Source of the DNA: a virus | IMG/VR virus record: IMGVR_UViG_3300027969_003137 | Coordinates: 23,519-87,518 of that record | Length of the DNA stretch: 64,000 nt | Direction: 5' to 3' (one strand) | Made by a program: the position numbers and the translations under genes | Part shown: positions 1-64,000 of the stretch, piece by piece | Numbering within the stretch: the first letter of the stretch is position 1 | How the letters are laid out: each line of letters begins with the position of its first letter | Notes under the pieces: model-generated | Seen by the model: only the letters and a program-made list of their open reading frames with translations | Database searches by the model: none | What the model was told of the DNA's origin: nothing

Positions 1-255
1 TACGCAGACGCATACGACGATGCTCAAACTGATCCATTAATTAGAGATTGGGTAGTTGAAACGAAAAAGAAAATTCCAGGATGGAAAAATTTAAGTCGTC
101 AAGAAATTTTTAACAGGTTATATACACGTCTAGATAAAGTTGCTAGTATGGTCGGAGCAGATCCTAAATGGCGGGAATTTGATCTATCCGTATATATGGA
201 CAATAAAATGCAACTAGAAACAAATTTAGAATATCGACTTTATTCTAAGCCTTGA
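1..255 (+). CDS. 3' end of an accessory protein, paralog of the 3723-4301 gene (partial)
   Basis: An open frame runs from the window edge to TGA at 253-255 and gives 84 residues of a C-terminus. It resembles the last 60 or so residues of the 3723-4301 protein: both share an RLDKVA core, a following GA..KW/EW..F segment, and nearly identical ends (YRLYSKP versus YRLYTKP). This is therefore the tail of a second copy of the same family. Function is unknown. The last 16 bases overlap the 3' end of the convergent minus-strand gene. The start lies outside the window. Confidence 0.75.
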   Translation, partial: YADAYDDAQTDPLIRDWVVETKKKIPGWKNLSRQEIFNRLYTRLDKVASMVGADPKWREFDLSVYMDNKMQLETNLEYRLYSKP

Positions 256-809
256 CCTAGAATTGTATACATATGCGGACCTGGCTCTGTTTTGATCCTT
301 ACTGGCGATAACTCTATAGTTGGATTCAATGCCATGGATGTCCACAGATTATCTGCAATATGGTCTACACAAAAAGTTGATACTTTTGCATCAATTGCAT
401 TTTTAATTGCTAATTCTTCAGGAATATTGGTATTCCAGTGCGAATGTGTAAATGCGGCATCAATGGCGCCAAACGCTGGATTTTCTTTTACAATGATAAA
501 CGATGCGCTATCACAATATTGAGCATATATCTGCTCAATAAACATTGAAATACGATATCCATAAAATATAACAACATCAAACTCTAGCCCTGATACTTCT
601 ATAAAGTCGTTTACATGAAAATCTAATTCTTCAAATGTTGAATCATGATATCTTGCCACTCTAGATGTTGGAATATTGTTGTTGTGATTGTTTGCAAACT
701 GTTTTAAAAATACGGTTTTTCCGGATTGATGATAAGCAGCTTCTAATGCATTGATTAGAAAATTTCGTGTACCCGAATTACCGGCTGTAAAAATGTATTT
801 TGTAGGCAT
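240..809 (-). CDS. hypothetical protein, possible P-loop or sulfotransferase-like fold
   Basis: This 189-residue protein is read on the minus strand. The frame extends upstream to 854, but the ATG at 809 is the better start because GGAG sits 6 nt before it and a late promoter box (836-843) lies inside the longer frame. The N-terminus TAGNSGTRNFL looks like a degenerate phosphate-binding loop, similar in position to the P-loop-like starts of the genes at 878 and 2992. No other motif is recognised. It is the only minus-strand gene of this left block and is divergent from the gene at 878. Function unknown. Confidence 0.7.
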   Translation of the reverse strand: MPTKYIFTAGNSGTRNFLINALEAAYHQSGKTVFLKQFANNHNNNIPTSRVARYHDSTFEELDFHVNDFIEVSGLEFDVVIFYGYRISMFIEQIYAQYCDSASFIIVKENPAFGAIDAAFTHSHWNTNIPEELAIKNAIDAKVSTFCVDHIADNLWTSMALNPTIELSPVRIKTEPGPHMYTILGQGLE

Positions 810-835
810 AAAAGTCTCCGTGGATCTTGTATCAT

Positions 836-843
836 TATTTATC
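836..843 (-). promoter_or_regulatory. late promoter box GATAAATA (minus strand)
   Basis: The minus strand reads GATAAATA, a one-base variant of the T4 late promoter TATAAATA recognised by gp55-type sigma factors. It lies 26 nt upstream of the ATG at 809, leaving room for a leader with the GGAG ribosome site. Confidence 0.55.
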
Positions 844-877
844 CACGCAAACATAAACGAACTTAAATAGTACTATT

Positions 878-1564
878 ATGCAATCTCAAAAACAACTTCT
901 AATAACCTGTGGACCGCAAGGTTCTGGGAATCATATATTTGCTAGAATCTTTAGTATGCATCCAGATGTCAATGGATGGGACGAACTTACGGAAAACTAT
1001 TGGGTAGGTCATCAACGAGAAAAATTTGCAATGTATTGGTGGTACCCCCAATTAATGAAACCAGAAGTTTTCGATGACGGACAATACTTTATTACAAACG
1101 TCAGTTATCCATATGTATTTGATGGATATAATATTAAACCAAAAATTTTAGAAGTTGCAAATATAGCCAAGAGCTGGGGCATCGATGTACAGATCGCTGT
1201 AATTGCTCGAGATGAAAAAATATCTAGATTACAACAAGAACGGATAAGAAAAAAACCCACAATAGATTATGCTAAAGATTATATTATCAATACGTTGTTG
1301 GCTAGTGATTTTCCTGTAAACTTTATAAGTCTAGAAACATTTTTTTGTTATAAAACTAACTATCTAAAATATTTAGAAAAAACTTTAAATTTTCCAATAG
1401 ATCATACCAGCCCAGAAATTTTAAAATTCATCGACGATCAGAGCCCAAATGAAAAATATATAATTCCTGCTGAACCCTATCCTGGTGAGGAACTAAAAGG
1501 AGTAGAGGGCGAAGAGATCGATGAATTGTTTAGCCCCATGTCTAAAGGAAACAAAGATGATTAA
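878..1564 (+). CDS. P-loop / sulfotransferase-like protein
   Basis: The protein has 228 residues. It starts with a hydrophobic strand followed by CGPQGSGNHIFARIF (about residues 11-25), a glycine-rich loop of the kind sulfotransferases use to bind the PAPS 5'-phosphate; a later IAVIARDE strand fits the same Rossmann-like fold. Substrate is unknown; sulfation or another modification of a surface glycan is an inference. The C-terminus is acidic. A TTAAATA element lies 8 nt before the ATG and no clear Shine-Dalgarno is visible. The end overlaps the next gene's start by 8 nt. Confidence 0.6.
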   Translation: MQSQKQLLITCGPQGSGNHIFARIFSMHPDVNGWDELTENYWVGHQREKFAMYWWYPQLMKPEVFDDGQYFITNVSYPYVFDGYNIKPKILEVANIAKSWGIDVQIAVIARDEKISRLQQERIRKKPTIDYAKDYIINTLLASDFPVNFISLETFFCYKTNYLKYLEKTLNFPIDHTSPEILKFIDDQSPNEKYIIPAEPYPGEELKGVEGEEIDELFSPMSKGNKDD

Positions 1565-2075
1565 TTCAAATAAGATATATTTTATAACTTCACCGTTAGG
1601 ACAATATAATGTCTGGTGTTTGGACAAGCTCAAAACACTGTTTCATTACGATGATAATAATAAGATTTATTTTAGATTCGGCTCGTTATCAAGACTAGAC
1701 CTAGAACTGATGTACGATCACTATGATCGAATATCATTGATCATCAACGATCAAATTTCCAATTTTCATAATACAAACTTTTTTTATTATGGTTGGGAAA
1801 TTTTGCCGTGTTTAGATGAACTCTACAGAGATTTTCCGGGGTCTGAATTTTTATTAGTCGTTAATAATTTAGATGATGATTCATTTCAACTTGCAGCAAA
1901 CAAAAAAAAGGGCAAGTTAAAAGATCCTGCATTTGTAGCTGCTGCCGAAGCAAATCAAAAGACAGCAATTAAAAATTTCATCAAGGGTAAAATTTACACA
2001 GATCGAGTTCGAGAGAGAAAATCTGAAAATGGGGCTGTTGAAAGATCTATTACTACCTACTATTTAAAAAATTAA
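1557..2075 (+). CDS. hypothetical protein
   Basis: This 172-residue protein starts at the ATG at 1557 inside the end of the previous gene. A longer frame from 1521 exists but would overlap that gene more. The N-terminal strand and turn IYFITSPLGQYNVW resembles the opening of its neighbours, but the glycine loop is not convincing. The middle is acidic and aromatic, and the C-terminal third is basic. I do not recognise a family. Its place between a sulfotransferase-like gene and an amidohydrolase suggests the same accessory pathway. Confidence 0.6.
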   Translation: MINSNKIYFITSPLGQYNVWCLDKLKTLFHYDDNNKIYFRFGSLSRLDLELMYDHYDRISLIINDQISNFHNTNFFYYGWEILPCLDELYRDFPGSEFLLVVNNLDDDSFQLAANKKKGKLKDPAFVAAAEANQKTAIKNFIKGKIYTDRVRERKSENGAVERSITTYYLKN

Positions 2076-2076
2076 T

Positions 2077-2982
2077 ATGTATCAAGACAAACTAATAGAT
2101 GCCATGGCTCAAATTTATTTTAATATTAAAGATGAAGTATTTGAATCATATCTCGAAAGTTCTGGAATAGATTATATTGCAATATCAGCTGGCATACCCG
2201 GCGGAAAAGATTGTTCGTTAAGATTAAAACAAAAATTCAACAGTAGAATACTGTTAGGAACTAGTAAACGATTTGACCAACGGGATGACTTTGATCCTCA
2301 ATACATCAACACAATTATACAAGAACTCAAAGACCCGTCCTATCGATATATAGGCGAGTTGCATTTTACTCATGCCGACAAAGAAGATGGCGAAATAAAT
2401 GATGAACTTGAAAGGCGTGTTAGTGCAGTATCGCCTAATACTAAAAAATTATTAGATCATATTTCTGCATATCAAGTACCTGTTTTTTTTCATTGGGAAG
2501 TGTTTCATTGGGAAAGAGATTGGCCAGAGATTAGTAAAATGTTAAAGTCTTATCCTAATTTAAAATTTGTTTGGCCGCACTGCGGGTTTGCTACCGTTGA
2601 CCAAATAGATAAAGTACTATCAGAACATCCAAATGTTTATGCTACACTAAGTAAACGAGAATTAAAAAGATGGAAGAACTTGTGGATAGGACCCGATAAT
2701 ACAGATCTTGGGGGGTTTCAGATAGTTAATTCCGAATGGTGGGATAAAGTAGATAGTAATTCTATAGTAGACGACCATAACAAGATTAGACAAGAATGGG
2801 TCACACTAATTGATAAATTTCAAGATCGATTTTTATTTGCCACTGATGCCCATAAAACTTTAAGATGGAACAGCTACAACAATATTGTGTTATGTTGGAG
2901 AAACATTCTTGGACAACTAGATGCAGATTTAGCCAAAAAAATATCCTATACCAATGCTGCAAAGCTATATAAGATATCATAA
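2077..2982 (+). CDS. amidohydrolase-family TIM-barrel protein
   Basis: The protein has 301 residues and fits the amidohydrolase-related (Amidohydro_2) pattern. A conserved glutamate lies in RYIGELHF (about residue 91), FFHWE holds a barrel histidine, FVWPHCGF a second, and the late strand FLFATDAHK carries the aspartate expected at the end of strand 8. The ending ISYTNAAKLYKI matches the usual N-A-x-x-L-Y tail. The family hydrolyses or decarboxylates small carboxylates or lactones with a bound metal; the substrate cannot be read here. No Shine-Dalgarno is visible, and the gap from the previous gene is 1 nt, so translation is probably coupled. Confidence 0.65.
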   Translation: MYQDKLIDAMAQIYFNIKDEVFESYLESSGIDYIAISAGIPGGKDCSLRLKQKFNSRILLGTSKRFDQRDDFDPQYINTIIQELKDPSYRYIGELHFTHADKEDGEINDELERRVSAVSPNTKKLLDHISAYQVPVFFHWEVFHWERDWPEISKMLKSYPNLKFVWPHCGFATVDQIDKVLSEHPNVYATLSKRELKRWKNLWIGPDNTDLGGFQIVNSEWWDKVDSNSIVDDHNKIRQEWVTLIDKFQDRFLFATDAHKTLRWNSYNNIVLCWRNILGQLDADLAKKISYTNAAKLYKIS

Positions 2983-2991
2983 AGGAATAGC

Positions 2992-3726
2992 GTGACAAAG
3001 GCCAAAGTAAAAAGAATATTTGTGTGCGGTCCTCCGGGAGGCATGTTCTCAACCATAGATCGATACCTGCGTGTGGGATTGCTTCAACATGTTGACAATT
3101 CTGATATAACGCCCCAGAGATTCTGGGGCGGACATATTGGTGCTTACTGGCACCCGGGCAACGAACCTAGTTGGGACTGGATATTAAACTTCGGCGAATA
3201 TGATCGAGATCACATAATAGAAACACTAGACAGTGCATATTCAAACCCAATACCCGATGCCAGCGAAAAAGAATTCATCATACGAACACACAAAAGCCAT
3301 TTCTGGGCCTTGCATTATGACAAAATTATAGAGTTATTTCCCGAAGCAGACATAATTACAACAATTATAGAACCGCATGTTGCTTTTATATGGTGGGAAC
3401 TATGTGGTGGCCACGACACTGTACATAATAATTACAAATTTTTTCATAGGAACTATGAGGCTATCTGGCAAGAAATAAATGTACAAACTACGGCAACAAA
3501 GAAATTTGTTGAAAAATATAATATTACTCCTGTCTATTATGATATGGATTTTCTTACAAAAAATTATGGGACTATGTCTATACATTTAAAAAGAATGGCA
3601 GCAGAAGGCATGCGCCATCCGGGCGGATACAATCATTTTTTAGGGGGAATGGCAGATGGTACAGGGTTGAGCGATAATGTGAAAGTTGCCTTTAAACCGG
3701 GATGTCCTAGACAGTTTAATCTATGA
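2992..3726 (+). CDS. P-loop / sulfotransferase-like protein
   Basis: The protein has 244 residues and starts with GTG at 2992, preceded by AAAGGA at a good distance. The N-terminal strand RIFVCGPPGGMFSTIDRYL has a glycine-rich turn where sulfotransferases bind the cofactor, and FIIRTHKSHFW resembles the second, 3'-phosphate-binding strand of that fold. It is clearly different in sequence from the gene at 878 but occupies the same kind of slot. It overlaps the next gene by 4 nt (ATGA). Sulfotransferase activity is an inference; the acceptor is unknown. Confidence 0.55.
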   Translation: MTKAKVKRIFVCGPPGGMFSTIDRYLRVGLLQHVDNSDITPQRFWGGHIGAYWHPGNEPSWDWILNFGEYDRDHIIETLDSAYSNPIPDASEKEFIIRTHKSHFWALHYDKIIELFPEADIITTIIEPHVAFIWWELCGGHDTVHNNYKFFHRNYEAIWQEINVQTTATKKFVEKYNITPVYYDMDFLTKNYGTMSIHLKRMAAEGMRHPGGYNHFLGGMADGTGLSDNVKVAFKPGCPRQFNL

Positions 3727-4301
3727 GAATGAATTATTGGTTAGGCGGTGGGTACACTGCCCATATTCCTCGTGAAATCTTAGAAAAAAATGATAATACT
3801 ATCAATACACCTATATTACCAACAGTTAGTCATCATTCTAGATTTGAATGGATATACAAATATATAGGCGAAAAGAAATCTGTAATTCCTGCATTAAAAT
3901 TGATGTTTTATACTACTGATAAAGAAGAGTATAATCTCGGTACACATAGTCTTAATCTAGATGACGGTGATTTCTTTTTTAAATATTGTCTACCTCATAC
4001 TCCGCCTGGATCTAGATTTTGGTTTTTTAAATTGAAAACTGTTAAGTTATATTTAGAAGAATACGAAGACTCTCTAAAGAATGTCACAATGACCGATTGG
4101 ATGGAAGTTAAACGATTAGAAAATCCAAAATTAGCAACTGCCTCTAGAGAGAGGATGGCTGAGCTTATGCTCGAAAGATTGGACAAAGTTGCTGATAGAT
4201 ACGGTGCTGGTGAGTGGAAACCGTTTACTCCCAATGACTATTTCGATAATGGGGATCTAAGTGAAACTCCCTTGTTATATCGATTGTATACAAAACCTTA
4301 A
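3723..4301 (+). CDS. hypothetical protein, member of a local paralog family
   Basis: This 192-residue protein is translationally coupled to the previous gene through an ATGA overlap. The N-terminus MRMNYWLGGGYTAHIP is glycine and aromatic rich. The C-terminal 60 residues match the partial gene at 1-255. No catalytic motif is recognised. The pairing of one such gene with a sulfotransferase-like gene, and of a second copy just at the window edge, suggests a duplicated two-gene unit. Function unknown. Confidence 0.65.
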   Translation: MRMNYWLGGGYTAHIPREILEKNDNTINTPILPTVSHHSRFEWIYKYIGEKKSVIPALKLMFYTTDKEEYNLGTHSLNLDDGDFFFKYCLPHTPPGSRFWFFKLKTVKLYLEEYEDSLKNVTMTDWMEVKRLENPKLATASRERMAELMLERLDKVADRYGAGEWKPFTPNDYFDNGDLSETPLLYRLYTKP

Positions 4302-4326
4302 AATTTTACATTTGGTAGTCTAGTAC

Positions 4327-4355
4327 TTGCTATTTAATTATAGACCAACTATACT
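4327..4355 (+). promoter_or_regulatory. sigma70-type promoter of the tRNA-like gene
   Basis: TTGCTA and TATACT are separated by exactly 17 nt. Initiation 7 nt past the -10 would fall at 4362, the first base of the tRNA acceptor stem, so the primary transcript may need no 5' trimming. A second TATACT at 4355-4360 is an alternative. Confidence 0.6.
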
Positions 4356-4361
4356 ATACTT

Positions 4362-4472
4362 GTGGTCGTGAGTGGAATTGGCAGACCTCCCGCTTGGCCC
4401 ATAGCCAAGAGTGGGGACGGGACAAAGTCGTAGACAGAGTCTTTGTAGGTTCGAAACCTACCGACCATACCA
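4362..4472 (+). tRNA. tRNA-like gene of unclear identity with expanded anticodon arm
   Basis: The ends form a 7-bp acceptor stem (GTGGTCG with CGACCAT, one G-T pair), followed by discriminator A and an encoded CCA. The T arm is perfect: GTAGG/CCTAC around TTCGAAA. The D region GGAATTGGCAGAC is typical of class II tRNA-Leu. The middle is abnormal. The total is 111 nt, and the anticodon region folds as an extended hairpin with apical CTTGG-CCCATAG-CCAAG. That would put CAT at the anticodon position but without the usual U33. A second hairpin, ACAAAG with CTTTGT, looks like a large variable arm. Isotype cannot be assigned. A short hairpin (4477-4502) follows the CCA. Confidence 0.6.
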
Positions 4473-4535
4473 GTTTTAAGCCCCTACAAGCAAGGTGGCT
4501 TATAAGTATTAGAACATAACTATAAGGAAACAATT

Positions 4536-4727
4536 ATGTCAACAACAGTAGAACAACTAAAAGCAGACTTCGAAGCATTCTTAGCAGAGGACGCAAAATT
4601 CACAGCTGGCAACGGTGCAGCAGGAACTCGTGCTCGCAAAGCTCTTCAAGAAGTTGCCAAGGGTGTTAAAGCTCGTCGCAACGAAATCACAGAAGAAAAG
4701 AACGCTCGCAAAGAAGCCAAGGCCTAA
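4536..4727 (+). CDS. histone H1-like (Hc1 family) nucleoprotein
   Basis: This small basic protein of 63 residues contains the signature AGNGAAGTRARKALQEV, close to the conserved GN.AAGTRARKAL core of the Hc1/H1-like bacterial nucleoproteins. Such proteins bind DNA without sequence specificity and compact nucleoids. In a phage it could condense phage or host DNA or accompany packaged DNA; which of these is not shown. The start is supported by AAGGA 7 nt before the ATG. It follows the tRNA-like gene and may be cotranscribed with it. Confidence 0.75.
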   Translation: MSTTVEQLKADFEAFLAEDAKFTAGNGAAGTRARKALQEVAKGVKARRNEITEEKNARKEAKA

Positions 4728-4731
4728 TAAA

Positions 4732-5238
4732 ATGAGCGATCAAGATTCTATAGTAGATCTTGGTGAAGACAGTGCCACTGCCACAATTGATTGGGGTGGC
4801 ACTGATACCATTACTCTTAGCCCAGGTACGTACGGAGTTGATTTAAGTAGCATGAGTACTATCACCCTACCAAGTCCTAGTACTACTTTTACTTACAGCG
4901 GAATGGGTGCAACTGTTGGTGGCATTACTACTATTAATAATATCAACAGCAATAGTCAATGGACTACAGGAACAACAGGTTATGCATATAACAATACTCT
5001 TACTCCTAACACAGTCAATATCAGTACCACAGGTATTGAAATGGCTGCTGGGACCGATATTACTGTTGGTGGGCAGAGTTTAAAAGAGTTCATGAAGAAG
5101 ATGGAACAGAGACTTGCTATACTAGTACCTGATCCTGCAAAACTTGAAAAGTTTGAAGCACTTAAGAAAGCCTATGAACATTACAAGACCATGGAAAGTC
5201 TTTGTTTCGATGAACCAATTGAAGAACCCGAGCAGTAA
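4732..5238 (+). CDS. conserved hypothetical protein, probable virion-associated
   Basis: The protein has 168 residues from the ATG at 4732; a longer frame from 4615 would run through the H1-like gene and is rejected. The N-terminal two thirds are Thr/Ser/Gly-rich with beta-strand character, like fibre or decoration proteins. The C-terminal 40 residues are helical and charged (EKFEALKKAYEHYKTME), an ending I associate with a family in other aquatic T4-like phages. Function unknown. It lies 4 nt after the H1-like gene. Confidence 0.65.
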   Translation: MSDQDSIVDLGEDSATATIDWGGTDTITLSPGTYGVDLSSMSTITLPSPSTTFTYSGMGATVGGITTINNINSNSQWTTGTTGYAYNNTLTPNTVNISTTGIEMAAGTDITVGGQSLKEFMKKMEQRLAILVPDPAKLEKFEALKKAYEHYKTMESLCFDEPIEEPEQ

Positions 5239-5244
5239 ATACAA

Positions 5245-5910
5245 ATGAATGTTAAACTTTTATCATACAGCCAACCCGCAGTCGAATTTCGAGATATGGG
5301 CATCGAAGATGCGCAGGAACTCATTGCGTATTGCGCCCGTGTCAGCAATCCTGCCAATCAACTCAACACAGACACATCCGAAAAACTCATCAGATACTTG
5401 GTCAAGCACCAACACTGGAGCCCACTTGAAATGGTCTCCGCCTGTATCGAAATCACCACCACCCGAGATATTGCCCGACAGATCCTTAGACACAGAAGTT
5501 TCTCATTCCAAGAGTTCAGTCAGCGATATGCTGACCCTACTAAAGACCTGTCGTTTGTATGTAGAGAAGCACGGCTCCAAGATCCAAAAAACAGACAGAA
5601 CAGCGTCCCAGTCGATGATCAACTCTTACAAAATGAATGGTATCGTGCTCAACAACGAGTTATCTATGCTGCCAAACGAGAATACGAATGGGCCATTGCC
5701 AACGGCATAGCCAAGGAACAGGCTCGTGCTGTGCTGCCGGAAGGTCTTACAGAAAGTCGCCTGTATATGAATGGCACACTGCGTTCATGGGTACACTTCA
5801 TTGAACTACGTTCGGCCAATGGCACACAACTAGAGCATCAGGAAGTTGCTAAGGCCTGTGCCAAAGTAATTGCAGAAATATTTCCATTGGCAGAAAGTCT
5901 TGTCAAATGA
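5245..5910 (+). CDS. thyX: flavin-dependent thymidylate synthase
   Basis: ThyX (221 residues) methylates dUMP to dTMP using FAD, NADPH and methylene-tetrahydrofolate, supplying thymidine for phage DNA. The ThyX signature RHRSFSFQEFSQRY (about residues 79-92) is complete, including the RHRxxS core that binds flavin and dUMP. Further conserved segments are the N-terminal SNP..... and KHQHWSPLE regions and the late LPEGLTESRLYMNGTLRSW stretch. Length is normal. It follows the previous gene by 6 nt, and the ATG overlap with the next gene suggests an operon. A GTAAATA element spans the upstream stop codon. Confidence 0.95.
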   Translation: MNVKLLSYSQPAVEFRDMGIEDAQELIAYCARVSNPANQLNTDTSEKLIRYLVKHQHWSPLEMVSACIEITTTRDIARQILRHRSFSFQEFSQRYADPTKDLSFVCREARLQDPKNRQNSVPVDDQLLQNEWYRAQQRVIYAAKREYEWAIANGIAKEQARAVLPEGLTESRLYMNGTLRSWVHFIELRSANGTQLEHQEVAKACAKVIAEIFPLAESLVK

Positions 5911-6290
5911 AAGAAAAGATTGATCAGTTTTGCAAAAACTACGAAATTCAAATCGTAGATGATCAAAAACGTAGGGCCAGATATCACCCTCCTAAGTATT
6001 TTACAGATCCCTCTCGAGCAGACATTGTAAGTAAAGATTTTGTAGAATATGAAACAGAAAAAGTCTTTACCGTTCAAATACCCGAAAGCCGCTTTCGTGC
6101 TCTTGTAGAAATGGAGCAGAGATTTTTTGGCAATCACACGCACGGTTATAGCGATGCTGATATGTTTTCCATGCTGATGGAAAAGGAACGTGAGGAAAGT
6201 TGGTATCGGCAGTCAAATCAAGCTGTACAAAAAGCCTACGAACAATATTCAATCATGCTCAATCTAGTAGGATATCAAAGGAAGATATGA
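5907..6290 (+). CDS. hypothetical protein
   Basis: This 127-residue protein overlaps thyX by 4 nt and the next gene by 4 nt, so it is part of the same translated unit. It is charged, mostly helical in the second half, and contains no cysteine pairs or membrane segment. I do not recognise a family. Conservation of tight overlaps on both sides is the main argument that it is real. Confidence 0.65.
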   Translation: MKEKIDQFCKNYEIQIVDDQKRRARYHPPKYFTDPSRADIVSKDFVEYETEKVFTVQIPESRFRALVEMEQRFFGNHTHGYSDADMFSMLMEKEREESWYRQSNQAVQKAYEQYSIMLNLVGYQRKI

Positions 6291-6640
6291 ACGAAATACA
6301 GATATTATCAGGATGTTTGGCATTTTTAGTATTATGTGGAGCAGTTTATCGACATATCGGATTTGATAAAATGAGAGAATGCTACGGCATTTGGTTTACA
6401 AAGACGTACTGGACAGACTACAATACCGTAGAATTTGCCAGTTGGACCGCTAAAGCCTGCATCATTATTCCCGGATTAATTTTTGGAATTAGTATTTGGT
6501 GGTTGTATTTCTTTACCTTGGCAACAAGTCTAACACTTATCTGGGCCAGTGAAAAGAAACTACTGCCAACACTCGTAGGATTTAACACCATTTGGGTTTG
6601 GATCAGCTGCATGGTTTTGGCACAAAATCTTGTGAAATAA
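6287..6640 (+). CDS. small membrane protein
   Basis: The protein has 117 residues from the ATG at 6287, which overlaps the previous stop (ATGA) and is preceded by AAGGA. Hydrophobic stretches near residues 5-20, 60-85 and 95-112 suggest three membrane segments, with a charged cytoplasmic loop between the first two. No family is recognised. Such small membrane proteins are common in phage accessory operons; a role in host membrane physiology or superinfection exclusion would be speculation. Confidence 0.6.
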   Translation: MNEIQILSGCLAFLVLCGAVYRHIGFDKMRECYGIWFTKTYWTDYNTVEFASWTAKACIIIPGLIFGISIWWLYFFTLATSLTLIWASEKKLLPTLVGFNTIWVWISCMVLAQNLVK

Positions 6641-6662
6641 AACGATTCAAAAAAGATTCTTA

Positions 6663-6691
6663 TTGACAGGTTTCTAGAAAGATAGTATAAT
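6663..6691 (+). promoter_or_regulatory. consensus sigma70 promoter TTGACA-17-TATAAT
   Basis: Both hexamers match consensus exactly with a 17-nt spacer, which predicts a very strong host-sigma early promoter. The start point would be near 6698, 24 nt before the ATG at 6722. Confidence 0.9.
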
Positions 6692-6721
6692 TAAGTTGTT
6701 CAACAGAGAAAACACACTATT

Positions 6722-7561
6722 ATGGCACATCACACAAACTACTGGTCATGCACTCCTTTTGCAGATTGGCTCCGCGGCACTAAAAAACTCAGTGCGGGCA
6801 CCAGCGAGGAATGGGACGATTGGACCACTGCGGCTCAGATGAAGCACAATTTTCGTTACTGGCTAGCTGAAGAGGCCCTAGGCTATATCCAGGATTTTGT
6901 CACTTGGCCTGTTAGAAAGATCTACGATGTTAAGTATTACATCAATAACCGTTGGATTACTCGTACTCACTCTCTTACCGCCCATGCTCGTGATATCAAG
7001 CCTGGCGCTTGGTGTGATGTTGGCAATCGGTTCCTGCCATGCCTATTTAATGAGTTGGTGGATTTTGTCGAAGTCGAATCCGCATGGTCGCACATTGCCT
7101 GGGGAGATAAGGAAGCTCGTGCAAAGTATGATCCTCCCTTTTACGCTACTGGTTGGTGGCGCTGGCGCACTTGGCGTTGCCCTCAAGCAGGTATCGATCA
7201 TCTTGACTGGGCAATGACACTGACTAATACCGACTGGTGTGGTCCAGAGCATCCAGACTACGGCAAGCCAACTGGTCAAGCCATCCGTGCAAAAGAAATC
7301 AAAGAACTTTATGTATGGTGGACCACTACCTATCGTGCTCGTCCTGATCCCTACGATGCCAGTGGCTGGACTGCGGCCTGTGAAGCACAGCGAGAAGCCA
7401 ATGGTGGAAAGTTAAGTTTTAGCACCCCTAAAGATCCTGTACTTAAAAAAGCCAGCGATAAGGCTCATAAGTTGCTTCAAAAGATTGAAGAGGGTTATGA
7501 AAAAGAAGATGAAGCTATGATGATTCGACTGATCAAAGCTCGTGACAGCCTATGGACTTAA
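6722..7561 (+). CDS. conserved phage hypothetical protein, Trp-rich
   Basis: This 279-residue soluble protein is first in the operon behind a consensus promoter, so it is likely made early and abundantly. It is unusually rich in tryptophan and aromatic residues (for example WWRWRTWRCP near residue 147) and ends in a charged helix. I recall similar proteins in other aquatic T4-like phages but no function. The leader has no strong Shine-Dalgarno. Early strong expression would fit a host-takeover role, which is inference only. Confidence 0.75.
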   Translation: MAHHTNYWSCTPFADWLRGTKKLSAGTSEEWDDWTTAAQMKHNFRYWLAEEALGYIQDFVTWPVRKIYDVKYYINNRWITRTHSLTAHARDIKPGAWCDVGNRFLPCLFNELVDFVEVESAWSHIAWGDKEARAKYDPPFYATGWWRWRTWRCPQAGIDHLDWAMTLTNTDWCGPEHPDYGKPTGQAIRAKEIKELYVWWTTTYRARPDPYDASGWTAACEAQREANGGKLSFSTPKDPVLKKASDKAHKLLQKIEEGYEKEDEAMMIRLIKARDSLWT

Positions 7562-7710
7562 ACCTAAACTATTGTGATTGCGAGAATAAAAAATTATACT
7601 CGCAAGAGTATGACGCTTACTATTGCAAGTCTTGCGATAAATGGTTAGAGGATAAATGTGATGACCCAACGTGTGAATATTGTACCAACCGACCACAGAC
7701 ACCAGTCTAG
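7552..7710 (+). CDS. small zinc-ribbon-like protein (52 residues)
   Basis: A short ORF begins at an ATG inside the last codons of the previous gene and stops with TAG at 7708. Its 52 residues contain seven cysteines, including CDC near the start, CKSC in the middle and CEYC near the end, the layout of a small zinc-binding ribbon. It overlaps the next ORF by about 50 nt. The cysteine spacing and the coupled overlaps argue that it is translated. Function unknown, possibly nucleic-acid or protein binding. Confidence 0.65.
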   Translation: MDLNLNYCDCENKKLYSQEYDAYYCKSCDKWLEDKCDDPTCEYCTNRPQTPV

Positions 7711-7861
7711 CCCTTTTAGACGATGGGTCAACGAACTTTGGATGGAGAATCGAGAAGAACGGTTGCTCTATGGCGAAGAACCTGCTACAATAAATCAGTA
7801 TTGGGAACGATACAAATTTTGGCTCAAACGAGAATACAAACATCAACGAGATAAAGCATGA
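7661..7861 (+). CDS. hypothetical protein
   Basis: This 66-residue protein is basic and aromatic (NQYWERYKFWLKREYKHQ at its end). The start is the ATG at 7661, with a GTG one codon earlier as an alternative. It overlaps the zinc-ribbon ORF upstream and the next gene by 4 nt (ATGA). Such small helical proteins are frequent in T4-like accessory operons; no function is known to me. Confidence 0.6.
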   Translation: MTQRVNIVPTDHRHQSSPFRRWVNELWMENREERLLYGEEPATINQYWERYKFWLKREYKHQRDKA

Positions 7862-8187
7862 AAGCACAGACACCTGCTGAGGGAATTTTAAAGACCAACG
7901 ACTGGGGAGACAGTCGTGCCTATCATGTAGTATGCGAGTGTGGCAGTCCAGACTGTTCTCATAACCTATGGGTCGAGGCAGACGACACCGGCGTGGCTGT
8001 AATAGTCTACACAACCGTTCGGTCTAACTTTTGGTCTAAGCGTCGGTGGACTCACCTTTGGACCTTGCTCACCAAAGGCTATGTAGACTTTGAAGGCAGT
8101 ATTCATCTAAAAGAACAAACAGCATTAAACTACGCAGAAACTCTCAAATTGGCAATCAAAGATGTTAAAGATTTCAAAAAGCCCTAA
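7858..8187 (+). CDS. conserved hypothetical protein with Cys/His cluster
   Basis: The protein has 109 residues. The segment VVCECGSPDCSHNLWVE (about residues 24-40) has three cysteines and a histidine that could bind a metal. It is followed by beta-rich sequence with VIVYTTVRSNFW and a helical C-terminus. It is translationally coupled to the gene before it. I recall close relatives in other T4-like phages, but no function is known. Confidence 0.65.
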   Translation: MKAQTPAEGILKTNDWGDSRAYHVVCECGSPDCSHNLWVEADDTGVAVIVYTTVRSNFWSKRRWTHLWTLLTKGYVDFEGSIHLKEQTALNYAETLKLAIKDVKDFKKP

Positions 8188-8191
8188 CCGA

Positions 8192-8710
8192 ATGACCTTT
8201 CAACAAGAACGTTCTGAAAAGCGATTGGAAGATCCCGCTATCACTGAAGAACAACGAGTCAACGCACAGGCCTATGTTGACATGTGGGCCGATTGGCGGG
8301 CCGAAGCCGATTCACGAGAACTCACCCCCGAGTGGCAGGAAAACAACATGGAGTACGATCTCCGTACCTGCGAACTGATGTTAAATAAAGTTCGAAGCAG
8401 TGATACCTATGCTCAAAACTTATATGCGGCCATGTGCAATAGACAATTTCAAAAATTGGATCTCATGCCTGTTCTCAAAGACGAGCGATGGAGTGCCAGT
8501 TGGCGTAGTGCCGGTGGAATAATTGCCAATATGCGTGAGGAAGGTGATTACATTGATTGGTACTGCTCTGGCATCGGAGATGGTCTAGGCAATGGTGATC
8601 TAGATGGCACTAAAGGATATGTTCCAGAAAGTGTAGTCACTGATGAAATTCGTGAGGATCTAAAACAATTGGGTTGGATTGTTTTGGATATAGAAGATGA
8701 TGACCGTTAA
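8192..8710 (+). CDS. conserved hypothetical protein
   Basis: The protein has 172 residues from the ATG at 8192; the frame also opens at 8162 inside the preceding gene, and neither start has a good Shine-Dalgarno. The N-terminal half is charged and helical, while the second half carries a glycine-rich stretch (SAGGIIANMREEGDYIDWYC and GIGDGLGNGDLDG). A family common in T4-like phages, without known role. Confidence 0.6.
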   Translation: MTFQQERSEKRLEDPAITEEQRVNAQAYVDMWADWRAEADSRELTPEWQENNMEYDLRTCELMLNKVRSSDTYAQNLYAAMCNRQFQKLDLMPVLKDERWSASWRSAGGIIANMREEGDYIDWYCSGIGDGLGNGDLDGTKGYVPESVVTDEIREDLKQLGWIVLDIEDDDR

Positions 8711-8731
8711 GGAGGTTAGAAAGCAACCAAA

Positions 8732-8938
8732 ATGACATATATGCTATACGAAGTTTGGGCCGAAGATGAGGACGGCCATAATGAATTATTAGATACCACT
8801 GCTAGTCAAAAAGAAGCATTTGAAATAGCACAATCTAGTCTCAGCGACGGATATCTATCATCCACAGTTTATCAAGAAACTGATAATGGAGACCCAATCC
8901 TTATCAAAACTTTTCAAAATGACCCGCTTGACAACTAG
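8732..8938 (+). CDS. hypothetical small acidic protein
   Basis: This 68-residue acidic protein has an AAGGAGG ribosome site 18 nt upstream of the ATG, with secondary weak sites closer. Sequence suggests a small alpha/beta fold (YMLYEVWAEDEDG, then a helix). The -35 of the next promoter begins within its last codons, so this gene ends the operon started at 6663. Function unknown. Confidence 0.55.
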   Translation: MTYMLYEVWAEDEDGHNELLDTTASQKEAFEIAQSSLSDGYLSSTVYQETDNGDPILIKTFQNDPLDN

Positions 8939-8956
8939 ACAAAACGATGTTATAAT
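8928..8956 (+). promoter_or_regulatory. consensus sigma70 promoter TTGACA-17-TATAAT
   Basis: This is a second perfect match to both hexamers with a 17-nt spacer. The -35 overlaps the end of the upstream coding region. Initiation near 8963 leaves a 26-nt leader with AGGAG at 8977-8981 for the gene at 8989. Confidence 0.9.
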
Positions 8957-8988
8957 ATACATATTGTTTAATTAATAGGAGTGTGGCA

Positions 8989-10155
8989 ATGGCAACTAAG
9001 GCAAAACATCTAGCAGAAGCTCGTGCATCTAAAGGCAAAGACTATTCTCCAAAGTGGGACGGTCACGAAGCTTGGGATACTAATCAGTTCCTGCGTCAGT
9101 TCCATATTGCCATGAGCTGGTATCGTTTAGAGTCTAGTGGTAAAGAACTCAAACCCAAAGTGATCAATTGGATGAGTGCTAACGGCTACACCAAAGATCA
9201 AATTGCTGAATTTAAGAAAACCAAAGACAATCGCTGTGGTACAACTGTAGGTGCAATTGCTGCCTGTTTGTTAAAAGGTATGCCACCTGTTCGTGCAGAC
9301 TTTAACGACGGTCGTAGTTCAGCTGTTTGGTTAGGCCAAGCCATTGCCAAGATTGTCAGTGAAGGCAAAGATGACACAGATGACAGCGAAGAAGTAGAAG
9401 TTAAACCCGCCGGCCCTGTTGTTAGTATTCAAGACCGGGTACGTGAAGCATCTTACAAGATGACTGAGGAAATTGAAACAGCCATTGAGGCGTTTCAAAC
9501 AGATCCAGAAACATTTGATCCCAAGGCATTCAAAGTTCTTAACTTACTTAAGGCCCATCAAGCCAAAGCAGCCCATGCTCGAGTTATTCGAGATTTTTAT
9601 GCTAGAGATTTAGATGAGCTAGTGGAAGCGGCCACAACTAAAGACGAACAACTTAAAGAAGCCTACAGTCATCTAAGCAAGATACAACTGCGTAAGATTA
9701 CAGCATTCTATCAAGAAATTGTCAGTGCCTGCGAGATGTTGGCACAAGAAGCCAAAGTCAACCGCAAGCCCAAGGCTAAAAAGGCTGTGCCTGCAGAGAA
9801 GATTATTGCCAAGCTCAAATACAAAAAAGCAGATGAGCCGCTTAAATTGGTGTCTATTAATCCTGCAGATATCCTAGGTGCTAAAGAACTGTGGACCTAC
9901 AATACCAAGAGCCGTAAGTTGGGCAAGTACTTGGCTGCTGAGTTCCAAGAACTTGGCGTCAAGGGTACCACAATTACAGGCTTTAACGAAGCAACATCTG
10001 TACAAAAGACACTGCGTAAACCAGCTGATCAGCTTAAAGAATTTAAGGCAGCAGGTAAAGTGGTGCTACGTAAATTCCTTGAAGATATCAATGCCGTCGA
10101 TACACGCATGAACGGGCGTATCAACGAAGACATAATTCTGTTAAAAATTGTCTAA
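8989..10155 (+). CDS. conserved phage hypothetical protein (388 residues)
   Basis: The start is the ATG at 8989, 7 nt after AGGAG; the GTG at 8983 is too close to it. The N-terminal 110 residues form a compact conserved region (KWDGHEAWDTNQFLRQF, DNRCGTTVGAIAACLLKG). The middle is long, helical and lysine/glutamate-rich, and the C-terminal part is again ordered. It is driven by its own consensus promoter and so probably made early in quantity. No enzymatic motif is visible. Homologs occur in other T4-like phages as far as I recall. Function unknown. Confidence 0.75.
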   Translation: MATKAKHLAEARASKGKDYSPKWDGHEAWDTNQFLRQFHIAMSWYRLESSGKELKPKVINWMSANGYTKDQIAEFKKTKDNRCGTTVGAIAACLLKGMPPVRADFNDGRSSAVWLGQAIAKIVSEGKDDTDDSEEVEVKPAGPVVSIQDRVREASYKMTEEIETAIEAFQTDPETFDPKAFKVLNLLKAHQAKAAHARVIRDFYARDLDELVEAATTKDEQLKEAYSHLSKIQLRKITAFYQEIVSACEMLAQEAKVNRKPKAKKAVPAEKIIAKLKYKKADEPLKLVSINPADILGAKELWTYNTKSRKLGKYLAAEFQELGVKGTTITGFNEATSVQKTLRKPADQLKEFKAAGKVVLRKFLEDINAVDTRMNGRINEDIILLKIV

Positions 10156-10172
10156 CGTTTAGATCGGAGTTT

Positions 10173-10180
10173 GATAAATA
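10173..10180 (+). promoter_or_regulatory. late promoter box GATAAATA, 5 nt before a start codon
   Basis: GATAAATACT matches the T4 late consensus TATAAATACT in 9 of 10 positions. The box ends 5 nt before the ATG at 10186, so a transcript starting at the usual distance would begin at or next to the start codon. Confidence 0.65.
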
Positions 10181-10185
10181 CTGGT

Positions 10186-11061
10186 ATGAACAATACCAAT
10201 ATCGATCAAACTCTAACAGATTTAAGCAGAGTTCTTAAAGAACTTGTTGATGCGGCCCACCAACCTGTTGCCCAAGAAATAACTCAATACTTAGAATTCC
10301 GTGCCCGCAAAGGTGAGGAAAACTTTGGAAAAGGCGTTATTTGGAGCGGTAATGGGTATACTAAACAGTTTGTATTCAACGGAAATCCTGATAGATTTTT
10401 CTCATCAGAAAGCATTGATCTAGATAAAGATCGACATCTTGCTATTGGTGGAACTGTTGTACTATCTAGTAAAGAGCTAGGTACATCAGTGACCAAAAGC
10501 AATTTACAAACTGTTGGTAGACTCAAGGGGTTGATTGTTGATGGTTCATTAAATATCAATCAATACCTGATTTATAACGGTACTACTGATCGATTAGGCC
10601 TAGGCACTGACGCACCCAATGCTGCTCTTAGTGTTGCAGAAAATGCCATTGAAGTTATGTTAGGTACTAACGATGCATTCCATGGAATGGTTGGTACATA
10701 CGCTAGTACAGATTTTGATATTGTCACTGATAATACCGCACGTATTTCAGTAAAGGCCAACGGCAATGTCGAGCTAGGCAATCCCAACCGAAATCCTATA
10801 CAGGTCAAGGTTAACGGAAAACTAAGCGTTGGTGTTGAGAATCCAGATCCTGCTGTTGATTTACATGTGGCAGGGGCTGTACGTTTCAGCGGTCATATTC
10901 ATATGTACGCAGGAGAACCTCCGCAAGAAGGTACCTATGCAGTAGGCGACATTATTTGGAATACCAATGCCAGAGTTGGTACAGGTGTAGGTTGGGTCTG
11001 TCTAAGAGCCGGTAGTCCAGGTGCGTGGTATCCATTTGGTGAGATCAAAGAAAGAGGCTAA
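10186..11061 (+). CDS. virion structural / tail-fibre-like protein
   Basis: The protein has 291 residues from the ATG at 10186; a TTG five codons upstream is in frame but lies inside the late box region. Repeated short beta segments (GGTVVLSSKELG, NGNVELGNPNRNP, NGKLSVGVENPDPAVDLHV) resemble triple-stranded fibre proteins in which calculated features are hung on a coil. The C-terminus has a globular Gly/Trp-rich domain. A late promoter fits a structural gene. Which fibre it belongs to is unknown. Confidence 0.7.
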   Translation: MNNTNIDQTLTDLSRVLKELVDAAHQPVAQEITQYLEFRARKGEENFGKGVIWSGNGYTKQFVFNGNPDRFFSSESIDLDKDRHLAIGGTVVLSSKELGTSVTKSNLQTVGRLKGLIVDGSLNINQYLIYNGTTDRLGLGTDAPNAALSVAENAIEVMLGTNDAFHGMVGTYASTDFDIVTDNTARISVKANGNVELGNPNRNPIQVKVNGKLSVGVENPDPAVDLHVAGAVRFSGHIHMYAGEPPQEGTYAVGDIIWNTNARVGTGVGWVCLRAGSPGAWYPFGEIKERG

Positions 11062-11064
11062 ACT

Positions 11065-11697
11065 ATGGCCAACACGGCCCTTGTTATAGGCAACGGCGAA
11101 AGTCGTTTTCAAATCAACCTAAATGATTTTACAGACACACATGTTCTTGTAGGCTGCAATGCCATACATAGGGACTGTGTTGTTGATCATTTGATCTGTT
11201 GTGATCACAGAATGGTTAGAGAAGCATTAGAAAATCCCAGTACCGCAAACTCAACTATTCATGTTAGAGACAACTGGCATCACTATTTTAGAAAGATAGA
11301 AAAAAATAAAAACGTAAAACTTCTTCCCGACCTTCCCTATCAAGGAGATCTTCGTCCTGATAAAGCTATTCATTGGGGGTCTGGTCCGTATGCTGTTCTT
11401 GTTGCCTCACAATTAAATTTACCTACGGTATCACTTGTTGGTTTTGATTTATACGGTAGACAAGATGTTGTAAACAACATGTACAAGGGAACTAATAATT
11501 ATTCTCATCCAACCTCTAGTGCTGTGGATCCTAGCTATTGGATATACCAAATAGGAAAATTGTTTTCATTGTTTCCTAATACTCAATTTAATATCATCAA
11601 TACAGAAGGTTGGAAGATGCCCATAGAATGGCAATACGATAATGTTAAAAAAGAATCTATTGGGGTTGCATTACCTATAAATACCTTGTATAATTAA
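11065..11697 (+). CDS. Rossmann-like protein related to DUF115 or GT42 enzymes
   Basis: The 210-residue protein starts ALVIGNGESRFQINL and continues with VLVGCNAIHRD and HLICCDHRMVREA. This pattern (glycine loop, then a strand with a C/R-N motif, then a D-x-R strand) recalls DUF115/MptE-like proteins and the sialyltransferase family GT42. A later HWGSGPYAVLVASQLN helix and VSLVGFDLYG strand support a nucleotide-sugar or nucleotide binding fold. It sits 3 nt after a fibre-like gene and before the QueD-like and KdsA genes, so a sugar-transfer role is plausible but not shown. Confidence 0.6.
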   Translation: MANTALVIGNGESRFQINLNDFTDTHVLVGCNAIHRDCVVDHLICCDHRMVREALENPSTANSTIHVRDNWHHYFRKIEKNKNVKLLPDLPYQGDLRPDKAIHWGSGPYAVLVASQLNLPTVSLVGFDLYGRQDVVNNMYKGTNNYSHPTSSAVDPSYWIYQIGKLFSLFPNTQFNIINTEGWKMPIEWQYDNVKKESIGVALPINTLYN

Positions 11698-11796
11698 TCT
11701 ATACACACAGGCACAGCGGACTTTTTAACGTCATTCATCCCGCTATATAAACTCTGCATGTCGTCAAACTTGCTACCTTAATAAAGGAGACTAGAG

Positions 11797-12246
11797 ATGG
11801 CAAAATTTTTCTCAACAAAACATTACGGACACAACATCGGTCTGTCGGCGGTATTCCGTCAACCCAACGCAGATCACAGTCACTGTCACTTGCTACATGG
11901 CTACAGTCTAGCGTTTACGTTCACATTTGGCTGTGACTCATTAGACAACAAAAACTGGGCAGTAGACTTTGGCGGGCTCAAACCACTCAAGGCATGGCTG
12001 GAAGATAACTTCGATCATAAATTAGCTTTGGATAAATCAGATCCGCACTTGGCCAAGTTTCAAGAACTAGAAGCATTGGATCTAGCAGAGATTAGAATAT
12101 TTGATGGTGTAGGTGCAGAGAAGTTTGCCGAACATGCCTTTAACTTTGCTGATCAATTAATTCGAGAAAAGACCAACAATCGTTGCTATTGTGTTCGAGT
12201 TGAATGTGCCGAGCACGGTGCTAACTCCGCAATATACGAAGCCTAA
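11797..12246 (+). CDS. queD: 6-pyruvoyl-tetrahydropterin synthase / QueD-like protein
   Basis: This 149-residue protein belongs to the PTPS/QueD family, whose bacterial members make 6-carboxy-tetrahydropterin, the second step of 7-deazaguanine (queuosine) synthesis. Family blocks are visible: FSTKHYGH near the N-terminus, SHCHLLHGYS (catalytic-type Cys30, His34), VDFGGLK, FDHKLALD and ECAEHGANSAIYE. The HGH usually completing the zinc site reads HGY here, so the third zinc ligand is replaced (Tyr36). AAGGAG lies 8 nt before the ATG. The 99-nt gap upstream holds a weak AGCGG/CCGCT inverted repeat and a TATATA, but no clear promoter. Confidence 0.8.
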   Translation: MAKFFSTKHYGHNIGLSAVFRQPNADHSHCHLLHGYSLAFTFTFGCDSLDNKNWAVDFGGLKPLKAWLEDNFDHKLALDKSDPHLAKFQELEALDLAEIRIFDGVGAEKFAEHAFNFADQLIREKTNNRCYCVRVECAEHGANSAIYEA

Positions 12247-12250
12247 CACA

Positions 12251-12280
12251 ATGTACGCATAAATAATAATATGCGTACAT
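12251..12280 (+). repeat. perfect 10-bp inverted repeat around the kdsA start, with late box in the spacer
   Basis: ATGTACGCAT (12251-12260) and ATGCGTACAT (12271-12280) are exact reverse complements separated by 10 nt. The right arm contains the kdsA start codon. A CATAAATA late-type box (12258-12265) overlaps the left arm and spacer. The element could be an operator, or an mRNA hairpin if transcription starts upstream. Confidence 0.8.
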
Positions 12281-13104
12281 TTAACATTAACCAACTTACC
12301 ATCGGTAACAAACTACCCTTTGTTCTTATTGCTGGCCCGTGTCAAATAGAAAGTCAGGATCATGCCGAGGCAACCTGTGCCAGACTGATTGCTATTACAG
12401 CATTACTTGGTATTCCTCTGATATACAAAAGCAGTTTTGATAAAGCCAATCGTTCTAGTATTAGCACTAAACGAGGTGTCGGTATTACAGAAGGTCTTGA
12501 CATTCTCAATGCTATCAAGCATACTTTCGGAGTGCCTGTTTTAACAGATATTCACGAATCGTGGCAGGCAAAAGAATGTGCAGACGCTGGTATTGACATA
12601 TTACAAATCCCTGCATTCCTTTGCAGACAAACTGATTTATTATTAGCCGCTGGAGAAACCGGATGTGCTATCAATGTCAAGAAAGGGCAGTTTCTTGCTC
12701 CTCACGATATGAAGAACGTTGCTGCAAAGATTGCGTCAACTGGTAATGAACGTATTATGTTATGCGAAAGAGGATACACTCATGGATATAATAATCTTGT
12801 TGTTGATATGCGTAGTTTACCCATTATGGCAGGCACCGGGTATCCAGTGGTCTTTGATGCCACACATTCTGTTCAGCAGCCAGGGGGATTGGGCACAGTC
12901 TCCGGAGGGGATCGCACTATGGTCCCGTACCTCGCGAGGGCAGCAGTGGCCACCGGATGCGTAAGTGCTGTGTTCATGGAATGTCATGAAGATCCAGATA
13001 ACGCACCCAGCGACGGTCCTAACATGATCAAATTAGACGACCTCAGCGATATTTTAAAAGACCTAATAGCCATCGATGAAATTGTCAAAAGAAAATCTCA
13101 CTAA
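12271..13104 (+). CDS. kdsA: 3-deoxy-D-manno-octulosonate 8-phosphate synthase
   Basis: KdsA (277 residues) condenses arabinose 5-phosphate with phosphoenolpyruvate to KDO-8-phosphate for the LPS inner core. Alignment by eye with the bacterial enzyme is continuous: [63 protein letters not shown] and a DGP motif near the end. The N-terminal motif is AGPCQIES with Cys24, the mark of the metal-dependent class (the E. coli enzyme has Asn there). Length is normal. There is no Shine-Dalgarno; the late box ends 5 nt before the ATG. It overlaps the glycosyltransferase gene by 29 nt. Confidence 0.93.
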
Positions 13105-13900
13105 AGATCAGTGGCGCCACTATAAGAAATTTGGGTTTCCTCCTACAGAAATTAGTGTAGAGGAACCAATAGTTCAAGAACCTAAACCCATACCTTCTCA
13201 CACTGAAACAATTTCTGTGTTATGTGTACGGTTTGGCTGGCGATATGGTCGTGAATATGTTGAACGTCTACGCAACATGGTAGCTAGACATCTAACAGTA
13301 CCTTACGAATTTTATTGTTTAACTGACGATCAACATCCAATAGACGGTGTTATCAGCATTGTAAGACCTAATGAAGGCTATGCTAAAGGTTGGTGGCATA
13401 AAGTTCACATGTTCGATCCCAGGTTAAATCTTCGTGGAAGAGTTTTATATTTTGATTTGGATATTGTTATTCACAATAACATTGACAAGTTGGTATTAGG
13501 ATATGACCAAGAGTTTTTGGGCATTAGAGATTTCAACAGAAAATTTAATCCCCAATGGAATATTCTTAATAGTTCTGTTATGAGTTGGCCTGCAGGATTG
13601 CATCCGGATATCTTTACCGTATTCCAAACTAATCCCAAGCAGGCTCAAAAATTACACGGTGATCAAGATTGGATTTGGCAAGTGGCAAAAAGTCGTATAA
13701 CCTTTTGGCCTGAACGATGGATACAGAGCTACAAATGGGAAATCCGAGATAGAAACGAACTTACGTATAGTGGCGGTAAAAGACATTTTAAAGATATTCG
13801 CAGCCCAAAGATACATCCAGAGTGTTCGGTATGTGTATTCCACGGCGAACCAAAACCCGAAGATGTTAAAGACCCTTTTATTGTTGACAACTGGCAGTGA
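13076..13900 (+). CDS. glycosyltransferase (GT-A fold, DxD motif)
   Basis: The protein has 274 residues. After a roughly 40-residue linker it shows an [17 protein letters not shown] start, a [10 protein letters not shown] segment, and [15 protein letters not shown] with the DxD metal/nucleotide-sugar motif (about residues 126-128). [24 protein letters not shown] and a final [10 protein letters not shown] follow, as in GT8-like phage transferases. It presumably transfers a sugar from a nucleotide-sugar donor; the acceptor (LPS, virion protein or DNA) is unknown. Its start lies in the kdsA gene, suggesting coupled expression with KDO synthesis. Confidence 0.75.
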
Positions 13901-13912
13901 TTGTGTTATACT
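13884..13912 (+). promoter_or_regulatory. sigma70 promoter TTGACA-17-TATACT, 6 nt before a start codon
   Basis: The -35 is consensus, the spacer is 17 nt and the -10 has one mismatch. The -10 ends 6 nt before the ATG at 13919, so the predicted start point coincides with the start codon. The -35 is flanked by a small TTGT/ACAA palindrome. Confidence 0.8.
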
Positions 13913-13918
13913 AGTAGT

Positions 13919-14212
13919 ATGACAAATACTATTACCCCCGAAGCGTTACGCACTCTTCTTCTTGAAAATGAGTGCATTGTTGAGTTTACCAAAGTGAATG
14001 GCGAGATTCGATCAATGCCCTGTACACTTAAAGCAGAGTTTATTCCTGATCCTGTCCCTGCCCCGCATTTCACTAATACAGACAATCCCATTGACTTGCC
14101 CAAAGTTAAAAAAGAAAACCCAGATGTTATGAATGTTTGGTGCCTAGATAAAAATGAATGGCGCAGTTTCCGTATTGCTAATGTTATTTCAGCGAAAGTA
14201 AAAAATGCCTAA
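13919..14212 (+). CDS. WYL_2 / Sm-like SH3 beta-barrel protein (DUF2693-type)
   Basis: The protein has 97 residues from the ATG at 13919; an upstream start in the same frame at 13901 would overlap the promoter -10. The pattern of a short N-terminal helix, a strand (CIVEFTKVNGEIRSMPCTL), a proline-rich loop and a final NVWCLDKNEWRSFRIANVISA strand pair fits the small WYL_2/SH3-like phage family. These are thought to bind nucleic acid, but no reaction is known. No Shine-Dalgarno is present, so translation may be leaderless. It overlaps the UV endonuclease gene by 8 nt. Confidence 0.65.
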   Translation: MTNTITPEALRTLLLENECIVEFTKVNGEIRSMPCTLKAEFIPDPVPAPHFTNTDNPIDLPKVKKENPDVMNVWCLDKNEWRSFRIANVISAKVKNA

Positions 14213-15242
14213 ACGTATCGGCTTTGCCTGCAAGTGGATCGATGGTCCCAATCAAATTAACGGGATCAAGCAAAAAGACAACTGTAAACAGTATAATACA
14301 GGGTCTACTACGGTATCTTGGTTAAATAGACAACAGAAAGAAACAGCCGAACAGAAGCTCTGGTCCCTGATGGAACAGAATATTGAAAGCTGTCGCTTAC
14401 TGGTTGAAAAGGTAGGTACACTTAATGAAAATCTTAGAATGGTACGACTCAGCAGCGATATCCTTCCTGTTTACACTGAGCCATCTTGGAGCTGGTTTTG
14501 GCGGCTTCCCGATGTTAGGGCATATTGCGAAAGAGGATTTGGACAAATCGGAGATGTGGCTCGTAAGGCTGATGTTCGGTTGTCTATGCACCCTGGCCAG
14601 TTTACTGTGCTTGCATCTGAGTCTGATGATATTGTAAATCGATCAATAGAGGAATTCGAATATCATGTGGACATGGCTAGATGGATGGGATATGGCAAAA
14701 CGTTTCAAGACTTTAAAATCAACGTTCATATCTCGGGTCGACGAGGCCCCAATGGAATACGTGCTGTTCTGGGCCGCTTGACGCCCGAGGCTCGTAATAC
14801 ACTCACAATCGAAAACGACGAAATGACCTGGGGTATTGAACACAGCCTTGAGCTAGTCAATGACTGTGCGTTGGTCATGGACATACATCATCATTGGATT
14901 AAAACTGGAGAATACATTGACCCATCTGACGACCGTGTTAAAAGGATTATTGATAGTTGGCGTGGTGTTCGCCCTACTTTACATTACAGTGTTTCACGGG
15001 AAGACTGTATTATTGACCATCCCGGACATATCCGCCCCGATCTTCCGTCCCTCTTAGAACAGGGCTACAAGAAACAAAAACTCAGAGCCCACTCAAACTT
15101 CTACTGGAACACAGCAGTGAATGAATGGGCACTGAGCTTTAGAGACGACTTTGATATGATGTGCGAAAGCAAGGCTAAGAATCTAGCCAGCTTTGCACTC
15201 TACGAACAAAGTCTTACGCAGCCGGCTTTGCTTTTGGCTTAG
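14205..15242 (+). CDS. uvdE: UV damage endonuclease UvdE/UvsE
   Basis: This 345-residue TIM-barrel endonuclease nicks 5' of cyclobutane dimers, 6-4 photoproducts and some other lesions in an ATP-independent repair route. Diagnostic motifs are in order: MVRLSSDILPVY, LSMHPGQFTVL, INVHISGRRGP, LTIENDE and LVMDIHHHW, with further HYSVSR and RAHSNFYW blocks. These supply the His/Glu/Asp ligands of the metal cluster. The length is normal. It shares an operon with the SH3-like gene. Its last 29 nt overlap the convergent minus-strand gene. Confidence 0.93.
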   Translation: MPKRIGFACKWIDGPNQINGIKQKDNCKQYNTGSTTVSWLNRQQKETAEQKLWSLMEQNIESCRLLVEKVGTLNENLRMVRLSSDILPVYTEPSWSWFWRLPDVRAYCERGFGQIGDVARKADVRLSMHPGQFTVLASESDDIVNRSIEEFEYHVDMARWMGYGKTFQDFKINVHISGRRGPNGIRAVLGRLTPEARNTLTIENDEMTWGIEHSLELVNDCALVMDIHHHWIKTGEYIDPSDDRVKRIIDSWRGVRPTLHYSVSREDCIIDHPGHIRPDLPSLLEQGYKKQKLRAHSNFYWNTAVNEWALSFRDDFDMMCESKAKNLASFALYEQSLTQPALLLA

Positions 15243-15480
15243 AAGGTGCTTTTGGCTTTGCAGTCTTTGGAGCAGCAGGCTTCTTGGCGAACTGTTGCTT
15301 TTTAGGTGCAGGCTTTTTAGCAGGTGCCTGAGCAACCACAGCCTCTGGTACAACTACCACTGCGTCAACTGCTGGTGCAGGTGATGCCTCTACAACTGGC
15401 ACTGTCTCAACTTTGTATGGTACTTCCGCAGCTTGTTCTGCTGGCTTACCACCAAATAGTTTCTTTAATAAACCGATCAT
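15214..15480 (-). CDS. Lys/Ala/Pro-rich basic small protein
   Basis: This 88-residue protein begins MIGLLKKLFGGKPAEQ, an amphipathic helix, passes through an Ala/Val/Pro-rich region, and ends in a very basic Lys/Ala/Pro tail like those of H1-type histones. A role in DNA binding or packaging is plausible. AAGGAG lies upstream of the ATG at 15480, and a minus-strand CATAAATA late box (15501-15508) lies 20 nt further on. It is convergent with uvdE and overlaps its 3' end. Confidence 0.65.
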   Translation of the reverse strand: MIGLLKKLFGGKPAEQAAEVPYKVETVPVVEASPAPAVDAVVVVPEAVVAQAPAKKPAPKKQQFAKKPAAPKTAKPKAPSKPKAKPAA

Positions 15481-15500
15481 ATTAAAATCTCCTTGTAGGT

Positions 15501-15517
15501 TATTTATGCGCTAAATA
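15501..15517. promoter_or_regulatory. divergent pair of late promoter boxes
   Basis: The minus strand reads CATAAATA at 15501-15508 and the plus strand reads CTAAATA at 15511-15517, only 2 nt apart. The first serves the basic protein at 15480 with a leader; the second ends 4 nt before the ATG of the superoxide dismutase at 15522. Confidence 0.55.
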
Positions 15518-15521
15518 TAGG

Positions 15522-16082
15522 ATGGCACTACATTTCATCAAATACCTACACGAAGATACTGATACCAGAGAGATAGTTCAAAACAAGTTGAGTTTTGGCA
15601 AAGAAGAGCTTGATCCTGTTATGAGTAAAGCTACTCTAGACTATCACTTTTCTGGGCTAGCTGCCAAGTACGTTGAAAGATACAATGCAGGTGAAGGCGA
15701 TGCTAAGTTTAATTATGGCGGTGCAATGCTGCATAATTTTTACTTTGGAAATCTAACTCCTCCTAGGGCTGCTAATAAGCCCACGGAAATGTCGGGTAAA
15801 CTGATTAACGATGTCTATGGCAGCTTTGATGCATTTAAAGAAGCTGTTGAAAAAGAAGCTATGGCTATTCAAGGTTCAGGTTGGGTGTATATGGACGTTG
15901 CGGGTAAACTGCATACCATACACAATCACGAATATGCTAAAGGAATGAAAATTGCTCTGTTAATAGATTGGTGGGAACATGCATGGGCACTGGACTACCA
16001 ACAGGACAAGGCCAAATACCTTTCAAATATTTGGCGTATCATCGACTGGTCTGTCGTGAACGACCGCTTAATAGGAGAATAA
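15522..16082 (+). CDS. Fe/Mn superoxide dismutase-like protein
   Basis: The 186-residue protein fits the iron/manganese superoxide dismutase family, which converts superoxide to peroxide and oxygen. Metal ligands can be placed: His42 in LDYHFSG, His71 in AMLHNFYF, and Asp149/His153 in IDWWEHAW. GSGWVYM is the conserved segment before the last ligands, and Tyr50 matches the active-site Tyr34. Odd points: the paired histidines after the first ligand (His30/His31 in E. coli) are Leu and Ala here, and DVWEHAY has become DWWEHAW. Activity or metal preference may therefore differ. No Shine-Dalgarno; the late box is 4 nt before the ATG. Confidence 0.85.
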   Translation: MALHFIKYLHEDTDTREIVQNKLSFGKEELDPVMSKATLDYHFSGLAAKYVERYNAGEGDAKFNYGGAMLHNFYFGNLTPPRAANKPTEMSGKLINDVYGSFDAFKEAVEKEAMAIQGSGWVYMDVAGKLHTIHNHEYAKGMKIALLIDWWEHAWALDYQQDKAKYLSNIWRIIDWSVVNDRLIGE

Positions 16083-16083
16083 C

Positions 16084-16197
16084 ATGTTAGAAACATTATT
16101 TTGGTTAGCACTAGGTGCAGTTATTGGTTGGAATTTTCCGCAACCGGAATTTGCAAAAACCATACAAGCTAAGATCGTATCAGCATTCAAGAAGTAA
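16084..16197 (+). CDS. 37-residue single-pass membrane peptide
   Basis: A short ORF with AGGAG 6 nt before its ATG, starting 1 nt after the dismutase stop codon. The first 18 residues (LETLFWLALGAVIGWNFP) form one membrane segment, followed by a short amphipathic basic tail. Such peptides are conserved in T4-like phages as far as I recall; function unknown. Confidence 0.65.
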   Translation: MLETLFWLALGAVIGWNFPQPEFAKTIQAKIVSAFKK

Positions 16198-16206
16198 ACA
16201 AAACCC

Positions 16207-16229
16207 ACGCCGTAGGCGTTGTATATAAT
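16207..16229 (+). promoter_or_regulatory. small hairpin and -10 element before the secreted His/Gly-rich protein
   Basis: ACGCC-GTA-GGCGT forms a 5-bp hairpin at 16207-16219, and TATAAT lies at 16224-16229 in the string GTATATAATATAAAC, which is also found before the dnaJ gene. No good -35 is present at the right distance, so promoter activity is uncertain. Confidence 0.4.
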
Positions 16230-16253
16230 ATAAACACTCTAAAGGAGAATGTT

Positions 16254-16550
16254 ATGAAGAAGCTAGTTATAGCATTGTTAATTGCAGGTGCAGGTGTTAC
16301 ATCGGCACACGCAGACGGGTATCGTCATCACGGTGGACATTATCGTGGAGGAAACGGTTGGGGTTGGGTAGCACCGTTAGCTATTGGGGGAGTTATTGGT
16401 TATGAACTTAACCGCCCCCGATACTACGACCCGCCAGTGATTGTACAGCAACCAATCTACTCGGTAACCACATCTCAAAACTGCACAGTTTGGACTGAAA
16501 CCCAATATGCAGATGGTACCATAACACGTACTAGGACTTGTACACAATAA
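16254..16550 (+). CDS. exported His/Gly-rich protein
   Basis: The protein has 98 residues with a clear signal peptide (KKLVIALLIAGAGVTSAHA, cleavage about residue 20), so it should go to the periplasm or outer membrane. The next segment is His/Gly-rich (GYRHHGGHYRGG), a possible metal-binding stretch, followed by a glycine-rich hydrophobic region and a Cys-containing C-terminus with two cysteines that could form a disulfide. AAAGGAG precedes the ATG. Possible roles are metal binding or envelope modification; neither is proven. Confidence 0.65.
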   Translation: MKKLVIALLIAGAGVTSAHADGYRHHGGHYRGGNGWGWVAPLAIGGVIGYELNRPRYYDPPVIVQQPIYSVTTSQNCTVWTETQYADGTITRTRTCTQ

Positions 16551-16551
16551 T

Positions 16552-16938
16552 ATGGCATACTCAGATAAAGTAATCGATCATTATGAAAATCCCAGGAATG
16601 TCGGATCTTTTGATAAGAGCGATCCAAGCGTAGGCACCGGTATGGTTGGTGCCCCTGCTTGTGGTGATGTAATGAAATTACAAATAAAGGTGGATCATGA
16701 TACAGGTATTATTACAGATGCAAAATTTAAAACGTATGGCTGCGGATCGGCTATCGCGAGTTCGAGTCTCATTACAGAGTGGGTCAAAGGCATGCACCTC
16801 GACCAAGCCGGAGCAATCAAAAACTCCGACATCGCCGAAGAACTAGCCCTACCTCCAGTTAAGATACATTGTAGCATATTGGCCGAGGATGCTATTAAAG
16901 CAGCCGTTGATGATTACCGTAACCGACACAGCCAGTAA
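16552..16938 (+). CDS. iscU: iron-sulfur cluster scaffold IscU
   Basis: IscU (128 residues) is the scaffold on which [2Fe-2S] clusters are built from IscS-derived sulfur before transfer to apoproteins. All ligands are present at standard positions: Cys37 and Asp39 in GAPACGDVMKL, Cys64 in YGCGSAIASSS, and His106/Cys107 in VKIHCSILAEDAIK. Length and spacing match the bacterial protein. It starts 1 nt after the previous gene and overlaps iscA by 29 nt. No iscS, hscA or hscB is in the window, so the phage protein probably works with host partners. Confidence 0.93.
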   Translation: MAYSDKVIDHYENPRNVGSFDKSDPSVGTGMVGAPACGDVMKLQIKVDHDTGIITDAKFKTYGCGSAIASSSLITEWVKGMHLDQAGAIKNSDIAEELALPPVKIHCSILAEDAIKAAVDDYRNRHSQ

Positions 16939-17236
16939 ACGAATTAAACAAAATTTGGCAAAACGTGGCCATGGTGTTGGTATTCGTATAGGTGTAAGAA
17001 CTACAGGCTGTAGTGGTCTAGCATACACCATGGAATATGTGGATGAATACACCGCAGAAGTGGGAGTGACTAATTTTGCACACGACGGGTTTGTTGTATT
17101 AGTAGATGCCAAAAGTCTGGCTTATTTAAACGGGTTGACCATGGATTGGATTCGCAATGGACTCAATGAAGGATTCGATTTTATCAATCCCAACGAGCGC
17201 GATCGTTGCGGGTGCGGCGAAAGTTTTAGAGTTTAA
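16910..17236 (+). CDS. iscA: A-type iron-sulfur carrier IscA
   Basis: The 108-residue protein starts at the ATG at 16910 inside iscU; an earlier in-frame start at 16889 is less likely given the family length. The three cluster cysteines are Cys34 in TTGCSGLAYTMEY and Cys100/Cys102 in RCGCGESF, as in IscA/ErpA. It accepts clusters from IscU and hands them to target enzymes. A second, more distant A-type protein is encoded at 50454. The 3' end overlaps the convergent zinc-finger gene by 4 nt. Confidence 0.92.
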   Translation: MITVTDTASKRIKQNLAKRGHGVGIRIGVRTTGCSGLAYTMEYVDEYTAEVGVTNFAHDGFVVLVDAKSLAYLNGLTMDWIRNGLNEGFDFINPNERDRCGCGESFRV

Positions 17237-17520
17237 TATTTGCCTACAGGCAGTTCAGTGCTGGCCGGCATATCCCAAATCTGCTTGCGTTCAACACCCT
17301 TACGCTGAGCAAATTTCTTGGCATCACAACTAGAGCAGACATGAAAGTAGTTGTTGCTCAAACGCTTGTGATCCATATGTTTTAGATCCCTAGTAAAAGT
17401 TTCATCGCAATTATCGCAACGGAAGACTGCAACGGTCTTTTTACGAACGTATTCATGCGGTGTTCCCAATTTACTGAGTCTAACATGTTGAGTTTGTTGG
17501 GTTTCTTTTTTTAAGAACAT
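17233..17520 (-). CDS. small zinc-finger protein
   Basis: The protein has 95 residues. FRCDNCDETF and HVCSSCDAKKF form two CxxC knuckles about 30 residues apart with histidines between, a typical single zinc ribbon. The surrounding sequence is basic, suggesting nucleic-acid binding. The ATG at 17520 (or GTG one codon earlier) follows a minus-strand TGTAAATA box by only 4 nt and has no Shine-Dalgarno. It is convergent with iscA. Confidence 0.65.
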   Translation of the reverse strand: MFLKKETQQTQHVRLSKLGTPHEYVRKKTVAVFRCDNCDETFTRDLKHMDHKRLSNNYFHVCSSCDAKKFAQRKGVERKQIWDMPASTELPVGKY

Positions 17521-17524
17521 CACG

Positions 17525-17532
17525 TATTTACA
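17525..17532 (-). promoter_or_regulatory. late promoter-like box TGTAAATA, 4 nt before a start codon
   Basis: The minus strand reads TGTAAATACGTGATG. The spacing of 4 nt to the ATG at 17520 equals that seen at other late boxes of this phage. Confidence 0.45.
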
Positions 17533-17553
17533 TTCGGCTTATAAAACTTTGGG

Positions 17554-17560
17554 CTAAATA
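17554..17560 (+). promoter_or_regulatory. late promoter-like box CTAAATA before the giant fibre gene
   Basis: CTAAATA lies 30 nt upstream of the ATG at 17591, leaving a normal leader with AGGAT near the start. It probably drives the whole fibre block on the plus strand. Confidence 0.5.
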
Positions 17561-17590
17561 GTAGAGCAACCATACATCTTAGGATCTACC

Positions 17591-20500
17591 ATGGCAAGAA
17601 AAATTATTGATACCGGCGTTGTAGGCAACGACGGCACTGGCGACAGTATACGAGACTCATTCCGTAAGGTAAATGACAACTTTAGAGAACTTTACAGTTC
17701 GTTAGGTTTAGGTGAGAAGCTTACTTTTAAAAATCTAGACGATACTCCTAGCAGTTATCTTGGGCAAGAAAACGCATTACTTGCCGTTAATAATACCGAG
17801 ACAGGAGTTGTTTTTAAACAGTTAACTCCGGGCTCTGGTATCAGTTTAGATTTTACTACCAACATAAACGAAATTAGAGTTAGCTCTGAGTTTTCGGAAG
17901 TTGTTGGAGATTCTAGTCCTCAACTAGGCGGAAATCTAAGTGCAAGATCTGGAGGACTACAATATAGAATTTTAGATCTAGGAACTAACGCACTTCCTAT
18001 CACCCCACTATACGAACACGAAGCTGTTAATAAACGATATGCCGATAGCAAAATTGCTAGAGCAGGTGTTGATACAGTAGATCCTAGAACTGGGTTAACT
18101 AACAGTTCGTTTGGTAGAATGAGCGGACCTCTTATACTTTCTAGAGATCCTGAACCAGAAGACGATGATATTTATGGCGGATTAATTGCTGCAACTAAAA
18201 GATATGTAGACAATTCAGCTTTTGGCAGTTCAGTAAACTTGTATGTTGCAACTTCTGGTCAAGATGATAGAGTTGGGGTTAGTGCTGCTCTACAAGGTCG
18301 TGCATTGGCCTATGCCTATCGCACGTTGGAAGCTGCGCTTAAACGGGCAGAGGAAATAGTATTAGAAGCCAGAAACGAAATTGGTCCTTACAAAAAAACA
18401 TTAACTTATAATAATGGTGCAGCAGAATGTACCTTGGATGACATAACAGACGCTCCCGCCAGTGGTTCTGGGTTTAGCGGATCACCGTTAATGAGTGTGG
18501 ATTCAGTAGTTGTTAATAATGTTGGTGTGAACTATAGACCAGGTGATATACTGACTGTTGTCGGTGGAGCATTTGTTCAGCCAGCTAGAATTGAAATATT
18601 ATCAACCACTGAAGCGGGCGGTGCATTAACATTTAGAATATTATCTACTGGTGTTTACAGCAGTTTACCTCCTACCAACACCAATGTGGCCACTACTGAT
18701 GACAGTGCTAACGGACAACTTGCCACACTGAATCTAACCTATAGAGTCAACAATGTTGTGGTAAATGCTGGTGGAAGTGGCTACGGACTTGTATCTGTTA
18801 GAATTTCAGGTGGTGGCGGGTCAGGTGCATTTGGAACTGCTGATGTCCTTAGCGGCATTGTTCAAAGTATTACCATAACTGACCAAGGTTCTGGTTTTAC
18901 CAGCTTACCTGTGGTATCAGTGTCTCTTCCAAGATTCTTAATTAATACTGACGGATACCGAACAGACTTTACAGGTGATGTGACCACATCAACTCCAAGT
19001 GCTGTTAGAAGCAGAGACATTCGAGAAGGTCTGTATCTTCGAGGTGAATCATCAGGTGCACTGGCACAGATACTATCTCACCAAGGTGCATTAGATAGCC
19101 TCGGCAACGAAATTTTTGATGTGGATCTAAAGTACGGAACTTTTGTGATTGGCGAAGTAATATCTTACGGCGACGTTGCAAAAAATATTCAAATTAGTAT
19201 ATTAGTAGAAACTGGTGTCTACGAAGAAAATTTACCCTTAAGACTTCCCAACAACGTGTCTATTATTGGTGACGAATTTAGACGTTGTATTATTAGACCC
19301 AAGCCAGGCATAAGTTCAAGTCCTTGGGCGTTTTTGCATTTTAGAAGAGACCTATCAGTGGGTGTTGCTGGCACTGACTTGATAACACTAACTGATAGAC
19401 TGTTTGGATATCACTATCTCCAAGACACATCACAGCCCATTTATCCTCTAGTTAACAATCGAGGCTTTTATAGATCAGCTGCACAGCTCCTACAATTAAA
19501 TCGTGTGTTCATACAAAAAGAAGTAGTGGGCTGGATAGCTGATCAAGTGGCAGAAGAAATTTCTCCGTTCACTGCTGCTTTCTTGTACAACAGCGAAACT
19601 TGTGAAAGGGATGTAGGACTTATTATTGACTCTATGATATTTGATTTGAAGTGGGGCGGCTCAAATAGAACCATATCATCGGCACTTAAATATTATGGCA
19701 ATGCCAGCGGATTAATTGCAATCAATGCTCAACTATCACAGACTATTGCGGCTATTCGACGACTGGGCACACTTGCTCAACTGGTTATTCGAAATGTAGA
19801 AATCCAAGAACTTTATCAAGATGCCTATCCTCAAATCATAGACGGTGCCTATATTGCTGAAGTTGGTACTACCGGAACATCATTTAATATTACCGGAGTC
19901 ACTAACGCCAACCCAATTGCAATTACTACCGCTACTGCTCACGGACTAGCTTCAGGCAACCAAATTTTAATTAGTGGAGTAGGTGGTACCACACAAATCA
20001 ATGGCAACGACTATTATGTCACTGTTATAAATGCAACATCATTTTACATATACAGTGATGCTGCAAGAACAATTTCAGTTAGCGGTGTAACCTATGGAAC
20101 ATATACATCCGGCGGTAGTGCCGTTAGTATTGGCGGAGTGGTAGGTGCATTAATTAATGTTGTTATTGATGTCATTGATAATTCAGGAAGTGTTAACTAT
20201 CCTAAAAATAACGACGAGATGGACGTTATATTGTGTAATGACGCTGTACGTATACAGTCAATCACATTCCAAGGGCATGGCGGATTTGCCATGGTACTTG
20301 ATCCAGAGGGCCAGATCCTTGCCAAATCTCCATACGCTCAAGAGTGTGCGTCGTTCTCAAAGGGAACTGGGGCTCAGACGTTTGCAGGCGGCCAATACAT
20401 TGACGGCTTTACCGGCAACTTAAAATTTAAAATTCTAAGTAAAGATTCAAATACGTTCTTGCGTGTGGGCGAGTTGAAGCGCATACCTCAACTGCCTGCT

Positions 20501-23500
20501 TCTTTTATTGTTGAAGACACAGTATATAGAATTAACTATGTTAGAGACTACACATTTAACACAGCAGGTTCTACAGCGTCATTTGTTCTAGATGAAACGA
20601 CTCCTTGGCCGTTTGATTTATTCACCTACAACGAAGCTATCTGCTCTAGAGACGTTGGCCTAATTTTAAATGGCGTTGGCTATGACGTTGTGTTTGGCAC
20701 TAATTATCATTCTAGACGATCTGGTTTGACCTATAGACTGGCAGCTGCCAGCGTGGTCATCGAAGATCAATTAGATTTAACTGTTCGAGCAATAGAAGAA
20801 GCGCACACACTGGCATCTAATTATTTGACATTGTATCCTACTGCGCAGTCAATTGTCGAGACCAGTAAAGTCAATATTGCCAATATTGTTAGAAATGGTA
20901 GTACATTTGCAGCGGCTTTATCGTTTACAAATCCTCCTGGGCTAGCAGCTAATAGAGTCAACGCCAGTTCATTACTGCAAGCAAACATTCAATTTATCAA
21001 AGATGAGACTGTTGGATACCTAGCCTCTACCTACCCCTCACTGTCATTTAATCAAACAACCTGCGCTCGAGATGTTGAGTACCTTGTTGAATCATTGATA
21101 TATGATATTTTGTATGGTGGTAATAGTGAAACTAGAAAAGCAGGTATCAAATATTGGGATGGAGTAGGATCTGCGGCTGTATTGCAAGTTCCTGTAGGAC
21201 AACAAGCACAAACTGCCGACGGCATTAACTATGCCAAATATCTAGCCAAGCAGGTCATTGTTAGTCTAGCTCCTACTATCTCATACACAGCTACTCCAAG
21301 AGTGGGTGGCTCTGCAAGCGATGGTGCCATTCAATCTGTAATCGAAACATTGTTAACTAATGTTGCAGCCATTGTGACCAGCGGTGTAGGATCTGCTACT
21401 GCTGAAACATTGCCTAACCTGGGGGCATACGCATATGCTGGGACTGCTATAACTGCACGTACAATAATTAACACAAATAAAACTGCCATTCAAGCGGCAG
21501 TAATTACTTTTGTAAATGAAAATGCCAATGCCTACGAAGTACTGATGCCTGGTAATAGATCGATGTTGTCCAACGACTACACGCAGATCAATGACCTAGG
21601 TTATGGTATTGTGGTCAACAACGGTGGATTAGCAGAATGTGTGAGTATGTTTACCTACTACTGCCATATCTCATATTACTCGATTGGCGGTGGACAGATT
21701 CGATCAATTGGCGGATCAAGTGCTCACGGTAATTTTGCACTAGTTGCTGAAGGTAGCGATCCTCTAGAAGTTCCAACTCCTGTGTCAACATATTACGATC
21801 TTGCTCAAGGAGCAAGATGTTATTTCCCTTCAGGATCATATGCCAACGTAGCAGGCGGGCTATCAATATATGTTACTAACTATACATATCCGCCGTCACC
21901 AAATTCAGAATTAGAAGTCGACCACGGTCTTGGAACTATATTTAGATATCCAATTACTGGAGTATCTACTGATGATTCGTTGCCTGCTGGAGTGGCAAGA
22001 CTAAGTCTACGAAGTTCCGAAGGTGCAGGCATCACCGGTCTTGCAGCCGTAATTGCCAACACCACTATATTAACCATTAGACAAAACTCCACAGTGGTTC
22101 TAACTGGCAATGCCGTGGACGTTGCTGTTCGACCAAGTACTGGACTAGTGCTTGCTGAGTCCCCTGAAGTATATCGAGTGCTACAATTTGAAGCATATGC
22201 CGACCCTGTGGGTGCTAGAACTATTACTATTGCCCTAGGTACTCCTGGAATTATAACCAGAGCATCTCATGGTCTTCAACCAGGATATCAAATTGTTATT
22301 ACCACAACTGGTGCATTGCCTACAGGATTAACAGCAGGTATAGTTTATTATGTACAGTCAGACGGCTTCACTGCAAATAGTTTTAGACTAGCTACAACAA
22401 AACGTGGTGTTGCTATTAATGCAACCGGCAGTCAAAGTGGGACCCATTCCTACACAGTATTTGGTCTTGCGCAGACCACACTGAGAGAAAATTACAACTA
22501 TATCGATATATCATTATATCCAGAGCAACCATTTGTGACTGCTCCAAGGGTGTGTACAATTTCCATTGCTAATCCTGCGGTAGTTACATTAACCAGTCAC
22601 GGATTTAGTGCAAACAATGTTGTTAGATTTACCACAACTGGTGCATTGCCTAGCGGAATTTCACTTACTAGACTGTATTTTGTTAAAACGGTATTAGATG
22701 CAAATACATTTACCATAACAGATATTGCAACCAGCTCGTCATTACCATTAGAGTGTACGGGAATTCAATATGGTGTCCAACGTGTAGGTCTAGTAATAGG
22801 TCGTGCAGGAGATAGTACTGTTGCCATTGTGCCAATCAGCGGTGCAGAAGAGAATCGAGTCCTTGGTACCAAGATTGTGTACAAAGGTGTAGAGTACACC
22901 GTGCAGGCCTATCAGAATGAAACAACAACTGGAGATAATTATGGATTGATAACTGTCAGCCCTGCGTTATCAAACTCTTTGATTTATTTTACAAGTCTGC
23001 CAACTCTTAAATCTGCGGTACCAAAAGACGAACCAGGCACACTCACAATTAGGATTTCTTTAACTCGTGTGACTTCACATGATCTATTAGAAATTGGTAC
23101 TGGCTCTTATGCCGATACAAATTATCCAAACGAAATTTATGGTCCGGCAGTTAACGCACTAGATCCAGATTCTGAAACTCAAGAGCGTAGTGTAGGTCGA
23201 GTTTTCTATGTGACCACTGACCAATTTGGTAATTTCTCTGTTGGTCCATACTTCCGTGTTGACCAAGGTACTGGTAGTGTGACTTTTGCGGCGTCAATTG
23301 CGCTGTCGAATCTAGACGGTATTGGTTTTAAACGAGGTGTTCCAGTAAGTGAATTTTCAACTGACAGTTCGTTCAGTGACAACGCCACTGACACAGTACC
23401 GACAGAAAATGCTGCAAGAGGCTATATCGAACGTAGATTAGGAATCAGCCATACTGGTGCTGTATTGCCCTTGGGCACATTGATCCCGGCATTCAGTGGC

Positions 23501-24937
23501 GGGTATATGGCTCTTGACGGCCAATTGGCCATGAAGTCCGATATGGATCTAGGCAATTTTAAAATTAGGAATGTGGCGGATCCAGTAAATCCAACCGATG
23601 CCCTCAATCTTAGAAGTTTAACTCTCAACAACTTAGTTGACTTTCAAGCCACTAATCCGCGAAGTGGTGACATTTTAACATTTACTGGTGCAGGGACATT
23701 TGCGCAGAACTCTGCGGTGGTAGGAGATATTAGCCTTAATATTGATTCTACTGCCAACACAGTTGATATTCAGATTAATCCAGGTGTAATTATTGATGCC
23801 GATATTAACAATGCTGCTAATATTGTTCAAAGTAAATTGCTGTTATCATCTGCTACAACTAGAGCAAATGCCGCTGGCATAACACAGGCAGAAAAAGGCA
23901 TATCCAGTTTTGATAATGCGCAGTTTGATGTCACTGACGGGTGGGTCACACTAAAAGACAACGGTGTTAATTTAACAGACCTTCCACAGATTGCAACTAA
24001 AACAGTGCTAGGCAATTCAACTCTGGCAACTGCTAACGTATCAGCTGTGCTGTTCAGCACAGTAGTCAATGACGGTGGCGCCATTAAGAAATCACAGTAC
24101 AATGGCGGAACTGGCTATCTAAGAAGAATTGGTTTTACTTCTACTAATGACGCTGACTATGCTATTGTAGACGAATCTACCAGCGTTGCTGCAAGCACAT
24201 TGGTCAAGCGTGATGTCAACGGCGACTTTGCTGGTAGATTCGTCAGCATAGACAAACTCATTGTTGACACAAAAACCATTCTTGATACTACAACAACCTC
24301 AACAGGTGGATATACTCAGCTGTATGGATTTTCAAATAACGTTGGTATTTTAATTGGTGACGGAACTACCTTGCCTGATCGTAGAACATTCTACGACAAC
24401 GACTCACATACGTTTAGAACATACAATGGTCTGAGTAATGCTCCTATAACTGTAGGATCAATTACTACTCCAGTACTCACTACAGGTGCTGTTAGCTCTG
24501 GTGGTACAATAACTGGTCTTTGGGGGCTAAGTTCTGGTAGTAGATTAACAGCTACCTATGCAGACTTAGCTGAATACTACGAAGGCGATCGTGAATATGC
24601 AGTTGGAACTGTGTTAATATTTGGTGGAGATAAAGAAGTCACTATGTCGTCAACGTACGGGGATCATAAAGTTGTTGGCGTGGTCAGTGATACTGCTGCA
24701 TATATTATGAATGAACAATGCGCCGGCACAAAAAATCTAGTAGCATTACAAGGTCGTGTGCCCTGTAAGGTAGTAGGAAAAATTAACAAAGGCGATTTAA
24801 TAGTAACATCCAATATTCCAGGTGTTGGTATATCAGCAGGAGGCAATGCCAAAACTGGTACCGTTATTGGTAAGGCAATAGCAGATTACAACTCAGATCA
24901 CATTGGCACTATTGAAGTTGCCGTAGGAAGAACATAA
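17591..24937 (+). CDS. giant modular tail-fibre/adhesin protein (2448 residues)
   Basis: This is the largest gene in the window. The N-terminus (NDGTGDSIRDSFRKVNDNF, residues 12-30) is a short motif shared with two other fibre genes here and is probably the virion-attachment module. The body is beta-rich with repeated modules. A cysteine-containing C-x-RDVG...D..GG unit recurs near residues 670, 1016 and 1155; an HGL/HGF-type domain recurs near 780, 1555 and 1665; a beta-helix entry (NNVSIIGDEFRRCIIRP) lies near 555. The C-terminus (from about 2322, YADLAEYYEGD) resembles a fibre-tip domain of phages, perhaps related to self-cleaving chaperone domains. It ends at the TAATG of the next gene. 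It likely recognises the host surface. Confidence 0.88.
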   Translation: MARKIIDTGVVGNDGTGDSIRDSFRKVNDNFRELYSSLGLGEKLTFKNLDDTPSSYLGQENALLAVNNTETGVVFKQLTPGSGISLDFTTNINEIRVSSEFSEVVGDSSPQLGGNLSARSGGLQYRILDLGTNALPITPLYEHEAVNKRYADSKIARAGVDTVDPRTGLTNSSFGRMSGPLILSRDPEPEDDDIYGGLIAATKRYVDNSAFGSSVNLYVATSGQDDRVGVSAALQGRALAYAYRTLEAALKRAEEIVLEARNEIGPYKKTLTYNNGAAECTLDDITDAPASGSGFSGSPLMSVDSVVVNNVGVNYRPGDILTVVGGAFVQPARIEILSTTEAGGALTFRILSTGVYSSLPPTNTNVATTDDSANGQLATLNLTYRVNNVVVNAGGSGYGLVSVRISGGGGSGAFGTADVLSGIVQSITITDQGSGFTSLPVVSVSLPRFLINTDGYRTDFTGDVTTSTPSAVRSRDIREGLYLRGESSGALAQILSHQGALDSLGNEIFDVDLKYGTFVIGEVISYGDVAKNIQISILVETGVYEENLPLRLPNNVSIIGDEFRRCIIRPKPGISSSPWAFLHFRRDLSVGVAGTDLITLTDRLFGYHYLQDTSQPIYPLVNNRGFYRSAAQLLQLNRVFIQKEVVGWIADQVAEEISPFTAAFLYNSETCERDVGLIIDSMIFDLKWGGSNRTISSALKYYGNASGLIAINAQLSQTIAAIRRLGTLAQLVIRNVEIQELYQDAYPQIIDGAYIAEVGTTGTSFNITGVTNANPIAITTATAHGLASGNQILISGVGGTTQINGNDYYVTVINATSFYIYSDAARTISVSGVTYGTYTSGGSAVSIGGVVGALINVVIDVIDNSGSVNYPKNNDEMDVILCNDAVRIQSITFQGHGGFAMVLDPEGQILAKSPYAQECASFSKGTGAQTFAGGQYIDGFTGNLKFKILSKDSNTFLRVGELKRIPQLPASFIVEDTVYRINYVRDYTFNTAGSTASFVLDETTPWPFDLFTYNEAICSRDVGLILNGVGYDVVFGTNYHSRRSGLTYRLAAASVVIEDQLDLTVRAIEEAHTLASNYLTLYPTAQSIVETSKVNIANIVRNGSTFAAALSFTNPPGLAANRVNASSLLQANIQFIKDETVGYLASTYPSLSFNQTTCARDVEYLVESLIYDILYGGNSETRKAGIKYWDGVGSAAVLQVPVGQQAQTADGINYAKYLAKQVIVSLAPTISYTATPRVGGSASDGAIQSVIETLLTNVAAIVTSGVGSATAETLPNLGAYAYAGTAITARTIINTNKTAIQAAVITFVNENANAYEVLMPGNRSMLSNDYTQINDLGYGIVVNNGGLAECVSMFTYYCHISYYSIGGGQIRSIGGSSAHGNFALVAEGSDPLEVPTPVSTYYDLAQGARCYFPSGSYANVAGGLSIYVTNYTYPPSPNSELEVDHGLGTIFRYPITGVSTDDSLPAGVARLSLRSSEGAGITGLAAVIANTTILTIRQNSTVVLTGNAVDVAVRPSTGLVLAESPEVYRVLQFEAYADPVGARTITIALGTPGIITRASHGLQPGYQIVITTTGALPTGLTAGIVYYVQSDGFTANSFRLATTKRGVAINATGSQSGTHSYTVFGLAQTTLRENYNYIDISLYPEQPFVTAPRVCTISIANPAVVTLTSHGFSANNVVRFTTTGALPSGISLTRLYFVKTVLDANTFTITDIATSSSLPLECTGIQYGVQRVGLVIGRAGDSTVAIVPISGAEENRVLGTKIVYKGVEYTVQAYQNETTTGDNYGLITVSPALSNSLIYFTSLPTLKSAVPKDEPGTLTIRISLTRVTSHDLLEIGTGSYADTNYPNEIYGPAVNALDPDSETQERSVGRVFYVTTDQFGNFSVGPYFRVDQGTGSVTFAASIALSNLDGIGFKRGVPVSEFSTDSSFSDNATDTVPTENAARGYIERRLGISHTGAVLPLGTLIPAFSGGYMALDGQLAMKSDMDLGNFKIRNVADPVNPTDALNLRSLTLNNLVDFQATNPRSGDILTFTGAGTFAQNSAVVGDISLNIDSTANTVDIQINPGVIIDADINNAANIVQSKLLLSSATTRANAAGITQAEKGISSFDNAQFDVTDGWVTLKDNGVNLTDLPQIATKTVLGNSTLATANVSAVLFSTVVNDGGAIKKSQYNGGTGYLRRIGFTSTNDADYAIVDESTSVAASTLVKRDVNGDFAGRFVSIDKLIVDTKTILDTTTTSTGGYTQLYGFSNNVGILIGDGTTLPDRRTFYDNDSHTFRTYNGLSNAPITVGSITTPVLTTGAVSSGGTITGLWGLSSGSRLTATYADLAEYYEGDREYAVGTVLIFGGDKEVTMSSTYGDHKVVGVVSDTAAYIMNEQCAGTKNLVALQGRVPCKVVGKINKGDLIVTSNIPGVGISAGGNAKTGTVIGKAIADYNSDHIGTIEVAVGRT

Positions 24938-27426
24938 TGTCTAGAAAAACAATAAATTCAGGTTCTGCTCCAATACTGTGGAGCACAGTTGACGAAGCAT
25001 TTAATAGAATAAATGACAACTTTACAGAGCTGTATCTAAGCGTAGGTGGTGGCGGTGCTATTGATCTAACAGCAATAAACAGCAACATCAACCCAGGAGC
25101 GAACGAAACATATGATCTAGGATCGCCAACTAAACGTTGGAGAGACATCTATCTTAGTGGCAGCTCGATTCATCTGGGAACAGCGGTAATTACTTCACAA
25201 TACGGTGCAGTTAATCTTCCGGCAGGATCTACCATCGGTAGTCTAGCACTAGACGAAAACTATTTTAAAACTATTGCTGTGCCCGGTCAGCCAAGTATTG
25301 TTGCCGACACCGGAACTGATACACTAATTATTGCAGCCAGCAGTGGTATTACATTGACTACAGCAGCGGGACTTGATCGATTGACTATTGCTAACAGCGG
25401 AGTATTAACCAATGCTGGCGGTACAGGTATTACGGTCAGTGGGTCAACTGGCAATGTTGTAATTAACAATGCGGGTGTAGTTTCAGCCGTTGCTGGATAC
25501 GGTATCAGTGTTAGTTCAGCAACAGGTAATGTCACTATTGCCAATACCGGAATAGTTAGCATTATCACTGACCCAGGATCTGGTATTGCATTAGATACCA
25601 GTGTTCCTGGTACTGTTCGAATTACAAACTCAGCGCCCAGCGTGCCGCAAAATATTTTCCAAACTGTGGCAGTTAGCGGTCAATCAAATGTGGTCGCAGA
25701 TAGTACATCAGACATATTGACATTTGTAAACGGTACAGGCATTAGTATCACTACCAATGCTGGTGCTGACTCGATTACATTTACCAACTCAGGTGTGACC
25801 AGCTTTGCAGTATCTGGTGTTGGTCTAAGCGCAAGTGCTGCCACAGGATCGATCACATTATCCAACACCGGAGTCACTGCTATATCGGCAGGCGATGGCA
25901 TTTCCATTAACCAAAGTACTGGTACAGTTATTGTCACAAACACAAGATTTGGATTTACTTCTATTGCAGTAGGTGGACAATCATCCGTATTAGCTGATAA
26001 CACCACAGACACCTTGGTGTTGGTAGCAGGTGAAGGTATACAATTAACCACAAACGCAGTCAGCGATAGCATCACATTTGATGTGACATACCTCAAGGGT
26101 TCTGTGTTCTCAGACACATCCACACTGGTGATCAACGGTGCTACTGGCACGGTGGTTGGCGCTGTTGCAACTTCAAGTTTACGTACTTCAGAAACCAAAA
26201 TAGCATTAGGATATGGTGCAGGCAGTGTTTCTCAAGGCAATGCTGCGGTTGCAGTTGGACCATTTGCTGGGCAAACAACGCAAGGCCAAAATGCGGTAGC
26301 TGTCGGTTTCAATGCCGGCCAAACTACTCAAGGTATTGCAGCCGTAGCTGTCGGCATAGCATCTGGTTATCTTCTTCAAGGCGTCGACGCTGTTGCAATC
26401 GGAAGCGGTGCTGGTTATACTAGTCAAGGCACGCAATCAGTTGCCATTGGTAAACTAGCTGGTAATACTGGACAAGGCCTACAAGCGATTGCCATAGGAT
26501 CTGGAGCTGGCCAAACTAGCCAGCCCGCAAATAGTATTGTTATCAATGCCAGCGGCTCCATACTCAACGGCGCAGCAGCTGGCTTCTATGTAAGACCAAT
26601 TAGGGAAGTCACTGGTCCGCAAACCGTATACTACAATCCTGTCACATATGAAGTCACGTGGGGACCTGTACCCTCAGGTGGTGTAGGCGGTGGTGGCACC
26701 AGCAATTATGAATTCAGTGTAGCCGGTGATGACTCCACACAGCGAGTGATCAGCAATGGTGAGACATTACGCTTTGCAGGTGCAGGAGGAATTAGCACAA
26801 CCACAGATGGTGAAGGTCGAGTCACAATTACCGGACCAACATTGACCACAGTGGCCACAAGTGGTAGCTATACTGACTTAACAAATAAACCAACCATACC
26901 AGCAGCCTACTCTTCAACCAGTATCGACGCCCTAAGTGATGTTGATACAACCACTAGTGCACCTACAAATGGTCAAGCACTTGTATGGAGCTCAGCAGGA
27001 AGTAAATGGTTGCCTGGCACAGTGTCGGGAGGTGGTGGTGGTACACTGGCATCAAGAGCCGCAGTGGCGGGGACTACTGCAAGCCTAGCTAATGCCGCAA
27101 GAGGCAACTTGACCATTACTGGCTATAAAGGCTACATGCTTTACAAGATTCAAACATCAGCTGCTGCATGGGTAAGAATTTACACAGACATTGCCAGCAG
27201 AACAGCAGATGCAACTAGAGTAGAAGGCGCTGATCCAACTCCAGGTTCAGGTGTTGTTGCTGAGGTAATTACCACAGGAGCACAGACTATTTTGATTAGT
27301 CCAGGTGCATTAGGGTTCAGCAACGAAACTGTTCCAGATACAAATATACAATTAGCAGTGACCAACAAAAGTGGCGGGACAACTACAATCACTGTCACAT
27401 TAACTGCTGTGCAACTAGAGGCATAA
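24937..27426 (+). CDS. tail-fibre protein with YadA-like head repeats (829 residues)
   Basis: The N-terminus (STVDEAFNRINDNFTELY) matches the attachment motif of the preceding fibre. Three copies of an about 47-residue unit beginning F.TIAV.GQ..V.AD start near residues 109, 241 and 341. Residues about 424-538 hold six 16-residue repeats of the AVAVG..AG..TQG type, as in trimeric YadA-like adhesin heads. The last 120 residues (YKGYMLYKIQTSAAAWVRIY onward, ending VTLTAVQLEA) form a globular tip domain widespread in aquatic phage fibres. Start overlaps the previous stop by 1 nt. Trimeric host-binding fibre is the natural reading. Confidence 0.85.
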   Translation: MSRKTINSGSAPILWSTVDEAFNRINDNFTELYLSVGGGGAIDLTAINSNINPGANETYDLGSPTKRWRDIYLSGSSIHLGTAVITSQYGAVNLPAGSTIGSLALDENYFKTIAVPGQPSIVADTGTDTLIIAASSGITLTTAAGLDRLTIANSGVLTNAGGTGITVSGSTGNVVINNAGVVSAVAGYGISVSSATGNVTIANTGIVSIITDPGSGIALDTSVPGTVRITNSAPSVPQNIFQTVAVSGQSNVVADSTSDILTFVNGTGISITTNAGADSITFTNSGVTSFAVSGVGLSASAATGSITLSNTGVTAISAGDGISINQSTGTVIVTNTRFGFTSIAVGGQSSVLADNTTDTLVLVAGEGIQLTTNAVSDSITFDVTYLKGSVFSDTSTLVINGATGTVVGAVATSSLRTSETKIALGYGAGSVSQGNAAVAVGPFAGQTTQGQNAVAVGFNAGQTTQGIAAVAVGIASGYLLQGVDAVAIGSGAGYTSQGTQSVAIGKLAGNTGQGLQAIAIGSGAGQTSQPANSIVINASGSILNGAAAGFYVRPIREVTGPQTVYYNPVTYEVTWGPVPSGGVGGGGTSNYEFSVAGDDSTQRVISNGETLRFAGAGGISTTTDGEGRVTITGPTLTTVATSGSYTDLTNKPTIPAAYSSTSIDALSDVDTTTSAPTNGQALVWSSAGSKWLPGTVSGGGGGTLASRAAVAGTTASLANAARGNLTITGYKGYMLYKIQTSAAAWVRIYTDIASRTADATRVEGADPTPGSGVVAEVITTGAQTILISPGALGFSNETVPDTNIQLAVTNKSGGTTTITVTLTAVQLEA
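26234..26526 (+). repeat. six tandem 48-bp repeats encoding YadA-like AVAVG units
   Basis: Within the fibre gene, a unit of 16 codons is repeated six times with divergence (AVAVGPFAGQTTQ, AVAVGFNAGQTTQ, AVAIGSGAGYTSQ and so on). The repeat is protein-level with drifted DNA sequence, so it is old rather than a recent slippage. Confidence 0.7.
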
Positions 27427-27427
27427 T

Positions 27428-30115
27428 ATGTCAGAAATGCTGTCGTACATACAGACTAGAAAGTACATTGTCACTGTGTACAACCACGATGACCTTGGTG
27501 TCATCTATGAAGAATTAGAAACAGCAGGTAAGGCTCCGCCTGAAACAGAGATATTTCGTGATGTAGAATGCCTAGAACGCAGACCTATGAGCAGAAATAC
27601 TGTTTATAGGCTGACCGATTGGGAATCCAGTCAATTAAAAAATGATCCCAGAATAAAGGCAGTGAGCATACATCCAGACGAATTAGGTATCCAGGCCGGT
27701 ACTAACACAACCACGCAGACCAGTTCTGCTTGGGACAAATCAAGCGGTACTTCTTCCACAATGAAAAACTGGGCTTTGTTGAGATGCACCGAAGGCCAAC
27801 AACGTGCAGGGTGGGGCGGAACTGGCTATCAAGGCAACGGATCGGGCACTGCGGCGCAAACTGGCACCATCGAATTAACTCAGACCGGGCGTAATGTTGA
27901 TGTTGTGATCTGCGACACTGGACTGCCAACACAGGCACATCCAGAATTTGCAGTTAATGCGGACGGTACGGGAGGATCAAGAGTTGTTAACTACAATTGG
28001 TTTCAACACAATCCAGAAGTCACTGGCGGTGCGGTGGGCACCTACAATCTAGGACTAATTGATCCGCACGGCATGCATGTGGCAGGCACCGTGGCAGGCA
28101 ACACACAAGGATGGGCACGTGACTCCACAATCTATAGTTTATACTATGATACTGGCAACACCGGTAATTTTAGTTTGGTATTTGATTATGTACGAGCTTT
28201 TCATAGAAACAAAACAGTTAATGTTGCAACTGGTAGAAAGAATCCCACAATTGTAAACAACAGTTGGGGTATGAGTGTGTTTCCTAGTGAATGGTCGTTA
28301 ACTGATATTACTGCGGTGACTTACAGAGGAACTAGATATACTCCAGGCGGTGCTACTACTTTCCTTGGAACTAGCGGTGTATGCACCAGTTCGACTAGGT
28401 TGGCAAATTTATTAGGATTAGAAAATTTTGGTAATAGAATAACCACTGCAGGACCAGTTGGTGCCACAGGTGGCACTATCAGTACAAAACCCGCTGCATG
28501 GACTCTAGAATCAAATCAGTCGGCGTATCTTTTAGGAACATCGCCACCAGACGCAACTTATGTAATAACATTAACTACCACAGGTAATAACACCACAATA
28601 AGAGTTAAAAATGATGTTGCCTCGGGTGGCCAAACTGGTCAGACCAGCTTGTCCATGGGCATACAGATAGTTAGACAAAGTGATAACTCTGTGATAACAT
28701 CATTTAGTCAAGGACCGTTTACATCAATCGAAGGCGGTGAGGTCAGTGCTGTCATCGATGAAAATGTAATACTGCCAACTACTGGCACGTATACTATTAC
28801 CTATACAACAGCATTAGACGTTAGTCAAGCTAATAATTCATTAACAGCATTTGCCATGCTGTGTACAATCACACAAACACCAAGTGGCAGCGAAACTGCT
28901 ACAGTTAGCAGTATTACACCCAGCTTGCTAGGAGCAGCAAGTCTAACAGCATCAACCTCTCCCACAGTGGGAAACAACGACGACGGCTATTGGACATTGG
29001 CATTACCTTTTAACATTACCTATCTAGGAACTACATACAGTACACTATATCCTAGTACAAACTTTTATCTAACATTTGGCAATGGTTCAACGGTATGGAG
29101 TGGGGTTAGCATTACCAATCCTGCACTACCTAAGATAATGTGGTGCGCACAAGACAATTCAGTACAAAGAATTTACTACGGCACCGAAGGTGTTGCACCA
29201 AATAGAACATTTAGAGTAAGACAAGAAGGAACATCAACTACCGGCGGAACTGTAGGCAGTCCCTCAATGGTATGCGAGTGGACATTCTACGAAAATGCTC
29301 CTAGTCGAATAGATCTACAAGTTGGGGTTAACAGCGCCAAAACAACTGGCGGTGGTTTTACTACTCAACAACTTAACGATTGGGGATTTATCAGTGGACA
29401 ACGTATTCCTTTAAGGGTTCCTGCCTGCGATGATGATATCGAAGATCTCTACGACGAAGGCATTGTTATGGTAGGCGCTGCAGGGAACGGTCGATGGAAA
29501 CATGATGTACCAGGCGGAGTTGATTGGAACAACACATTTGAAATGGCTGTTAGATATCCTGCTAGCGTTTTGCAACCCTACTATACTCATCGAGGAACAA
29601 GCCCTACCGCCAATGACACATTAGCCTACGGTACACACGACCTACCAGCAATATGCGTGGGCTCAGTTGACACTATTCAAATTGATCAAAAGGTATTATA
29701 TAGTGACTGCGGTGCAGGAGTTGATCTATTTGCCCCAGGTACATATATTGTCAGCGCATTGCCTAGTGGTACTGCTGATCCCAGAAATGCCAGCTATTTT
29801 ATTGGCAAGTATAGTGGAACCAGTATGGCAAGCCCGCAGGTATGCGGTGTATTAGCCTGTGCGTTAGAAGTGTATCCGGATATGAATCAAGAGCGGGCCA
29901 AAGCCTATATAACAGCTATTGCCAAGGCAGGACAAATTACAGCAACATCAGGCGGCCCTACAGACGGGCAAGATTTACAAGGTACGCCTAATTTATATTT
30001 GTTTTACAAAAAAGAACGGGAAACTAGTGGCAACGTATTTCCAAAAATCAATTATAAACCAAGACCCACAACAGGATCCGTTTATCCTAGACCTAGAATT
30101 AAAAGAACATTATAA
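27428..30115 (+). CDS. subtilisin-like serine protease, virion-associated
   Basis: This 895-residue protein carries a complete S8 triad: Asp163 in VVICDTGLP, His214 in DPHGMHVAGTVAG, Ser799 in YSGTSMASPQV, plus the oxyanion asparagine region NNSWGM. Between the His and Ser blocks lies an insert of over 500 residues with beta-sandwich character. The N-terminal 90 residues (RKYIVTVYNHDDLGVIYEEL) could be a propeptide or attachment domain; there is no signal peptide. Position inside the fibre block suggests it is a structural protease that processes fibres or degrades host surface proteins. The C-terminal tail is basic and proline-rich. Confidence 0.88.
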   Translation: MSEMLSYIQTRKYIVTVYNHDDLGVIYEELETAGKAPPETEIFRDVECLERRPMSRNTVYRLTDWESSQLKNDPRIKAVSIHPDELGIQAGTNTTTQTSSAWDKSSGTSSTMKNWALLRCTEGQQRAGWGGTGYQGNGSGTAAQTGTIELTQTGRNVDVVICDTGLPTQAHPEFAVNADGTGGSRVVNYNWFQHNPEVTGGAVGTYNLGLIDPHGMHVAGTVAGNTQGWARDSTIYSLYYDTGNTGNFSLVFDYVRAFHRNKTVNVATGRKNPTIVNNSWGMSVFPSEWSLTDITAVTYRGTRYTPGGATTFLGTSGVCTSSTRLANLLGLENFGNRITTAGPVGATGGTISTKPAAWTLESNQSAYLLGTSPPDATYVITLTTTGNNTTIRVKNDVASGGQTGQTSLSMGIQIVRQSDNSVITSFSQGPFTSIEGGEVSAVIDENVILPTTGTYTITYTTALDVSQANNSLTAFAMLCTITQTPSGSETATVSSITPSLLGAASLTASTSPTVGNNDDGYWTLALPFNITYLGTTYSTLYPSTNFYLTFGNGSTVWSGVSITNPALPKIMWCAQDNSVQRIYYGTEGVAPNRTFRVRQEGTSTTGGTVGSPSMVCEWTFYENAPSRIDLQVGVNSAKTTGGGFTTQQLNDWGFISGQRIPLRVPACDDDIEDLYDEGIVMVGAAGNGRWKHDVPGGVDWNNTFEMAVRYPASVLQPYYTHRGTSPTANDTLAYGTHDLPAICVGSVDTIQIDQKVLYSDCGAGVDLFAPGTYIVSALPSGTADPRNASYFIGKYSGTSMASPQVCGVLACALEVYPDMNQERAKAYITAIAKAGQITATSGGPTDGQDLQGTPNLYLFYKKERETSGNVFPKINYKPRPTTGSVYPRPRIKRTL

Positions 30116-30118
30116 CGG

Positions 30119-30125
30119 GTAAATA
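30119..30125 (+). promoter_or_regulatory. late promoter-like box GTAAATA
   Basis: GTAAATA follows the protease stop codon and lies 18 nt before the ATG at 30144, with a purine-rich AAGAGAGCGG leader serving as ribosome site. Confidence 0.4.
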
Positions 30126-30143
30126 TACTAAAGAGAGCGGAAT

Positions 30144-30686
30144 ATGACAATACAACCAATCAATATCGGCAATGCAGTCAACGACGGACTAGGTGATGAT
30201 CTTAGATCAGCCTTTCAAAAGGTAAATGCCAACTTTGCAGATCTAGCTGCCAGCATTACTGTGACCGCTAGTAATTTAGGCGGTGGTAGCGGAGTATTTA
30301 AAAATAAGGTCGGAGTTGATCTACAGTTTAAATCTCTAGTCGCTGGTACTAAAATGTTCATCAATGAACTAACCAACACTATTGTAATTAACAATCAACA
30401 GCCCGACGGCTTTGCTAGAATTGACACAGACCTTGGCATTGTTGAAGCTAGCAGTCATCTTAATATAACCCTTGAAGGTGGAGACAATGTCAACGTTTCT
30501 GCTGTTGGTTCTGTGATTACAGTAGACACCAATTTAGATCTAAATCAAATTATTGCAGGCTTTGACTTTGGAGTGTTGGGCAACAATTTTCAATTCTCCC
30601 CTCAGCTGGCCCTAGCAGCAGCTAATGTAGATTTTGGTACGATTACTAATCCAGGGACCATTAATTTAGACCTTGGTGCATTTTAA
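30144..30686 (+). CDS. short fibre / baseplate-associated protein
   Basis: The 180-residue protein shares the N-terminal motif NDGLGDDLRSAFQKVNANF with the two large fibre genes, followed by about 130 residues of beta-rich sequence without cysteines. It looks like an attachment module joined to one small beta domain, perhaps a connector for a longer fibre. It follows the protease and precedes the Ig-domain protein. Confidence 0.75.
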   Translation: MTIQPINIGNAVNDGLGDDLRSAFQKVNANFADLAASITVTASNLGGGSGVFKNKVGVDLQFKSLVAGTKMFINELTNTIVINNQQPDGFARIDTDLGIVEASSHLNITLEGGDNVNVSAVGSVITVDTNLDLNQIIAGFDFGVLGNNFQFSPQLALAAANVDFGTITNPGTINLDLGAF

Positions 30687-30698
30687 GGATATAGATTT

Positions 30699-33164
30699 GT
30701 GGCTATAACTTGGATCACTCCTGCAGGTAGCTTGGGAATACTAGTAGAAAGAAATACTTTAGAAATTCCCGTTCTTGCAACTTCAAACTCTGGATCTATT
30801 ACCTACAGCGTAATAGCCGGACGTCTACCACGAGGACTGAGATTATCTAACAATGTGATTAACGGCAGTCCTGTAGAAGTGAGACGATTTACAGAATATC
30901 GATTTGTCATACGTGCCAACGACGGAATAGATTTAGAAGATCGTACTTTTGGCCTGTCGGTTGACGGTAGCGATTTGCCCTATTGGTTGACTCAAGAGGG
31001 ATTTTTAAAAGTAGGAGAAAATAATGCTTACTTTGTGTTGGACAATGCCTATGTAGAATTTCAACTGGAAGCCGATGACACTGACATCAATGCCGGAGAC
31101 TCACTGGAATACTACCTAGTACCAGTTGGGGGGGAACTACCGCCGGGATTGTCATTAAGCAAAACCGGCGTAATATCTGGATTTACTGACCCAGTATTTG
31201 CTGTTGACTATTCAGAAACTCAAACCGGATCATACGATACTGCGGCCTTTGACATCCTGCCATTGGACAAGCCTGAAGCAAGATCCAACGGCTTTGACAG
31301 CTTTCTCTATGATAATGTGACCTTTGACTACAACGAACCCAGTCGTGCTCCAAGACGCCTAAGTAGATTTTATACGTTTATTGTTGCTGTTAGTGATGGC
31401 GTTAATGAGGTGCGCAGAGTATTTAGAATATATGTGGTCACCGAAGAATTCCTACAAGCTGACAACACCATAGTTCAAGTTGATACCAATCTGTTCCAGG
31501 CAGATGCCACAGGTGATCGTGTTCCGCTGTGGATTACAGAAAGCAATTTGGGTAGATTTAGAGCAGACAACTATGTCACTATATATCTAGATGTTTACGA
31601 TCCAGTTTCATTGTCGGGCACGATCACTTACTTTCTGTTAGCCACTAACCCCGACGGGTCACCTAGTGTTATTCCTCCAGGATTAATTCTAGATACTATA
31701 ACTGGAGAACTGGCTGGCAGGGTTCCTTATCAGGCCGCTATAACTAAGACCTATCAGTTTACCATGCAGGCTGTGAATTTTCCTACATCACTGGCCGATA
31801 TTAATTATACGTTGGTAGGTGATTGGAGTTCCACTAGAATTTATTTTGAAAACCAAGCTGTTAGATACTTAGGCTTTGTCTATATCTGTTTACAGGAACA
31901 CAGAAACGTGGTTCCAGTAGACGGACCTTATTGGAATTTAGGGGTTGCAACCTCTGAAAAAACATTTACTGTAGATATTATTGGAGAAATAGAAAGTGCT
32001 ATTCAATGGATTAGTTCTAATGATCTAGGTTCTATAAAACCTAATCAACCAAGCACAATAAATGTGCAGGCAGAAAGCCTGCTATACGGAAACAAAGTGA
32101 TATACGAATTACAATCAGGTCTGCTACCTCCGGGGTTGAGTTTGCTTTCTACAGGTATCATTCAAGGCAAGGTAAAACAATTTGCCGATAGTCAAGGTCC
32201 AGGACTAACTAGATTCTTTGACAGAGATTCATCTCTGGTAGACTCAACTGGTACTATAACATTTAATACCACGTTTGATAACAATACTACTAGTTTTGGT
32301 AAACAATTTACATTTAAAATAAAAGCCAGAGATACTGCGAAATTTGCAGAAACTATCAAAGAATTTTTTATTAATGTTATTTCAAGTACAGAAAAAACCT
32401 TTGCAAATTTATATCTAAAAGCATTCCAGACCAAAGACAAAAGATTAAATTGGTATAATTTCATTACCGATTCTAACATTTTTAGAGCAACTGATATCTA
32501 TAGATACGGCGATTCGAACTTTGGAATTCAAACTGAATTAAGAGTGTTGGTATTTGCCGGTATCGAAAGTGTTGGTGCAGTAAGCTATGTTCAGGCCATG
32601 AGTCAGAACCACTATAGAAAGAATTTAAAATTTGGAAATGTTAAATACGCAGTGGCTAAGGATCTGCTAACTCAAGACCCTTTATATGAAGTAATATATG
32701 TAGATGTTGTTGACGAATTTGAAAAAAACGGTAATAGTATCAGTGGTACTGTAAATTTATCTAATAACATTAACAGCAAGATTTTGGTTAGTTATGATGC
32801 TATTAAAGTAGACAGCAATATTCCATTTGCCAGTGATAGTGACCACCAGCGCATATTTCCTAACAGTATCAAGAACATGCGTAGAAGAATTCGAGGAGTA
32901 GGCGAAAGAGATCGAGAATTTTTGCCTTTGTGGATGCGTAGTATCCAAACAGATAGCTTTGTAGAAACAGGTTATGTGAAAGCCTTGATACTGTGCTATC
33001 TACAACCAGGGCAGTCCGAAAGAGTGATTTCTAGAATAAAATCCAGTGGATTTGACTTTAAATCAATCGATTTTACTGCCGATCGATATGTGATAGATAT
33101 TTTAGACGGAGAAATAGAGGATAAATACCTTGCATTCCCGCAACGTGGAGAAAAATTACCGTGA
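30699..33164 (+). CDS. large virion protein with putative Ig (He_PIG-like) domains
   Basis: The protein has 821 residues and starts with GTG at 30699 after AAGGA. The motif PPGLSL..(T)GVI.G recurs (GELPPGLSLSKTGVISG, GLLPPGLSLLSTGIIQG, and the variants RLPRGLRLSNNVING and PPGLILDTITGELAG), the hallmark of bacterial Ig-like He_PIG repeats. The C-terminal 250 residues are different, charged and aromatic, ending YLAFPQRGEKLP. Such proteins occur in T4-like baseplates and fibres. It overlaps the next gene by 4 nt (GTGA). Confidence 0.8.
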   Translation: MAITWITPAGSLGILVERNTLEIPVLATSNSGSITYSVIAGRLPRGLRLSNNVINGSPVEVRRFTEYRFVIRANDGIDLEDRTFGLSVDGSDLPYWLTQEGFLKVGENNAYFVLDNAYVEFQLEADDTDINAGDSLEYYLVPVGGELPPGLSLSKTGVISGFTDPVFAVDYSETQTGSYDTAAFDILPLDKPEARSNGFDSFLYDNVTFDYNEPSRAPRRLSRFYTFIVAVSDGVNEVRRVFRIYVVTEEFLQADNTIVQVDTNLFQADATGDRVPLWITESNLGRFRADNYVTIYLDVYDPVSLSGTITYFLLATNPDGSPSVIPPGLILDTITGELAGRVPYQAAITKTYQFTMQAVNFPTSLADINYTLVGDWSSTRIYFENQAVRYLGFVYICLQEHRNVVPVDGPYWNLGVATSEKTFTVDIIGEIESAIQWISSNDLGSIKPNQPSTINVQAESLLYGNKVIYELQSGLLPPGLSLLSTGIIQGKVKQFADSQGPGLTRFFDRDSSLVDSTGTITFNTTFDNNTTSFGKQFTFKIKARDTAKFAETIKEFFINVISSTEKTFANLYLKAFQTKDKRLNWYNFITDSNIFRATDIYRYGDSNFGIQTELRVLVFAGIESVGAVSYVQAMSQNHYRKNLKFGNVKYAVAKDLLTQDPLYEVIYVDVVDEFEKNGNSISGTVNLSNNINSKILVSYDAIKVDSNIPFASDSDHQRIFPNSIKNMRRRIRGVGERDREFLPLWMRSIQTDSFVETGYVKALILCYLQPGQSERVISRIKSSGFDFKSIDFTADRYVIDILDGEIEDKYLAFPQRGEKLP

Positions 33165-33745
33165 CGAGCAATATTAACTATTTGGGCATAAATGAAAACT
33201 TTCCTGTAGCAGGAGAGGACAACGACACGCAGGTGTTTAGAGATAACTTTGATACTATCAAAACCAGTCTTAACACAGCTAAAACTGAGATTACTGATCT
33301 ACAGACCAATGTAGCAAGAACTGACACTGATACCGATTTCAATCGAAAATTGATTAGCAATGCAGTTATGTTAAACAATTACAATAAGAAGTTTGATGGT
33401 GGTGTAATTACTGCGCCGTTGACTGTGGATTATGAAAATGGCAACTATCAAATTTTTAGATTTGGTGTTAGTACTACAGTAGAATTTTTAAATTTCCCAA
33501 ACGACGAATCTAGCCCATCTGGGCTTGGCAAGGTCACATTAGAATTGTACGGTGACGGAACTGCTAGAACATTGACTTTTAGTACCAGTGGCGGAACTGT
33601 TGTTAAAAAGAATGCTACATTTCCTAGTCCGTTTACATTAACATCAGCAGAAGCTGCTGCTGGCAGTGGTAATCCTGTTATTATTGAAGTTTGGAAACAC
33701 AAAACGGATAGAATCTTTTTACACTACCTGGGGCAATTCAGTTAA
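33161..33745 (+). CDS. fibre/structural protein with attachment-like N-terminus
   Basis: The 194-residue protein starts with GTG, with GGAG 11 nt upstream. NFPVAGEDNDTQVFRDNFDTIKTSL near the N-terminus is a variant of the NDNF attachment motif of the other fibre genes, followed by a short coiled segment and a beta-rich domain ending IFLHYLGQF. It closes the fibre block and is coupled to the Ig-domain gene. Confidence 0.7.
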   Translation: MTSNINYLGINENFPVAGEDNDTQVFRDNFDTIKTSLNTAKTEITDLQTNVARTDTDTDFNRKLISNAVMLNNYNKKFDGGVITAPLTVDYENGNYQIFRFGVSTTVEFLNFPNDESSPSGLGKVTLELYGDGTARTLTFSTSGGTVVKKNATFPSPFTLTSAEAAAGSGNPVIIEVWKHKTDRIFLHYLGQFS

Positions 33746-33747
33746 TA

Positions 33748-33984
33748 ATGCTACATCCATTATCTGTTGACCTTTCGGCGTTAAAAGACTCCGAGGTTGA
33801 AGAAAAATTACAAGAATTAACAAGAAAATATTTTGCTGCTCAGCGTTTAGGTAAACCTGAGCTCTTGACACAGATCTCAACTTTTGTTACAATATATAAA
33901 CAAGAGTTATCAAGAAGGTATTTAGAAAAAACTAATCCCGAACTTGATGGAGATTTGGATCAATTAATTAATGTTAACAAATAA
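33748..33984 (+). CDS. conserved small helical protein
   Basis: This 78-residue protein is almost entirely helical and charged (EEKLQELTRKYFAAQRLGK). It sits at the junction between structural and replication genes and overlaps the next gene by 14 nt. Related proteins occur at this place in T4-like phages as far as I recall. Function unknown; a chaperone or assembly role is possible. Confidence 0.6.
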   Translation: MLHPLSVDLSALKDSEVEEKLQELTRKYFAAQRLGKPELLTQISTFVTIYKQELSRRYLEKTNPELDGDLDQLINVNK

Positions 33985-34438
33985 TACCAATGAAAATTTA
34001 ATCGAAGGAGTACTTAGACACGGTCCGGATATCCTGGCTCATTGTCAAACTTCTGCCGATATTCAGCAGTATCTAGATAGAATAGCATTTGAACATCTAA
34101 GCTATCCAACACCCCCAACTGACATTGATCCTAAACATTGGTTTATACCGGAAGAGTACAGAACCATGGATATCTTAGATTGGTTATATCATCGATGTCC
34201 TACTCCTGAAATTCGTGAACGGGTAGTTGAGGAACTTAGGTTATTTGCCAAACACGACATGATTCCCATGTTAAAAACCATGAAATATGTTGTAGATACT
34301 CTTAGAGCTAATAATGTAGTTTGGGGAGTAGGGCGTGGATCTAGCGTGGCCAGTTATGTGCTTCACATTATTGGGGTTCACAAGATTGACAGCATTAAAT
34401 ACAATATACCAATAGAAGAATTCTTTAAGGAGATATAA
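33971..34438 (+). CDS. fragment related to DNA polymerase III alpha (DnaE/PolC)
   Basis: The protein has 155 residues. Its last 40 residues (VVWGVGRGSSVASYVLHI, then HKIDSIKYNIPIEEFFKE) match the conserved DnaE block that reads GVGRGSGAGSLVAYAL in E. coli, including the trailing FERFLN-like stretch. The protein stops just before the PDFDxDF catalytic motif, so it cannot polymerise. The upstream 110 residues are not clearly DnaE. It may be a repurposed binding module that interacts with the host replisome or the clamp. It is coupled to neighbours on both sides. Confidence 0.65.
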   Translation: MLTNNTNENLIEGVLRHGPDILAHCQTSADIQQYLDRIAFEHLSYPTPPTDIDPKHWFIPEEYRTMDILDWLYHRCPTPEIRERVVEELRLFAKHDMIPMLKTMKYVVDTLRANNVVWGVGRGSSVASYVLHIIGVHKIDSIKYNIPIEEFFKEI

Positions 34439-34439
34439 C

Positions 34440-34676
34440 ATGGGTAGAGTCTACACAAGTATGCAAGGTAAACAAATCGATATGGAAAAACTACAACTTA
34501 GAAATGAGTTGTCGCCTGCCGTCGGAAACATGAAAGTAAATGCCAGAGGTGATGAGTTGGGTGCTGGTGGTAAAATTGTTCGTACACGAGAACAGATCTT
34601 ACAAGATTATTATAAAAATAATCCAAGAGCAATTGCCGATGAGGTTGTAGGTTCACGTGCAGGTGGAAAGAAATAA
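34440..34676 (+). CDS. conserved small basic protein
   Basis: The 78-residue protein has conserved segments YTSMQGKQIDMEKLQLRNEL and NARGDELGAGGKIVRTREQI. It is common in T4-like phages in my memory, where it lies near the clamp loader and structural genes. No known function. It begins 1 nt after the previous stop codon. Confidence 0.65.
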   Translation: MGRVYTSMQGKQIDMEKLQLRNELSPAVGNMKVNARGDELGAGGKIVRTREQILQDYYKNNPRAIADEVVGSRAGGKK

Positions 34677-34678
34677 TA

Positions 34679-35038
34679 ATGGCTACAAACTTTGATGTTA
34701 AACATGTTAAGATACGAGCCCTTCATGATTGGGTTATTGTTTCAGACATGGACTTTGGCGAAATTACTACCGCGGCTGGATTAGTTATTCGAAGTGATAA
34801 TGGTAAAACACATGGCATTAAACCTCGGTGGGGTAAGGTTTACTGTATAGGGCCTGAACAAAAAGATGTCAAAGTAGGTGATTGGATTTTAATTGAACAT
34901 GGTCGATGGACTAGAGCCATGCACATTAACGACGGCGAACAAGAAGTCAAAATTCATCGAGTTGATGCTAACTGTATCATAGGCATATCTGATACACCGC
35001 CTACATCGGAAGAATGGTACGTTGCCGATTCAATGTAA
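34679..35038 (+). CDS. GroES-like co-chaperonin (T4 gp31 analogue)
   Basis: The 119-residue protein follows the Cpn10 pattern: an initial RALHDWVIVSDM strand, a glycine-containing mobile-loop region (TTAAGLVIRSDNGKTHG, about residues 31-47), GKVYCIGPE, and a VKVGDWILIEHG strand. T4 gp31 replaces GroES and widens the GroEL chamber for folding the capsid protein gp23; this gene probably does the same. It is slightly longer than GroES at the C-terminus. It starts 2 nt after the previous gene. Confidence 0.7.
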   Translation: MATNFDVKHVKIRALHDWVIVSDMDFGEITTAAGLVIRSDNGKTHGIKPRWGKVYCIGPEQKDVKVGDWILIEHGRWTRAMHINDGEQEVKIHRVDANCIIGISDTPPTSEEWYVADSM

Positions 35039-35041
35039 TAT

Positions 35042-35281
35042 ATGCACATGAAGAAAAAGTCATGGAGCGTGGAGGAAATTGCCACGCAAATCCATGCCAT
35101 TGCTAGGGAATGTTCTAGTCCCTACAATGAAGGGTTCACTGCATTTGAACTCAAAAAAGATCTCTATCAAATTAAAGAAATCTTAGAAACAGCCATTAAA
35201 CAAAGTCCCACCTTTTATGGCGAACAAGAGTGGTTGACAGAACAAGAAAAAAAGCGTATTATTAAGATATTAAAGTCTTAA
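35042..35281 (+). CDS. hypothetical small helical protein
   Basis: This protein has 79 residues, or 77 if the ATG at 35048 is used. It is charged and helical, with no recognisable motif. It lies between the GroES-like and MazG-like genes with gaps of 3 and 9 nt. Function unknown. Confidence 0.55.
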   Translation: MHMKKKSWSVEEIATQIHAIARECSSPYNEGFTAFELKKDLYQIKEILETAIKQSPTFYGEQEWLTEQEKKRIIKILKS

Positions 35282-35290
35282 GGAGATACT

Positions 35291-35671
35291 GTGACTAATC
35301 CATTTCGTGATCAAGAAAAGTTCATGCGGGCCTGCGACCAAAGTGTTGGCAAATTTGACGAACTACAATTTGCATTGTATACTAATCTTATTACTGAAGA
35401 GCATCAAGAATTTCTAGAGGCCACACTAGCAGAAGATCCGATAGAACAATTAGATGCACTTATTGACATACTAGTAGTCACCATTGGTGCTATTCACAGC
35501 ATGGGTGCAGATGCAGAAGGTGCATGGAAAGAAGTAATGATGACTAACTTTGCCAAGATTGATTCGGAGACCGGTAAGGTTCGCAAGCGTGAAGATGGCA
35601 AAGTACTAAAGCCAATCGGTTGGGAGTCACCTGCATTAGGACAGTTTGTATTTAAAAAGGCAAAAGAATGA
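35291..35671 (+). CDS. MazG-like all-alpha NTP pyrophosphohydrolase
   Basis: The 126-residue protein starts with GTG after AAGGAGA. It has the MazG/PRA-PH metal site: ITEEHQEFLEA supplies the EExxE cluster and EQLDALIDILVV the second ExxD cluster. The ending GKVRKREDGKVLKPIGW is typical of phage versions. Such enzymes hydrolyse (d)NTPs to the monophosphate and pyrophosphate; in phages they may clean modified nucleotides or lower ppGpp, neither shown here. It overlaps the clamp-loader gene by 4 nt. Confidence 0.75.
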   Translation: MTNPFRDQEKFMRACDQSVGKFDELQFALYTNLITEEHQEFLEATLAEDPIEQLDALIDILVVTIGAIHSMGADAEGAWKEVMMTNFAKIDSETGKVRKREDGKVLKPIGWESPALGQFVFKKAKE

Positions 35672-36582
35672 AAGAACTATGGGTAGAAAAATACCGTCCT
35701 AAAACTATTGACGGCTTTGTGTGGCGAGACGAGGCTCAACGTAAACAGGTAATGACCTGGATCAAAGATAAAAGTGTTCCACATCTATTGTTAAGTGGAC
35801 CACCCGGTATCGGAAAGACCACTATGGCCAAGATGCTGGTAAATGAAATTGGTATCGAAGATGCTGATGTCCTAGAAGTCAATGCTAGTAGAGAAACAGG
35901 TATTGATTTTATTAGAGACAAGATTGTTCCATTCATTTCTACTATTGCTTGGGGTCCGTTTAAAGTTGTACTACTAGATGAGGCAGATCGTCTTAGCCCT
36001 AATGCACAAGATTCTCTAAAGGGTATCATTGAGGAGTATAGTTCCTTTGCTAGGTTTATTTTAACCTGCAATAGTCCAAATAAAATTGTTCCTGCTTTGC
36101 ACAGTAGATGTCAGCAGTTTCATTTTAGCAAACTGGATATGACTGAGTATACTGCAAGAGCTGCTACCATACTGGTCGAAGAGTCTATTGAATTTGATTT
36201 AGAAACATTGGATTTGTATGTTAGTACTGCATATCCAGATTTAAGAAAGTGTATTAACCTGTTGCAACAGCATGTTAATGATGATAAACTTCATGTTCCT
36301 ACAAAAGAAGATGCAGGTACTATGGAGTGGAAGTTTGATATGGTTGCACTTTTCAAAGCTGGAAAAATTACAGAAGCACGTAAACTAATCTGTAGTAAAA
36401 TCCGTGTAGAAGAAGTAGAAGAAGTATTTCGTTGGTTGTACGACAATCTTGATGTGTTTGGTGATGATCAAAAACAAGACTCGGCTATTATCATTATCAA
36501 GCAAGGATTAGCTGATCATACATTGGTAGCTGACCCAGAAATCAATCTTGCAGCCACATTGGTCAAGCTGGCACGTCTCTAA
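35668..36582 (+). CDS. 44: clamp loader ATPase subunit (T4 gp44 homolog)
   Basis: The 304-residue AAA+ protein opens the sliding clamp and loads it at primer ends. Walker A is GPPGIGKTT (residues 44-52), Walker B LLDEAD (102-107), sensor 1 lies in FILTCNSPN, and the SRC arginine-finger motif follows. Size matches T4 gp44 (about 319). A small subunit (gp62) is not recognised next to it; the downstream genes at 36582 or 37048 are in its usual place but do not look like gp62. It overlaps the DUF2452 gene by 1 nt. Confidence 0.93.
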   Translation: MKELWVEKYRPKTIDGFVWRDEAQRKQVMTWIKDKSVPHLLLSGPPGIGKTTMAKMLVNEIGIEDADVLEVNASRETGIDFIRDKIVPFISTIAWGPFKVVLLDEADRLSPNAQDSLKGIIEEYSSFARFILTCNSPNKIVPALHSRCQQFHFSKLDMTEYTARAATILVEESIEFDLETLDLYVSTAYPDLRKCINLLQQHVNDDKLHVPTKEDAGTMEWKFDMVALFKAGKITEARKLICSKIRVEEVEEVFRWLYDNLDVFGDDQKQDSAIIIIKQGLADHTLVADPEINLAATLVKLARL

Positions 36583-37055
36583 TGTCAGATGATAAGTCTA
36601 ACTCTGCCAAGGGCCGTACCAGCTACGACTCTACATCAACAGGTTCTCTGATACCATTCTTTAATAGGAATGTGTCAGAGTATCCCACAGAAGCTGGTGG
36701 TGTTAAATTTGATCTAGTGCCTGTCACCAAACAAAAAGATATCATGATTAATCATGCTAGGATTTATGCCCAGCAAGAGTATGATCGAATTATGGAACTG
36801 GTTGCTGTGTTAGAGAATCAAGCTCAGGCAATTAAGCGACGACTGGATATTACTGATGCCGTACATGGAGCCGTTTATCAATTTCAACCTGTAATGGGCA
36901 ACATCTATTGGCTGGCATGGGATAAACGGAAACAGCATACCTTATTAACACAAAACGGACCGAACAATTGGTCTAGTAGTTCACCGGAAGATTACGAATA
37001 CAAGGCGCAGGTAAAGTATATGGGCGACCATACCTGGATGGAAATAAATGAATAA
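36582..37055 (+). CDS. DUF2452-family protein
   Basis: The 157-residue protein has the core of DUF2452: VPVTKQKDIMINHARIYAQQ, a long helix EYDRIMELVAVLENQAQAIK, and then YWLAWDKRK and a final TWMEIN. Its role is unknown in any organism I know. It lies in the same tight unit as gp44 and overlaps the next gene by 8 nt. Confidence 0.7.
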   Translation: MSDDKSNSAKGRTSYDSTSTGSLIPFFNRNVSEYPTEAGGVKFDLVPVTKQKDIMINHARIYAQQEYDRIMELVAVLENQAQAIKRRLDITDAVHGAVYQFQPVMGNIYWLAWDKRKQHTLLTQNGPNNWSSSSPEDYEYKAQVKYMGDHTWMEINE

Positions 37056-37293
37056 CAGATATATGATTGTGACCTATGTACAAAAGTCTGATGGTAAATG
37101 GGACGAGCTCACTGAATTTAAAAATAGTATTAGACCAAAACATCTGCAGAATGCCAAGGTCATTCTTGATTTTAGATATAAAAAAGTCGTCAAAAACACC
37201 CTCAATAAAGAAGCTGGATTTGACGACATGTTGGAATTTTACAAGAGGCTGTTAGGAGATCAACTAACACCCTATCTGCCTCCTGAGCTTTAA
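37048..37293 (+). CDS. conserved hypothetical protein
   Basis: This 81-residue protein starts RYMIVTYVQKSDGKWDEL and has an alternating strand/charged pattern, ending with a helix. A family of similar proteins occurs next to gp44-type genes in T4-like phages. Its 3' end is convergent with phoH and overlaps it by 4 nt. Function unknown. Confidence 0.6.
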   Translation: MNNRYMIVTYVQKSDGKWDELTEFKNSIRPKHLQNAKVILDFRYKKVVKNTLNKEAGFDDMLEFYKRLLGDQLTPYLPPEL

Positions 37294-38030
37294 GTTTCTC
37301 CGTAGATTGCTAGTATCTCCTTGACAGCTTCATGGCGTTCAACGTCACTCACAGTAAAATGACAGGTGTCTACATATCTGTGATTTTCAAAGTTATTATA
37401 TAACTTCAGGAATTCAAGCAACCCATTATTGCTTGGGCGGTCGGCCTGCTGTAGATCTCCAGTGACAACCATTCTAGATCCCTGTCCTAGTCGAGTCAGC
37501 AGCATCTTCATCTGACTAGGCGTTGTGTTTTGCATTTCGTCGGCTATAACGATGGCATTCTTAAACGTTCTGCCTCGCATATAAGCTAGTGGACTGGTTT
37601 CAATGATTCCTTCTGCAACCATATGTTCAATCTCTTTAGCGTTATAATTCTCGGCAATTACATCAAAGATTGGTCTCGTCCATGGGGCCATCTTTTCATT
37701 AAGATCACCTGGTAAAAACCCGTGTTCCTCATCCACTGAAACAGCTGGTCTGGTAATTATAATTTTATCAACTTCACCGTACTTGAGTTGATCCACCGCC
37801 CATTGTACAGCTAACATGGTTTTACCCGTGCCGGCTGGACCTGTAGCAAATACGATCATTTTAGTTGAATCGTTTAGCTTTAACAGGTAATTTTCTTGAT
37901 TAAGGTTTTTGGGATATATTTGAACTCTTGGACGTTTTTTGTAGGATGTTGTATCTACTATTTTAATTACGTTAGACTCTTGGTGATATTGATTAGCTTT
38001 CAGTGCTACTGCTGCTCTTTTACGCTTCAT
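37290..38030 (-). CDS. phoH: PhoH-like P-loop ATPase
   Basis: The 246-residue protein has Walker A GPAGTGKT (residues 64-71), Walker B VIADEMQN, and conserved TRPAVSVDEEHGFLPG and GDLQQ motifs, all as in PhoH. PhoH-family proteins are ATPases linked to RNA metabolism and phosphate starvation; in phages the role is not settled. The N-terminus of about 45 residues is basic. AGGAGGG precedes the ATG. It is the only minus-strand gene in a 20-kb block and has a long leader with repeats (38049-38136). Confidence 0.92.
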   Translation of the reverse strand: MKRKRAAVALKANQYHQESNVIKIVDTTSYKKRPRVQIYPKNLNQENYLLKLNDSTKMIVFATGPAGTGKTMLAVQWAVDQLKYGEVDKIIITRPAVSVDEEHGFLPGDLNEKMAPWTRPIFDVIAENYNAKEIEHMVAEGIIETSPLAYMRGRTFKNAIVIADEMQNTTPSQMKMLLTRLGQGSRMVVTGDLQQADRPSNNGLLEFLKLYNNFENHRYVDTCHFTVSDVERHEAVKEILAIYGET

Positions 38031-38048
38031 ATAAGGTTAGCCCTCCTT

Positions 38049-38136
38049 GTTATGTGTTAGGCACGGACCTTTTAACCGACGTGTCCGTGTACGAACACAC
38101 AAGTATTTAACTCCAGGATCTAAAAGTTATGTGTTA
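38049..38136. repeat. phoH leader: 11-bp direct repeats and a 7-bp inverted repeat
   Basis: GTTATGTGTTA occurs at 38049-38059 and again at 38126-38136 (TAACACATAAC on the phoH strand). Between them CACGGAC (38062-38068) and GTCCGTG (38083-38089) form a perfect 7-bp stem with a 14-nt loop. The layout suggests operator or leader structure for phoH. A minus-strand GTTAAATAC lies near 38103-38112. Confidence 0.6.
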
Positions 38137-38151
38137 TGTTTGTATTTTGAC

Positions 38152-38159
38152 GATAAATA
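38152..38159 (+). promoter_or_regulatory. late promoter box GATAAATA
   Basis: GATAAATAC lies 15 nt before the ATG at 38175, with AGGAG between. It is divergent from phoH. Confidence 0.55.
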
Positions 38160-38174
38160 CAATTAGGAGAAATC

Positions 38175-38705
38175 ATGGCCGATATTAAAGATATTATACA
38201 AAATATAGAACAGCTTTACGGGTCTAATAACAGCTTGAACATGCTTAAAGATTTTGAGCGTGTTGTAGACGAGTTAGATGTCTATGTTTATGAAAACTGG
38301 ATTGACGGTGAGCTAGTTGCCGGACCCAAAGAATCACGCTACTTTGTAGAGTGTACATTCATGTGGCCCGAAGAAAAGATGCCTGAGCCGCAAGGCGGCA
38401 AGCGCCTATTAGACTACGGTTGCAAAGTTCAGTACGCTGAAAGCAGCATTTCTAAAGTGCGTAAAATTAAAACCCCAGATGATGTTCGTCCTGGTACAAA
38501 GAAAGGCAAGATTGATCATGAGCCTGTGTGGATGGTAAAAATTTCCATGCCCAAGAAATTAATGAACGACATCAATCGTGGTTATAAAAATCTCGATGCA
38601 AATAAAGTAGAAGATATACTAAATCAAAATGGAGTAGTAGCAGCTCAACCAGAAGCTACTGCGCCTGCAGAAGGAGCCGCAGATGCCGCACAGCCAACAG
38701 CTTAA
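38175..38705 (+). CDS. conserved T4-like hypothetical protein
   Basis: The 176-residue protein begins ADIKDIIQNIEQLYGSNN and has two ordered blocks (YFVECTFMWPEEKMPEP, EPVWMVKISMPKKLMNDIN), ending in a long Ala/Pro/Glu-rich tail. Relatives are widespread in T4-like phages of water in my memory. Function unknown. It is preceded by a late box and a good ribosome site. Confidence 0.65.
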   Translation: MADIKDIIQNIEQLYGSNNSLNMLKDFERVVDELDVYVYENWIDGELVAGPKESRYFVECTFMWPEEKMPEPQGGKRLLDYGCKVQYAESSISKVRKIKTPDDVRPGTKKGKIDHEPVWMVKISMPKKLMNDINRGYKNLDANKVEDILNQNGVVAAQPEATAPAEGAADAAQPTA

Positions 38706-38721
38706 TGAAGGACTACGTCCA

Positions 38722-39429
38722 ATGGACCTAGCCGAAATGGTTAATAAAACTTTTGAAGTAGATACCTTTCGATCAAAGATGGGCGAGGACCGTGACGTAT
38801 GTGTATTAACATTCACTGTGCTTGATAGAAATCCTGCAAAGGATCTCATGGAGTTTATCGAGAAGGGCTACGACTTTGTGCTAGATGCCGATGTCAGCAG
38901 TGGCGAGAATACCAATGGCGAGTATAGTGTATTTGTTGAATTGTCAAGAACCAAAGACCTTGCTGAACAGATCAAAGAACTAACCTACGGTATTAAAAAA
39001 CTAACAGGTATTGGTGATTGGGAATTCCGCTATCACAAAGACGGCAAGAAGTTTCAGGTATCAGAAGAAACTCTTAAATCAGTTATTCCACCATCGCCAG
39101 GTGCCTATGATGGACTAATGAGCAAGATGCGTACTGAAGGAATCAAACGTTTCTTCAACAAGACTCTAATGGACGATCTAACACTAGACGGTGATATTAT
39201 CACCATTCACAAACCTTTTGACCGACAGGTCAAACTGCGTATGGTTAAAGAAGCTGCTACCGATTCTATTCTAGAAGGTGTAGTAGATCCTATCACAATG
39301 GATGATGTTTCTACTAGCGAAATATTTTGGTTAACCAAAGTACTAGGCGACTACAATATCAACAAGGTAGGCGACAAATTTATGTTTGACAACAACGGTC
39401 AAGCAATGCTATTACAAAGGATAGATTAA
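38722..39429 (+). CDS. conserved T4-like hypothetical protein
   Basis: The protein has 235 residues from the ATG at 38722, chosen because AAGGA lies 9 nt upstream; an in-frame ATG at 38683 would overlap the previous gene. Segments CVLTFTVLDRNPAKDLMEFI and GYDFVLDADVSSGEN and the final LRMVKEA...FWLTKVLGDY are conserved in other phages as I recall. It overlaps the endolysin start by 1 nt. Function unknown, possibly structural. Confidence 0.65.
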   Translation: MDLAEMVNKTFEVDTFRSKMGEDRDVCVLTFTVLDRNPAKDLMEFIEKGYDFVLDADVSSGENTNGEYSVFVELSRTKDLAEQIKELTYGIKKLTGIGDWEFRYHKDGKKFQVSEETLKSVIPPSPGAYDGLMSKMRTEGIKRFFNKTLMDDLTLDGDIITIHKPFDRQVKLRMVKEAATDSILEGVVDPITMDDVSTSEIFWLTKVLGDYNINKVGDKFMFDNNGQAMLLQRID

Positions 39430-40058
39430 TGAGCTTTACATTCGATTTTACAAAAGACCAACTGAAAGAAATGATTCCCAAGAATTCCTATGTGGATCAA
39501 TGGTTTGAAGCATTAGACAATATACTACCAGAGTACGATATCACAACTCCACAACGTGTGGCTGCTTTCCTAGCACAGTGCGCTCACGAAAGCGGTGGTT
39601 TTGTTTTCCTAAAAGAAAACCTAAACTACAAGGCAGCAAGCCTACGCAGAGTGTTTCCCAAGTATTTTCCAGACGATGCCATTGCTGCTCAGTATGCTGG
39701 CAAGGGCGAAATGATTGCCAATCGAGTGTATGCTAATCGTATGGGCAATGGCTCAGAAGCATCAGGCGATGGATTTAAGTACTGCGGTCGTGGGCTTATT
39801 CAGTTGACTGGCAAGAACAACTACACATTCTTTGCAGGATCGCTAGACATTCCTGTAGAAGAAGCCAGCGAATACCTACAGACATTCGAAGGCGCTGTGC
39901 AGTCAGCCTGTTTTTTCTGGGAACAAAACAAACTAAATCAGTACGCAGATAGTGGTGATATTTTAACAATGACCAAACGTATCAACGGTGGCACCATTGG
40001 TCTAGAAGATCGCATCAAGCATTACGAACACGCATTACACATATTTGGAGCAGCATAA
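39429..40058 (+). CDS. GH19-type endolysin
   Basis: The 209-residue protein resembles the glycoside hydrolase 19 lysozyme/chitinase-like endolysins. Catalytic Glu54 lies in CAHESGGF and a second acid, Glu63, in LKENLNY. YCGRGLIQLTGKNNY and the final RINGGTIGLEDRIKHYE are family blocks. It cleaves peptidoglycan during lysis. There is no signal peptide, so it needs the holin at 42397 for release. It is coupled to the spanin gene by TAATG. Confidence 0.92.
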   Translation: MSFTFDFTKDQLKEMIPKNSYVDQWFEALDNILPEYDITTPQRVAAFLAQCAHESGGFVFLKENLNYKAASLRRVFPKYFPDDAIAAQYAGKGEMIANRVYANRMGNGSEASGDGFKYCGRGLIQLTGKNNYTFFAGSLDIPVEEASEYLQTFEGAVQSACFFWEQNKLNQYADSGDILTMTKRINGGTIGLEDRIKHYEHALHIFGAA

Positions 40059-40678
40059 TGACCCTGATAGGATGGCTGTTCGGTATTATTCCTGATAGTC
40101 TTTTTATTTGGATTACCTATATTCTGTTCGGAATAGGTGTTGTGTTATACTCGGCTAGCAAGTTGGTTCCTTGGATTCCCATGATGGGCCAATACAAACT
40201 TCCGGCAGAGCTATTTGGTATTGTATTTCTAGTTATAGGTTCCTATATGTTTGGTAGCTATGGAACTGAAATGGTGTGGCGCGAACGTGTAGCAGAACTA
40301 GAAGCAAAAGTTAAGGTTGCCGAAGAAAAAAGTCAACAGGTCAACACAGTTATCGAAACTAAAATAGTTACAAAAGTCAAAGTCATTAAGGAAAATGTAT
40401 ATGTTAACAGAGAAATCATCAAAGAAGTTGCGGGCAAGCAGTTGGATGCTCAGTGTACTTTGCCTCGGTCTACTGTCAGCTTGCACGACAGCGCCAGTCG
40501 TAATGAAGTTCCCGAGCGTGCCGCCGCAACTGATGGAACCCCCAGCGGAGTTGAAGCCAGTAGGCTCCTCGACAGAGTCGTTGAAAACTACGGGGCCTGC
40601 CACGAAAACGCAGAAAAATTAAGGGCGTGGCAAGAATGGTACAGGGAGCAGAAGAAAATCTTCGAAAGTGTTAAATAG
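40058..40678 (+). CDS. inner-membrane spanin (Rz-like)
   Basis: The 206-residue protein has two N-terminal membrane segments (about residues 12-32 and 48-68), a long coiled-coil (VAELEAKVKVAEEKSQQVNT) reaching into the periplasm, and a charged C-terminal domain. A second reading frame inside it encodes a lipoprotein (40401-40622), the classic nested Rz/Rz1 layout. Together they fuse inner and outer membranes in the last lysis step. An unusual feature is the two-segment N-terminus; lambda Rz has one. Confidence 0.85.
   Translation: MTLIGWLFGIIPDSLFIWITYILFGIGVVLYSASKLVPWIPMMGQYKLPAELFGIVFLVIGSYMFGSYGTEMVWRERVAELEAKVKVAEEKSQQVNTVIETKIVTKVKVIKENVYVNREIIKEVAGKQLDAQCTLPRSTVSLHDSASRNEVPERAAATDGTPSGVEASRLLDRVVENYGACHENAEKLRAWQEWYREQKKIFESVK
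40401..40622 (+). CDS. outer-membrane spanin lipoprotein (Rz1-like), nested in the i-spanin gene
   Basis: This 73-residue ORF lies wholly inside the i-spanin gene in another frame. It has a basic N-terminus, a hydrophobic core and a lipobox LLSAC with Cys28 as the lipidated residue, followed by a short proline-rich mature part (VPPQLMEPPAELKPV). The ATG at 40401 is preferred over 40395 because AAGGA lies 8 nt upstream of it. Together with the i-spanin it completes lysis. Confidence 0.88.
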   Translation: MLTEKSSKKLRASSWMLSVLCLGLLSACTTAPVVMKFPSVPPQLMEPPAELKPVGSSTESLKTTGPATKTQKN

Positions 40679-40707
40679 TAGTACATAATCCAAAAGGAGC
40701 GAAAACC

Positions 40708-41085
40708 ATGGAATTGGAACAAATCAAAGAAAAGATGAGTGCTGGCGAAGCCAAGGGCGCACTGATCGAAAAGGTAACATTTGCTGTGTTACCCATCATG
40801 TTTGCCTGTGTGGTGTACTTGATGAATGCGCTGAGTCATGTTAATACACAGTTGACCATTCTTGAAAGCAAGATGCAGTTGGTGGTGACATCAGACAACA
40901 AACAAGCACCAAACATGGGTGCTGAACTGGCTCGTGAAAAACTACGCCAAGACTTCATGCAGGCCAACACAGAAGCACTAGCAAGAAGCGGTGCCAACAA
41001 AGCAGTGCTGGACACATTGGTATGGCGTGTGCAAGAGTTAGAAAAGCACAAAGAGAAACAAACCAGCAATGTTGGGAAGAAGTAA
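40708..41085 (+). CDS. single-pass membrane protein with coiled coil
   Basis: The 125-residue protein has one membrane segment (about residues 24-42, VTFAVLPIMFACVVYLMNAL) and a long C-terminal helix that could form a coiled coil. AAGGAG precedes the ATG. It is in the lysis block between the spanins and DUF4337, so a role in lysis timing or an antiholin-like role is possible but not shown. Confidence 0.6.
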   Translation: MELEQIKEKMSAGEAKGALIEKVTFAVLPIMFACVVYLMNALSHVNTQLTILESKMQLVVTSDNKQAPNMGAELAREKLRQDFMQANTEALARSGANKAVLDTLVWRVQELEKHKEKQTSNVGKK

Positions 41086-41087
41086 TC

Positions 41088-41651
41088 ATGTCCTTGATTG
41101 ATTCAGTATTAAACCTAGTAACCAAACAACCCAAAGATCTCAACGCTCCTAAGCCTCCAGTTGGATCACGTAGCGAACGTGAAGCAAAATTAAAAGACAA
41201 AGCAGGTATGGTTATTAGCATATTTGCATTGTTACTAGCAGTTAACAGTTGGTACGGTGGTAAACTATCTAGCACAGTATTAAACAATACACTAGGTGCT
41301 AACAACACATGGGCACAATACCAAGCTAAAGCAGGTCGTGGTGTAAGCTATGAAATTGCTGCAAAAACTACAGCTGATACAAAACTACGTGCAGAATTCC
41401 AAGCTGAAAAAGAGCGCATGGACAGTGACAAGAAAGAGCTTGCTGCTAAGGCAAGAGAAATGGAAGCAGTTCGTGAAGAAGCTAAGAAGTCTAGTCCCTG
41501 GATTGCATATGCTAATACGGCATATCAGTTGGCCATTGTTGTTCTATCAGCAAGCATTTTAGCCGTTAGTATGGGAATGTTTTGGGGTAGCTTTGTAGTA
41601 GCCGGTTTTGGTATACTGCTAAGTCTAAACGGCTTATACCTTTGGTTTTAA
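41088..41651 (+). CDS. DUF4337-family membrane protein
   Basis: The 187-residue protein from the ATG at 41088 follows the DUF4337 layout: a cytoplasmic start, one membrane segment (about 37-55), a long helical loop with a coiled-coil part, and two C-terminal membrane segments. Function is unknown for the family. The gap to the previous gene is 2 nt, and it ends 2 nt before the lipase start. Confidence 0.7.
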   Translation: MSLIDSVLNLVTKQPKDLNAPKPPVGSRSEREAKLKDKAGMVISIFALLLAVNSWYGGKLSSTVLNNTLGANNTWAQYQAKAGRGVSYEIAAKTTADTKLRAEFQAEKERMDSDKKELAAKAREMEAVREEAKKSSPWIAYANTAYQLAIVVLSASILAVSMGMFWGSFVVAGFGILLSLNGLYLWF

Positions 41652-41653
41652 AA

Positions 41654-42376
41654 ATGAAAACACAACTACTATTAGAGTTTGCCAACATAGCGCAAACTAC
41701 CTACGACAATCCTAAAGACTCTAAAGCTAAGTTTAAAGCACTGGGCTATACCATTGTTCAATTCTTTGACATCGATGGCGCACAGGCATACCTGTTAACT
41801 AATGGCACAATAACAGTATTGTCCTTTAGAGGTACCGAAGTGACACAGAAGTCAGATGTATTGGCAGACTTAAAAGCCGGTAAGAATATTGAAGCCTGTG
41901 GTGGCAAGGTACACGTTGGCTTCAAAGGTGAGATAAACAAACTATGGCCCAGTATCTCTAAAGCGTTAACAGACAATCCAGGTAATATATATGTAACTGG
42001 ACACAGTCTTGGTGCTGCCATGGCAACTATTGCTGCTAGTCGTATGCAGGATCGTGTAACGGCATTGGTAACATTTGGTTCACCGAGAGTGGGCAATAAA
42101 GAGTTTGTTGACAGTGTGTTTGTTGACCATTATAGAGTACAGAACAACTGCGATGATGTGACCAAAGTTCCTTTTATGTTGATGGGATTTACACACCACG
42201 GAACACACAAGTATATGAACTTCAATGGTGAGTTTAGAGACTTGACTCCTTGGCAACAGGTAAAAGACATGGTCCGTAGCAGATTGCGAGCCAGAGCCAA
42301 GGGTCAAAAGTATATTGGCGTTTTTGATCACATGATGGCAAACTATATTTCCAAGTTAGAGAAGTTAGGAATGTAA
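41654..42376 (+). CDS. class 3 lipase / phospholipase-like hydrolase
   Basis: This 240-residue alpha/beta-hydrolase starts at the ATG at 41654; a TTG four codons upstream is in frame. The nucleophile elbow is GHSLGAAM with Ser118, the oxyanion motif is SFRGTE (57-62), and candidates for the remaining triad are Asp in NNCDDVTKVP and His in GVFDHMMANY. There is no signal peptide. Being between DUF4337 and the holin, it may attack host membrane lipids at lysis. Such a lipase is not part of the standard T4 lysis set. Confidence 0.8.
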   Translation: MKTQLLLEFANIAQTTYDNPKDSKAKFKALGYTIVQFFDIDGAQAYLLTNGTITVLSFRGTEVTQKSDVLADLKAGKNIEACGGKVHVGFKGEINKLWPSISKALTDNPGNIYVTGHSLGAAMATIAASRMQDRVTALVTFGSPRVGNKEFVDSVFVDHYRVQNNCDDVTKVPFMLMGFTHHGTHKYMNFNGEFRDLTPWQQVKDMVRSRLRARAKGQKYIGVFDHMMANYISKLEKLGM

Positions 42377-42396
42377 AAATTAAATAGGAGCGAAAA

Positions 42397-42930
42397 ATGA
42401 GCGAAGCAGTAAAAAGCGCAAGCGAACAAAAGAAAGAAGATTGGATGAACTCAAAATGGCGTCCAATGATGGGTTGGATGTATATGGTTGTCTGTATGAT
42501 GGACATGGTTATATTTCCAATCTTATGGAGTCTATTACAAACAATGACTCATAGTCCTATTACACAATGGAATCCACTAACGCTACAAGGTGCTGGATTA
42601 TTCCACATTGCAATGGGTGCAGTTTTAGGTATTGCGGCATTTGGTCGTACACAAGAAAAACTAGGAGGAGCAAACAATGGCGGAATACAAACACCAGCAA
42701 CAGGATTTGCGAGCGGGCCTTCAACATTTGGCCAACCGCAATCAGGAGGCTTCGGCAACTCCAGCGGTTTTAATTCACCAGCACCAAACACAAGTTTTGC
42801 GCCAGCACCAAGTTGGGGCACAACCCCAGTGGCAGCATCCGGCGGATTCGGCGCACCAGCAACAGGTCAAGTAGTAGCAGGGTTTGGCGGCAAGCCGGCA
42901 CCCATGCAACCAGAGCAACCACAAATTTAA
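42397..42930 (+). CDS. holin (3TM gene-transfer-agent type)
   Basis: The 177-residue protein has a short charged N-terminus, a first hydrophobic segment (MGWMYMVVCMMDMVIFPILW, about 25-44) and a second (LFHIAMGAVLGIAAFG). This matches the holin family seen in T4-like aquatic phages and gene-transfer agents. The C-terminal 90 residues are Gly/Pro/Ser/Phe-rich and low in complexity, probably cytoplasmic. It makes the inner-membrane holes that let the endolysin out. AGGAG lies 6 nt before the ATG. Confidence 0.8.
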   Translation: MSEAVKSASEQKKEDWMNSKWRPMMGWMYMVVCMMDMVIFPILWSLLQTMTHSPITQWNPLTLQGAGLFHIAMGAVLGIAAFGRTQEKLGGANNGGIQTPATGFASGPSTFGQPQSGGFGNSSGFNSPAPNTSFAPAPSWGTTPVAASGGFGAPATGQVVAGFGGKPAPMQPEQPQI

Positions 42931-42940
42931 AGGAACTATT

Positions 42941-43177
42941 ATGAAAAAGTTTTTAATTGCATTAAGCATTATTATTTGGAGTTTTGTAGGATATCAAGTA
43001 TCAGCATATGCCGAAGATGATGCTCCCAAGACTAGAAAAGTCTGTGTAGACGTTCAAGGTAAAGACGGTAAACCCGTTATTGATCCAAAAACTAAGGCAC
43101 CAAAACAAGACTGCAAAGAAGTTAAAGCACACAAAAAACACGAAGGCACCAAGCCCGAGGATGTTAAGAAAAAATAA
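42941..43177 (+). CDS. exported lysine-rich small protein
   Basis: The 78-residue protein starts at the ATG at 42941 after AAAGGA. A signal peptide of about 25 residues (KKFLIALSIIIWSFVGYQVS) is followed by a basic segment with two cysteines and a Lys-rich end. It likely acts in the periplasm late in infection. The upstream frame to 42884 overlaps the holin and is not used. It is followed by a strong terminator. Confidence 0.65.
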   Translation: MKKFLIALSIIIWSFVGYQVSAYAEDDAPKTRKVCVDVQGKDGKPVIDPKTKAPKQDCKEVKAHKKHEGTKPEDVKKK

Positions 43178-43204
43178 TAGCAATCTAGTTTAGGTATTAA
43201 ATAT

Positions 43205-43230
43205 AAGGCTGCTTGACGCAGCCTTACTTT
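43205..43230 (+). terminator. hairpin terminator-like element holding a -35 in its loop
   Basis: AAGGCTGC (43205-43212) and GCAGCCTT (43218-43225) form a perfect 8-bp stem with loop TTGAC, followed by ACTTTT. It should stop transcription from the lysis operon. The loop is the -35 of the promoter at 43213-43241. Confidence 0.8.
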
Positions 43231-43241
43231 TCGTATATAAT
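43213..43241 (+). promoter_or_regulatory. sigma70 promoter TTGACG-17-TATAAT, 6 nt before dnaJ
   Basis: The spacer is 17 nt and the -10 is consensus. The -10 ends 6 nt before the ATG at 43248, so the predicted transcript starts at the start codon. There is no Shine-Dalgarno. Confidence 0.85.
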
Positions 43242-43247
43242 ATAAAC

Positions 43248-44105
43248 ATGAACTACTATTCAACTCTTGGTTTACAAAGAAACGCCTCTGAAGACGATAT
43301 CAAAAAAGCATATCGAAAAATGGCAATGAAACATCACCCCGATCGTGGGGGTGATGAAAAAACATTTAAACAGGTTTCCGAAGCCTACGAAATACTCAGC
43401 GACCCCCAGAAAAAACAAATGGTAGATATGGGTGTTGATCCCAAGACTCAACAGGCTGGTGGAGGCCGACATCAACAGGGACCATTTGAATTCCACTTTA
43501 ACAGTGGCAATTTTGAAGATGTCTTTAGCAACTTTGGATTTGGGGGTGGCGGTCCGTTTGGATTTGGTGGACGCCAGCCTCAAAGAAATAAAACGATCAA
43601 CATCAATGTGGATCTATCACTAGAAGATGTACTTAACGGCAAAGAACTAGAGGCCGAACTTGCCGTACCTAGTGGCAAGAAGAAGATTATTAACATCAGT
43701 ATTCCGGCAGGTATCGAAGGCGGCCAGCAGATCAGATACCAGGGTATGGGCGATAATGCAATCCCAGGTATACCACCCGGCGATCTAATTGTTAACATAC
43801 GAGTTGCTCCTCATCCTATCTTTAGAAGAGACGGGGATTCTTTACTTGTAGAAAAAGATATATCAGTATGGGATGCCTTGTTGGGATGTAATTTAACTTT
43901 ACAAACACTGGACGGTAAGAATTTAAATATCACTATCCCGGCCGGAACACAGCCAGAGACTGTGCTGAGCTGTAGGAACGAAGGCGTGCCAAATATGCGC
44001 AACAGATATCGAGGCAACTTGCTACTTAAAATTAAAGTGGTCGTTCCCAGGAATCTAACTGTAACTCAGATCACGACAATAGAGAATCTAAAGAATGGAA
44101 TTTAA
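43248..44105 (+). CDS. dnaJ: DnaJ/CbpA-type co-chaperone
   Basis: The 285-residue protein has an N-terminal J domain (residues 1-65) with the HPD motif in [10 protein letters not shown] that stimulates DnaK ATPase, a Gly/Phe-rich linker, and C-terminal substrate-binding domains. The zinc-finger domain of DnaJ is absent, as in CbpA. It probably works with host DnaK. The mRNA is predicted to be leaderless. It overlaps the deformylase gene by 11 nt and is the first gene of a proteostasis operon. Confidence 0.92.
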
Positions 44106-44598
44106 ATTAGGACCCTATAACAGCCTATCGCAAACAAGCACTGAATGGCTATTTGATACGTCCGAGTCAATTGCTCAGGCTCGAGAGCTTGAAGATGCTA
44201 TGATAAATTTTATGGTGGCAAATAAAGGCATTGGACTTGCTGCCAATCAGATCGGTATAACTAAACGTGTGTTTACCATGGGCAGCAACAATATTGAAGG
44301 ATTCCCCTTTCCCTTTGCTGCATTTAATCCTAAAATTATAAGTGCCGGCTCTGAAGAAGATTTAACTGAAGAAGGATGCCTAAGCTATCCTGACCTATGG
44401 TTAAAAGTTAAAAGACCTACAAACATTGTTGCAGAATATCAAGACTGTGACAGTAATACACATACCGTTGAGATGTCTGGCTTAATTGCTAGATGTTTTC
44501 AACATGAATTAGATCATCTAAATGGTGTGTGTTTTGTTGACAAAGTATCACCTATGAGATTACAATTAGCTATGAAGAAGTTAAGGAAAAGGAAATAA
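44095..44598 (+). CDS. def: peptide deformylase
   Basis: The 167-residue protein removes the N-terminal formyl group from nascent proteins. The three motifs are intact: GIGLAANQ (45-52), EEGCLS with Cys95, and QHELDH with His137, Glu138 and His141, which bind the metal. Size matches bacterial and phage enzymes. It lies between dnaJ and clpA with overlaps on both sides. Aquatic phages often encode such an enzyme. Confidence 0.95.
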
Positions 44599-46934
44599 TG
44601 ATCGAACCGAGCCAAAATTTACAACAGATTTTTGATAATGCTGTGTCAGTTGCTAAAGACATGCAACATGAATACATCACAATCGAACATCTTGTTTACA
44701 GTATCATGTGTGATCAAGAATCATACCAAATCATAGAAAACTATGGTGCTGATGCTAATTTTATTAAAACAAATCTAGATCATTATATAAAAAATAATCT
44801 TAAAGAAATTATTGTTAATGAAACAGACCATAAACCTAAAAAGACCAGTTCTGTAGAACGTGTACTGAATCGCTGCTTTACTCAAGTGCTGTTTAGCGGG
44901 CGGCAAAAGATGGAAGTTGCTGATATTATTATCAGCGTACTCAGCGAGAAAAATAGTTTTAGTTTTTACTTTTTAACAAAAGGTGGACTAACCAAAGACA
45001 AATTTGTTAAATACTTCCAAGAAAATATCGTTATTGATGAAGAAGACCATCCACCAATGCAGGTAACCAATAATAATCAGATGGAAAGAATCATTAATCA
45101 ATTCTGTACTAATCTTAGCCTACAGGCTAAACAACGTAAAATAGATCCCGTTATTGGGCGGGAAGAGGAACTTGAAAATATTCAATTGATTCTAGCTCGG
45201 CGTAGTAAGTGTAATGTCCTGATGGTTGGAGAACCGGGTGTAGGTAAAACTGCTATTGCAGAGGGACTTGCACGTAAAATCTTTGAAAAGAAAGTTCCTA
45301 AGTTTATTCAAGACCATCAAGTCTATACACTAGATATCAGTGCCCTACTTGCAGGTTCTAAGTATCGTGGTGACTTTGAAGAACGCATCAAAGCTGTATT
45401 AGCAGCATTAGAAAAGAAAGGCAAGATCATATTGTTTATTGATGAAGCACATATGATGCAAGGCGCTGGCGCTGCTAATAACAGCAGCAACGATATGGCC
45501 AATATGTTAAAGCCTATTCTTACCAAAGGTATTATTAAATTAATTGCATCAACTACTTGGGAAGAATATCGCAAGCACTTTGAAAAGGATCGTGCGCTCA
45601 TGCGTCGATTCCAACGTGTCACTATCGATGAGCCTACACCAGAGTTAAGTGTTAAGATTGTTAAGGGTATTAGAAAATACTACGAGCGGCATCACAATGT
45701 TAAAATTACAGATGCTGCTATTGATCAAGCCGTAAAGCTGTCTGTTAAATATATGGCAGACAAGAAGTTGCCCGATAAGGCCATTGACATTATCGACTGT
45801 GCCGCAGCACGTTATAAATTAAAAGACGATCCAGAAATGGAAGGAGTTGAACAACTAGTCGATGTTGAACAAATTACCTATGAACTTTCTAAGATGATCA
45901 ATATGCCTTTAGAAATGGTAGCACAAAAAGAAAGTAAAAATCTAGCAGAACTAGAAAGCGGAATGAAGTCTGCTGTTTACGGTCAAGATGGCGCAGTAGA
46001 TACATTACTAGATAAAATCTTTGTAGCACAAGCAGGTATGAAACAGCCTAATAAACCTATTGGCAGCTTCTTGTTCCTTGGCCCTACTGGCTGCGGCAAA
46101 ACAGAAACAGCAAAACAGCTTTCTGAAAAAATGTCAATGCCGTTAATACGATTCGATATGAGCGAATATCAAGAAAAGCACAGTGTTGCTAGATTAATTG
46201 GCGCTCCTCCGGGCTACGTGGGTTATGAAGATAATGCGGGGCAACTAATTACTAAACTACAAGAAATGCCTAATTGTATCTTGTTGCTAGACGAAATTGA
46301 AAAAGCTCATCCAGATGTTTCAAATATTTTGTTAGGCTTTATGGACAACGGGTTTGTGACTGGATCTAACGGCAAACAAGCAGACGGCCGCAATTGTATT
46401 CTTGTTATGACTTCAAATCTAGGTGCTAGGGACAATGAGAATAACACCATTGGCTTTGGTGATTTAGATAAAGACGGAGAGGATGATAAAGCACTTAAAA
46501 AGTTCTTTGCTCCTGAATTCCGCAATCGATTAGATGCTGTTATCAAATTCTCTAAACTTTCACAATCTGTTGTATCACAAATTGTTAAAAAGTTTATTGC
46601 TGAATTAAACAGTCAGTTGAAAGATAAGAATATCGAAATTACTCTAAATGCAGATGCAATAAATTGGTTATCCAATAACGGTTTCGATAAAAAGATGGGT
46701 GCTAGGCCGTTGGCTCGATTGATTGATAACAAGATTAAATCGCCATTAAGTCGTAAAGTGCTGTTTGGTGAATTGCAAAACGGCGGTAATATTGCAGTTT
46801 CAGTTGTTAACGGAGATTTAAATTTTGATATCGGGCCGTTTCTAACTAAGGAACAAAAACGGGCAATTAAACGAGGAACACCAACTGAGGTAGTACAAGA
46901 TGTATCAGAAAATACAGAAAACCAAGACAACTAA
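44598..46934 (+). CDS. clpA: ClpA-type AAA+ unfoldase
   Basis: The 778-residue protein has an N-terminal Clp_N-like domain (1-150) and two AAA+ modules. Module 1 has Walker A GEPGVGKT and Walker B ILFIDEAH; module 2 has GPTGCGKTE and LLLDEIEKAHPD. There is no long middle domain, so it is ClpA-type rather than ClpB. In module 2 the loop NENNTIGFGDL puts Ile618-Gly619-Phe620 where E. coli ClpA has its IGL ClpP-docking tripeptide. No clpP is in the window; the host ClpP is the likely partner. The last 35 nt overlap the next gene. Confidence 0.93.
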   Translation: MIEPSQNLQQIFDNAVSVAKDMQHEYITIEHLVYSIMCDQESYQIIENYGADANFIKTNLDHYIKNNLKEIIVNETDHKPKKTSSVERVLNRCFTQVLFSGRQKMEVADIIISVLSEKNSFSFYFLTKGGLTKDKFVKYFQENIVIDEEDHPPMQVTNNNQMERIINQFCTNLSLQAKQRKIDPVIGREEELENIQLILARRSKCNVLMVGEPGVGKTAIAEGLARKIFEKKVPKFIQDHQVYTLDISALLAGSKYRGDFEERIKAVLAALEKKGKIILFIDEAHMMQGAGAANNSSNDMANMLKPILTKGIIKLIASTTWEEYRKHFEKDRALMRRFQRVTIDEPTPELSVKIVKGIRKYYERHHNVKITDAAIDQAVKLSVKYMADKKLPDKAIDIIDCAAARYKLKDDPEMEGVEQLVDVEQITYELSKMINMPLEMVAQKESKNLAELESGMKSAVYGQDGAVDTLLDKIFVAQAGMKQPNKPIGSFLFLGPTGCGKTETAKQLSEKMSMPLIRFDMSEYQEKHSVARLIGAPPGYVGYEDNAGQLITKLQEMPNCILLLDEIEKAHPDVSNILLGFMDNGFVTGSNGKQADGRNCILVMTSNLGARDNENNTIGFGDLDKDGEDDKALKKFFAPEFRNRLDAVIKFSKLSQSVVSQIVKKFIAELNSQLKDKNIEITLNADAINWLSNNGFDKKMGARPLARLIDNKIKSPLSRKVLFGELQNGGNIAVSVVNGDLNFDIGPFLTKEQKRAIKRGTPTEVVQDVSENTENQDN

Positions 46935-47586
46935 CCGTAAGTTTTACGGCAAGTGGTTATACAAGGTTTCCGTTCATGCTCCGGGAGTAGCCATACTGAG
47001 ATCTAAATCTCCTCCCGAAGCAATAGCATTTTTAAATATGCCTATGCCTGACAACTCGTACAGACACAGTTTAATTGTTAAAGCACATACTAATGCAAGT
47101 TTGTTGACAAAGTTGTTTAAATTCTTAGAACCAATACCTGCAGAGGAATGGACTAAGCGTATAGAAACTAATCAATTTGATTTTTATACCAATAGTAAAA
47201 GTCTCTATGAACAATTTTGCAAAAAATTTGCTAGTATCTTGGTACAAAATTTTGAACCAGAAGAAGATAACTTAGAATTATTAAAAAATCAGTATACCAT
47301 TATAGTTAAAAATCTACCACATAAAAAATATCAATACAAAGCATTCCTTAAACCCCACAAAATGAAAGGTGATATTGATGCTAAACACAAATATATCCAA
47401 TGGGTAGAAATGCAGGGAGACAAAGTTAGGCTTACTCCCATTGTAAAAGAGTGGTTTATTAAAACTGAATGGAACTGGGATCGTAGGTATCTATTGGTCG
47501 AAGACGCATCAACCTTGCTGATGCTACAAATGCGCAGCGGAGAAGCTATAGGCAAGGTATATGAATACGTTGTAGTCGATAAATAA
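46900..47586 (+). CDS. conserved hypothetical protein, possibly ClpA-linked
   Basis: The 228-residue protein begins inside the clpA end. It is basic, with ordered blocks (KFYGKWLYKVSVHAPGVAIL, WVEMQGDKVRLTPIVKEWF, WNWDRRYLLVEDASTLLML). No known motif. Its 35-nt overlap with clpA suggests a functional link such as an adaptor, which is inference only. Its stop codon overlaps the following late box. Confidence 0.6.
   Translation: MYQKIQKTKTTNRKFYGKWLYKVSVHAPGVAILRSKSPPEAIAFLNMPMPDNSYRHSLIVKAHTNASLLTKLFKFLEPIPAEEWTKRIETNQFDFYTNSKSLYEQFCKKFASILVQNFEPEEDNLELLKNQYTIIVKNLPHKKYQYKAFLKPHKMKGDIDAKHKYIQWVEMQGDKVRLTPIVKEWFIKTEWNWDRRYLLVEDASTLLMLQMRSGEAIGKVYEYVVVDK
47578..47585 (+). promoter_or_regulatory. 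late promoter box GATAAATA, 4 nt before a start codon
   Basis: GATAAATA spans the stop codon of the previous gene and ends 4 nt before the ATG at 47590. No Shine-Dalgarno is present. Confidence 0.6.
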
Positions 47587-47589
47587 GAC

Positions 47590-47946
47590 ATGTCCACTGA
47601 AACTATAGTTCTGTTATCGAACATCACAGCCGAAGCACCTGATTCCACGTATACATACAGCAATAAACAACCGGGTGCTGGATATCATCGTCAAGGTGAT
47701 GGGTTGCACACTGCTGTCTACACGGTTAATGCTTTTATTGGCTCAGTAAAACTTCAAGGCACACTGGCTTTATACCCAGCTGACACCGATTGGTTTGATA
47801 TAGATGGTACAGATATAGGGCTTGGTTCTGATAGTTCTGCATGGACTACTACAAATTCTATTAATTTTACCGGGAATTTTGTATGGCTACGTGCTGCATA
47901 CAATGTACAGAACGGTACTATTACAGAAATCCGATATAATTATTAA
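47590..47946 (+). CDS. small virion protein (decoration or fibre type)
   Basis: The 118-residue beta-rich protein has GAGYHRQGDGLHTAVYTV, a VKLQGTLALYPADTDWF strand pair, and GNFVWLRAAYN near the end. I recall this family as a late structural protein in T4-like aquatic phages. It has a late box directly before the start and no ribosome site. Exact virion position unknown. Confidence 0.65.
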   Translation: MSTETIVLLSNITAEAPDSTYTYSNKQPGAGYHRQGDGLHTAVYTVNAFIGSVKLQGTLALYPADTDWFDIDGTDIGLGSDSSAWTTTNSINFTGNFVWLRAAYNVQNGTITEIRYNY

Positions 47947-47958
47947 CTGATATCATTC

Positions 47959-47966
47959 GATAAATA
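47959..47966 (+). promoter_or_regulatory. late promoter box GATAAATA followed by a tiny leader ORF
   Basis: GATAAATA ends 4 nt before an ATG at 47971 that opens only a 10-codon frame (stop TGA at 48001-48003). This frame overlaps the start of the next gene at 47994. The mini-ORF may be a leader that feeds ribosomes into the real gene. Confidence 0.5.
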
Positions 47967-47993
47967 TAGTATGACCTTACGGAATCGTATTAT

Positions 47994-48332
47994 ATGCTAT
48001 TGAAAGAAATGTTTAGCCCTATGGGCGCACCAAAAGACGAACAGCCTGACATAGATTGGATCGGCGATCTCAAATTCTATATGGATAATAACGATCAAAT
48101 GCTGAACAAGCATTTTTTCCCTGCGGTTAAACGCCATAAAGAGCATCGTGGCAACCCTAATGCTTACAAAATTTACGTTCGTTCACTAGAAGGCTGCTTA
48201 GAAAGCTATTGCGAAAAGTACGAAGTTGAAGATTACAAAGAAAAGTTCCCTAAAGAAAAACTAGAGGAGTTGGCTAAACAAATAGTCACACAACAAGAAA
48301 AGTTTATGGAAAGAGGCGACTACGATAAATGA
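47994..48332 (+). CDS. small acidic protein with capsid-targeting-like N-terminus
   Basis: The 112-residue protein begins LLKEMFSPMG, a variant of the M-x-x-x-E-hydrophobic-hydrophobic start shared by the following genes. The rest is charged and helical with one PDIDWIGDLKFYM block. It is first in the cassette of candidate head-internal proteins. Its end overlaps the next gene (ATGA). Function unknown. Confidence 0.6.
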   Translation: MLLKEMFSPMGAPKDEQPDIDWIGDLKFYMDNNDQMLNKHFFPAVKRHKEHRGNPNAYKIYVRSLEGCLESYCEKYEVEDYKEKFPKEKLEELAKQIVTQQEKFMERGDYDK

Positions 48333-49222
48333 AGCTTCTAGAATTATTTGAGCAATCGGGAAAAACTGCTGCCGTAGCGTTTGGTAGAATGAACCCACCT
48401 ACGATCGGTCACCAGAAGGTAGTCGAAGCTATCCTAAAACAAAAAGCAGATGCTCATTTTTTATTTGTTTCTCAAACTCATAAGGCAACTGGCAAAAATC
48501 AAACAAGATTAGAAAACCCACTACCCTTTGATATCAAACTGGGATTTATCCAGCAGGCATTTCCTAATATCGATATCGGAGATACATCTGTAAGCACAGC
48601 CATAGGTATTCTTCAGTATTTAGAAAAACAGGGCTTTGAGAATGTGGTCTTTGTATGCGGCTCGGACCGTGTGCCAAGTTTTACAGAATTGTTCAATAAA
48701 CAAAACGGGGTTGATTATAATCTCAAATCAATTAAGATTGTATCAAGCGGTGCTAGGGATCCCGATGCAGAAGGTGCCGAAGGCATGAGCGCAAGCAAAA
48801 TGCGAGCTGCTGCAATTGCTGGTGACATCGACACATTTAAAACAGGATTACCAGCAGGACTAAGTGGTGATGCTGAGGAAGTATTTTCTGCAGTTAGGCA
48901 AGGACTTGAGCCTTGGTTAAAACAAGAAACTGTGCCCGAAGGATGGAAAAGTAAAGTTGCTGGTGCTACATTAGCAGGAGCCGCTGCACTAGGTAGTGGC
49001 GGTGTGTATGCTCAAAGTTCAGGAGAAGATTATCTTCCAGACATAGTTGCACATGTGACATTTGAGGTTAACGGAAAAGAAATATCCAAAGACATCAATT
49101 TAGGAACACAATACAAGTCTCCAAAAGAGGCTTCCCAAGCCCTTGAAAAATTCTTAAAGTCTAAGGGTATTAAATTTTATGATTTTAGTCTTGAACGTGT
49201 AAAACCCAAAGACGATAATTAA
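48329..49222 (+). CDS. nucleotidyltransferase with capsid-targeting-like N-terminus
   Basis: The 297-residue protein has a cytidylyltransferase-like core: AVAFGRMNPPTIGHQKVVEA carries the nucleotide-binding motif (TIGH, about residues 26-29), and VCGSDRV and SSGARDPDAEGAEGMSASKMR resemble the later loops of this superfamily (NMN- and phosphopantetheine-adenylyltransferases). The product is unknown. The start MKLLELFEQ looks like the T4 Alt capsid-targeting sequence. The C-terminal 90 residues contain a hydrophobic GWKSKVAGATLAGAAALGSG stretch shared with the next gene. Confidence 0.7.
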   Translation: MKLLELFEQSGKTAAVAFGRMNPPTIGHQKVVEAILKQKADAHFLFVSQTHKATGKNQTRLENPLPFDIKLGFIQQAFPNIDIGDTSVSTAIGILQYLEKQGFENVVFVCGSDRVPSFTELFNKQNGVDYNLKSIKIVSSGARDPDAEGAEGMSASKMRAAAIAGDIDTFKTGLPAGLSGDAEEVFSAVRQGLEPWLKQETVPEGWKSKVAGATLAGAAALGSGGVYAQSSGEDYLPDIVAHVTFEVNGKEISKDINLGTQYKSPKEASQALEKFLKSKGIKFYDFSLERVKPKDDN

Positions 49223-49248
49223 TTAAAACGGGTAATAAAGGGATAATC

Positions 49249-50247
49249 ATGAAAGCAAAAGAATTTATTATAGAACTTAAAAAAGAATCAAAGCCTAGAA
49301 ACTTTGTAGCCAAGAACGCCAAGATGGGCGGTGCTGGCCAGCACAAGGATAAAAAGAAAGCTGAAAAACAAGGTGATGTCAAACACAAGAATAAAGAGTA
49401 CGCAGAAAGTGTAGAGGAAGGCTGGAAAGATAAGGTTGCAGCCGCAGGACTTGCTGGTGCAATGGCATTCGGAGCTGGTGGGGCTCATGCTAGAGTTTCT
49501 GGAGATCAAGATCCTAGTATCAATCGATTAACCGGCAAACCTATTGCAACGCAACAAGCAACCGATGTTGCTCCTGCAAAAGCAGAAGCACCTAAAGGAT
49601 TTAGTAAAGAGTATCTACAGTCTGTAGTAGACGGTAAGCATCCAAGACCAATGGTTAGTGTTGAAAAAGCAAAAGAGCTATTGAAGAATATGTCAGAAGG
49701 CTCATTAAAAGAATTGTCTACTGAAAAGCTAGCACAATATAAAAAGGCAGCCTATGCGGATGCCAAACAGTCAGATGCAGACGGAAAGTACGCTCGTGGC
49801 GACAAACGGTTTAGTGGCATTAATAAAGCTACTAGCAAACAGTTTGACAACGATCTTAAGAAACATAGACAGCAAGGTGTGGCGGAGGCCGGTATGTACA
49901 CCAAGCCAGGTAGTCCGTCTGCCTACGATAGAGACTATCGTGCTAGCGTAAGTGGCATGGGTAAGAAAGACTCGTTAGCATATCAACAAGATGGCGGTGC
50001 TAACGACGAATATCCTAGTGAACCTAATCGTCCGTACCAAGCACCTCAAGACAGGCCAGTACTAAAAGGTTATTATTTCTACAATGTACAGCCTGGACAG
50101 GAAGATGATGCTGGAATGTACGGTGTCAAGAAAACTAAGTCAGGCAAGTGGGCAAAAGCCAAGTATTCAACTAGCGGCCGATCATTTGATATGCAGAAAG
50201 ATGGCGCTGATAAAGCATTTGGTGCAGGTAAATGGTGGTCTCTATAA
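49249..50247 (+). CDS. head-internal-type protein
   Basis: The 332-residue protein starts MKAKEFIIELKKE, close to the capsid-targeting sequence of T4 internal proteins. Residues about 57-80 (GWKDKVAAAGLAGAMAFGAG) are hydrophobic and shared with the previous gene. The rest is charged and low in complexity, with QQGVAEAG, a possible gp21-type protease site, and YDRDYRASVSGMG, a phage-typical segment. No enzyme motif. Overlaps the next gene by 1 nt (TAATG). Confidence 0.6.
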   Translation: MKAKEFIIELKKESKPRNFVAKNAKMGGAGQHKDKKKAEKQGDVKHKNKEYAESVEEGWKDKVAAAGLAGAMAFGAGGAHARVSGDQDPSINRLTGKPIATQQATDVAPAKAEAPKGFSKEYLQSVVDGKHPRPMVSVEKAKELLKNMSEGSLKELSTEKLAQYKKAAYADAKQSDADGKYARGDKRFSGINKATSKQFDNDLKKHRQQGVAEAGMYTKPGSPSAYDRDYRASVSGMGKKDSLAYQQDGGANDEYPSEPNRPYQAPQDRPVLKGYYFYNVQPGQEDDAGMYGVKKTKSGKWAKAKYSTSGRSFDMQKDGADKAFGAGKWWSL

Positions 50248-50453
50248 TGGACGAACTTGCTGATATCAAGCGTCTAGCAGGCATTACTGAGTTCAAAGGT
50301 CTACAGCCATACGGCGGCAGCAATATCAGTATTACAGGTATGACCAATCAAGAACTTGAACGCAAGCATGATATTAGACCCGGTTCACCGGAATGGTTTC
50401 AGTTATGGTTTTCAAAACCATATCTAACAGGCGAAAAAAAGGTAGGAAAATAA
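50247..50453 (+). CDS. small conserved protein
   Basis: The 68-residue protein starts at the ATG at 50247 in the TAATG overlap; the frame extends 5 codons upstream but that start is not needed. MDELADIKRLAGI and PEWFQLWFSKPYLTGE are its ordered parts. Function unknown. It is followed by the A-type Fe-S carrier gene. Confidence 0.6.
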   Translation: MDELADIKRLAGITEFKGLQPYGGSNISITGMTNQELERKHDIRPGSPEWFQLWFSKPYLTGEKKVGK

Positions 50454-50780
50454 ATGGTTGAGATAACAGAATCAGCAAAATTAAAGATTATAGATCTGCT
50501 GCTAGAAGAAAATAATCCTAAGCTGGCATTGCGCACCTTTGTACAAGGCGGCGGATGCAGTGGCTTTAGCTATGGCTTTACCTTTGATGAAGAAAAGAAC
50601 GAAGACGATTTTGAATTTCCCATCAACGAACAGTACAACGTATTTGTCGATGCGATGAGTATGCAATACTTGCAAGGTGCAGTTATTGATTATAAAGAAG
50701 AAGCAATGGGCAGTCAGTTTGTCATTAGCAACCCTAATGCCCAATCAACTTGCGGATGCGGGAGCAGTTTTTCAGTATGA
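50454..50780 (+). CDS. A-type iron-sulfur carrier (ErpA/HesB-like)
   Basis: The 108-residue protein is a second A-type carrier. The cysteines are in [11 protein letters not shown] and [11 protein letters not shown], the spacing of ErpA/IscA. It differs clearly from the IscA at 16910, so it was probably acquired separately or diverged long ago. It carries and delivers Fe-S clusters. It starts right after the previous stop and overlaps a 25-codon ORF. Confidence 0.9.
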
Positions 50781-50854
50781 ACCCCAACCAGTATCCAGTG
50801 TATCCAGAAGACGATGGCCACGATCGTTATAGAAATCCCTATTCACCAGTGTGA
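50777..50854 (+). CDS. 25-residue micro-ORF
   Basis: An ATGA overlap with the Fe-S carrier stop opens a 25-codon frame rich in Pro, Tyr, Asp and Arg ([18 protein letters not shown] at its start). It has no other support than its coupled start. It may be a short translated peptide or chance. Confidence 0.35.
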
Positions 50855-50863
50855 GATTATATT

Positions 50864-51484
50864 ATGAAGATAACAGAAATTTTAATCGAAGGTGTAGCAG
50901 GGCCAAAGAACTGCTGGCCTGGTCATAGAAAAGTTGGCACACAACCTGGCACGGGCAAGAATAAAGGCAAGCGTGTCAACGACTGCGAAAAGATTAAAGA
51001 AGCAGGTTCACCAGCACAGCAGGCAGCTATTGCTATTGCCAAAAAGAAAAAGCAAGGTGTGACGGAAGGCTTACACCAAGAATTTGACATGATTGAAAAC
51101 ATCATTGAACAGATTGCAGAGCAACATGCCGTTGACGTTGACCTTGTATGGGAAGATTTATCAACCCTTACAGATGATGAGCTATATGTGTTTGCAGTAA
51201 CATCAGAGATGGTCAACGAAGATTGGCAAAAGGCCAACAAGCGAGACAAGACTGACGGTATGAGCAAGAAAGCTGTCAATGCCTATCGTAGAGAAAATCC
51301 AGGGTCAAAATTAAAGACTGCGGTGACAACTAAGCCCGGCAAATTAAAGAAAGGTTCAAAGGCCAGCAAGCGCCGATCAAGCTATTGTTCTAGATCAGCC
51401 GGACAACAGAAAATGCATAATATCAGCTGTTCAAAAACTCCTGACAAGGCAATATGTAAAGCAAGGCGTCGTTGGAACTGCTGA
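50864..51484 (+). CDS. head-internal-type protein with DUF5872-like C-terminus
   Basis: The 206-residue protein starts MKITEILIEGVAGPKN, a capsid-targeting-like sequence. The middle has QGVTEGLHQEF, a candidate cleavage site. The C-terminal 60 residues are very basic with four cysteines (RRSSYCSRSAGQQKMHN, CKARRRWNC), a small domain found in phage and large-virus proteins (DUF5872-like). Probably DNA-bound inside the head; function unknown. Confidence 0.6.
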   Translation: MKITEILIEGVAGPKNCWPGHRKVGTQPGTGKNKGKRVNDCEKIKEAGSPAQQAAIAIAKKKKQGVTEGLHQEFDMIENIIEQIAEQHAVDVDLVWEDLSTLTDDELYVFAVTSEMVNEDWQKANKRDKTDGMSKKAVNAYRRENPGSKLKTAVTTKPGKLKKGSKASKRRSSYCSRSAGQQKMHNISCSKTPDKAICKARRRWNC

Positions 51485-51485
51485 T

Positions 51486-52208
51486 ATGAGAGCGCAAGAG
51501 TTTGTAGTCGAAAAGAAAAAACGTAAGCGTAGACCTCGGTATGCTGCCTACGGTCCGGGCCCTTACGGCGGCTACGGATACTATGCTGGCTACAGCGGAG
51601 ACAGTGGATCCGAAGGTGGCGGCGACGGGGGTGGCGGTGGCGAAAGTATAAATCATGAAGCCTCATACCCTGGCAACATCGGCATGATGGAGTTGGCCAA
51701 GTTTTTTAGTATGGCCGATGAAGAACAAAAAACCATGTTCAAGCAACTGCTAGAGAAAGGCAAGAAGGGCTTGGCTTGGAAACTGGTACAAGACATTGTG
51801 GGTGTTAAACTACAGGGGTCAGAATTCAATGAAGATGCCATGATGGGAAAAATTGAAGACGGCGGAAAAATTGTTCGCATATTAAAAAAACAACACAGCG
51901 TACCGTTTAGCGATGAAAAAAACTGGCTGTTGATTGATACTGATCCTGCCAAAGGCAACAAAGGTCTTGGACTTAAATGGGTTCCGGCAAGTACTAGATT
52001 TACCTGGGTACGTCCTTACAAAGAAACCGTGGATGAAAACTTTGCTGATGGTAAGAATCCGCAGGACAAAGGCGATTCAAAACGTCATGGCATTAATACT
52101 AAAGGATCAGTGAGTAGTCTACGAAAAACTGCCAAACAGGGCGGACGCAAAGGACAACTAGCACACTGGCTGGCCAACATGAAAGCTGGAAGGGCTAAAA
52201 AGAAATGA
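51486..52208 (+). CDS. head-internal-type protein with Gly/Tyr-rich segment
   Basis: The 240-residue protein starts MRAQEFVVEKKKRKRR, nearly the same as the T4 internal-protein start MKTYQEFIAE. A Gly/Tyr-rich segment (YGGYGYYAGYSGDSG) follows, then a helical domain and a basic end (SVSSLRKTAKQGG, LAHWLANMKAGRAKKK) found in many phage proteins. Overlaps the next gene (ATGA). Function unknown; packaging with DNA is likely. Confidence 0.65.
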   Translation: MRAQEFVVEKKKRKRRPRYAAYGPGPYGGYGYYAGYSGDSGSEGGGDGGGGGESINHEASYPGNIGMMELAKFFSMADEEQKTMFKQLLEKGKKGLAWKLVQDIVGVKLQGSEFNEDAMMGKIEDGGKIVRILKKQHSVPFSDEKNWLLIDTDPAKGNKGLGLKWVPASTRFTWVRPYKETVDENFADGKNPQDKGDSKRHGINTKGSVSSLRKTAKQGGRKGQLAHWLANMKAGRAKKK

Positions 52209-52360
52209 GAGCTCACGAATTTATTTCTGAAAAACGCAAGATTCCCTTTGCGGGAGCAAAAGTTGGGCACAAAGAAGGCCCAGCAGGGCAGTGGCGCAAC
52301 AAAGGTCCCAAGGCAAATAAGCCCGCTAAACAGGGCGACCTAGTAGGCGGCGCTACTTAA
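52205..52360 (+). CDS. 51-residue head-internal-type peptide
   Basis: A short ORF in ATGA overlap with the previous gene. It starts MRAHEFISEKRKIPF, a clear capsid-targeting-like sequence with SE before the basic part, and continues as a Gly/Lys-rich peptide to the TAA at 52358. The length and sequence match the small internal proteins of T4 type. Followed by a late box. Confidence 0.65.
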   Translation: MRAHEFISEKRKIPFAGAKVGHKEGPAGQWRNKGPKANKPAKQGDLVGGAT

Positions 52361-52361
52361 C

Positions 52362-52369
52362 TATAAATA
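52362..52369 (+). promoter_or_regulatory. late promoter box TATAAATA (perfect), 5 nt before a start codon
   Basis: An exact T4 late consensus box. It ends 5 nt before the ATG at 52375, and no Shine-Dalgarno is visible upstream of that start. Confidence 0.75.
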
Positions 52370-52374
52370 ATAGT

Positions 52375-52551
52375 ATGAAACTAAAAGAATTGTTCGAGAC
52401 AGCGTCAGGTATGGGTGCAGGAGATGTTGCTACCTTTATTAAGAACGGTTCTGGAGCGGGCGTGGGTACTCTTTTTGGGGGTAGTTATCAGCAGAAATCT
52501 GCCAAAAAACCCAAGGCAAAGAAGCCTCGCGAAAGTATATTAAGAAGATAA
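52375..52551 (+). CDS. 58-residue head-internal-type peptide
   Basis: A short ORF that starts MKLKELFETASG, matching the T4 Alt-type capsid-targeting sequence (ELITELFDE). It is Gly-rich in the middle and ends very basic (KSAKKPKAKKPRESILRR). The late box 5 nt before its ATG supports late expression. The stop codon overlaps the next late box. Confidence 0.65.
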   Translation: MKLKELFETASGMGAGDVATFIKNGSGAGVGTLFGGSYQQKSAKKPKAKKPRESILRR

Positions 52552-52554
52552 ATA
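52547..52554 (+). promoter_or_regulatory. late promoter box GATAAATA, 4 nt before a start codon
   Basis: The box spans the previous stop codon and ends 4 nt before the ATG at 52559, with no Shine-Dalgarno. Confidence 0.65.
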
Positions 52555-52558
52555 TAGT

Positions 52559-52861
52559 ATGGACTTTAAAAAACCCGATCACGAAGCAGAAATGGCAAAA
52601 GCAGAACTAGCTCAGATAGCTAAAAATGCTATGGCCATTTATCGTATGATCAAAGAAGGCGACGAGTTAGATGGTTGGATCAGCAGTTATATCTCTGTGG
52701 CCAACGATCATTTAAATTCTGTTCACGAGAAGATGGATTACGAATCTCAAGCACATGGTGCTGTTAATCAAGGTCCTAGAGAATTTGAAGAATCAACGCA
52801 GTACCAAATTAAAAGCAATCTGTGCGAACAGTGGCTAGAGAAAAAATATCAAGGAAGATAA
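52559..52861 (+). CDS. conserved small helical protein
   Basis: The 100-residue protein is mostly helical and charged (HEAEMAKAELAQIAKNAMAI, YRMIKEGDELDGWISSYI). It is one of the more conserved small proteins in this cassette to my memory, but has no known role. It precedes the scaffold-like gene by 2 nt. Confidence 0.65.
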   Translation: MDFKKPDHEAEMAKAELAQIAKNAMAIYRMIKEGDELDGWISSYISVANDHLNSVHEKMDYESQAHGAVNQGPREFEESTQYQIKSNLCEQWLEKKYQGR

Positions 52862-52863
52862 AA

Positions 52864-53901
52864 ATGGATTTTAAATCAATCATCAGCAAACTAGACAGCA
52901 TGGAAGCACCTCCACAGACTCCTGCTGCTCCTAAATTGGATAAAGCTGTTCAACTAAACGAAGATGCACAATTGCGTGTACTAAGTGGTCGTTCTACATA
53001 CGTTGCAGAAGCCAAGAAAAAGGCCGAAGAAGATGTCAAAGAAGAAATGAAAGTTGGCGACAAAAAGGCTAGTTCTACAGGTGGCACTATTGAAAAGACA
53101 GCTACTGGTATCAAGCACACAGCTGGCAAGAACTATGGTGGCGATAAGGCTCCTAAAGATGACGACAGTGATGACGAGCCAAAAGCTAAGAAAGCCAAAA
53201 AAGAAAGCATTGAGCCACAATTCAAATCTAAGTTCATGAAGATGGTGGAAGCGGCTAAAGAAGAAAGCGAAGCTGATGCCAAGAAGAAAAAAGAAGACAA
53301 GAAAAAGAAAATGGCCAAGATCATGGACGAAGGTGCTAAGCCAGACTTTCTAGACATGGACAAAGACGGTGACAAGAAAGAGCCAATGAAAAAAGCTGCC
53401 GGTGACAAAGGCGGAGACAAGAAAGACGGCAAGAAAGGTATGAGTGCTGCTCAAGCCAAGTACTTTGGTAAGAAAGAATCAGTTGAAGAAGCTGCTGAAA
53501 TGAAAACTGGTGATAAGAAAAAGTCTTCCACAGGCGGCACAATTGAAAAAACTGCCACTGGTGTCAAGCATACAGCTGGTAAGAACTATAGCGGCAAGGC
53601 AGCAGAAGCTGACAAAAAGAAAACTGACGAAAGCAAGATGATGCCAAAAGGCAAGAAGCGTCCTGTTAAAGAATCAATTGAAAACATTTTATCATTCAAA
53701 GACATGATCAAACTTGTGCAAGAGAGTGGTGGACAACAACAAATTGATGCAGTTGATCAAGAATTGTTTTCTTGGGCTCAACGTGTTGCCAAACAAAAAA
53801 TTGGTGAAGGCCTAAAAGCCGATGTGTATGCAGGTATGGTATATGAGCGTATGGGTGGCGTATTCGAAATGTACGATGTACTAAGCGAAGACCAAAAGTA
53901 A
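52864..53901 (+). CDS. Lys/Glu-rich scaffold or head-core-like protein with internal duplication
   Basis: The 345-residue protein starts at the ATG at 52864; the open frame upstream overlaps the previous gene. It is extremely rich in Lys, Glu and Ala. A 32-residue unit (GDKKASSTGGTIEKTATGIK and continuing) occurs twice, encoded at 53047-53142 and 53500-53595. FLDMDKDGDKKEP resembles an EF-hand calcium loop. The last 85 residues form an ordered helical domain (IDAVDQELFSWAQRVAKQKI). A prohead core or internal protein fits this composition. A terminator follows. Confidence 0.65.
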   Translation: MDFKSIISKLDSMEAPPQTPAAPKLDKAVQLNEDAQLRVLSGRSTYVAEAKKKAEEDVKEEMKVGDKKASSTGGTIEKTATGIKHTAGKNYGGDKAPKDDDSDDEPKAKKAKKESIEPQFKSKFMKMVEAAKEESEADAKKKKEDKKKKMAKIMDEGAKPDFLDMDKDGDKKEPMKKAAGDKGGDKKDGKKGMSAAQAKYFGKKESVEEAAEMKTGDKKKSSTGGTIEKTATGVKHTAGKNYSGKAAEADKKKTDESKMMPKGKKRPVKESIENILSFKDMIKLVQESGGQQQIDAVDQELFSWAQRVAKQKIGEGLKADVYAGMVYERMGGVFEMYDVLSEDQK

Positions 53902-53918
53902 TTTAACCAATCGCACTC

Positions 53919-53949
53919 AAAAGCCGGCAATTTAGTTGACCGGCTTTTT
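53919..53949 (+). terminator. rho-independent terminator overlapping a promoter
   Basis: AAAAGCCGG (53919-53927) pairs with CCGGCTTTT (53940-53948) around a 12-nt loop, ending in a T run. The -35 TTGACC of the next promoter (53936-53941) starts in the loop and ends in the stem. Confidence 0.88.
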
Positions 53950-53964
53950 CTTTGACTATATAAT
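53936..53964 (+). promoter_or_regulatory. sigma70 promoter TTGACC-17-TATAAT
   Basis: The spacer is 17 nt and the -10 is consensus. Initiation near 53971 gives a short leader with AGGAG before the ATG at 53984. Confidence 0.82.
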
Positions 53965-53983
53965 AGCTGTATAGGAGAAAATT

Positions 53984-54247
53984 ATGTCAACTAGAATGTA
54001 CGGTCCCGAAGAAAAAGCAAAACTAGAACGTCTTATCAACGAAGGCGGAAATGTGTTGCGTGAATTAGAAGATCTCAAAGAGGGCCTTAAAGAAACTGTT
54101 AAAGCTGTTGCAGAAGAATTACAAATCAAACCATCAGTTATTAACAAAGCAATTGCTATTGCACATAAAGACAACTGGAAAGATCACGAACAAGAATGGA
54201 ATGACATCGAAATGATTCTCGGTGTGACTAAACGCCTGCCTGAATAA
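53984..54247 (+). CDS. dsbA: DsbA-like late-promoter DNA-binding protein
   Basis: The 87-residue protein resembles T4 DsbA, a double-stranded DNA-binding protein that attaches near late promoters. The shared core is a helix ending in the LQIKPSVINKAIAIAHKDNW region, followed by a charged C-terminal helix. A role in regulating the phage's late transcription fits the many ATAAATA boxes here. It has its own early-type promoter and ribosome site. Confidence 0.7.
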   Translation: MSTRMYGPEEKAKLERLINEGGNVLRELEDLKEGLKETVKAVAEELQIKPSVINKAIAIAHKDNWKDHEQEWNDIEMILGVTKRLPE

Positions 54248-54258
54248 CTAGGCATAAA

Positions 54259-55389
54259 TTGACTCAATCTAATTATTGTGCGGCAATTTATAAGGGACTG
54301 TATGTTTCTGCCGAATCTAATAACCAAGCCAAGATAAGCGCCTGTTGTGTTAACCAAACAGGACCAGCAACATCTGTAATCGATTTTCATAAAGATGTAT
54401 ATCTAACCAATCAACGTGAAGAGTTCAACAAAGGCAATAGACCTAGTAATTGTGACTTCTGTTGGCGCAAAGAAGATGCAGGATTGTCTAGTCGTAGAGA
54501 AAGAAGTATTATTAAACCGTCGGAAGATCCCTATGAAGTTGAATTGTTAACAATGCACTATAATGTTGCTCCGTTATGCAATGCCAAATGTATTACCTGT
54601 GGAAGTCAGTGGAGTAGTGCTTGGGCTGCAGAGGACGAGAAGTTTAATACTGTAGGCGTTGACTTTCGCAGTTTTAATCAAATACGTAAATCTGACCCAG
54701 AATTTAATGTGGACTTTAGCAAGCTAACACAGATTTACTTCAACGGGGGCGAGCCGTTCCTAAGCACAGATGTCAATAGGATCTTAACCAAAGTTAAAGA
54801 ACAACAGGGCTCGTTAGACAAATTGAGCCTAGTGGTCAATACTAATTGTAGCATCATGCCTACTAAGAAAGATGTAGCTCTTTGGAACAAATGTAAGTCT
54901 ATATCTCTAATCTGTAGTGTTGAAGCAGTAGGTGCGCAGTTTGAATATATACGCTATCCATTAAGTTGGGATGAAGTATCTCACAATGTAGATAACTTTG
55001 GCTCACTATTTGATAAACAGCTAGTAATTAATATATCCCCTAATCTAGGAGTACATAATGCTCTAGAGTTTGACAATCTAGTTAATTGGTTCAATGGCCT
55101 TGCACAGGATAATACTACCTATATACTAAATCCAGAACTAACTGTAGGAACGTTATCATTTGACACAGTATCTGCTGATGTTAAAGCGGCCATGCTAGAA
55201 ATTATACCCACAGGACAGCAGTTTGATAAACTCAGACTATTTGTTCAAACGAGTACAAATGGTAATAACTCCAGATGGATTAACACACTTAATAATATAG
55301 ACTATAGACGTGGTCTAAACTGGGCTGAAGTGTTTCCAGAACTATCTAGACTAATACAACAGAATTCAACAGTTGACAATATTAAATAA
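54259..55389 (+). CDS. radical-SAM-like (twitch domain) protein
   Basis: The 376-residue protein has a C-x3-C-x2-C cluster (LCNAKCITCGSQW, about residues 110-122), the [4Fe-4S] motif of radical SAM enzymes. IYFNGGEPF follows as the GGE motif that contacts SAM, and an N-terminal cysteine group (CDFCWRKE) is also present. The reaction is unknown. The start is TTG at 54259, the only start codon in the frame before the conserved part; an ATAAATT element overlaps it. It may depend on the Fe-S genes of this phage. Confidence 0.7.
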   Translation: MTQSNYCAAIYKGLYVSAESNNQAKISACCVNQTGPATSVIDFHKDVYLTNQREEFNKGNRPSNCDFCWRKEDAGLSSRRERSIIKPSEDPYEVELLTMHYNVAPLCNAKCITCGSQWSSAWAAEDEKFNTVGVDFRSFNQIRKSDPEFNVDFSKLTQIYFNGGEPFLSTDVNRILTKVKEQQGSLDKLSLVVNTNCSIMPTKKDVALWNKCKSISLICSVEAVGAQFEYIRYPLSWDEVSHNVDNFGSLFDKQLVINISPNLGVHNALEFDNLVNWFNGLAQDNTTYILNPELTVGTLSFDTVSADVKAAMLEIIPTGQQFDKLRLFVQTSTNGNNSRWINTLNNIDYRRGLNWAEVFPELSRLIQQNSTVDNIK

Positions 55390-55408
55390 TGATAGTACAA
55401 TTAACTTT

Positions 55409-55699
55409 ATGAATGATTTATTAAAACCTACATTTGATTGGATACAAGATGACTTTAAGTCTAACAGGATTCGCTTTTTTATTGAGTTGCTTGCTTGGGC
55501 TATTAGTATTGGTTGCAGTATTACTATGGCAATTACAGTCCCAAACCCTCCGCTTCTTGCTCTTTATCCCGTTTGGATCACTGGCTGTGCTTTGTATGCT
55601 TGGGCTTCTTGGACTAGGAAATCTTTTGGCATGTTGGCTAACTATATACTGCTAACCACTATTGATACAATTGGTCTAGCAAGAATGCTAATTAATTAA
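55409..55699 (+). CDS. small membrane protein
   Basis: The 96-residue protein from the ATG at 55409 has about three hydrophobic segments (LLAWAISIGCSITMAITV, LLALYPVWITGCALYAWASW, LANYILLTTIDTIGLARML). It is PnuC-like in size and hydrophobicity but no signature residue is certain. It overlaps nothing and precedes the polymerase leader. Function unknown. Confidence 0.6.
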   Translation: MNDLLKPTFDWIQDDFKSNRIRFFIELLAWAISIGCSITMAITVPNPPLLALYPVWITGCALYAWASWTRKSFGMLANYILLTTIDTIGLARMLIN

Positions 55700-55718
55700 A
55701 TAAAGTAAGAAGGTAGGC

Positions 55719-55778
55719 GTGGCCACAAACCGCACATTGGTATTTGCAAGCCCTAAATTGCATAGGAGAAAAATTTGA
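55719..55778 (+). CDS. possible 19-residue leader peptide of the polymerase gene
   Basis: A GTG-started frame with AAGG upstream ends in a TGA that overlaps the TTG start of the polymerase gene (TTGA). Such an arrangement would couple polymerase translation to the leader. It contains the hairpin described at 55745-55768. It is short and may be chance. Confidence 0.3.
   Translation: MATNRTLVFASPKLHRRKI
55745..55768 (+). promoter_or_regulatory. candidate gp43 translational operator hairpin
   Basis: TGCAA (55745-55749) and TTGCA (55758-55762) form a 5-bp stem with the 8-nt loop GCCCTAAA, one base before the AGGAG ribosome site (55764-55768). T4 DNA polymerase represses its own mRNA by binding a hairpin of 5 bp and an 8-nt loop just before its ribosome site. 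The loop sequence differs from T4 (AAUAACUC). Confidence 0.5.
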
Positions 55779-58444
55779 GTTATGTAGACGCTTTCTATAA
55801 TAGAGAGCAGGATATGATTCACGTCGTCGAACGTGATGACAAAGGTAATAGACATTACAAAGAATATCCTGCTAGACATATATTTTATTACCCAGATGCC
55901 AAGGGTAAATTCACAAGTATTTTTGGACAACCTCTTTCACGAGTAAGTTCTAAAAATGTCAAAGAACATCGCAAAGAACTTGCAATTCATTCAAACAAAA
56001 AACTGTTTGAAAGTGACATCAACCCGATCTATCGTTGTCTAGAAGACAACTATCTTAATCAAGACGCACCAAAATTAAACATAGCGTTCTTTGACATTGA
56101 GGTCGACTTTGACCCAGAACGTGGCTATGCATCACCTGAAGATGCATTCATGCCTATCACCGCTATTGCTGTTTATCTGCAATGGATGCAGACCATGGTG
56201 TGTTTGGCAATTCCTCCTAAAACATTATCAATGGAAGAAGCACAAAAACAAGTTGAAGAATTCCCCAATACCATGCTGTTTGACAACGAAGCAGACATGT
56301 TAGATACGTTCTTGGATCTAATTCAAGATGCAGACGTACTAAGTGGTTGGAACTCAGAAGGCTTCGATATTCCGTATACTGTTAACCGTGTGACCAAAGT
56401 TCTTAGCAAAGAAGACACACGTAGATTCTGTTTGTGGAATCAGTTTCCCAAGAAGCGTGAGTACGAAAAATACGGTAAAGCTGCGGTCACTTATGACCTT
56501 ATTGGTCGTGTACACTTAGACAGTCTTGAACTGTATCGCAAGTACACATATGAAGAACGACACACATATCGATTGGATGCCATCGGCGAGATGGAAATTG
56601 GTGAAAACAAGACGGTGTACGAAGGTACGCTCGATCAACTGTACAACAATGACTTCCGTAGGTTTATTGAATACAACAGACAAGACTGTATGCTGTTGGA
56701 AAAACTAGACAAGAAACTAAAGTTTCTAGATCTTGCTAATACACTGGCACATGAATGTACTGTGTTGTTGCAGACCACTATGGGTGCTGTGGCAGTCACT
56801 GAACAGGCCATTATCAACGAAGCTCACAAGCGTGGATTCATTGTGCCTAACAGAGTGTCTCGAGAAGAAGGTTTCAGCAATCAAGCTGCCGGTGCCTATG
56901 TTGCTTACCCCAAGAAAGGCATTCACGAGTGGATTGGTTCTTTAGATATTAACTCGTTGTATCCTTCAGCGATTCGTGCCTTGAACATGGGTCCAGAAAC
57001 TATTGTTGGACAATTGCGTCAAGATGGTACCAAAGACTTTATTGCAGCAGAAATTGGTAAAGGAAAGTCATTCGCCTCAGCATGGGAAGGTATCTTTGGT
57101 TCATTAGAATATGCAGCCGTACTGGAAAAAAATGTTGGACGCGAAATCATCATTGACTGGGAAGATGGCGGAGTCGATACTCTGAGTGCTGCTCAGGCCT
57201 ATGATCTAATCTTTGAATCAAATCAACCTTGGATGCTTTCAGCTAACGGTACTATCTTCACTTATGAAAAAGAAGGGATCATCCCTGGATTGTTAAAACG
57301 TTGGTATGCTGAACGTAAAGACATGCAGGCCAAATTAAAAGAATGTATAAAGGCGGGAAATAAAATTGAAGAAGAATACTGGGACAAACGTCAGCTTGTT
57401 AAAAAGATTAACCTCAACAGTCTCTATGGTGCTATTCTTAATCCTGGTTGTCGTTTCTTTGATAATCGTATTGGTCAGTCCACCACACTCACTGGCCGTG
57501 CCATTGCCCGGCATATGGCTGGTAAGGTAAACGAAATTATCACAGGCGAAAACAATCATACAGGTAAAGCCATTATCTATGGTGATACAGACTCGTGTTA
57601 TTTCTCAGCGTACACTACACTAAGAAAAGAAATTGATCAAGGAGCTCTTCCTTGGACTAAAGAATCAGTTGTCGATCTATATGATACCATTGGGGAAGAA
57701 GTAAACTCAACCTTTCCCAAGTTCATGCAAGATGCGTTCCATTGTCCTAAGACTCGGGGTGAAGTTATCAAAGCAGGACGGGAGATTGTTGCCAGTCGCG
57801 GCTTGTTTATCACAAAGAAACGATATGCTGTATTGTATTACGATAAAGAAGGCAAACGTGCAGACATAGACGGCAAGCCCGGCAAGATCAAGGCCATGGG
57901 ATTAGATCTCAAACGTAGTGATACTCCTGTGGTTATTCAAGACTTTTTAAGTGAAGTATTGACCAAAGTTCTAAATAACGGTACCAAAGAAGATGTACTA
58001 GAATATATTACTGCGTTCCGTACTGAGTTTAAAGTTAGACCCGGTTGGGAAAAAGGATCACCTAAACGTGCTAATAACATTTCAGAGTACCGCGACAAAG
58101 AAAAGAAAGCAGGTAAGACTAACATGCCCGGACACGTTCGAGCAAGTCTTAACTGGAACACTTTGAAGCGTATGATGGATGACAAATATTCAATGGCTAT
58201 TACAGACGGTGCCAAGGTGATCGTTTGTAAGGTCAAAGATAATCCAATGGGGTATACATCAGTTGCCTACCCTGTAGATGAACTTAGACTACCTCAATGG
58301 TTTAAGGACTTACCTTTTAACGATGCCGAAATGGAAAATGCAGTCATCGATGAAAAGTTAGAAAACTTGATTGGTGTTTTGGAATGGGACATCAGTTCAA
58401 CTCGCAGTGATAATACATTTGCAAAATTGTTTGACTTTGAGTAA
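55775..58444 (+). CDS. 43: family B DNA polymerase (T4 gp43 homolog)
   Basis: The 889-residue replicative polymerase starts with TTG 6 nt after AGGAG. The 3'-5' exonuclease is intact: FFDIEVD (Asp107, Glu109), SGWNSEGFDIPY and YNRQDCMLLEKL. Polymerase motif A is DINSLYPS (391-398), motif B KINLNSLYG, and motif C YGDTDS (602-607). The length is close to T4 (898). The C-terminus has a hydrophobic/acidic end (AKLFDFE) like the clamp-binding tail of T4-type polymerases. It is followed directly by the sliding clamp gene. Confidence 0.97.
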   Translation: MSYVDAFYNREQDMIHVVERDDKGNRHYKEYPARHIFYYPDAKGKFTSIFGQPLSRVSSKNVKEHRKELAIHSNKKLFESDINPIYRCLEDNYLNQDAPKLNIAFFDIEVDFDPERGYASPEDAFMPITAIAVYLQWMQTMVCLAIPPKTLSMEEAQKQVEEFPNTMLFDNEADMLDTFLDLIQDADVLSGWNSEGFDIPYTVNRVTKVLSKEDTRRFCLWNQFPKKREYEKYGKAAVTYDLIGRVHLDSLELYRKYTYEERHTYRLDAIGEMEIGENKTVYEGTLDQLYNNDFRRFIEYNRQDCMLLEKLDKKLKFLDLANTLAHECTVLLQTTMGAVAVTEQAIINEAHKRGFIVPNRVSREEGFSNQAAGAYVAYPKKGIHEWIGSLDINSLYPSAIRALNMGPETIVGQLRQDGTKDFIAAEIGKGKSFASAWEGIFGSLEYAAVLEKNVGREIIIDWEDGGVDTLSAAQAYDLIFESNQPWMLSANGTIFTYEKEGIIPGLLKRWYAERKDMQAKLKECIKAGNKIEEEYWDKRQLVKKINLNSLYGAILNPGCRFFDNRIGQSTTLTGRAIARHMAGKVNEIITGENNHTGKAIIYGDTDSCYFSAYTTLRKEIDQGALPWTKESVVDLYDTIGEEVNSTFPKFMQDAFHCPKTRGEVIKAGREIVASRGLFITKKRYAVLYYDKEGKRADIDGKPGKIKAMGLDLKRSDTPVVIQDFLSEVLTKVLNNGTKEDVLEYITAFRTEFKVRPGWEKGSPKRANNISEYRDKEKKAGKTNMPGHVRASLNWNTLKRMMDDKYSMAITDGAKVIVCKVKDNPMGYTSVAYPVDELRLPQWFKDLPFNDAEMENAVIDEKLENLIGVLEWDISSTRSDNTFAKLFDFE

Positions 58445-58451
58445 ATTGCGG

Positions 58452-58480
58452 TTGCTTTTTACTCTAGATCTAAATATAAT
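58452..58480 (+). promoter_or_regulatory. sigma70-type promoter TTGCTT-17-TATAAT in a hairpin loop
   Basis: The -10 is consensus and the spacer is 17 nt. The -35 lies in the loop of a 7-bp hairpin GAGTAAA (58439-58445)/TTTACTC (58458-58464) that contains the polymerase stop codon. Predicted start near 58487; AGGAG at 58491-58495 serves the clamp gene. Confidence 0.7.
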
Positions 58481-58503
58481 CTTAATATACAGGAGAACTT
58501 TCA

Positions 58504-59241
58504 ATGAAAGATATTTTACAAGACATCGTGTCACACACACAAAACCTAGGCTTCTTAACCACAGTTAAAGTCACAGGCACAGAAAAAGGCACAACAGTTA
58601 ATTCAATGGCTGATGATCGTTCAGTTATTATGGAAGCAGAAACTGCTGCTCCTTACTCAGACATGATTGGCGTGTTTGGTATGCCACAACTTAACAAATT
58701 AAAATATTTGTTAGACGGTTCTGAGTATAAGGAAAATGCTAAAATTAGTATCACTACCGCAGAACGCAATGGCGAGACTGTTCCAACCGGCTTACACTTT
58801 GAAAACAAAGACGGCGACTTCAAGAACGACTATCGTTTCATGAACACAGAAATTATCAACGAAAAGATGAAGACTGTTAAGTTCCGTGGCGTCAAGTGGG
58901 ATGTAGAAATTGAGCCTACAGTCAGTGCTGTACAGCGTTTCAACTTCCAAGCAGGTGCTAACAACGAGCATCCAACGTTCTTGGCCAAGACAGATGGCGG
59001 CAATCTAAAGTTCATCTTTGGTGACGCAAGCACACACGGTGGTGAGTTTATCTTTGCACAAAACGTAGCAGGCAAACTCGATCGTGGCTGGACTTGGCCA
59101 GTTATGCCAATCTTGAGCATTCTTAAGATTGCAGATGTTAACAACACTAAGATGTCTTTGAGTAACGAAGGTGCTATTCAGATTACTCTAGATAGCGGAC
59201 TTGCCACTTACAAATATATCATTCCAGCACAAGCGGCCTAA
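58504..59241 (+). CDS. 45: sliding clamp (T4 gp45 homolog)
   Basis: The 245-residue protein is slightly longer than T4 gp45 (228) and shows the two-domain clamp pattern: MIGVFGMPQLNKLKYLLDG in the first half and TWPVMPILSILKIADVNN with FIFGDASTHG in the second. It forms a ring that tethers the polymerase to DNA and in T4 also activates late transcription. It has its own promoter. The start follows AGGAGAACTTTCA. Confidence 0.93.
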   Translation: MKDILQDIVSHTQNLGFLTTVKVTGTEKGTTVNSMADDRSVIMEAETAAPYSDMIGVFGMPQLNKLKYLLDGSEYKENAKISITTAERNGETVPTGLHFENKDGDFKNDYRFMNTEIINEKMKTVKFRGVKWDVEIEPTVSAVQRFNFQAGANNEHPTFLAKTDGGNLKFIFGDASTHGGEFIFAQNVAGKLDRGWTWPVMPILSILKIADVNNTKMSLSNEGAIQITLDSGLATYKYIIPAQAA

Positions 59242-59242
59242 T

Positions 59243-60880
59243 ATGAAAGCACCGGTTAATTTAACTCCGCTGCAAAAGGACTATGCGGTATACCTGCCAG
59301 CTATTAGTTCTTTTTACAGTACCTATGTTGCTAAACAGCGACTAGAAGAATTCGTACCCACTGATCGAATTCCTGCAGGATTTGATCGTGGCATTGAAGG
59401 TATGAACTTTTTAAATGCTGATCAAGGATACTTTACCTATAAGTATGCTTTGTATTCCGCAGGTCATGCACAACTTGATCTCGAAAAATCAATGACTCAA
59501 GAATCAATGATACAGGATCGTGATCGTCCTAACACAATGATCTTGGGCGACTCTGGTGGGTATCAGATTGGTAAAGGTGTTCTTAAGTTTGATTGGTTAA
59601 ACTTTGAAGGCGCAGAGGCCAATAAGACTCGTAAAAAGATTCTTGAATGGTTAGAGTTGACTGCTGATTGGTCAATGATGCTTGACGTTCCTACTTGGGC
59701 TTGTGATCACATTCACAGTCCTAAGACTGGATTAAAAACATTTGAAGACTGTCTAGACAAGACTCGCTTTAACAATGACTACTTCTTGCAGAATCGCCTA
59801 GGACAAACTAAATGGCTTAACGTATTGCAAGGTGGAGACTGGGATACTGCGGAAAAATGGTATCGTGGTGTTGTGGAGTTCAGCGATCCTAAAGGCAAGT
59901 ATGCCGGTAAGGAAGCTGAAGGTTGGGCATTTGGTGGTGCCAATATGTGCAAGATGGATATCACCCTCAAGCGTTTGATGACAATGCGTGATGAAGGAAT
60001 GCTTACTGGCAAGAACTGGATTCACTTCTTGGGTACTGCACAGTTAGACTGGTCGTGTTTCTTAACACAGATCCAACGTCAACTGCGTAAGCACATTAAT
60101 CCAGAACTCACAATCAGTTTCGACTGTGCAAGTCCGTTTATTGCCACTGCTCACGGACTGGTATACACAAACGCACAGCATACCAACAAGCGTTGGAGTG
60201 TTATTATGGACAAGGCTCCTGATAACAAAGGTCTGTCAGGACGACACGACATTCCTTTTCCGTTTGAAAGCGAGTTTGCAAGTCGACTAACAATGGGCGA
60301 CATTGCATATTATGACTACGGTGTTCGTAAGACAGATGCAGAACTTGGCAATGTTAAGTTTAATCATTTAAACACAGAACATTATCACAAAGTTCCAAGA
60401 CTTAACAAACTGGGTAAAATTCCAAACAAAACATCGTGGGATAGTTTCAGTTATGCATTAATGATGGGACATAATGTTGAATGTCATATTAAAGCAGTAC
60501 AACGTGCTCAGCAATTAATGGACATTGAATGTGCTAAATTCAAACCAGACTGGCGTATGAAAGGTATTGAAGGTAAGAAAGAAATCGAATACAGCGATTG
60601 GGTTCCTAACAAGATTTTATACTTTGGTACATTTGTTGAAGAATTGTTTAATACTAAAACAAAAGACGAAGCATTTGCTATGATCGATTCAGCAAAACAA
60701 TTCTTGAAGAGTCTTGAAGGTGCTCGCTTACAAGGCGGCCCTGCTGATAACGAATTTAATAAGTTATTCACAGTTGAAGATTCAGCCAATGTAAGACTTG
60801 GTCCAGACGGGTTACCTTTATTTGACCAACAAGATGATGATAAACTTCGTGGTTTAGAAACAGAAATTATCGAGGAGTAA
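59243..60880 (+). CDS. tRNA-guanine-transglycosylase-like protein (candidate DpdA-type base exchanger)
   Basis: The 545-residue protein starts at the ATG at 59243; an in-frame start at 59201 overlaps the clamp. Its motifs align in order with TGT enzymes at nearly the same positions: LGDSGGYQIG (Asp103, cf. Asp102 in Zymomonas TGT), MMLDVPT (Asp148, cf. 156), VLQGGDW (Gln196, cf. 203), WAFGGANM (231-232), HFLGTA, and SFDCASP (Asp294, cf. nucleophile 280). The TGT zinc site CxCxxC is not evident. DpdA relatives swap guanine in DNA for 7-deazaguanine; whether this one acts on DNA or tRNA is open. The C-terminal 230 residues are extra. Confidence 0.78.
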   Translation: MKAPVNLTPLQKDYAVYLPAISSFYSTYVAKQRLEEFVPTDRIPAGFDRGIEGMNFLNADQGYFTYKYALYSAGHAQLDLEKSMTQESMIQDRDRPNTMILGDSGGYQIGKGVLKFDWLNFEGAEANKTRKKILEWLELTADWSMMLDVPTWACDHIHSPKTGLKTFEDCLDKTRFNNDYFLQNRLGQTKWLNVLQGGDWDTAEKWYRGVVEFSDPKGKYAGKEAEGWAFGGANMCKMDITLKRLMTMRDEGMLTGKNWIHFLGTAQLDWSCFLTQIQRQLRKHINPELTISFDCASPFIATAHGLVYTNAQHTNKRWSVIMDKAPDNKGLSGRHDIPFPFESEFASRLTMGDIAYYDYGVRKTDAELGNVKFNHLNTEHYHKVPRLNKLGKIPNKTSWDSFSYALMMGHNVECHIKAVQRAQQLMDIECAKFKPDWRMKGIEGKKEIEYSDWVPNKILYFGTFVEELFNTKTKDEAFAMIDSAKQFLKSLEGARLQGGPADNEFNKLFTVEDSANVRLGPDGLPLFDQQDDDKLRGLETEIIEE

Positions 60881-61095
60881 TGTCTATGTATGAGCAGAGA
60901 ATTAAACATTTAGAAGAAGCACATCATGCTTTGGACAAACAAGTTGACACTTTGGAAAGAACAGGCCTGTTCGAAGACCTAAAATTAGAGAAATTGAAAA
61001 AAGAAAGGTTGCTCTTAAAGGATAAAATTGCTATACTAAAGCATAAGCAACAACTTCACACACAGGCACAACATGGTTCGACTGAACATATTTGA
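60880..61095 (+). CDS. DUF465/YdcH-like small helical protein
   Basis: The 71-residue protein is a helical hairpin: LEEAHHALDKQVDTLE, then LKLEKLKKERLLLKDKIAIL. This matches YdcH/DUF465 (LE..H..LD..I......LKK..L.LKD.I). Function unknown. It is coupled to the transglycosylase-like gene by TAATG, with GAGGAG as ribosome site. Confidence 0.72.
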   Translation: MSMYEQRIKHLEEAHHALDKQVDTLERTGLFEDLKLEKLKKERLLLKDKIAILKHKQQLHTQAQHGSTEHI

Positions 61096-61264
61096 ATTAG
61101 ATCAGATTAAAAAAATCTGCGAGTCTGCCGGCACAGAATATTTTACACTTGAACAAAGTGTTGGTTCGGGTATTGGCAGCATACTAACATTAAGCTACGA
61201 TACAGAGATTGCAGACTTTCCTGCTACTGTTAAAGTCGAAGTGTCTGGTGTGGAGAAATGGTAA
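61073..61264 (+). CDS. hypothetical small protein
   Basis: The 63-residue protein begins in the end of the previous gene and ends in the TAATG start of the next. It has a short helix then a beta-rich half (GSGIGSILTLSYDTEIADFP). Function unknown; the overlaps on both sides support translation. Confidence 0.58.
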   Translation: MVRLNIFELDQIKKICESAGTEYFTLEQSVGSGIGSILTLSYDTEIADFPATVKVEVSGVEKW

Positions 61265-61686
61265 TGGAAGATTACGAAGCATTTGCAAACAAGATGGAAA
61301 CAGCTTATCCTAAGATGTTTGAAGGCAAGTACGGTGGGTTTGCAGTAAACAAAGGTTGGTATCCTATTCTTGAAAAGTTGTGTGCTAATATACAACATCA
61401 CATTGATTGGAAAGAGAAGCAAGGTACTCCTGTTCCGCAGGTCACAGTGGCACAGATCAAAGAAAAGTTTGGCGGCTTGCGATTCTACTACGATGGCGGT
61501 GACGATGAGATCAGTGGAATGGTTCGTATGGCTGAAGCATGGGCAGATGTTGCCTGCGAAGAATGTGGCGCCATTGGCAAGAGACGTGATGGTGGCTGGA
61601 TCCGCACACTATGTGATGCTCACGAAGCCGAATATCAAGAACGTAAACGTACACAAGAAATGAAAGCATCGGGGTTTGAAGAATGA
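61264..61686 (+). CDS. conserved phage protein with zinc-binding cysteines
   Basis: The 140-residue protein starts at the ATG at 61264 in the TAATG overlap. QIKEKFGGLRFYYDGGDDEI is the conserved centre. CEECGAIGKRRDGGWIRTLCDAH supplies three cysteines and a histidine for a zinc site. I recall it as a common T4-like phage family. Function unknown. Confidence 0.68.
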   Translation: MEDYEAFANKMETAYPKMFEGKYGGFAVNKGWYPILEKLCANIQHHIDWKEKQGTPVPQVTVAQIKEKFGGLRFYYDGGDDEISGMVRMAEAWADVACEECGAIGKRRDGGWIRTLCDAHEAEYQERKRTQEMKASGFEE

Positions 61687-62210
61687 AACGTGATTATACA
61701 GATGGTGTTGCCAAAGATATTACATTTTTTACTGGTATCGAGATCGAAAAGACTCCTGCATATGGAATGAAAACTCTATTTGTAGTAGGTGTTCATGATG
61801 ATCAGATCATTACCACTATGGCTCAGAACAATGATTGCACACATATCTATTTTGGTGCTAATCAAAGTTTTAAAACTGAAGGCGTTAATGATGCTCAAAG
61901 CTGGCGTATGTGGGAAGACATGATCTATGTCTGTTTAGAACAAGGCTACTGGTGTACATTGGATTTAGATGTCAGCGAAGTCGAAGGACTGTTAGAAAGT
62001 GGACTTGTAGAAAAGCAACAGTTCATTCCGCAGATTTCGGTTAAACTGCCCTATTTGCAACAGCTAGGGTATAATGCTACAATTAAGATAGACGACAAAG
62101 ATTTTAAAGCAACAAATCCCGGAGTGTGGTGTCATAACCTTCACGACCTACTTGGTAGAGATCGTTTTACCAGTTGGGATCAATATGGCAAAGATGAGAT
62201 TATTAAATAA
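61683..62210 (+). CDS. conserved phage protein, candidate partner of the transglycosylase-like enzyme
   Basis: The 175-residue protein has KRDYTDGVAKDITFFTGIEI, KTLFVVGVHDDQIITTM and CTHIYFGANQSFKTEG blocks, an alpha/beta fold with possible substrate-binding loops. The WEDMIYVCLEQGYWC region and a C-terminal WDQYGKDE follow. It does not match QueC, QueE or QueF by eye. It lies near the transglycosylase-like gene in the same coupled unit, so a linked function is possible. Overlaps the next gene by 1 nt. Confidence 0.62.
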   Translation: MKRDYTDGVAKDITFFTGIEIEKTPAYGMKTLFVVGVHDDQIITTMAQNNDCTHIYFGANQSFKTEGVNDAQSWRMWEDMIYVCLEQGYWCTLDLDVSEVEGLLESGLVEKQQFIPQISVKLPYLQQLGYNATIKIDDKDFKATNPGVWCHNLHDLLGRDRFTSWDQYGKDEIIK

Positions 62211-62599
62211 TGGCAACCAATCCATACGCCTCAACTGCAAAATCTATTAATCGATTACAAGGCGCATTGACTAAATCATCAATCGGTAGACCCAGGCTAA
62301 GACCATACCTAGAAGAACAACCTATGAAATTAACATTAAAACAAAGAATTCGAAACTGGCTAATGAACGATGACGAGCTAGAGTACGGCAATAGTATTGC
62401 TGTTGACAATGAAGGGCCGGATATTCAATCACAGGGATTTAGACTAAACATCTATAGTGCTAGTGGTGGAACTATCATTGAAACTACCAAATACGATCGT
62501 CAAAAGGACGAACATAAACACAGTCTACACGTGGTTACTGAGGACAAAGACCTTGGAGAAGAATTGGCAAAAATTATCACTATGGAAAGTTTAAGATGA
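62210..62599 (+). CDS. conserved phage hypothetical protein
   Basis: The 129-residue protein starts at 62210 (TAATG) or possibly at the ATG at 62324 (MKLTLKQRIRNWLM). QGFRLNIYSASGGTIIETTK and a final DLGEELAKIITMESLR are the conserved blocks, beta then helix. Function unknown. Overlaps the MutH-like gene by 4 nt. Confidence 0.6.
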   Translation: MATNPYASTAKSINRLQGALTKSSIGRPRLRPYLEEQPMKLTLKQRIRNWLMNDDELEYGNSIAVDNEGPDIQSQGFRLNIYSASGGTIIETTKYDRQKDEHKHSLHVVTEDKDLGEELAKIITMESLR

Positions 62600-63180
62600 T
62601 TACTCCTACCGAAACACTTATTCTTAATATTGTACGGCATCACTTGCTTGGTAGACAACTGCCAAGTAATTTTGGAGGTGATGCTGGAAGAGCTTGTGAA
62701 AATTTATTAGAAGATGACGTTGGTATTTCTATTAACAGGGGACTTGGCTGTGATATTCCCGAAATTGGTTGGGAAGTTAAATGCCGTAAAGGTACGGCAA
62801 CTAGTGCGCAAACAGTCGCAACAATGCGACCTGAAGATATTATTTCAACACCTTATCCACTTTCACCGGTGTACAACAAGATTCGAAAACAATTAAGGTT
62901 TACAACTAATGATAATGATGTTATCATTGCTATAGACTTATGCGACTTTGATCAGCCTCAGATTCAAGAGTTATTGAAAGAAGCATACGAACATGCAAGA
63001 AGTCTACTTAAAGAGACTCCAGAACTAGAATATACTCCATATGAAGGTTACTGGGGATATTTTGAAAAAACAAAGAAGGGGCGTCCAGAGCTAGATTTTA
63101 GACTAGCTGATGGACAAATGGAAAAACTATTAGCAATGACAGCATCAACTTTTAAGGACATATTTGCATATGGTAATTAA
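62596..63180 (+). CDS. MutH/Sau3AI-like PD-(D/E)xK endonuclease
   Basis: The 194-residue protein has CDIPEIGWEVKCRKG with Asp53, Glu60 and Lys62. The spacing D-x6-E-x-K is the same as Asp70-Glu77-Lys79 of E. coli MutH, which nicks at GATC in unmethylated DNA. An upstream helix with Glu35 (GRACENLLEDD) sits where MutH has Glu56. SAQTVATM follows where MutH has its DNA-contact loop. Size is near MutH (229). Target sequence is unknown. Coupled to neighbours by ATGA overlap and a downstream overlap. Confidence 0.72.
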   Translation: MITPTETLILNIVRHHLLGRQLPSNFGGDAGRACENLLEDDVGISINRGLGCDIPEIGWEVKCRKGTATSAQTVATMRPEDIISTPYPLSPVYNKIRKQLRFTTNDNDVIIAIDLCDFDQPQIQELLKEAYEHARSLLKETPELEYTPYEGYWGYFEKTKKGRPELDFRLADGQMEKLLAMTASTFKDIFAYGN

Positions 63181-63565
63181 ACAAGACATTAGACCTAACA
63201 AAATGATCTGGGTAACCTTTCGCAAAGAAGGTATTCACTGCTATCCAGCAGCCGCTACAGATCCTAAACTAGCTACAGGAGATTACTATGATGTATCGTT
63301 TCTTGGCACTCCCCATCGCCATATATTTCACTTTCGTGTATGGCTCGGAGTTACTCATAACGACAGAGATGTGGAATTCATTCAGTTCAAGCGGTGGCTT
63401 GAACGGTTGTATTCTAGCGAACAAGGTGTATTGTCGCTAGATTATAAAAGTTGCGAGATGATGAGCGATGATTTGTATGCTCAAATTTCACAAAAGTATC
63501 CCAACCGTGAGGTTTGGATTGAGGTCTCCGAAGACGGAGAAAATGGTTCATTTATTAAGTACTAA
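63170..63565 (+). CDS. conserved hypothetical protein
   Basis: The 131-residue protein starts at the ATG at 63170, inside the end of the MutH-like gene; a TTG at 63164 is in frame. It is aromatic and His-rich in its middle (YYDVSFLGTPHRHIFHFRVW), with a final beta hairpin (VWIEVSEDGENGSF). Common in T4-like phages to my memory. No known function. Confidence 0.6.
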   Translation: MVIKQDIRPNKMIWVTFRKEGIHCYPAAATDPKLATGDYYDVSFLGTPHRHIFHFRVWLGVTHNDRDVEFIQFKRWLERLYSSEQGVLSLDYKSCEMMSDDLYAQISQKYPNREVWIEVSEDGENGSFIKY

Positions 63566-63578
63566 GAGGAAAGCTACA

Positions 63579-63824
63579 ATGGCTAAGAATTATCGGGATT
63601 ATTCCTATTTTGAAAACCGCCCCGACGTTGTTCGGATCTTTGATGACCTAGATGCATATCTAGATTGGTGCAGATTAGAACTGCAACCATTTAATCCTGC
63701 AGATCTCTACAAGAGAGATTCAACAATTTATCAGAATTATCTGTCAAGCAGACGTCCACGCAGACAGTATCAAGGCAACAAACCGTTCAATAGAACACGC
63801 AATGAGCAGAATTTTTCTCGTTGA
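63579..63824 (+). CDS. conserved small basic protein
   Basis: The 81-residue protein starts at the ATG at 63579, 8 nt after AGAGGA. RPDVVRIFDDLDAYLDWCRL is the ordered helix; the C-terminus is very basic (SSRRPRRQYQGNKPFNRTR). Nucleic-acid binding is likely. Overlaps the next gene by 22 nt. Confidence 0.62.
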   Translation: MAKNYRDYSYFENRPDVVRIFDDLDAYLDWCRLELQPFNPADLYKRDSTIYQNYLSSRRPRRQYQGNKPFNRTRNEQNFSR

Positions 63825-64000
63825 TCTAGAAGCAGTTGAGACAAGGTACACAGGTCAATGGAAGACCCATGTGCCTGCACTCTTACGAAAGGCAGGACAT
63901 CATGTCAACATTATATCAGGTCCTACGGACATTCCTAGTGCTACCACTCCTGGGGCATTTCTCAACTTTGGCGGCACTAATATCTACAAGGCTAGTCAAG
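63803..64000 (+). CDS. conserved phage protein, 5' part only (partial)
   Basis: An open frame from the ATG at 63803 runs to the window edge (66 codons). It begins RIFLVDLEAVETRYTGQWK and continues with HHVNIISGPTDIPSATTPG and FLNFGGTNIYKA. The pattern recalls a glycosyltransferase-like N-terminal half known in aquatic T4-like phages. The 3' end lies outside the window. Confidence 0.6.

Follow-up and report, generated by a model that had tools for sequence, protein, structure and literature searches.

The window, the whole 64,000-nucleotide stretch of viral DNA that was analysed, contains at 47994-52551 a block of nine genes, most of which encode proteins with a common short start and otherwise dissimilar bodies (Table 1). 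The preliminary description had quoted seven N-termini from this block as belonging to consecutive genes. All seven are found at their positions and in that order, and strict adjacency fails because the genes at 50232-50453 and 50454-50780, which do not match the tag pattern, intervene. MLLKEMF at 47994 had been counted as the same cut tag; it has no closing Glu, nor has any of the 13 distinct N-termini found in relatives, which rules out a cut tag of that type. The six window tags end in LFE, IIE, LIE, VVE, ISE and LFE, and five of them fit [L/I]xE, one having V. In the family of the 49249 protein, five of 11 N-terminal forms keep an MKAKEF-type start without the tag Glu. That a short start is common to unrelated bodies is borne out by six of the nine block genes and by the 544 tagged genes, out of 3612 called, in similarity-gathered loci, which span 69 body families. 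The motif TATAAATA, taken as a late promoter, occurs twice in the window vs 4.8 expected, with one copy about 13 bases upstream of 52375, and is uninformative.

Table 1. Genes and sequence elements of the block and its downstream neighbour.
Feature	Coordinates	Strand	Basis or remark
112-aa protein, start MLLKEMFSP, tag-like without closing Glu	47994..48332	+	Glu in 0/13 distinct N-termini of relatives
Nucleotidyltransferase (cytidylyltransferase/NMNAT-like), tag MKLLELFE, second small C-terminal domain	48329..49222	+	PHROG; PF01467 below cut-off; Foldseek
Tag MKLLELFE of 48329	48329..48352	+	ortholog Glu at position 8 (38/41) or 9 (3/41)
Signal-peptide-like segment GWKSKVAGATLAGAAALGSGGVYA after VPE204	48941..49012	+	in low-confidence model region 199-235
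Small C-terminal domain (QSSGEDYLPDIVAHV...)	49013..49219	+	found in relatives after segments of GW or Tat type; residues 238-294 confidently modelled
Mosaic protein, tag MKAKEFIIE, internal sites SVEE57, MSE150, QQGVAE213	49249..50247	+	relatives match piecewise, with ends near sites
Signal-peptide-like segment GWKDKVAAAGLAGAMAFGAGGAHA after VEE57	49420..49491	+	within the 49249 protein
Small protein, conserved start DIKRLAGITE, standard tag absent	50232..50453	+	
Fe-S_biosyn (PF01521) protein, no tag-pattern match	50454-50780		
Protein with tag MKITEILIE, CWPG module, KKQGVTE68, C-terminal DUF6321	50864..51484	+	PF19846 above cut-off
Protein with tag MRAQEFVVE, Gly/Tyr-rich body, VDE184 then NFADG module	51486..52208	+	module junction counts
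NFADG module	52038..52205	+	Glu immediately upstream in 115/115 distinct copies
51-aa basic protein, tag MRAHEFISE	52205..52360	+	tag pattern
58-aa protein, tag MKLKELFE	52375..52551	+	relatives have MKIKELLE then TATAGATSAG (capsid-arm copy)
Lys-rich protein, segment common to S-SCSM1 virion protein ORF92, standard tag absent	52864..53901	+	

The tag was searched as ^M[KRQE].{3,4}[FIL][FIVLT].?E, a pattern built on the tags of the window and the signals of T4, which makes the test partly circular. It matches six of the nine block genes vs one of the 101 other called genes of the record (Fisher p 2.7e-7). A search for the same tag in other genes of this phage, which the preliminary description had proposed, yields within the record a single match, at 41654-42376 (MKTQLLLEF), and this looks like chance. 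When residues 2-14 of the nine block proteins were shuffled (400 shuffles), the pattern was matched 0.17 times on average and at most twice. The 1288 genes called across 80 related loci include 119 that fit (mean after shuffling 10.1, maximum 23), and some of these matches (MEHFVRIVMEK-like) look false. The corresponding counts are 5/250 genes in T4 (shuffled mean 1.6, maximum 6), 4/177 in the near relative G001 (maximum 4), 4/202 in S-CREM2 (maximum 4) and 1/88 in the 88 CDS read from S-SCSM1 (maximum 3); within such single genomes, the tag-pattern count by itself is weak evidence. Tags of the form M[KR]AxEF[IV]xE occur in the fetched loci as 53 protein forms and 88 DNA forms, showing variation at synonymous positions. 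The general site [ILVM]xE[GANSDT] is only 1.5 times commoner in the block (12 in 1369 residues) than in the rest of the record (140 in 24529), and QG[VI][AT]E, with two occurrences in the block vs none in the rest of the record, is too rare to count alone.

The nucleotidyltransferase offers the most detailed view of a tagged protein. It matches PHROG cytidyltransferase families, and the best Foldseek matches of its model are NaMN and phosphopantetheine adenylyltransferases. The predicted structure has two domains, with low confidence only at residues 1-7, 199-235 and 295-297. An alignment of 19 orthologs, nearly all chosen from loci already fitting the tag pattern, had an invariant Glu 8; since this choice biased the count, it was repeated without it on the 41 distinct N-termini of orthologs matching from residue 1 (Table 1). 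Among the 29 remaining homolog loci, some of them unreadable, several distant homologs (L062, L063, L074, L081) have no tag before the enzyme domain, and those of L052 and L056 start MRANEL without Glu at the end. The nucleotidyltransferase match extends to 535 phage records, 378 of which cover at least 80% of the query.

Sites of the form [ILVMF]xE also stand before modules inside the cargo proteins. The NFADG module follows a Glu in 63 of 63 unrelated contexts, with an aliphatic P3 in 47, and a loose GW pattern, unrelated matches included, follows one in 31 of 46. [ILVMF]xE stands before both NFADG and GW-type modules much more often than in the background. No preference for Glu is seen immediately upstream of the CWPG module, so that not every module begins at a site. 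Multi-domain relatives combine NT5C with GH19 (L003), GNAT with GH19 (L166), M48 with DUF6321 (L300) and LysM with GH19 (L017).

Some xxE sites precede signal-peptide-like segments. The case for export comes from near-identical relatives, in which one such segment is exchanged for a twin-arginine (Tat) signal. Of the 30 GW-type segments, 23 contain a signal-peptidase motif, [AV]xA 17-34 residues past the junction; this motif proves nothing alone, because composition shuffles reach comparable counts (mean 19.6, maximum 27). Eight segments with a Tat pattern passed the filter. Six lie in cargo-type proteins, and the other two (L397, L451), next to head genes, seem to be read in the wrong frame. 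Pfam TAT_signal is above its cut-off only for L479 (24.4 vs 22.7 bits) and below it for L026, L051 and L300; L166 and L164 have no match to this family at E <= 0.01.

A further link to the head is provided by the capsid protein. In all 80 capsid proteins fetched from this lineage, the predicted maturation LxE precedes a TAGATSAG-type arm (71 with the exact pattern, nine with small changes), and small tagged proteins carry the same type of arm directly after the tag Glu. Small cargo proteins copy the capsid-protein arm of their own lineage in four of the five genomes examined, including T4 (gp61.1). S-SZBM1 yielded no such copy (best score 38, no outlier), and the match between the window's 52375 protein and G001 gp23 is not significant (z 1.5; 9% of shuffles equally good). 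G001 encodes both a gp21-type protease (PF03420) and gp23; neither was found in the 87.5-kb record fragment of the window's phage. The N-arm copies of small cargo perhaps dock on the inner capsid wall.

Evidence from virions is available for cyanophage relatives. According to the published mass spectrometry data available, tag-bearing cytidylyltransferase/NMNAT homologs of S-CREM2, S-SCSM1 and S-SZBM1 are present in virions. In those data, all four tag-matching genes of S-CREM2 (of 202 called) are among its 52 virion proteins (p 0.004). The one gene that matches in the 88 CDS read from S-SCSM1 encodes a virion protein, and only one of two matches in S-SZBM1 appears in the virion table. The accessible parts of these reports mention no processed ends. 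At its DUF6321 end, the 50864..51484 product hardly differs from S-CREM2 virion protein ORF137. The enzymes of these T4-like cyanophages resemble that of the window in homology, N-terminal tag and virion association; the window protein differs in having a second domain behind a GW-type segment. In the accessible parts of the cyanophage NMNAT papers, the protein is called a virion-associated regulator or a possible carry-over, and a targeting signal is not named.

T4 supplies the model for such a signal. Its gp21 cleaves after [L/I]xE, and 10 residues of IPIII are reported to be enough for targeting (PMC9026906). The capsid targeting sequences (CTS) of IPI, IPII, IPIII and Alt resemble the window tags in being short N-terminal peptides on unrelated bodies, with a hydrophobic pair before Glu and an [L/I]xE-type site. 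The T4 starts given in the preliminary description agree with the T4 record for IPII and IPIII (MKTYQEFIAE) and Alt (MELITELFDE), and IPI departs from them, reading MKTFKEFTS. The window tags are shorter (8-9 residues vs 10-19), often have no Ala after the Glu, and are accompanied by module-preceding internal sites, unlike the T4 internal proteins. In T4 Alt, cleavage follows the first Glu, ITE-6 (PMC5694885); by analogy, E5 may be the cutting point in tags such as MKITE or MKLLE. No T4 Alt or IP family is among the matches that the ten scanned proteins gave in Pfam and PHROG.

Two other systems are comparable. Polyvalent proteins (Iyer et al. 2017, PMC5512222) also join unlike domains in one polypeptide, are predicted to be packaged and injected, and include peptidoglycan-cutting domains. 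Their processing was proposed to involve zincin-like peptidases, whereas the joints here are of prohead-protease type; the Pfam scan of the ten window proteins revealed no peptidase family, and relative L300 carries an M48 domain. The term "signal peptide" is absent from the available text of PMC5512222, whereas some joints here precede predicted export-type signals. In the giant phages phiKZ and SPN3US, a gp21-type protease cuts the ejection proteins of the head after xxE. The propeptides of these proteins are mostly longer, and module strings or hidden export signals are not described for them in the available part of PMC5694885.

Very probably, then, the proteins of this block are internal to the head of a T4-like phage. 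The N-terminal tag of 8-9 residues (M[KR]xxE[FIL][FIVL](x)E) would hold each protein to the prohead core, a gp21-type prohead protease would cut after a Glu of this tag, and the body would stay in the maturing head and may enter the next host together with the DNA. Because sites of the same type ([ILVMF]xE) lie before modules inside longer proteins, one polypeptide could give rise to several head-resident pieces. The targeting-tag reading of the preliminary description is well supported, its basis being the sequence and the published proteomics of relatives. We infer packaging, cutting and delivery in this phage, and the status "injected" is likewise to be read with caution, as some bodies could belong to the core and be chopped up.

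Taken to its end, this last thought would make the tagged proteins prohead-core filler comparable to T4 gp22, gp67 and gp68, which is targeted, cut and mostly cleared rather than injected as effectors. T4 core proteins are reported to be cut to short fragments, most of which leave (PMC9026906, PMC5694885), and here many modules are short and basic and the strings carry many sites. We nevertheless consider core filler unlikely, as enzyme domains are kept in such proteins (nucleotidyltransferase, NT5C, GNAT, GH19, LysM and M48) and, in the published data available, cyanophage homologs remain in finished virions.

The common start and the xxE joints might instead be recombination linkers or remnants of shared ancestry that serve neither targeting nor cutting, which we consider quite improbable. 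The proteins are clearly mosaics with tags at module borders, but P3 is aliphatic beside wholly different upstream sequences, synonymous codons change under a kept protein pattern, the arm recurs behind the site of the capsid protein itself, and tagged homologs are present in virions. Chance or start-codon composition hardly comes into question as a source of the N-terminal likeness. After shuffling of the starts, about 0.3 to 0.8% of genes do fit the loose pattern, and neither T4 nor G001 exceeds its largest shuffle; these rates contrast with the excess over shuffles in the block and in the 80 loci, and with the enrichment within the record.

The signal-peptide-like segments suggest a bolder proposal, which we hold tentatively and judge somewhat less probable than its opposite: that the prohead protease unmasks hidden Sec-like or Tat signals and so, besides its part in maturation, acts as a sorting switch, while small cargo proteins carry the N-arm of their own phage's capsid protein. 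In the producing cell, a signal peptide lying internally behind an xxE site would be silent. In the prohead, a cut just before it would make it the new N-terminus and a working signal peptide. After injection, GH19/LysM cell-wall proteins, the M48 peptidase and the small domain of the window nucleotidyltransferase could be exported into the newly infected cell's periplasm. In a non-exhaustive search of the open-licence literature, we found no paper that connects head cargo with hidden signal peptides, cyanophage virion enzymes with capsid targeting sequences, or gp61.1 with the arm of the capsid protein.

The tag reading supplies a reason for the repeated finding of an NMNAT-like enzyme in cyanophage virions. 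With T4 gp61.1 among them, the capsid-arm copies make one aspect of the problem accessible in the phage that has been studied best. The proposed unmasking of signals makes testable the delivery of phage proteins to a chosen compartment, beyond mere cell entry. A large set of "hypothetical" genes in T4-like water phages would become a readable cargo list, in which packaged proteins and their pieces could be recognised by the tag and by the xxE joints.

The source virus record (87,518 bases, of which the window is bases 23519-87518) is, judging from its sequence, of a T4-like kind; inspection of the ORFs by eye showed genes for a clamp loader, a DNA polymerase and a sliding clamp. The preliminary description quoted seven N-termini from a run of consecutive genes sharing a capsid-targeting start, and all seven are present at the places it gave. 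The shared tag holds for six of the nine cluster genes, which match one pattern (^M[KRQE].{3,4}[FIL][FIVLT].?E, partly circular because it was drawn from the window tags and the T4 signals). It does not extend to MLLKEMF, which is no full member, and the run is broken by two non-matching genes. The proposed search elsewhere in the phage, made over its record, found a match to the pattern in 1 of 101 other called genes, against its frequency in the cluster (p 2.7e-7). Genes were called with our own simple caller; some starts are perhaps off, and the start at 52375 was set by hand.

A search with the nucleotidyltransferase gene of the cluster (48329) gave 80 loci, 51 of which match from residue 1 and yield 41 distinct N-termini. 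Glu stands at position 8 in 38 of the 41 and at position 9 in 3; position 3 is mostly Leu, 39 have Leu or Ile at position 6, and positions 9-11 are variable. Since some distant homologs lack any tag, it is something added to the enzyme rather than an element of its fold. Of the 1288 genes called in the 80 loci, 119 are tagged, compared with a mean of 10.1 and a maximum of 23 after shuffling. The tag is kept at the protein level: M[KR]AxEF[IV]xE occurs in 53 protein forms versus 88 DNA forms, with synonymous change free. Among the similarity-gathered loci, which are mutually related and rich in cargo genes, 544 of 3612 called genes are tagged, in 69 body families. Glu is absent from all 13 N-terminal forms of the 47994 family; in the mosaic 49249 family the start is retained without it in 5 of 11. 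Altering the cleaved residue in T4 can block processing while targeting remains possible (PMC9026906).

The tag predicts virion proteins. Of the T4 internal proteins, IPII, IPIII and Alt conform to the pattern, unlike IPI. In cyanophage S-CREM2, for which 52 virion proteins are listed (PMC10665884, Table 3), the pattern picks out 4 of 202 called genes, every one of them encoding a virion protein (p 0.004). An offset version, LRFASFMAE followed by AAV, occurs in the Cas9-like virion protein ORF12. In the part of S-SCSM1 that was read (88 CDS, of which 28 are marked as encoding virion proteins), the sole match is the virion NMNAT, and seven of the nine ORFs surrounding it (89-97) are virion proteins. 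S-SZBM1 has two matches among 176 called genes; one is listed among the 30 proteins of its detection table, and the other, MKSFKSFLSESV, is absent from that table. The window gene at 50864 and S-CREM2 virion protein ORF137 have nearly identical DUF6321 ends; the domain also occurs in S-SCSM1 virion protein ORF29 and in one S-SZBM1 gene. A cytidylyltransferase was also found in S-SM1 virions (PMC3037559). The S-CREM2 authors allowed carry-over of such enzymes as a possibility (PMC10665884); the common tag speaks against it. The tag-like C-terminal ends of two virion proteins, RTFKEFLEYIE in S-SCSM1 ORF93 and KTFRDFLN in S-CREM2 ORF12, possibly represent C-terminal targeting.

The tag ends at what is putatively the head-protease type of site of this lineage. 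T4 gp23 is cleaved at its GSFLTE site. The near relative G001 has both gp21 and gp23; in the latter TRKYLSE, SATAGATSAGNVATLN and RRVMP follow one another and correspond to GSFLTE, AEIGG and RRAIP of T4 gp23. LxE stands at the predicted maturation position in 80 of 80 fetched lineage capsid proteins; the exact arm pattern fits 71 of them, and the remaining 9 deviate a little past the Glu. In small tagged proteins the arm stretch directly follows the tag Glu (MKIKELLE then TATAGATSAG; MKIREILE then SATAGATSAG), as in the capsid proteins, and thus the tag Glu occupies the place of the maturation Glu. T4 Alt is described as cleaved at ITE-6, not E10 (PMC5694885), and tags of the MKITE or MKLLE kind may likewise be cleaved after E5.

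Capsid-arm copies are present in four of the five genomes examined, none being found in S-SZBM1. T4 gp61.1, annotated as hypothetical, has the tag MKTFKEFIKE, and its best match among called T4 proteins is gp23 (score 82, next 49). Compared with the mature gp23 arm, the top scorers are virion protein ORF160 within the S-CREM2 genome (95, next 40), virion protein ORF97 among the 88 S-SCSM1 CDS read (83, next 39), and the gene at 33133 within G001 (58, next 37). The copies match the arm of their own lineage (77, 95, 83, 58) and those of other lineages at 32 or below, except between the two cyanophages (72 and 88). Our guess is that they dock on the inner capsid wall.

Sites of the [ILVMF]xE type also precede modules inside cargo proteins. 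The mosaic protein at 49249-50247 matches relatives piecewise, with piece ends clustering at 51-58, ~150 and 207-214, where SVEE57, MSE150 and QQGVAE213 stand; a related locus, L195, encodes the string module, QGVAE, module, QGMAE, module. The NFADG module lies directly after an N-terminal tag (MRAHEFILE, MRISELFE, MKVSEILE) or within long proteins, and Glu directly precedes all 115 of its 115 distinct copies. This Glu may itself be part of the module. With related contexts removed, Glu precedes 63 of 63 and the third residue before the putative cut (P3) is aliphatic in 47 of 63 against a 21% background (p 3e-19); since the upstream sequences are unrelated, this sign is independent of the module's own Glu. 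GW-type segments follow Glu in 22 of 24 contexts, with an aliphatic P3 in 18 of 22 against 20% (p 8e-10). For DUF6321 both features are found in 21 of 21, many of these upstream stretches being mutually related. As controls, the CWPG module shows no Glu preference just before it, and general xxE frequency is only 1.5 times higher in the cluster than in the rest of the record.

The two GW-type segments of the window resemble signal peptides; in an AxA test, GW-type segments were not above composition. A natural swap involving a putative Tat signal is a stronger sign of export signals than this test. Related loci L479 and L472 agree at 140 of 150 residues upstream of the junction and at 64 of 70 downstream; between these stretches, VEE is followed by GWKSKIAGAALAGAAALGGGGAYAQSS in L472 and by DISRRSFLRGAGALATGAALGATGANAQTS, a twin-arginine signal (Pfam TAT_signal over cut-off), in L479. 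The same swap separates L164 from the window protein (167 of 190 residues identical before, 44 of 65 after). Cargo-type proteins contain six internal Tat-like segments, all lying 2-3 residues past a Glu and five of them at [LV]xE. GH19 (in L003, L017, L166 and G001), LysM (L017) and an M48 peptidase (L300) lie behind GW- or Tat-type segments; these are domains that would suit the periplasm. The segments may alternatively be fused relics of exported proteins; the swap, the Tat-like segments after Glu and the periplasm-suited domains together suggest possible hidden export signals.

The small proteins starting xxLKRLAGIxE belong to a motif with 24 of 28 matches in called proteins near the N-terminus, and gp22 of G001 ends in IRKLAGLKV; the LAGI-type motif is perhaps a second core-binding signal. 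Other genes of the record are listed below.

Features of the window and of related phages (window coordinates unless stated)
Feature	Location	Remark
ClpA/B-type gene	44598-46934	one flank of cargo block; polymerase is the other
GW-type segments	48941-49012; 49420-49491	
xxLKRLAGIxE proteins	50232-50453; G001 30560-30769	
Fe-S_biosyn gene (PF01521)	50454-50780	iron-sulphur carrier, untagged, within cargo block
Gene similar to the preceding one	G001 30766-31092	same place
Gene with a segment common to S-SCSM1 ORF92	52864-53901	
S-SCSM1 ORF93	L112 29627-29836	
DAHP-synthetase-family gene	12271-13104	
Iron/manganese superoxide dismutase gene	15522-16082	
TctA-type transporter gene (PF01970, 286 bits)	L001 17845-19308; L002 320-1375	L001 copy left of window; next gene has signal-peptide-like start, no Pfam match
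S-CREM2 tagged virion protein	ORF13	78 aa
S-CREM2 tagged virion protein	ORF14	APH/ChoK-like kinase
S-CREM2 tagged virion protein	ORF136	adjoins terminase
S-CREM2 tagged virion protein	ORF154	cytidylyltransferase

An AlphaFold model of the nucleotidyltransferase (19-sequence alignment, mean pLDDT 78) has confident domains at ~12-198 and 238-294. The stretches of pLDDT <50 (1-7, 199-235, 295-297) are consistent with cut sites being exposed. The first domain is similar to NaMN and phosphopantetheine adenylyltransferases, and a published guess for the enzyme is raised NAD levels in the new host (PMC9602691). We infer packaging, cutting and export from sequence and from the proteomics of other groups. 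Cargo proteins, assumed to be synthesised late, would probably be bound to the core by the tag before the shell closes. The gp21 protease would then cleave both the tag sites and the joints inside the proteins, DNA would be packaged around the cleaved pieces, and the pieces would be released together with the DNA at infection. It is possible, though somewhat less likely than not, that the prohead protease thereby unmasks hidden Sec-like or Tat signals, and that the pieces would be exported to the periplasm of the new host.

What the first reader, a model, noticed from the sequence alone, without database searches (positions are those of the whole stretch)
59243..60880. TGT-like protein with full catalytic set: possible DNA 7-deazaguanine insertion
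Aspartates, the QGG and GG motifs of tRNA-guanine transglycosylase appear at residues 103, 148, 196-198, 231-232 and 294, close to 102, 156, 203, 229-230 and 280 in the bacterial enzyme. Phage relatives (DpdA) exchange guanine in DNA for 7-deazaguanines and protect against restriction. The gene sits directly behind the sliding clamp, and a QueD-like gene lies at 11797. The zinc site is not evident and the protein is larger than TGT, so this may be a distinct subfamily.
Basis: partly seen in the sequence, partly recalled or inferred. Interest (0 to 1): 0.8.

Follow-up and report, generated by a model that had tools for sequence, protein, structure and literature searches.

The report
Jumbo-phage DNA guanine-exchange enzyme (DpdA-like)
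A large virus of bacteria carries a highly diverged enzyme that probably swaps ordinary guanine in its own DNA for a 7-deazaguanine made by neighbouring genes, and a sugar-adding enzyme encoded next to it suggests that the new base may also be sugar-coated, which would be a new kind of viral DNA disguise.

Summary
ORF 59243-60880 (545 aa) has the tRNA-guanine transglycosylase (TGT) residues exactly where stated: D103, D148, Q196-G198, G231-232, D294. The core aspartates and glycines are invariant in relatives down to about 30% identity. No Pfam, PHROG, NCBIfam, PADLOC or PDB sequence search detects the family. An AlphaFold model (pLDDT 81) matches TGTs as its 17 best PDB hits. Profile comparison links it to DpdA2 of Vibrio phage nt-1 (E 1e-7; controls 0.14 or worse), whose DNA carries 7-deazaguanines. 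Related contigs encode FolE about 3.7 kb downstream and QueE further on; the window record stops 3.1 kb after the gene, so neither would be visible in it. QueD lies in the window. Best reading: a diverged DpdA that replaces guanine in phage DNA with a 7-deazaguanine.

Further, a GT4-like glycosyltransferase follows the gene in 55 of 58 relatives and in Pseudomonas phage Paride; it starts at window 63802. Its homologues (19 phage records, five lineages) lie among 7-deazaguanine genes wherever I looked, including beside DpdA2. Many of these phages lack QueC. This predicts glycosylated 7-deazaguanine in DNA, a modification I found no report of. It is untested.

The parts
59243..60880 (+). DpdA-like / TGT-superfamily guanine transglycosylase, 545 aa; motifs D103-SGGYQ, D148-V-P, Q196-G-G, G231-G232, H261-F-L-G264, D294
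58504..59241 (+). Probable sliding clamp, ends one base before the dpdA-like start; homologous to the Phosso protein annotated as sliding clamp, to Paride_0113 and to NVP2275O_465
   Evidence: upstream in 101 of 103 eligible relatives
55775..58444 (+). Phage DNA polymerase (PHROG 262, E 1e-199), upstream in 96 of 98 eligible relatives
11797..12246 (+). QueD-like 6-carboxytetrahydropterin synthase family protein, 149 aa (second step of 7-deazaguanine synthesis)
63802..64000 (+). First 66 codons of a GT4-like (GT-B fold) glycosyltransferase, cut off by the end of the virus record; intact in relatives (55 of 58 eligible) and overlapping the dpdA-like gene by 1 bp in phage Paride

Best explanation
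The gene encodes a highly diverged DpdA: a TIM-barrel guanine transglycosylase of the TGT superfamily that acts on the phage's own DNA. The phage (or phage plus host) makes a 7-deazaguanine from GTP through FolE, QueD and QueE, with a QueC-like step in some members. The enzyme then cuts the N-glycosidic bond of a guanine in replicated DNA, with D294 as covalent nucleophile and D103 as acid/base, and puts the 7-deazaguanine in its place. This protects the genome from host restriction. Its place behind the polymerase and clamp suggests that it works on freshly replicated DNA. Shown here: fold class, conserved catalytic residues, homology to DpdA2 and the que gene context. Inferred: catalysis, DNA as substrate, identity of the base and the anti-restriction role.
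For: Catalytic motifs invariant to about 30% identity. AlphaFold model pLDDT 81, pTM 0.81; the 17 best PDB matches are all TGTs (E 3.6e-7 to 5.6e-5; next unrelated hit 4e-4). Viral structure matches include Motura 'tRNA guanine transglycosylase' and nt-1 R9TGF0, which is DpdA2. Profile-profile match to DpdA2 E 1e-7, aligning D103, D148, QG, LG and D294, while FolE, QueE, GT, clamp and reversed-DpdA2 controls give 0.14 or worse. In a scan of 198 phage ORFs the top hit outside the family is the Motura TGT, then nt-1 DpdA2. FolE in 14 of 15 related records and in 39 of 48 eligible loci at a median of 3.7 kb downstream; QueE in 17 of 20 records; QueD in the window and in the large relatives tested. 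Vibrio 2.275.O has it beside QueF, the COG1738 transporter, QueC, a GAT-like protein and FolE; Motura has QueD-QueC-AsnB-TGT-QueE-FolE. In phage 9g, whose DNA is modified (PMC6884629), dpdA likewise sits next to clamp and polymerase. No phage tRNA with a GUN anticodon found in the parts of the 87.5 kb record scanned.
Against: No nucleoside analysis of this or any related phage was found; the Paride paper does not mention one. Q196 is Ser in Paride and G231 is Ala or Ser in some members, so substrate binding may differ. FolE and QueE are not in the window record itself, which ends first. The structural match is partial (TM 0.39 on the query, 0.55 on the target), and 13% identity leaves the substrate open. 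The profile link to E. coli TGT alone is weak (E 0.002).
Confidence: 0.87

Rival explanations
1. It is a tRNA-modifying TGT: the phage rewrites host or phage tRNA with preQ0, preQ1 or queuine to tune translation.
For: The fold and catalytic residues are those of TGT; some depositors annotate similar phage proteins as queuine tRNA-ribosyltransferase (PMC9025141).
Against: The TGT zinc-binding CxCxxC motif is absent; the closest profile match is DpdA2, from a phage with 7-deazaguanine in its DNA (PMC6884629); no GUN-anticodon tRNA found in the record; the gene lies with polymerase and clamp; PMC6884629 found no QueA, QueG or QueH homologues in the viruses it analysed.
Confidence: 0.06
2. A refinement rather than an alternative: it replaces guanine, but the base it inserts is 7-carboxy-7-deazaguanine (CDG) or a product of it, not preQ0, because most members have FolE, QueD and QueE but no recognisable QueC.
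For: No PF06508 match in Paride, Phosso or ACP17, which are complete genomes, nor in seven of nine large relatives searched, although FolE and QueD are found in those tested. From memory, not read here: dCDG has been reported in phage DNA (Cui et al. 2023, gkad657, not held).
Against: The host may supply QueC and preQ0; the window's own record has a short QueC-like protein with a PP-loop and a Cys cluster, and Vibrio 2.275.O and Motura have full QueC.
Confidence: 0.4
3. A catalytically altered or dead TGT-fold protein that binds 7-deazaguanine or DNA in a structural or regulatory role.
For: Some pocket residues vary between lineages (Q196 to Ser in Paride; G231 to Ala or Ser).
Against: All three aspartates, including the nucleophile, are invariant over very diverged lineages, and the que context is kept.
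Confidence: 0.05

Closest known systems
DpdA2 (Vibrio phage nt-1 YP_008125322, KVP40-like phages)
   Same: DSGG, FDE/LDV-P, QG, HxLGxG and ISYDS/ISFDC motifs; a C-terminal extension; FolE, QueD, QueE context; large myoviruses; no TGT zinc motif seen
   Different: Sequence identity 16-20% after alignment; not detectable by BLAST or HMMER; the P0001 family is about 80 aa longer; DE replaced by DVP
Achromobacter phage Motura 'tRNA guanine transglycosylase' YP_009903615
   Same: DSGGFQ...LDVP core, complete que cluster; best profile hit outside the family in the ORF scan (E 7e-6)
   Different: About 20% identity; different replication-gene context; complete QueC and an AsnB-like amidotransferase
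DpdA1 (Enterobacteria phage 9g AHN84519)
   Same: DSG motif, dpdA next to clamp and polymerase, followed by folE and queD
   Different: 317 aa; no significant profile match (E 0.29)
Bacterial tRNA-guanine transglycosylase (E. coli Tgt, Z. mobilis 5egr)
   Same: TIM barrel; by alignment and motif order D89, D143, Q187, G213-214, D264 correspond to D103, D148, Q196, G231-232, D294
   Different: No zinc site; 545 instead of 375 aa; extra C-terminal helical region (residues about 400-490)
GT4 glycosyltransferases such as BshA, MshA, GlgM (for the neighbouring gene)
   Same: GT-B fold; best PDB matches are GT4/GT5 enzymes (E 6e-9 and up)
   Different: 10-16% identity; phage-specific family tied to 7-deazaguanine genes

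Membership tests
TGT superfamily (TIM-barrel guanine transglycosylase) | TGT fold | tested here: met
   17 best PDB fold matches are TGTs, model pLDDT 81
TGT superfamily (TIM-barrel guanine transglycosylase) | Catalytic Asp residues and substrate-pocket motifs | tested here: met
   D103, D148, D294 invariant, QGG and GG motifs nearly so
tRNA-guanine transglycosylase (Tgt proper) | CxCxxC...H zinc site | tested here: not met
   No such cysteine motif in P0001
DpdA (DNA guanine transglycosylase) | Homology to a DpdA from a phage with modified DNA | tested here: met
   Profile match to the nt-1 DpdA2 family E 1e-7, controls 0.14 or worse; modification of nt-1 DNA from PMC6884629
DpdA (DNA guanine transglycosylase) | Genomic link to 7-deazaguanine synthesis genes | tested here: met
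   FolE, QueE, QueD in relatives; QueD in window
DpdA (DNA guanine transglycosylase) | 7-deazaguanine in DNA depending on the gene | not testable with these tools
   Needs nucleoside mass spectrometry of virion DNA and a deletion
DpdA2 subfamily | Sequence membership in the nt-1/KVP40 family | tested here: not met
   No significant BLAST match between P0001 and nt-1 DpdA2 (E 0.27); no HMMER hit in nt-1; only profile-profile similarity
DpdA1 subfamily | Sequence membership in the 9g family | tested here: not met
   hhalign E 0.29
DpdA3 / DpdA4 subfamilies (Cui et al. 2023, known from memory) | Sequence membership | not tested
   Paper and reference sequences not held; no homologue found in Campylobacter phage CP220 by HMMER or hhalign, but whether CP220 carries DpdA3 is not established here

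The most novel reading that the evidence does not exclude
These phages carry a glycosylated 7-deazaguanine in their DNA: after DpdA inserts the 7-deazaguanine (perhaps CDG-derived, since QueC is often missing), the linked GT4-like glycosyltransferase attaches a sugar to the base. Homologues of this glycosyltransferase lie among 7-deazaguanine genes in the phage lineages examined and beside two DpdA subfamilies that BLAST cannot relate: Paride (overlapping the dpdA-like gene by 1 bp), the window lineage (55 of 58 loci), Acidovorax ACP17 (FolE - DpdA2 - GT - QueE, 4 bp overlap), Xanthomonas X1 (FolE - GT - DpdA2 - QueE), Phosso (polymerase - clamp - GT - FolE - QueE) and Xanthomonas PhiXhv-15 (GAT-QueC - PIG-L deacetylase - GT). 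Some window relatives have a UDP-glucose-dehydrogenase-like gene beside it.
Probability: 0.5. Interest if true: 0.85.

Novelty: new variant of a known kind. Interest (0 to 1): 0.66.

Why it matters
It assigns a likely function to a 'hypothetical protein' family that is abundant in environmental jumbo phages (at least 586 viral-contig stretches) and is present in the dormant-cell-killing Pseudomonas phage Paride, an isolate that is at hand, so the claim can be tested at once. If the linked glycosyltransferase acts on the inserted base, it would be a purine counterpart of T4's glucosylated hydroxymethylcytosine and a new class of DNA hypermodification, with consequences for how such phages evade restriction.

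Tried and rejected
Family libraries (Pfam, PHROGs, NCBIfam, PADLOC) and PDB sequence searches, single and profile, gave nothing for P0001. The radical SAM gene at 54259-55389 looked like a QueE candidate but belongs to the twitch-domain radical SAM family NF033640 and is not conserved beside the gene (0 of 80 loci): rejected as QueE. The two 310-aa PP-loop proteins in the record's left flank match QueC only at the PP-loop and are not counted as QueC; only the 191-aa one has the C-terminal Cys cluster. HMMER search of CP220, nt-1 and 9g with the family profile found no relative, so remote links rest on hhalign and structure. Scans of viral contigs with the Paride and Vibrio proteins found nothing more. 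A profile search of the clamp candidate against PDB gave no clamp; clamp identity rests on homology to an annotated Phosso protein. The paper on DpdA3 and DpdA4 could not be read.

Full report
What is there. The window is bases 23519-87518 of an 87.5 kb virus record from a large tailed phage. The ORF at 59243-60880 encodes 545 aa. One scan of viral contigs gave 586 stretches encoding relatives, the 80 kept being about 79-95% identical, and 13 isolate phage records hold one: eleven Pseudomonas records (PA5oct, Paride and kin, Arenbergviridae; 43%), Sinorhizobium phage Phosso and Vibrio phage 2.275.O (29%), all annotated 'hypothetical protein'. Across a diverse set of 16, D103-SGG-Q108, D148, P150, G197, G227, G232, H261, L263-G264 and D294 are invariant.

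Fold and homology. Sequence libraries miss the family. AlphaFold with 44 sequences gives pLDDT 81 and pTM 0.81, with the motifs at or just after the ends of successive beta strands. Foldseek against PDB lists 17 TGT structures first (E 3.6e-7 to 5.6e-5), then an unrelated barrel at 4e-4. Against viral models the top hits include a 596-aa protein of the length of the Vibrio 2.275.O relative, Motura TGT and nt-1 DpdA2. Profile-profile comparison with the DpdA2 family gives E 1e-7 and pairs D103 with D76, D148 with D112 and D294 with D266. Controls with FolE, QueE, glycosyltransferase, clamp and a reversed DpdA2 alignment give E 0.14-0.89. In a scan of 198 phage ORFs of at least 220 aa, the first hit outside the family is the Motura TGT and the next is nt-1 DpdA2. 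E. coli Tgt aligns over the QGG, GG, LG and FDC motifs, weakly by score. The TGT zinc motif is absent. So this is a TGT-superfamily enzyme nearer to DpdA2 than to Tgt, yet outside DpdA1 and DpdA2 by sequence.

Context. Polymerase and probable clamp lie upstream in nearly all relatives (96/98 and 101/103); in phage 9g dpdA also adjoins clamp and polymerase. Downstream, relatives carry FolE (39/48 loci with enough flank, median 3.7 kb; 14/15 records) and QueE (10/11 loci; 17/20 records, two of these by a short match only). The QueE assignment rests on the QueE models of NCBIfam (E about 1e-11, below their curated cut-offs) and 30% identity to the Paride protein annotated as QueE-like. The window record ends 3.1 kb after the gene, which explains their absence there. 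QueD is in the window and in the large relatives and isolates tested. QueC is patchy: full length in Vibrio 2.275.O and Motura; a short QueC-like protein in the window's record and two relatives; no match in Paride, Phosso, ACP17 and most relatives. The pathway in many members therefore seems to stop at CDG or to rely on host QueC.

A linked glycosyltransferase. A conserved gene downstream encodes a protein of about 360 aa whose model (pLDDT 83) matches GT4/GT5 GT-B glycosyltransferases. It is present in 55 of 58 eligible relatives; its first 66 codons are the last bases of the window (63802-64000). In Paride it overlaps the dpdA-like gene by 1 bp and is 42% identical. A tblastn search finds it in 19 phage records, which I group into five lineages. 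I looked at one record of each lineage, and in each it lies among 7-deazaguanine genes: ACP17 QueD-FolE-x-DpdA2-GT-x-QueE, X1 FolE-x-x-x-GT-DpdA2-x-QueE, Phosso polymerase-clamp-x-x-GT-x-FolE-x-x-x-QueE, PhiXhv-15 GAT/QueC fusion-PIG-L deacetylase-GT-oxidoreductase, and Paride. Because the same glycosyltransferase family goes with two DpdA subfamilies that BLAST cannot relate, I infer that it acts in this pathway, most simply by glycosylating the inserted base. Text searches found no report of glycosylated 7-deazaguanine in DNA, within an open-access library only.

Judgement. Shown: the observation, the fold class, the conserved active site, remote homology to DpdA2, and the gene context. Inferred: DNA as substrate, base identity, anti-restriction role, glycosylation. 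DpdA enzymes are known, so the enzyme is a new variant of a known kind. The possible sugar-bearing deazaguanine is the most novel reading not excluded by the evidence.

Noticed in passing
window 63802-64000; L001 9617-10678; L102 6697-7779; L225 4986-6014; L226 4941-6101; L227 4501-5592; L228 6866-7969: GT4-like glycosyltransferase family found among 7-deazaguanine genes in the phage lineages examined, next to DpdA2 in two of them; candidate DNA base glycosyltransferase.
   Followed up: yes
L228 4735-8821 (Xanthomonas phage PhiXhv-15): GAT-QueC fusion, PIG-L-type deacetylase, glycosyltransferase and oxidoreductase in a row; resembles a GlcNAc-transfer plus deacetylation pair (as BshA/BshB) attached to 7-deazaguanine chemistry.
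   Followed up: partly
L099 7517-8092 (minus): Short QueC-like protein (191 aa) with SGGLDS loop and a C-terminal cysteine cluster; found in only two of 15 related or comparison records searched.
   Followed up: partly
L099 8076-9008 and 13253-14185 (minus): Two 310-aa PP-loop ATPase-like proteins in the same virus record, function unclear.
   Followed up: no
window 54259-55389: Twitch-domain radical SAM protein (NF033640, E 4e-57) just before the polymerase, not conserved beside it in relatives.
   Followed up: partly
L099 17845-19308: Full-length TctA-family tripartite tricarboxylate transporter gene (E 4e-85) in a phage record; possible auxiliary metabolic gene or a sign of mixed assembly.
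   Followed up: no
L102 7776-8558: UDP-glucose/GDP-mannose dehydrogenase-like gene overlapping the end of the glycosyltransferase gene; in 12 of 49 eligible related loci.
   Followed up: partly
L223 4496-7261 (Paride 40495-43260): Two QueD-like genes close to FolE in Paride; one may be a paralogue with another role.
   Followed up: no
L192: A contig of the bacterial MAG Erysipelotrichaceae UBA6182 carries a fragment 53% identical to the gene; probably a phage contig binned with the MAG.
   Followed up: no
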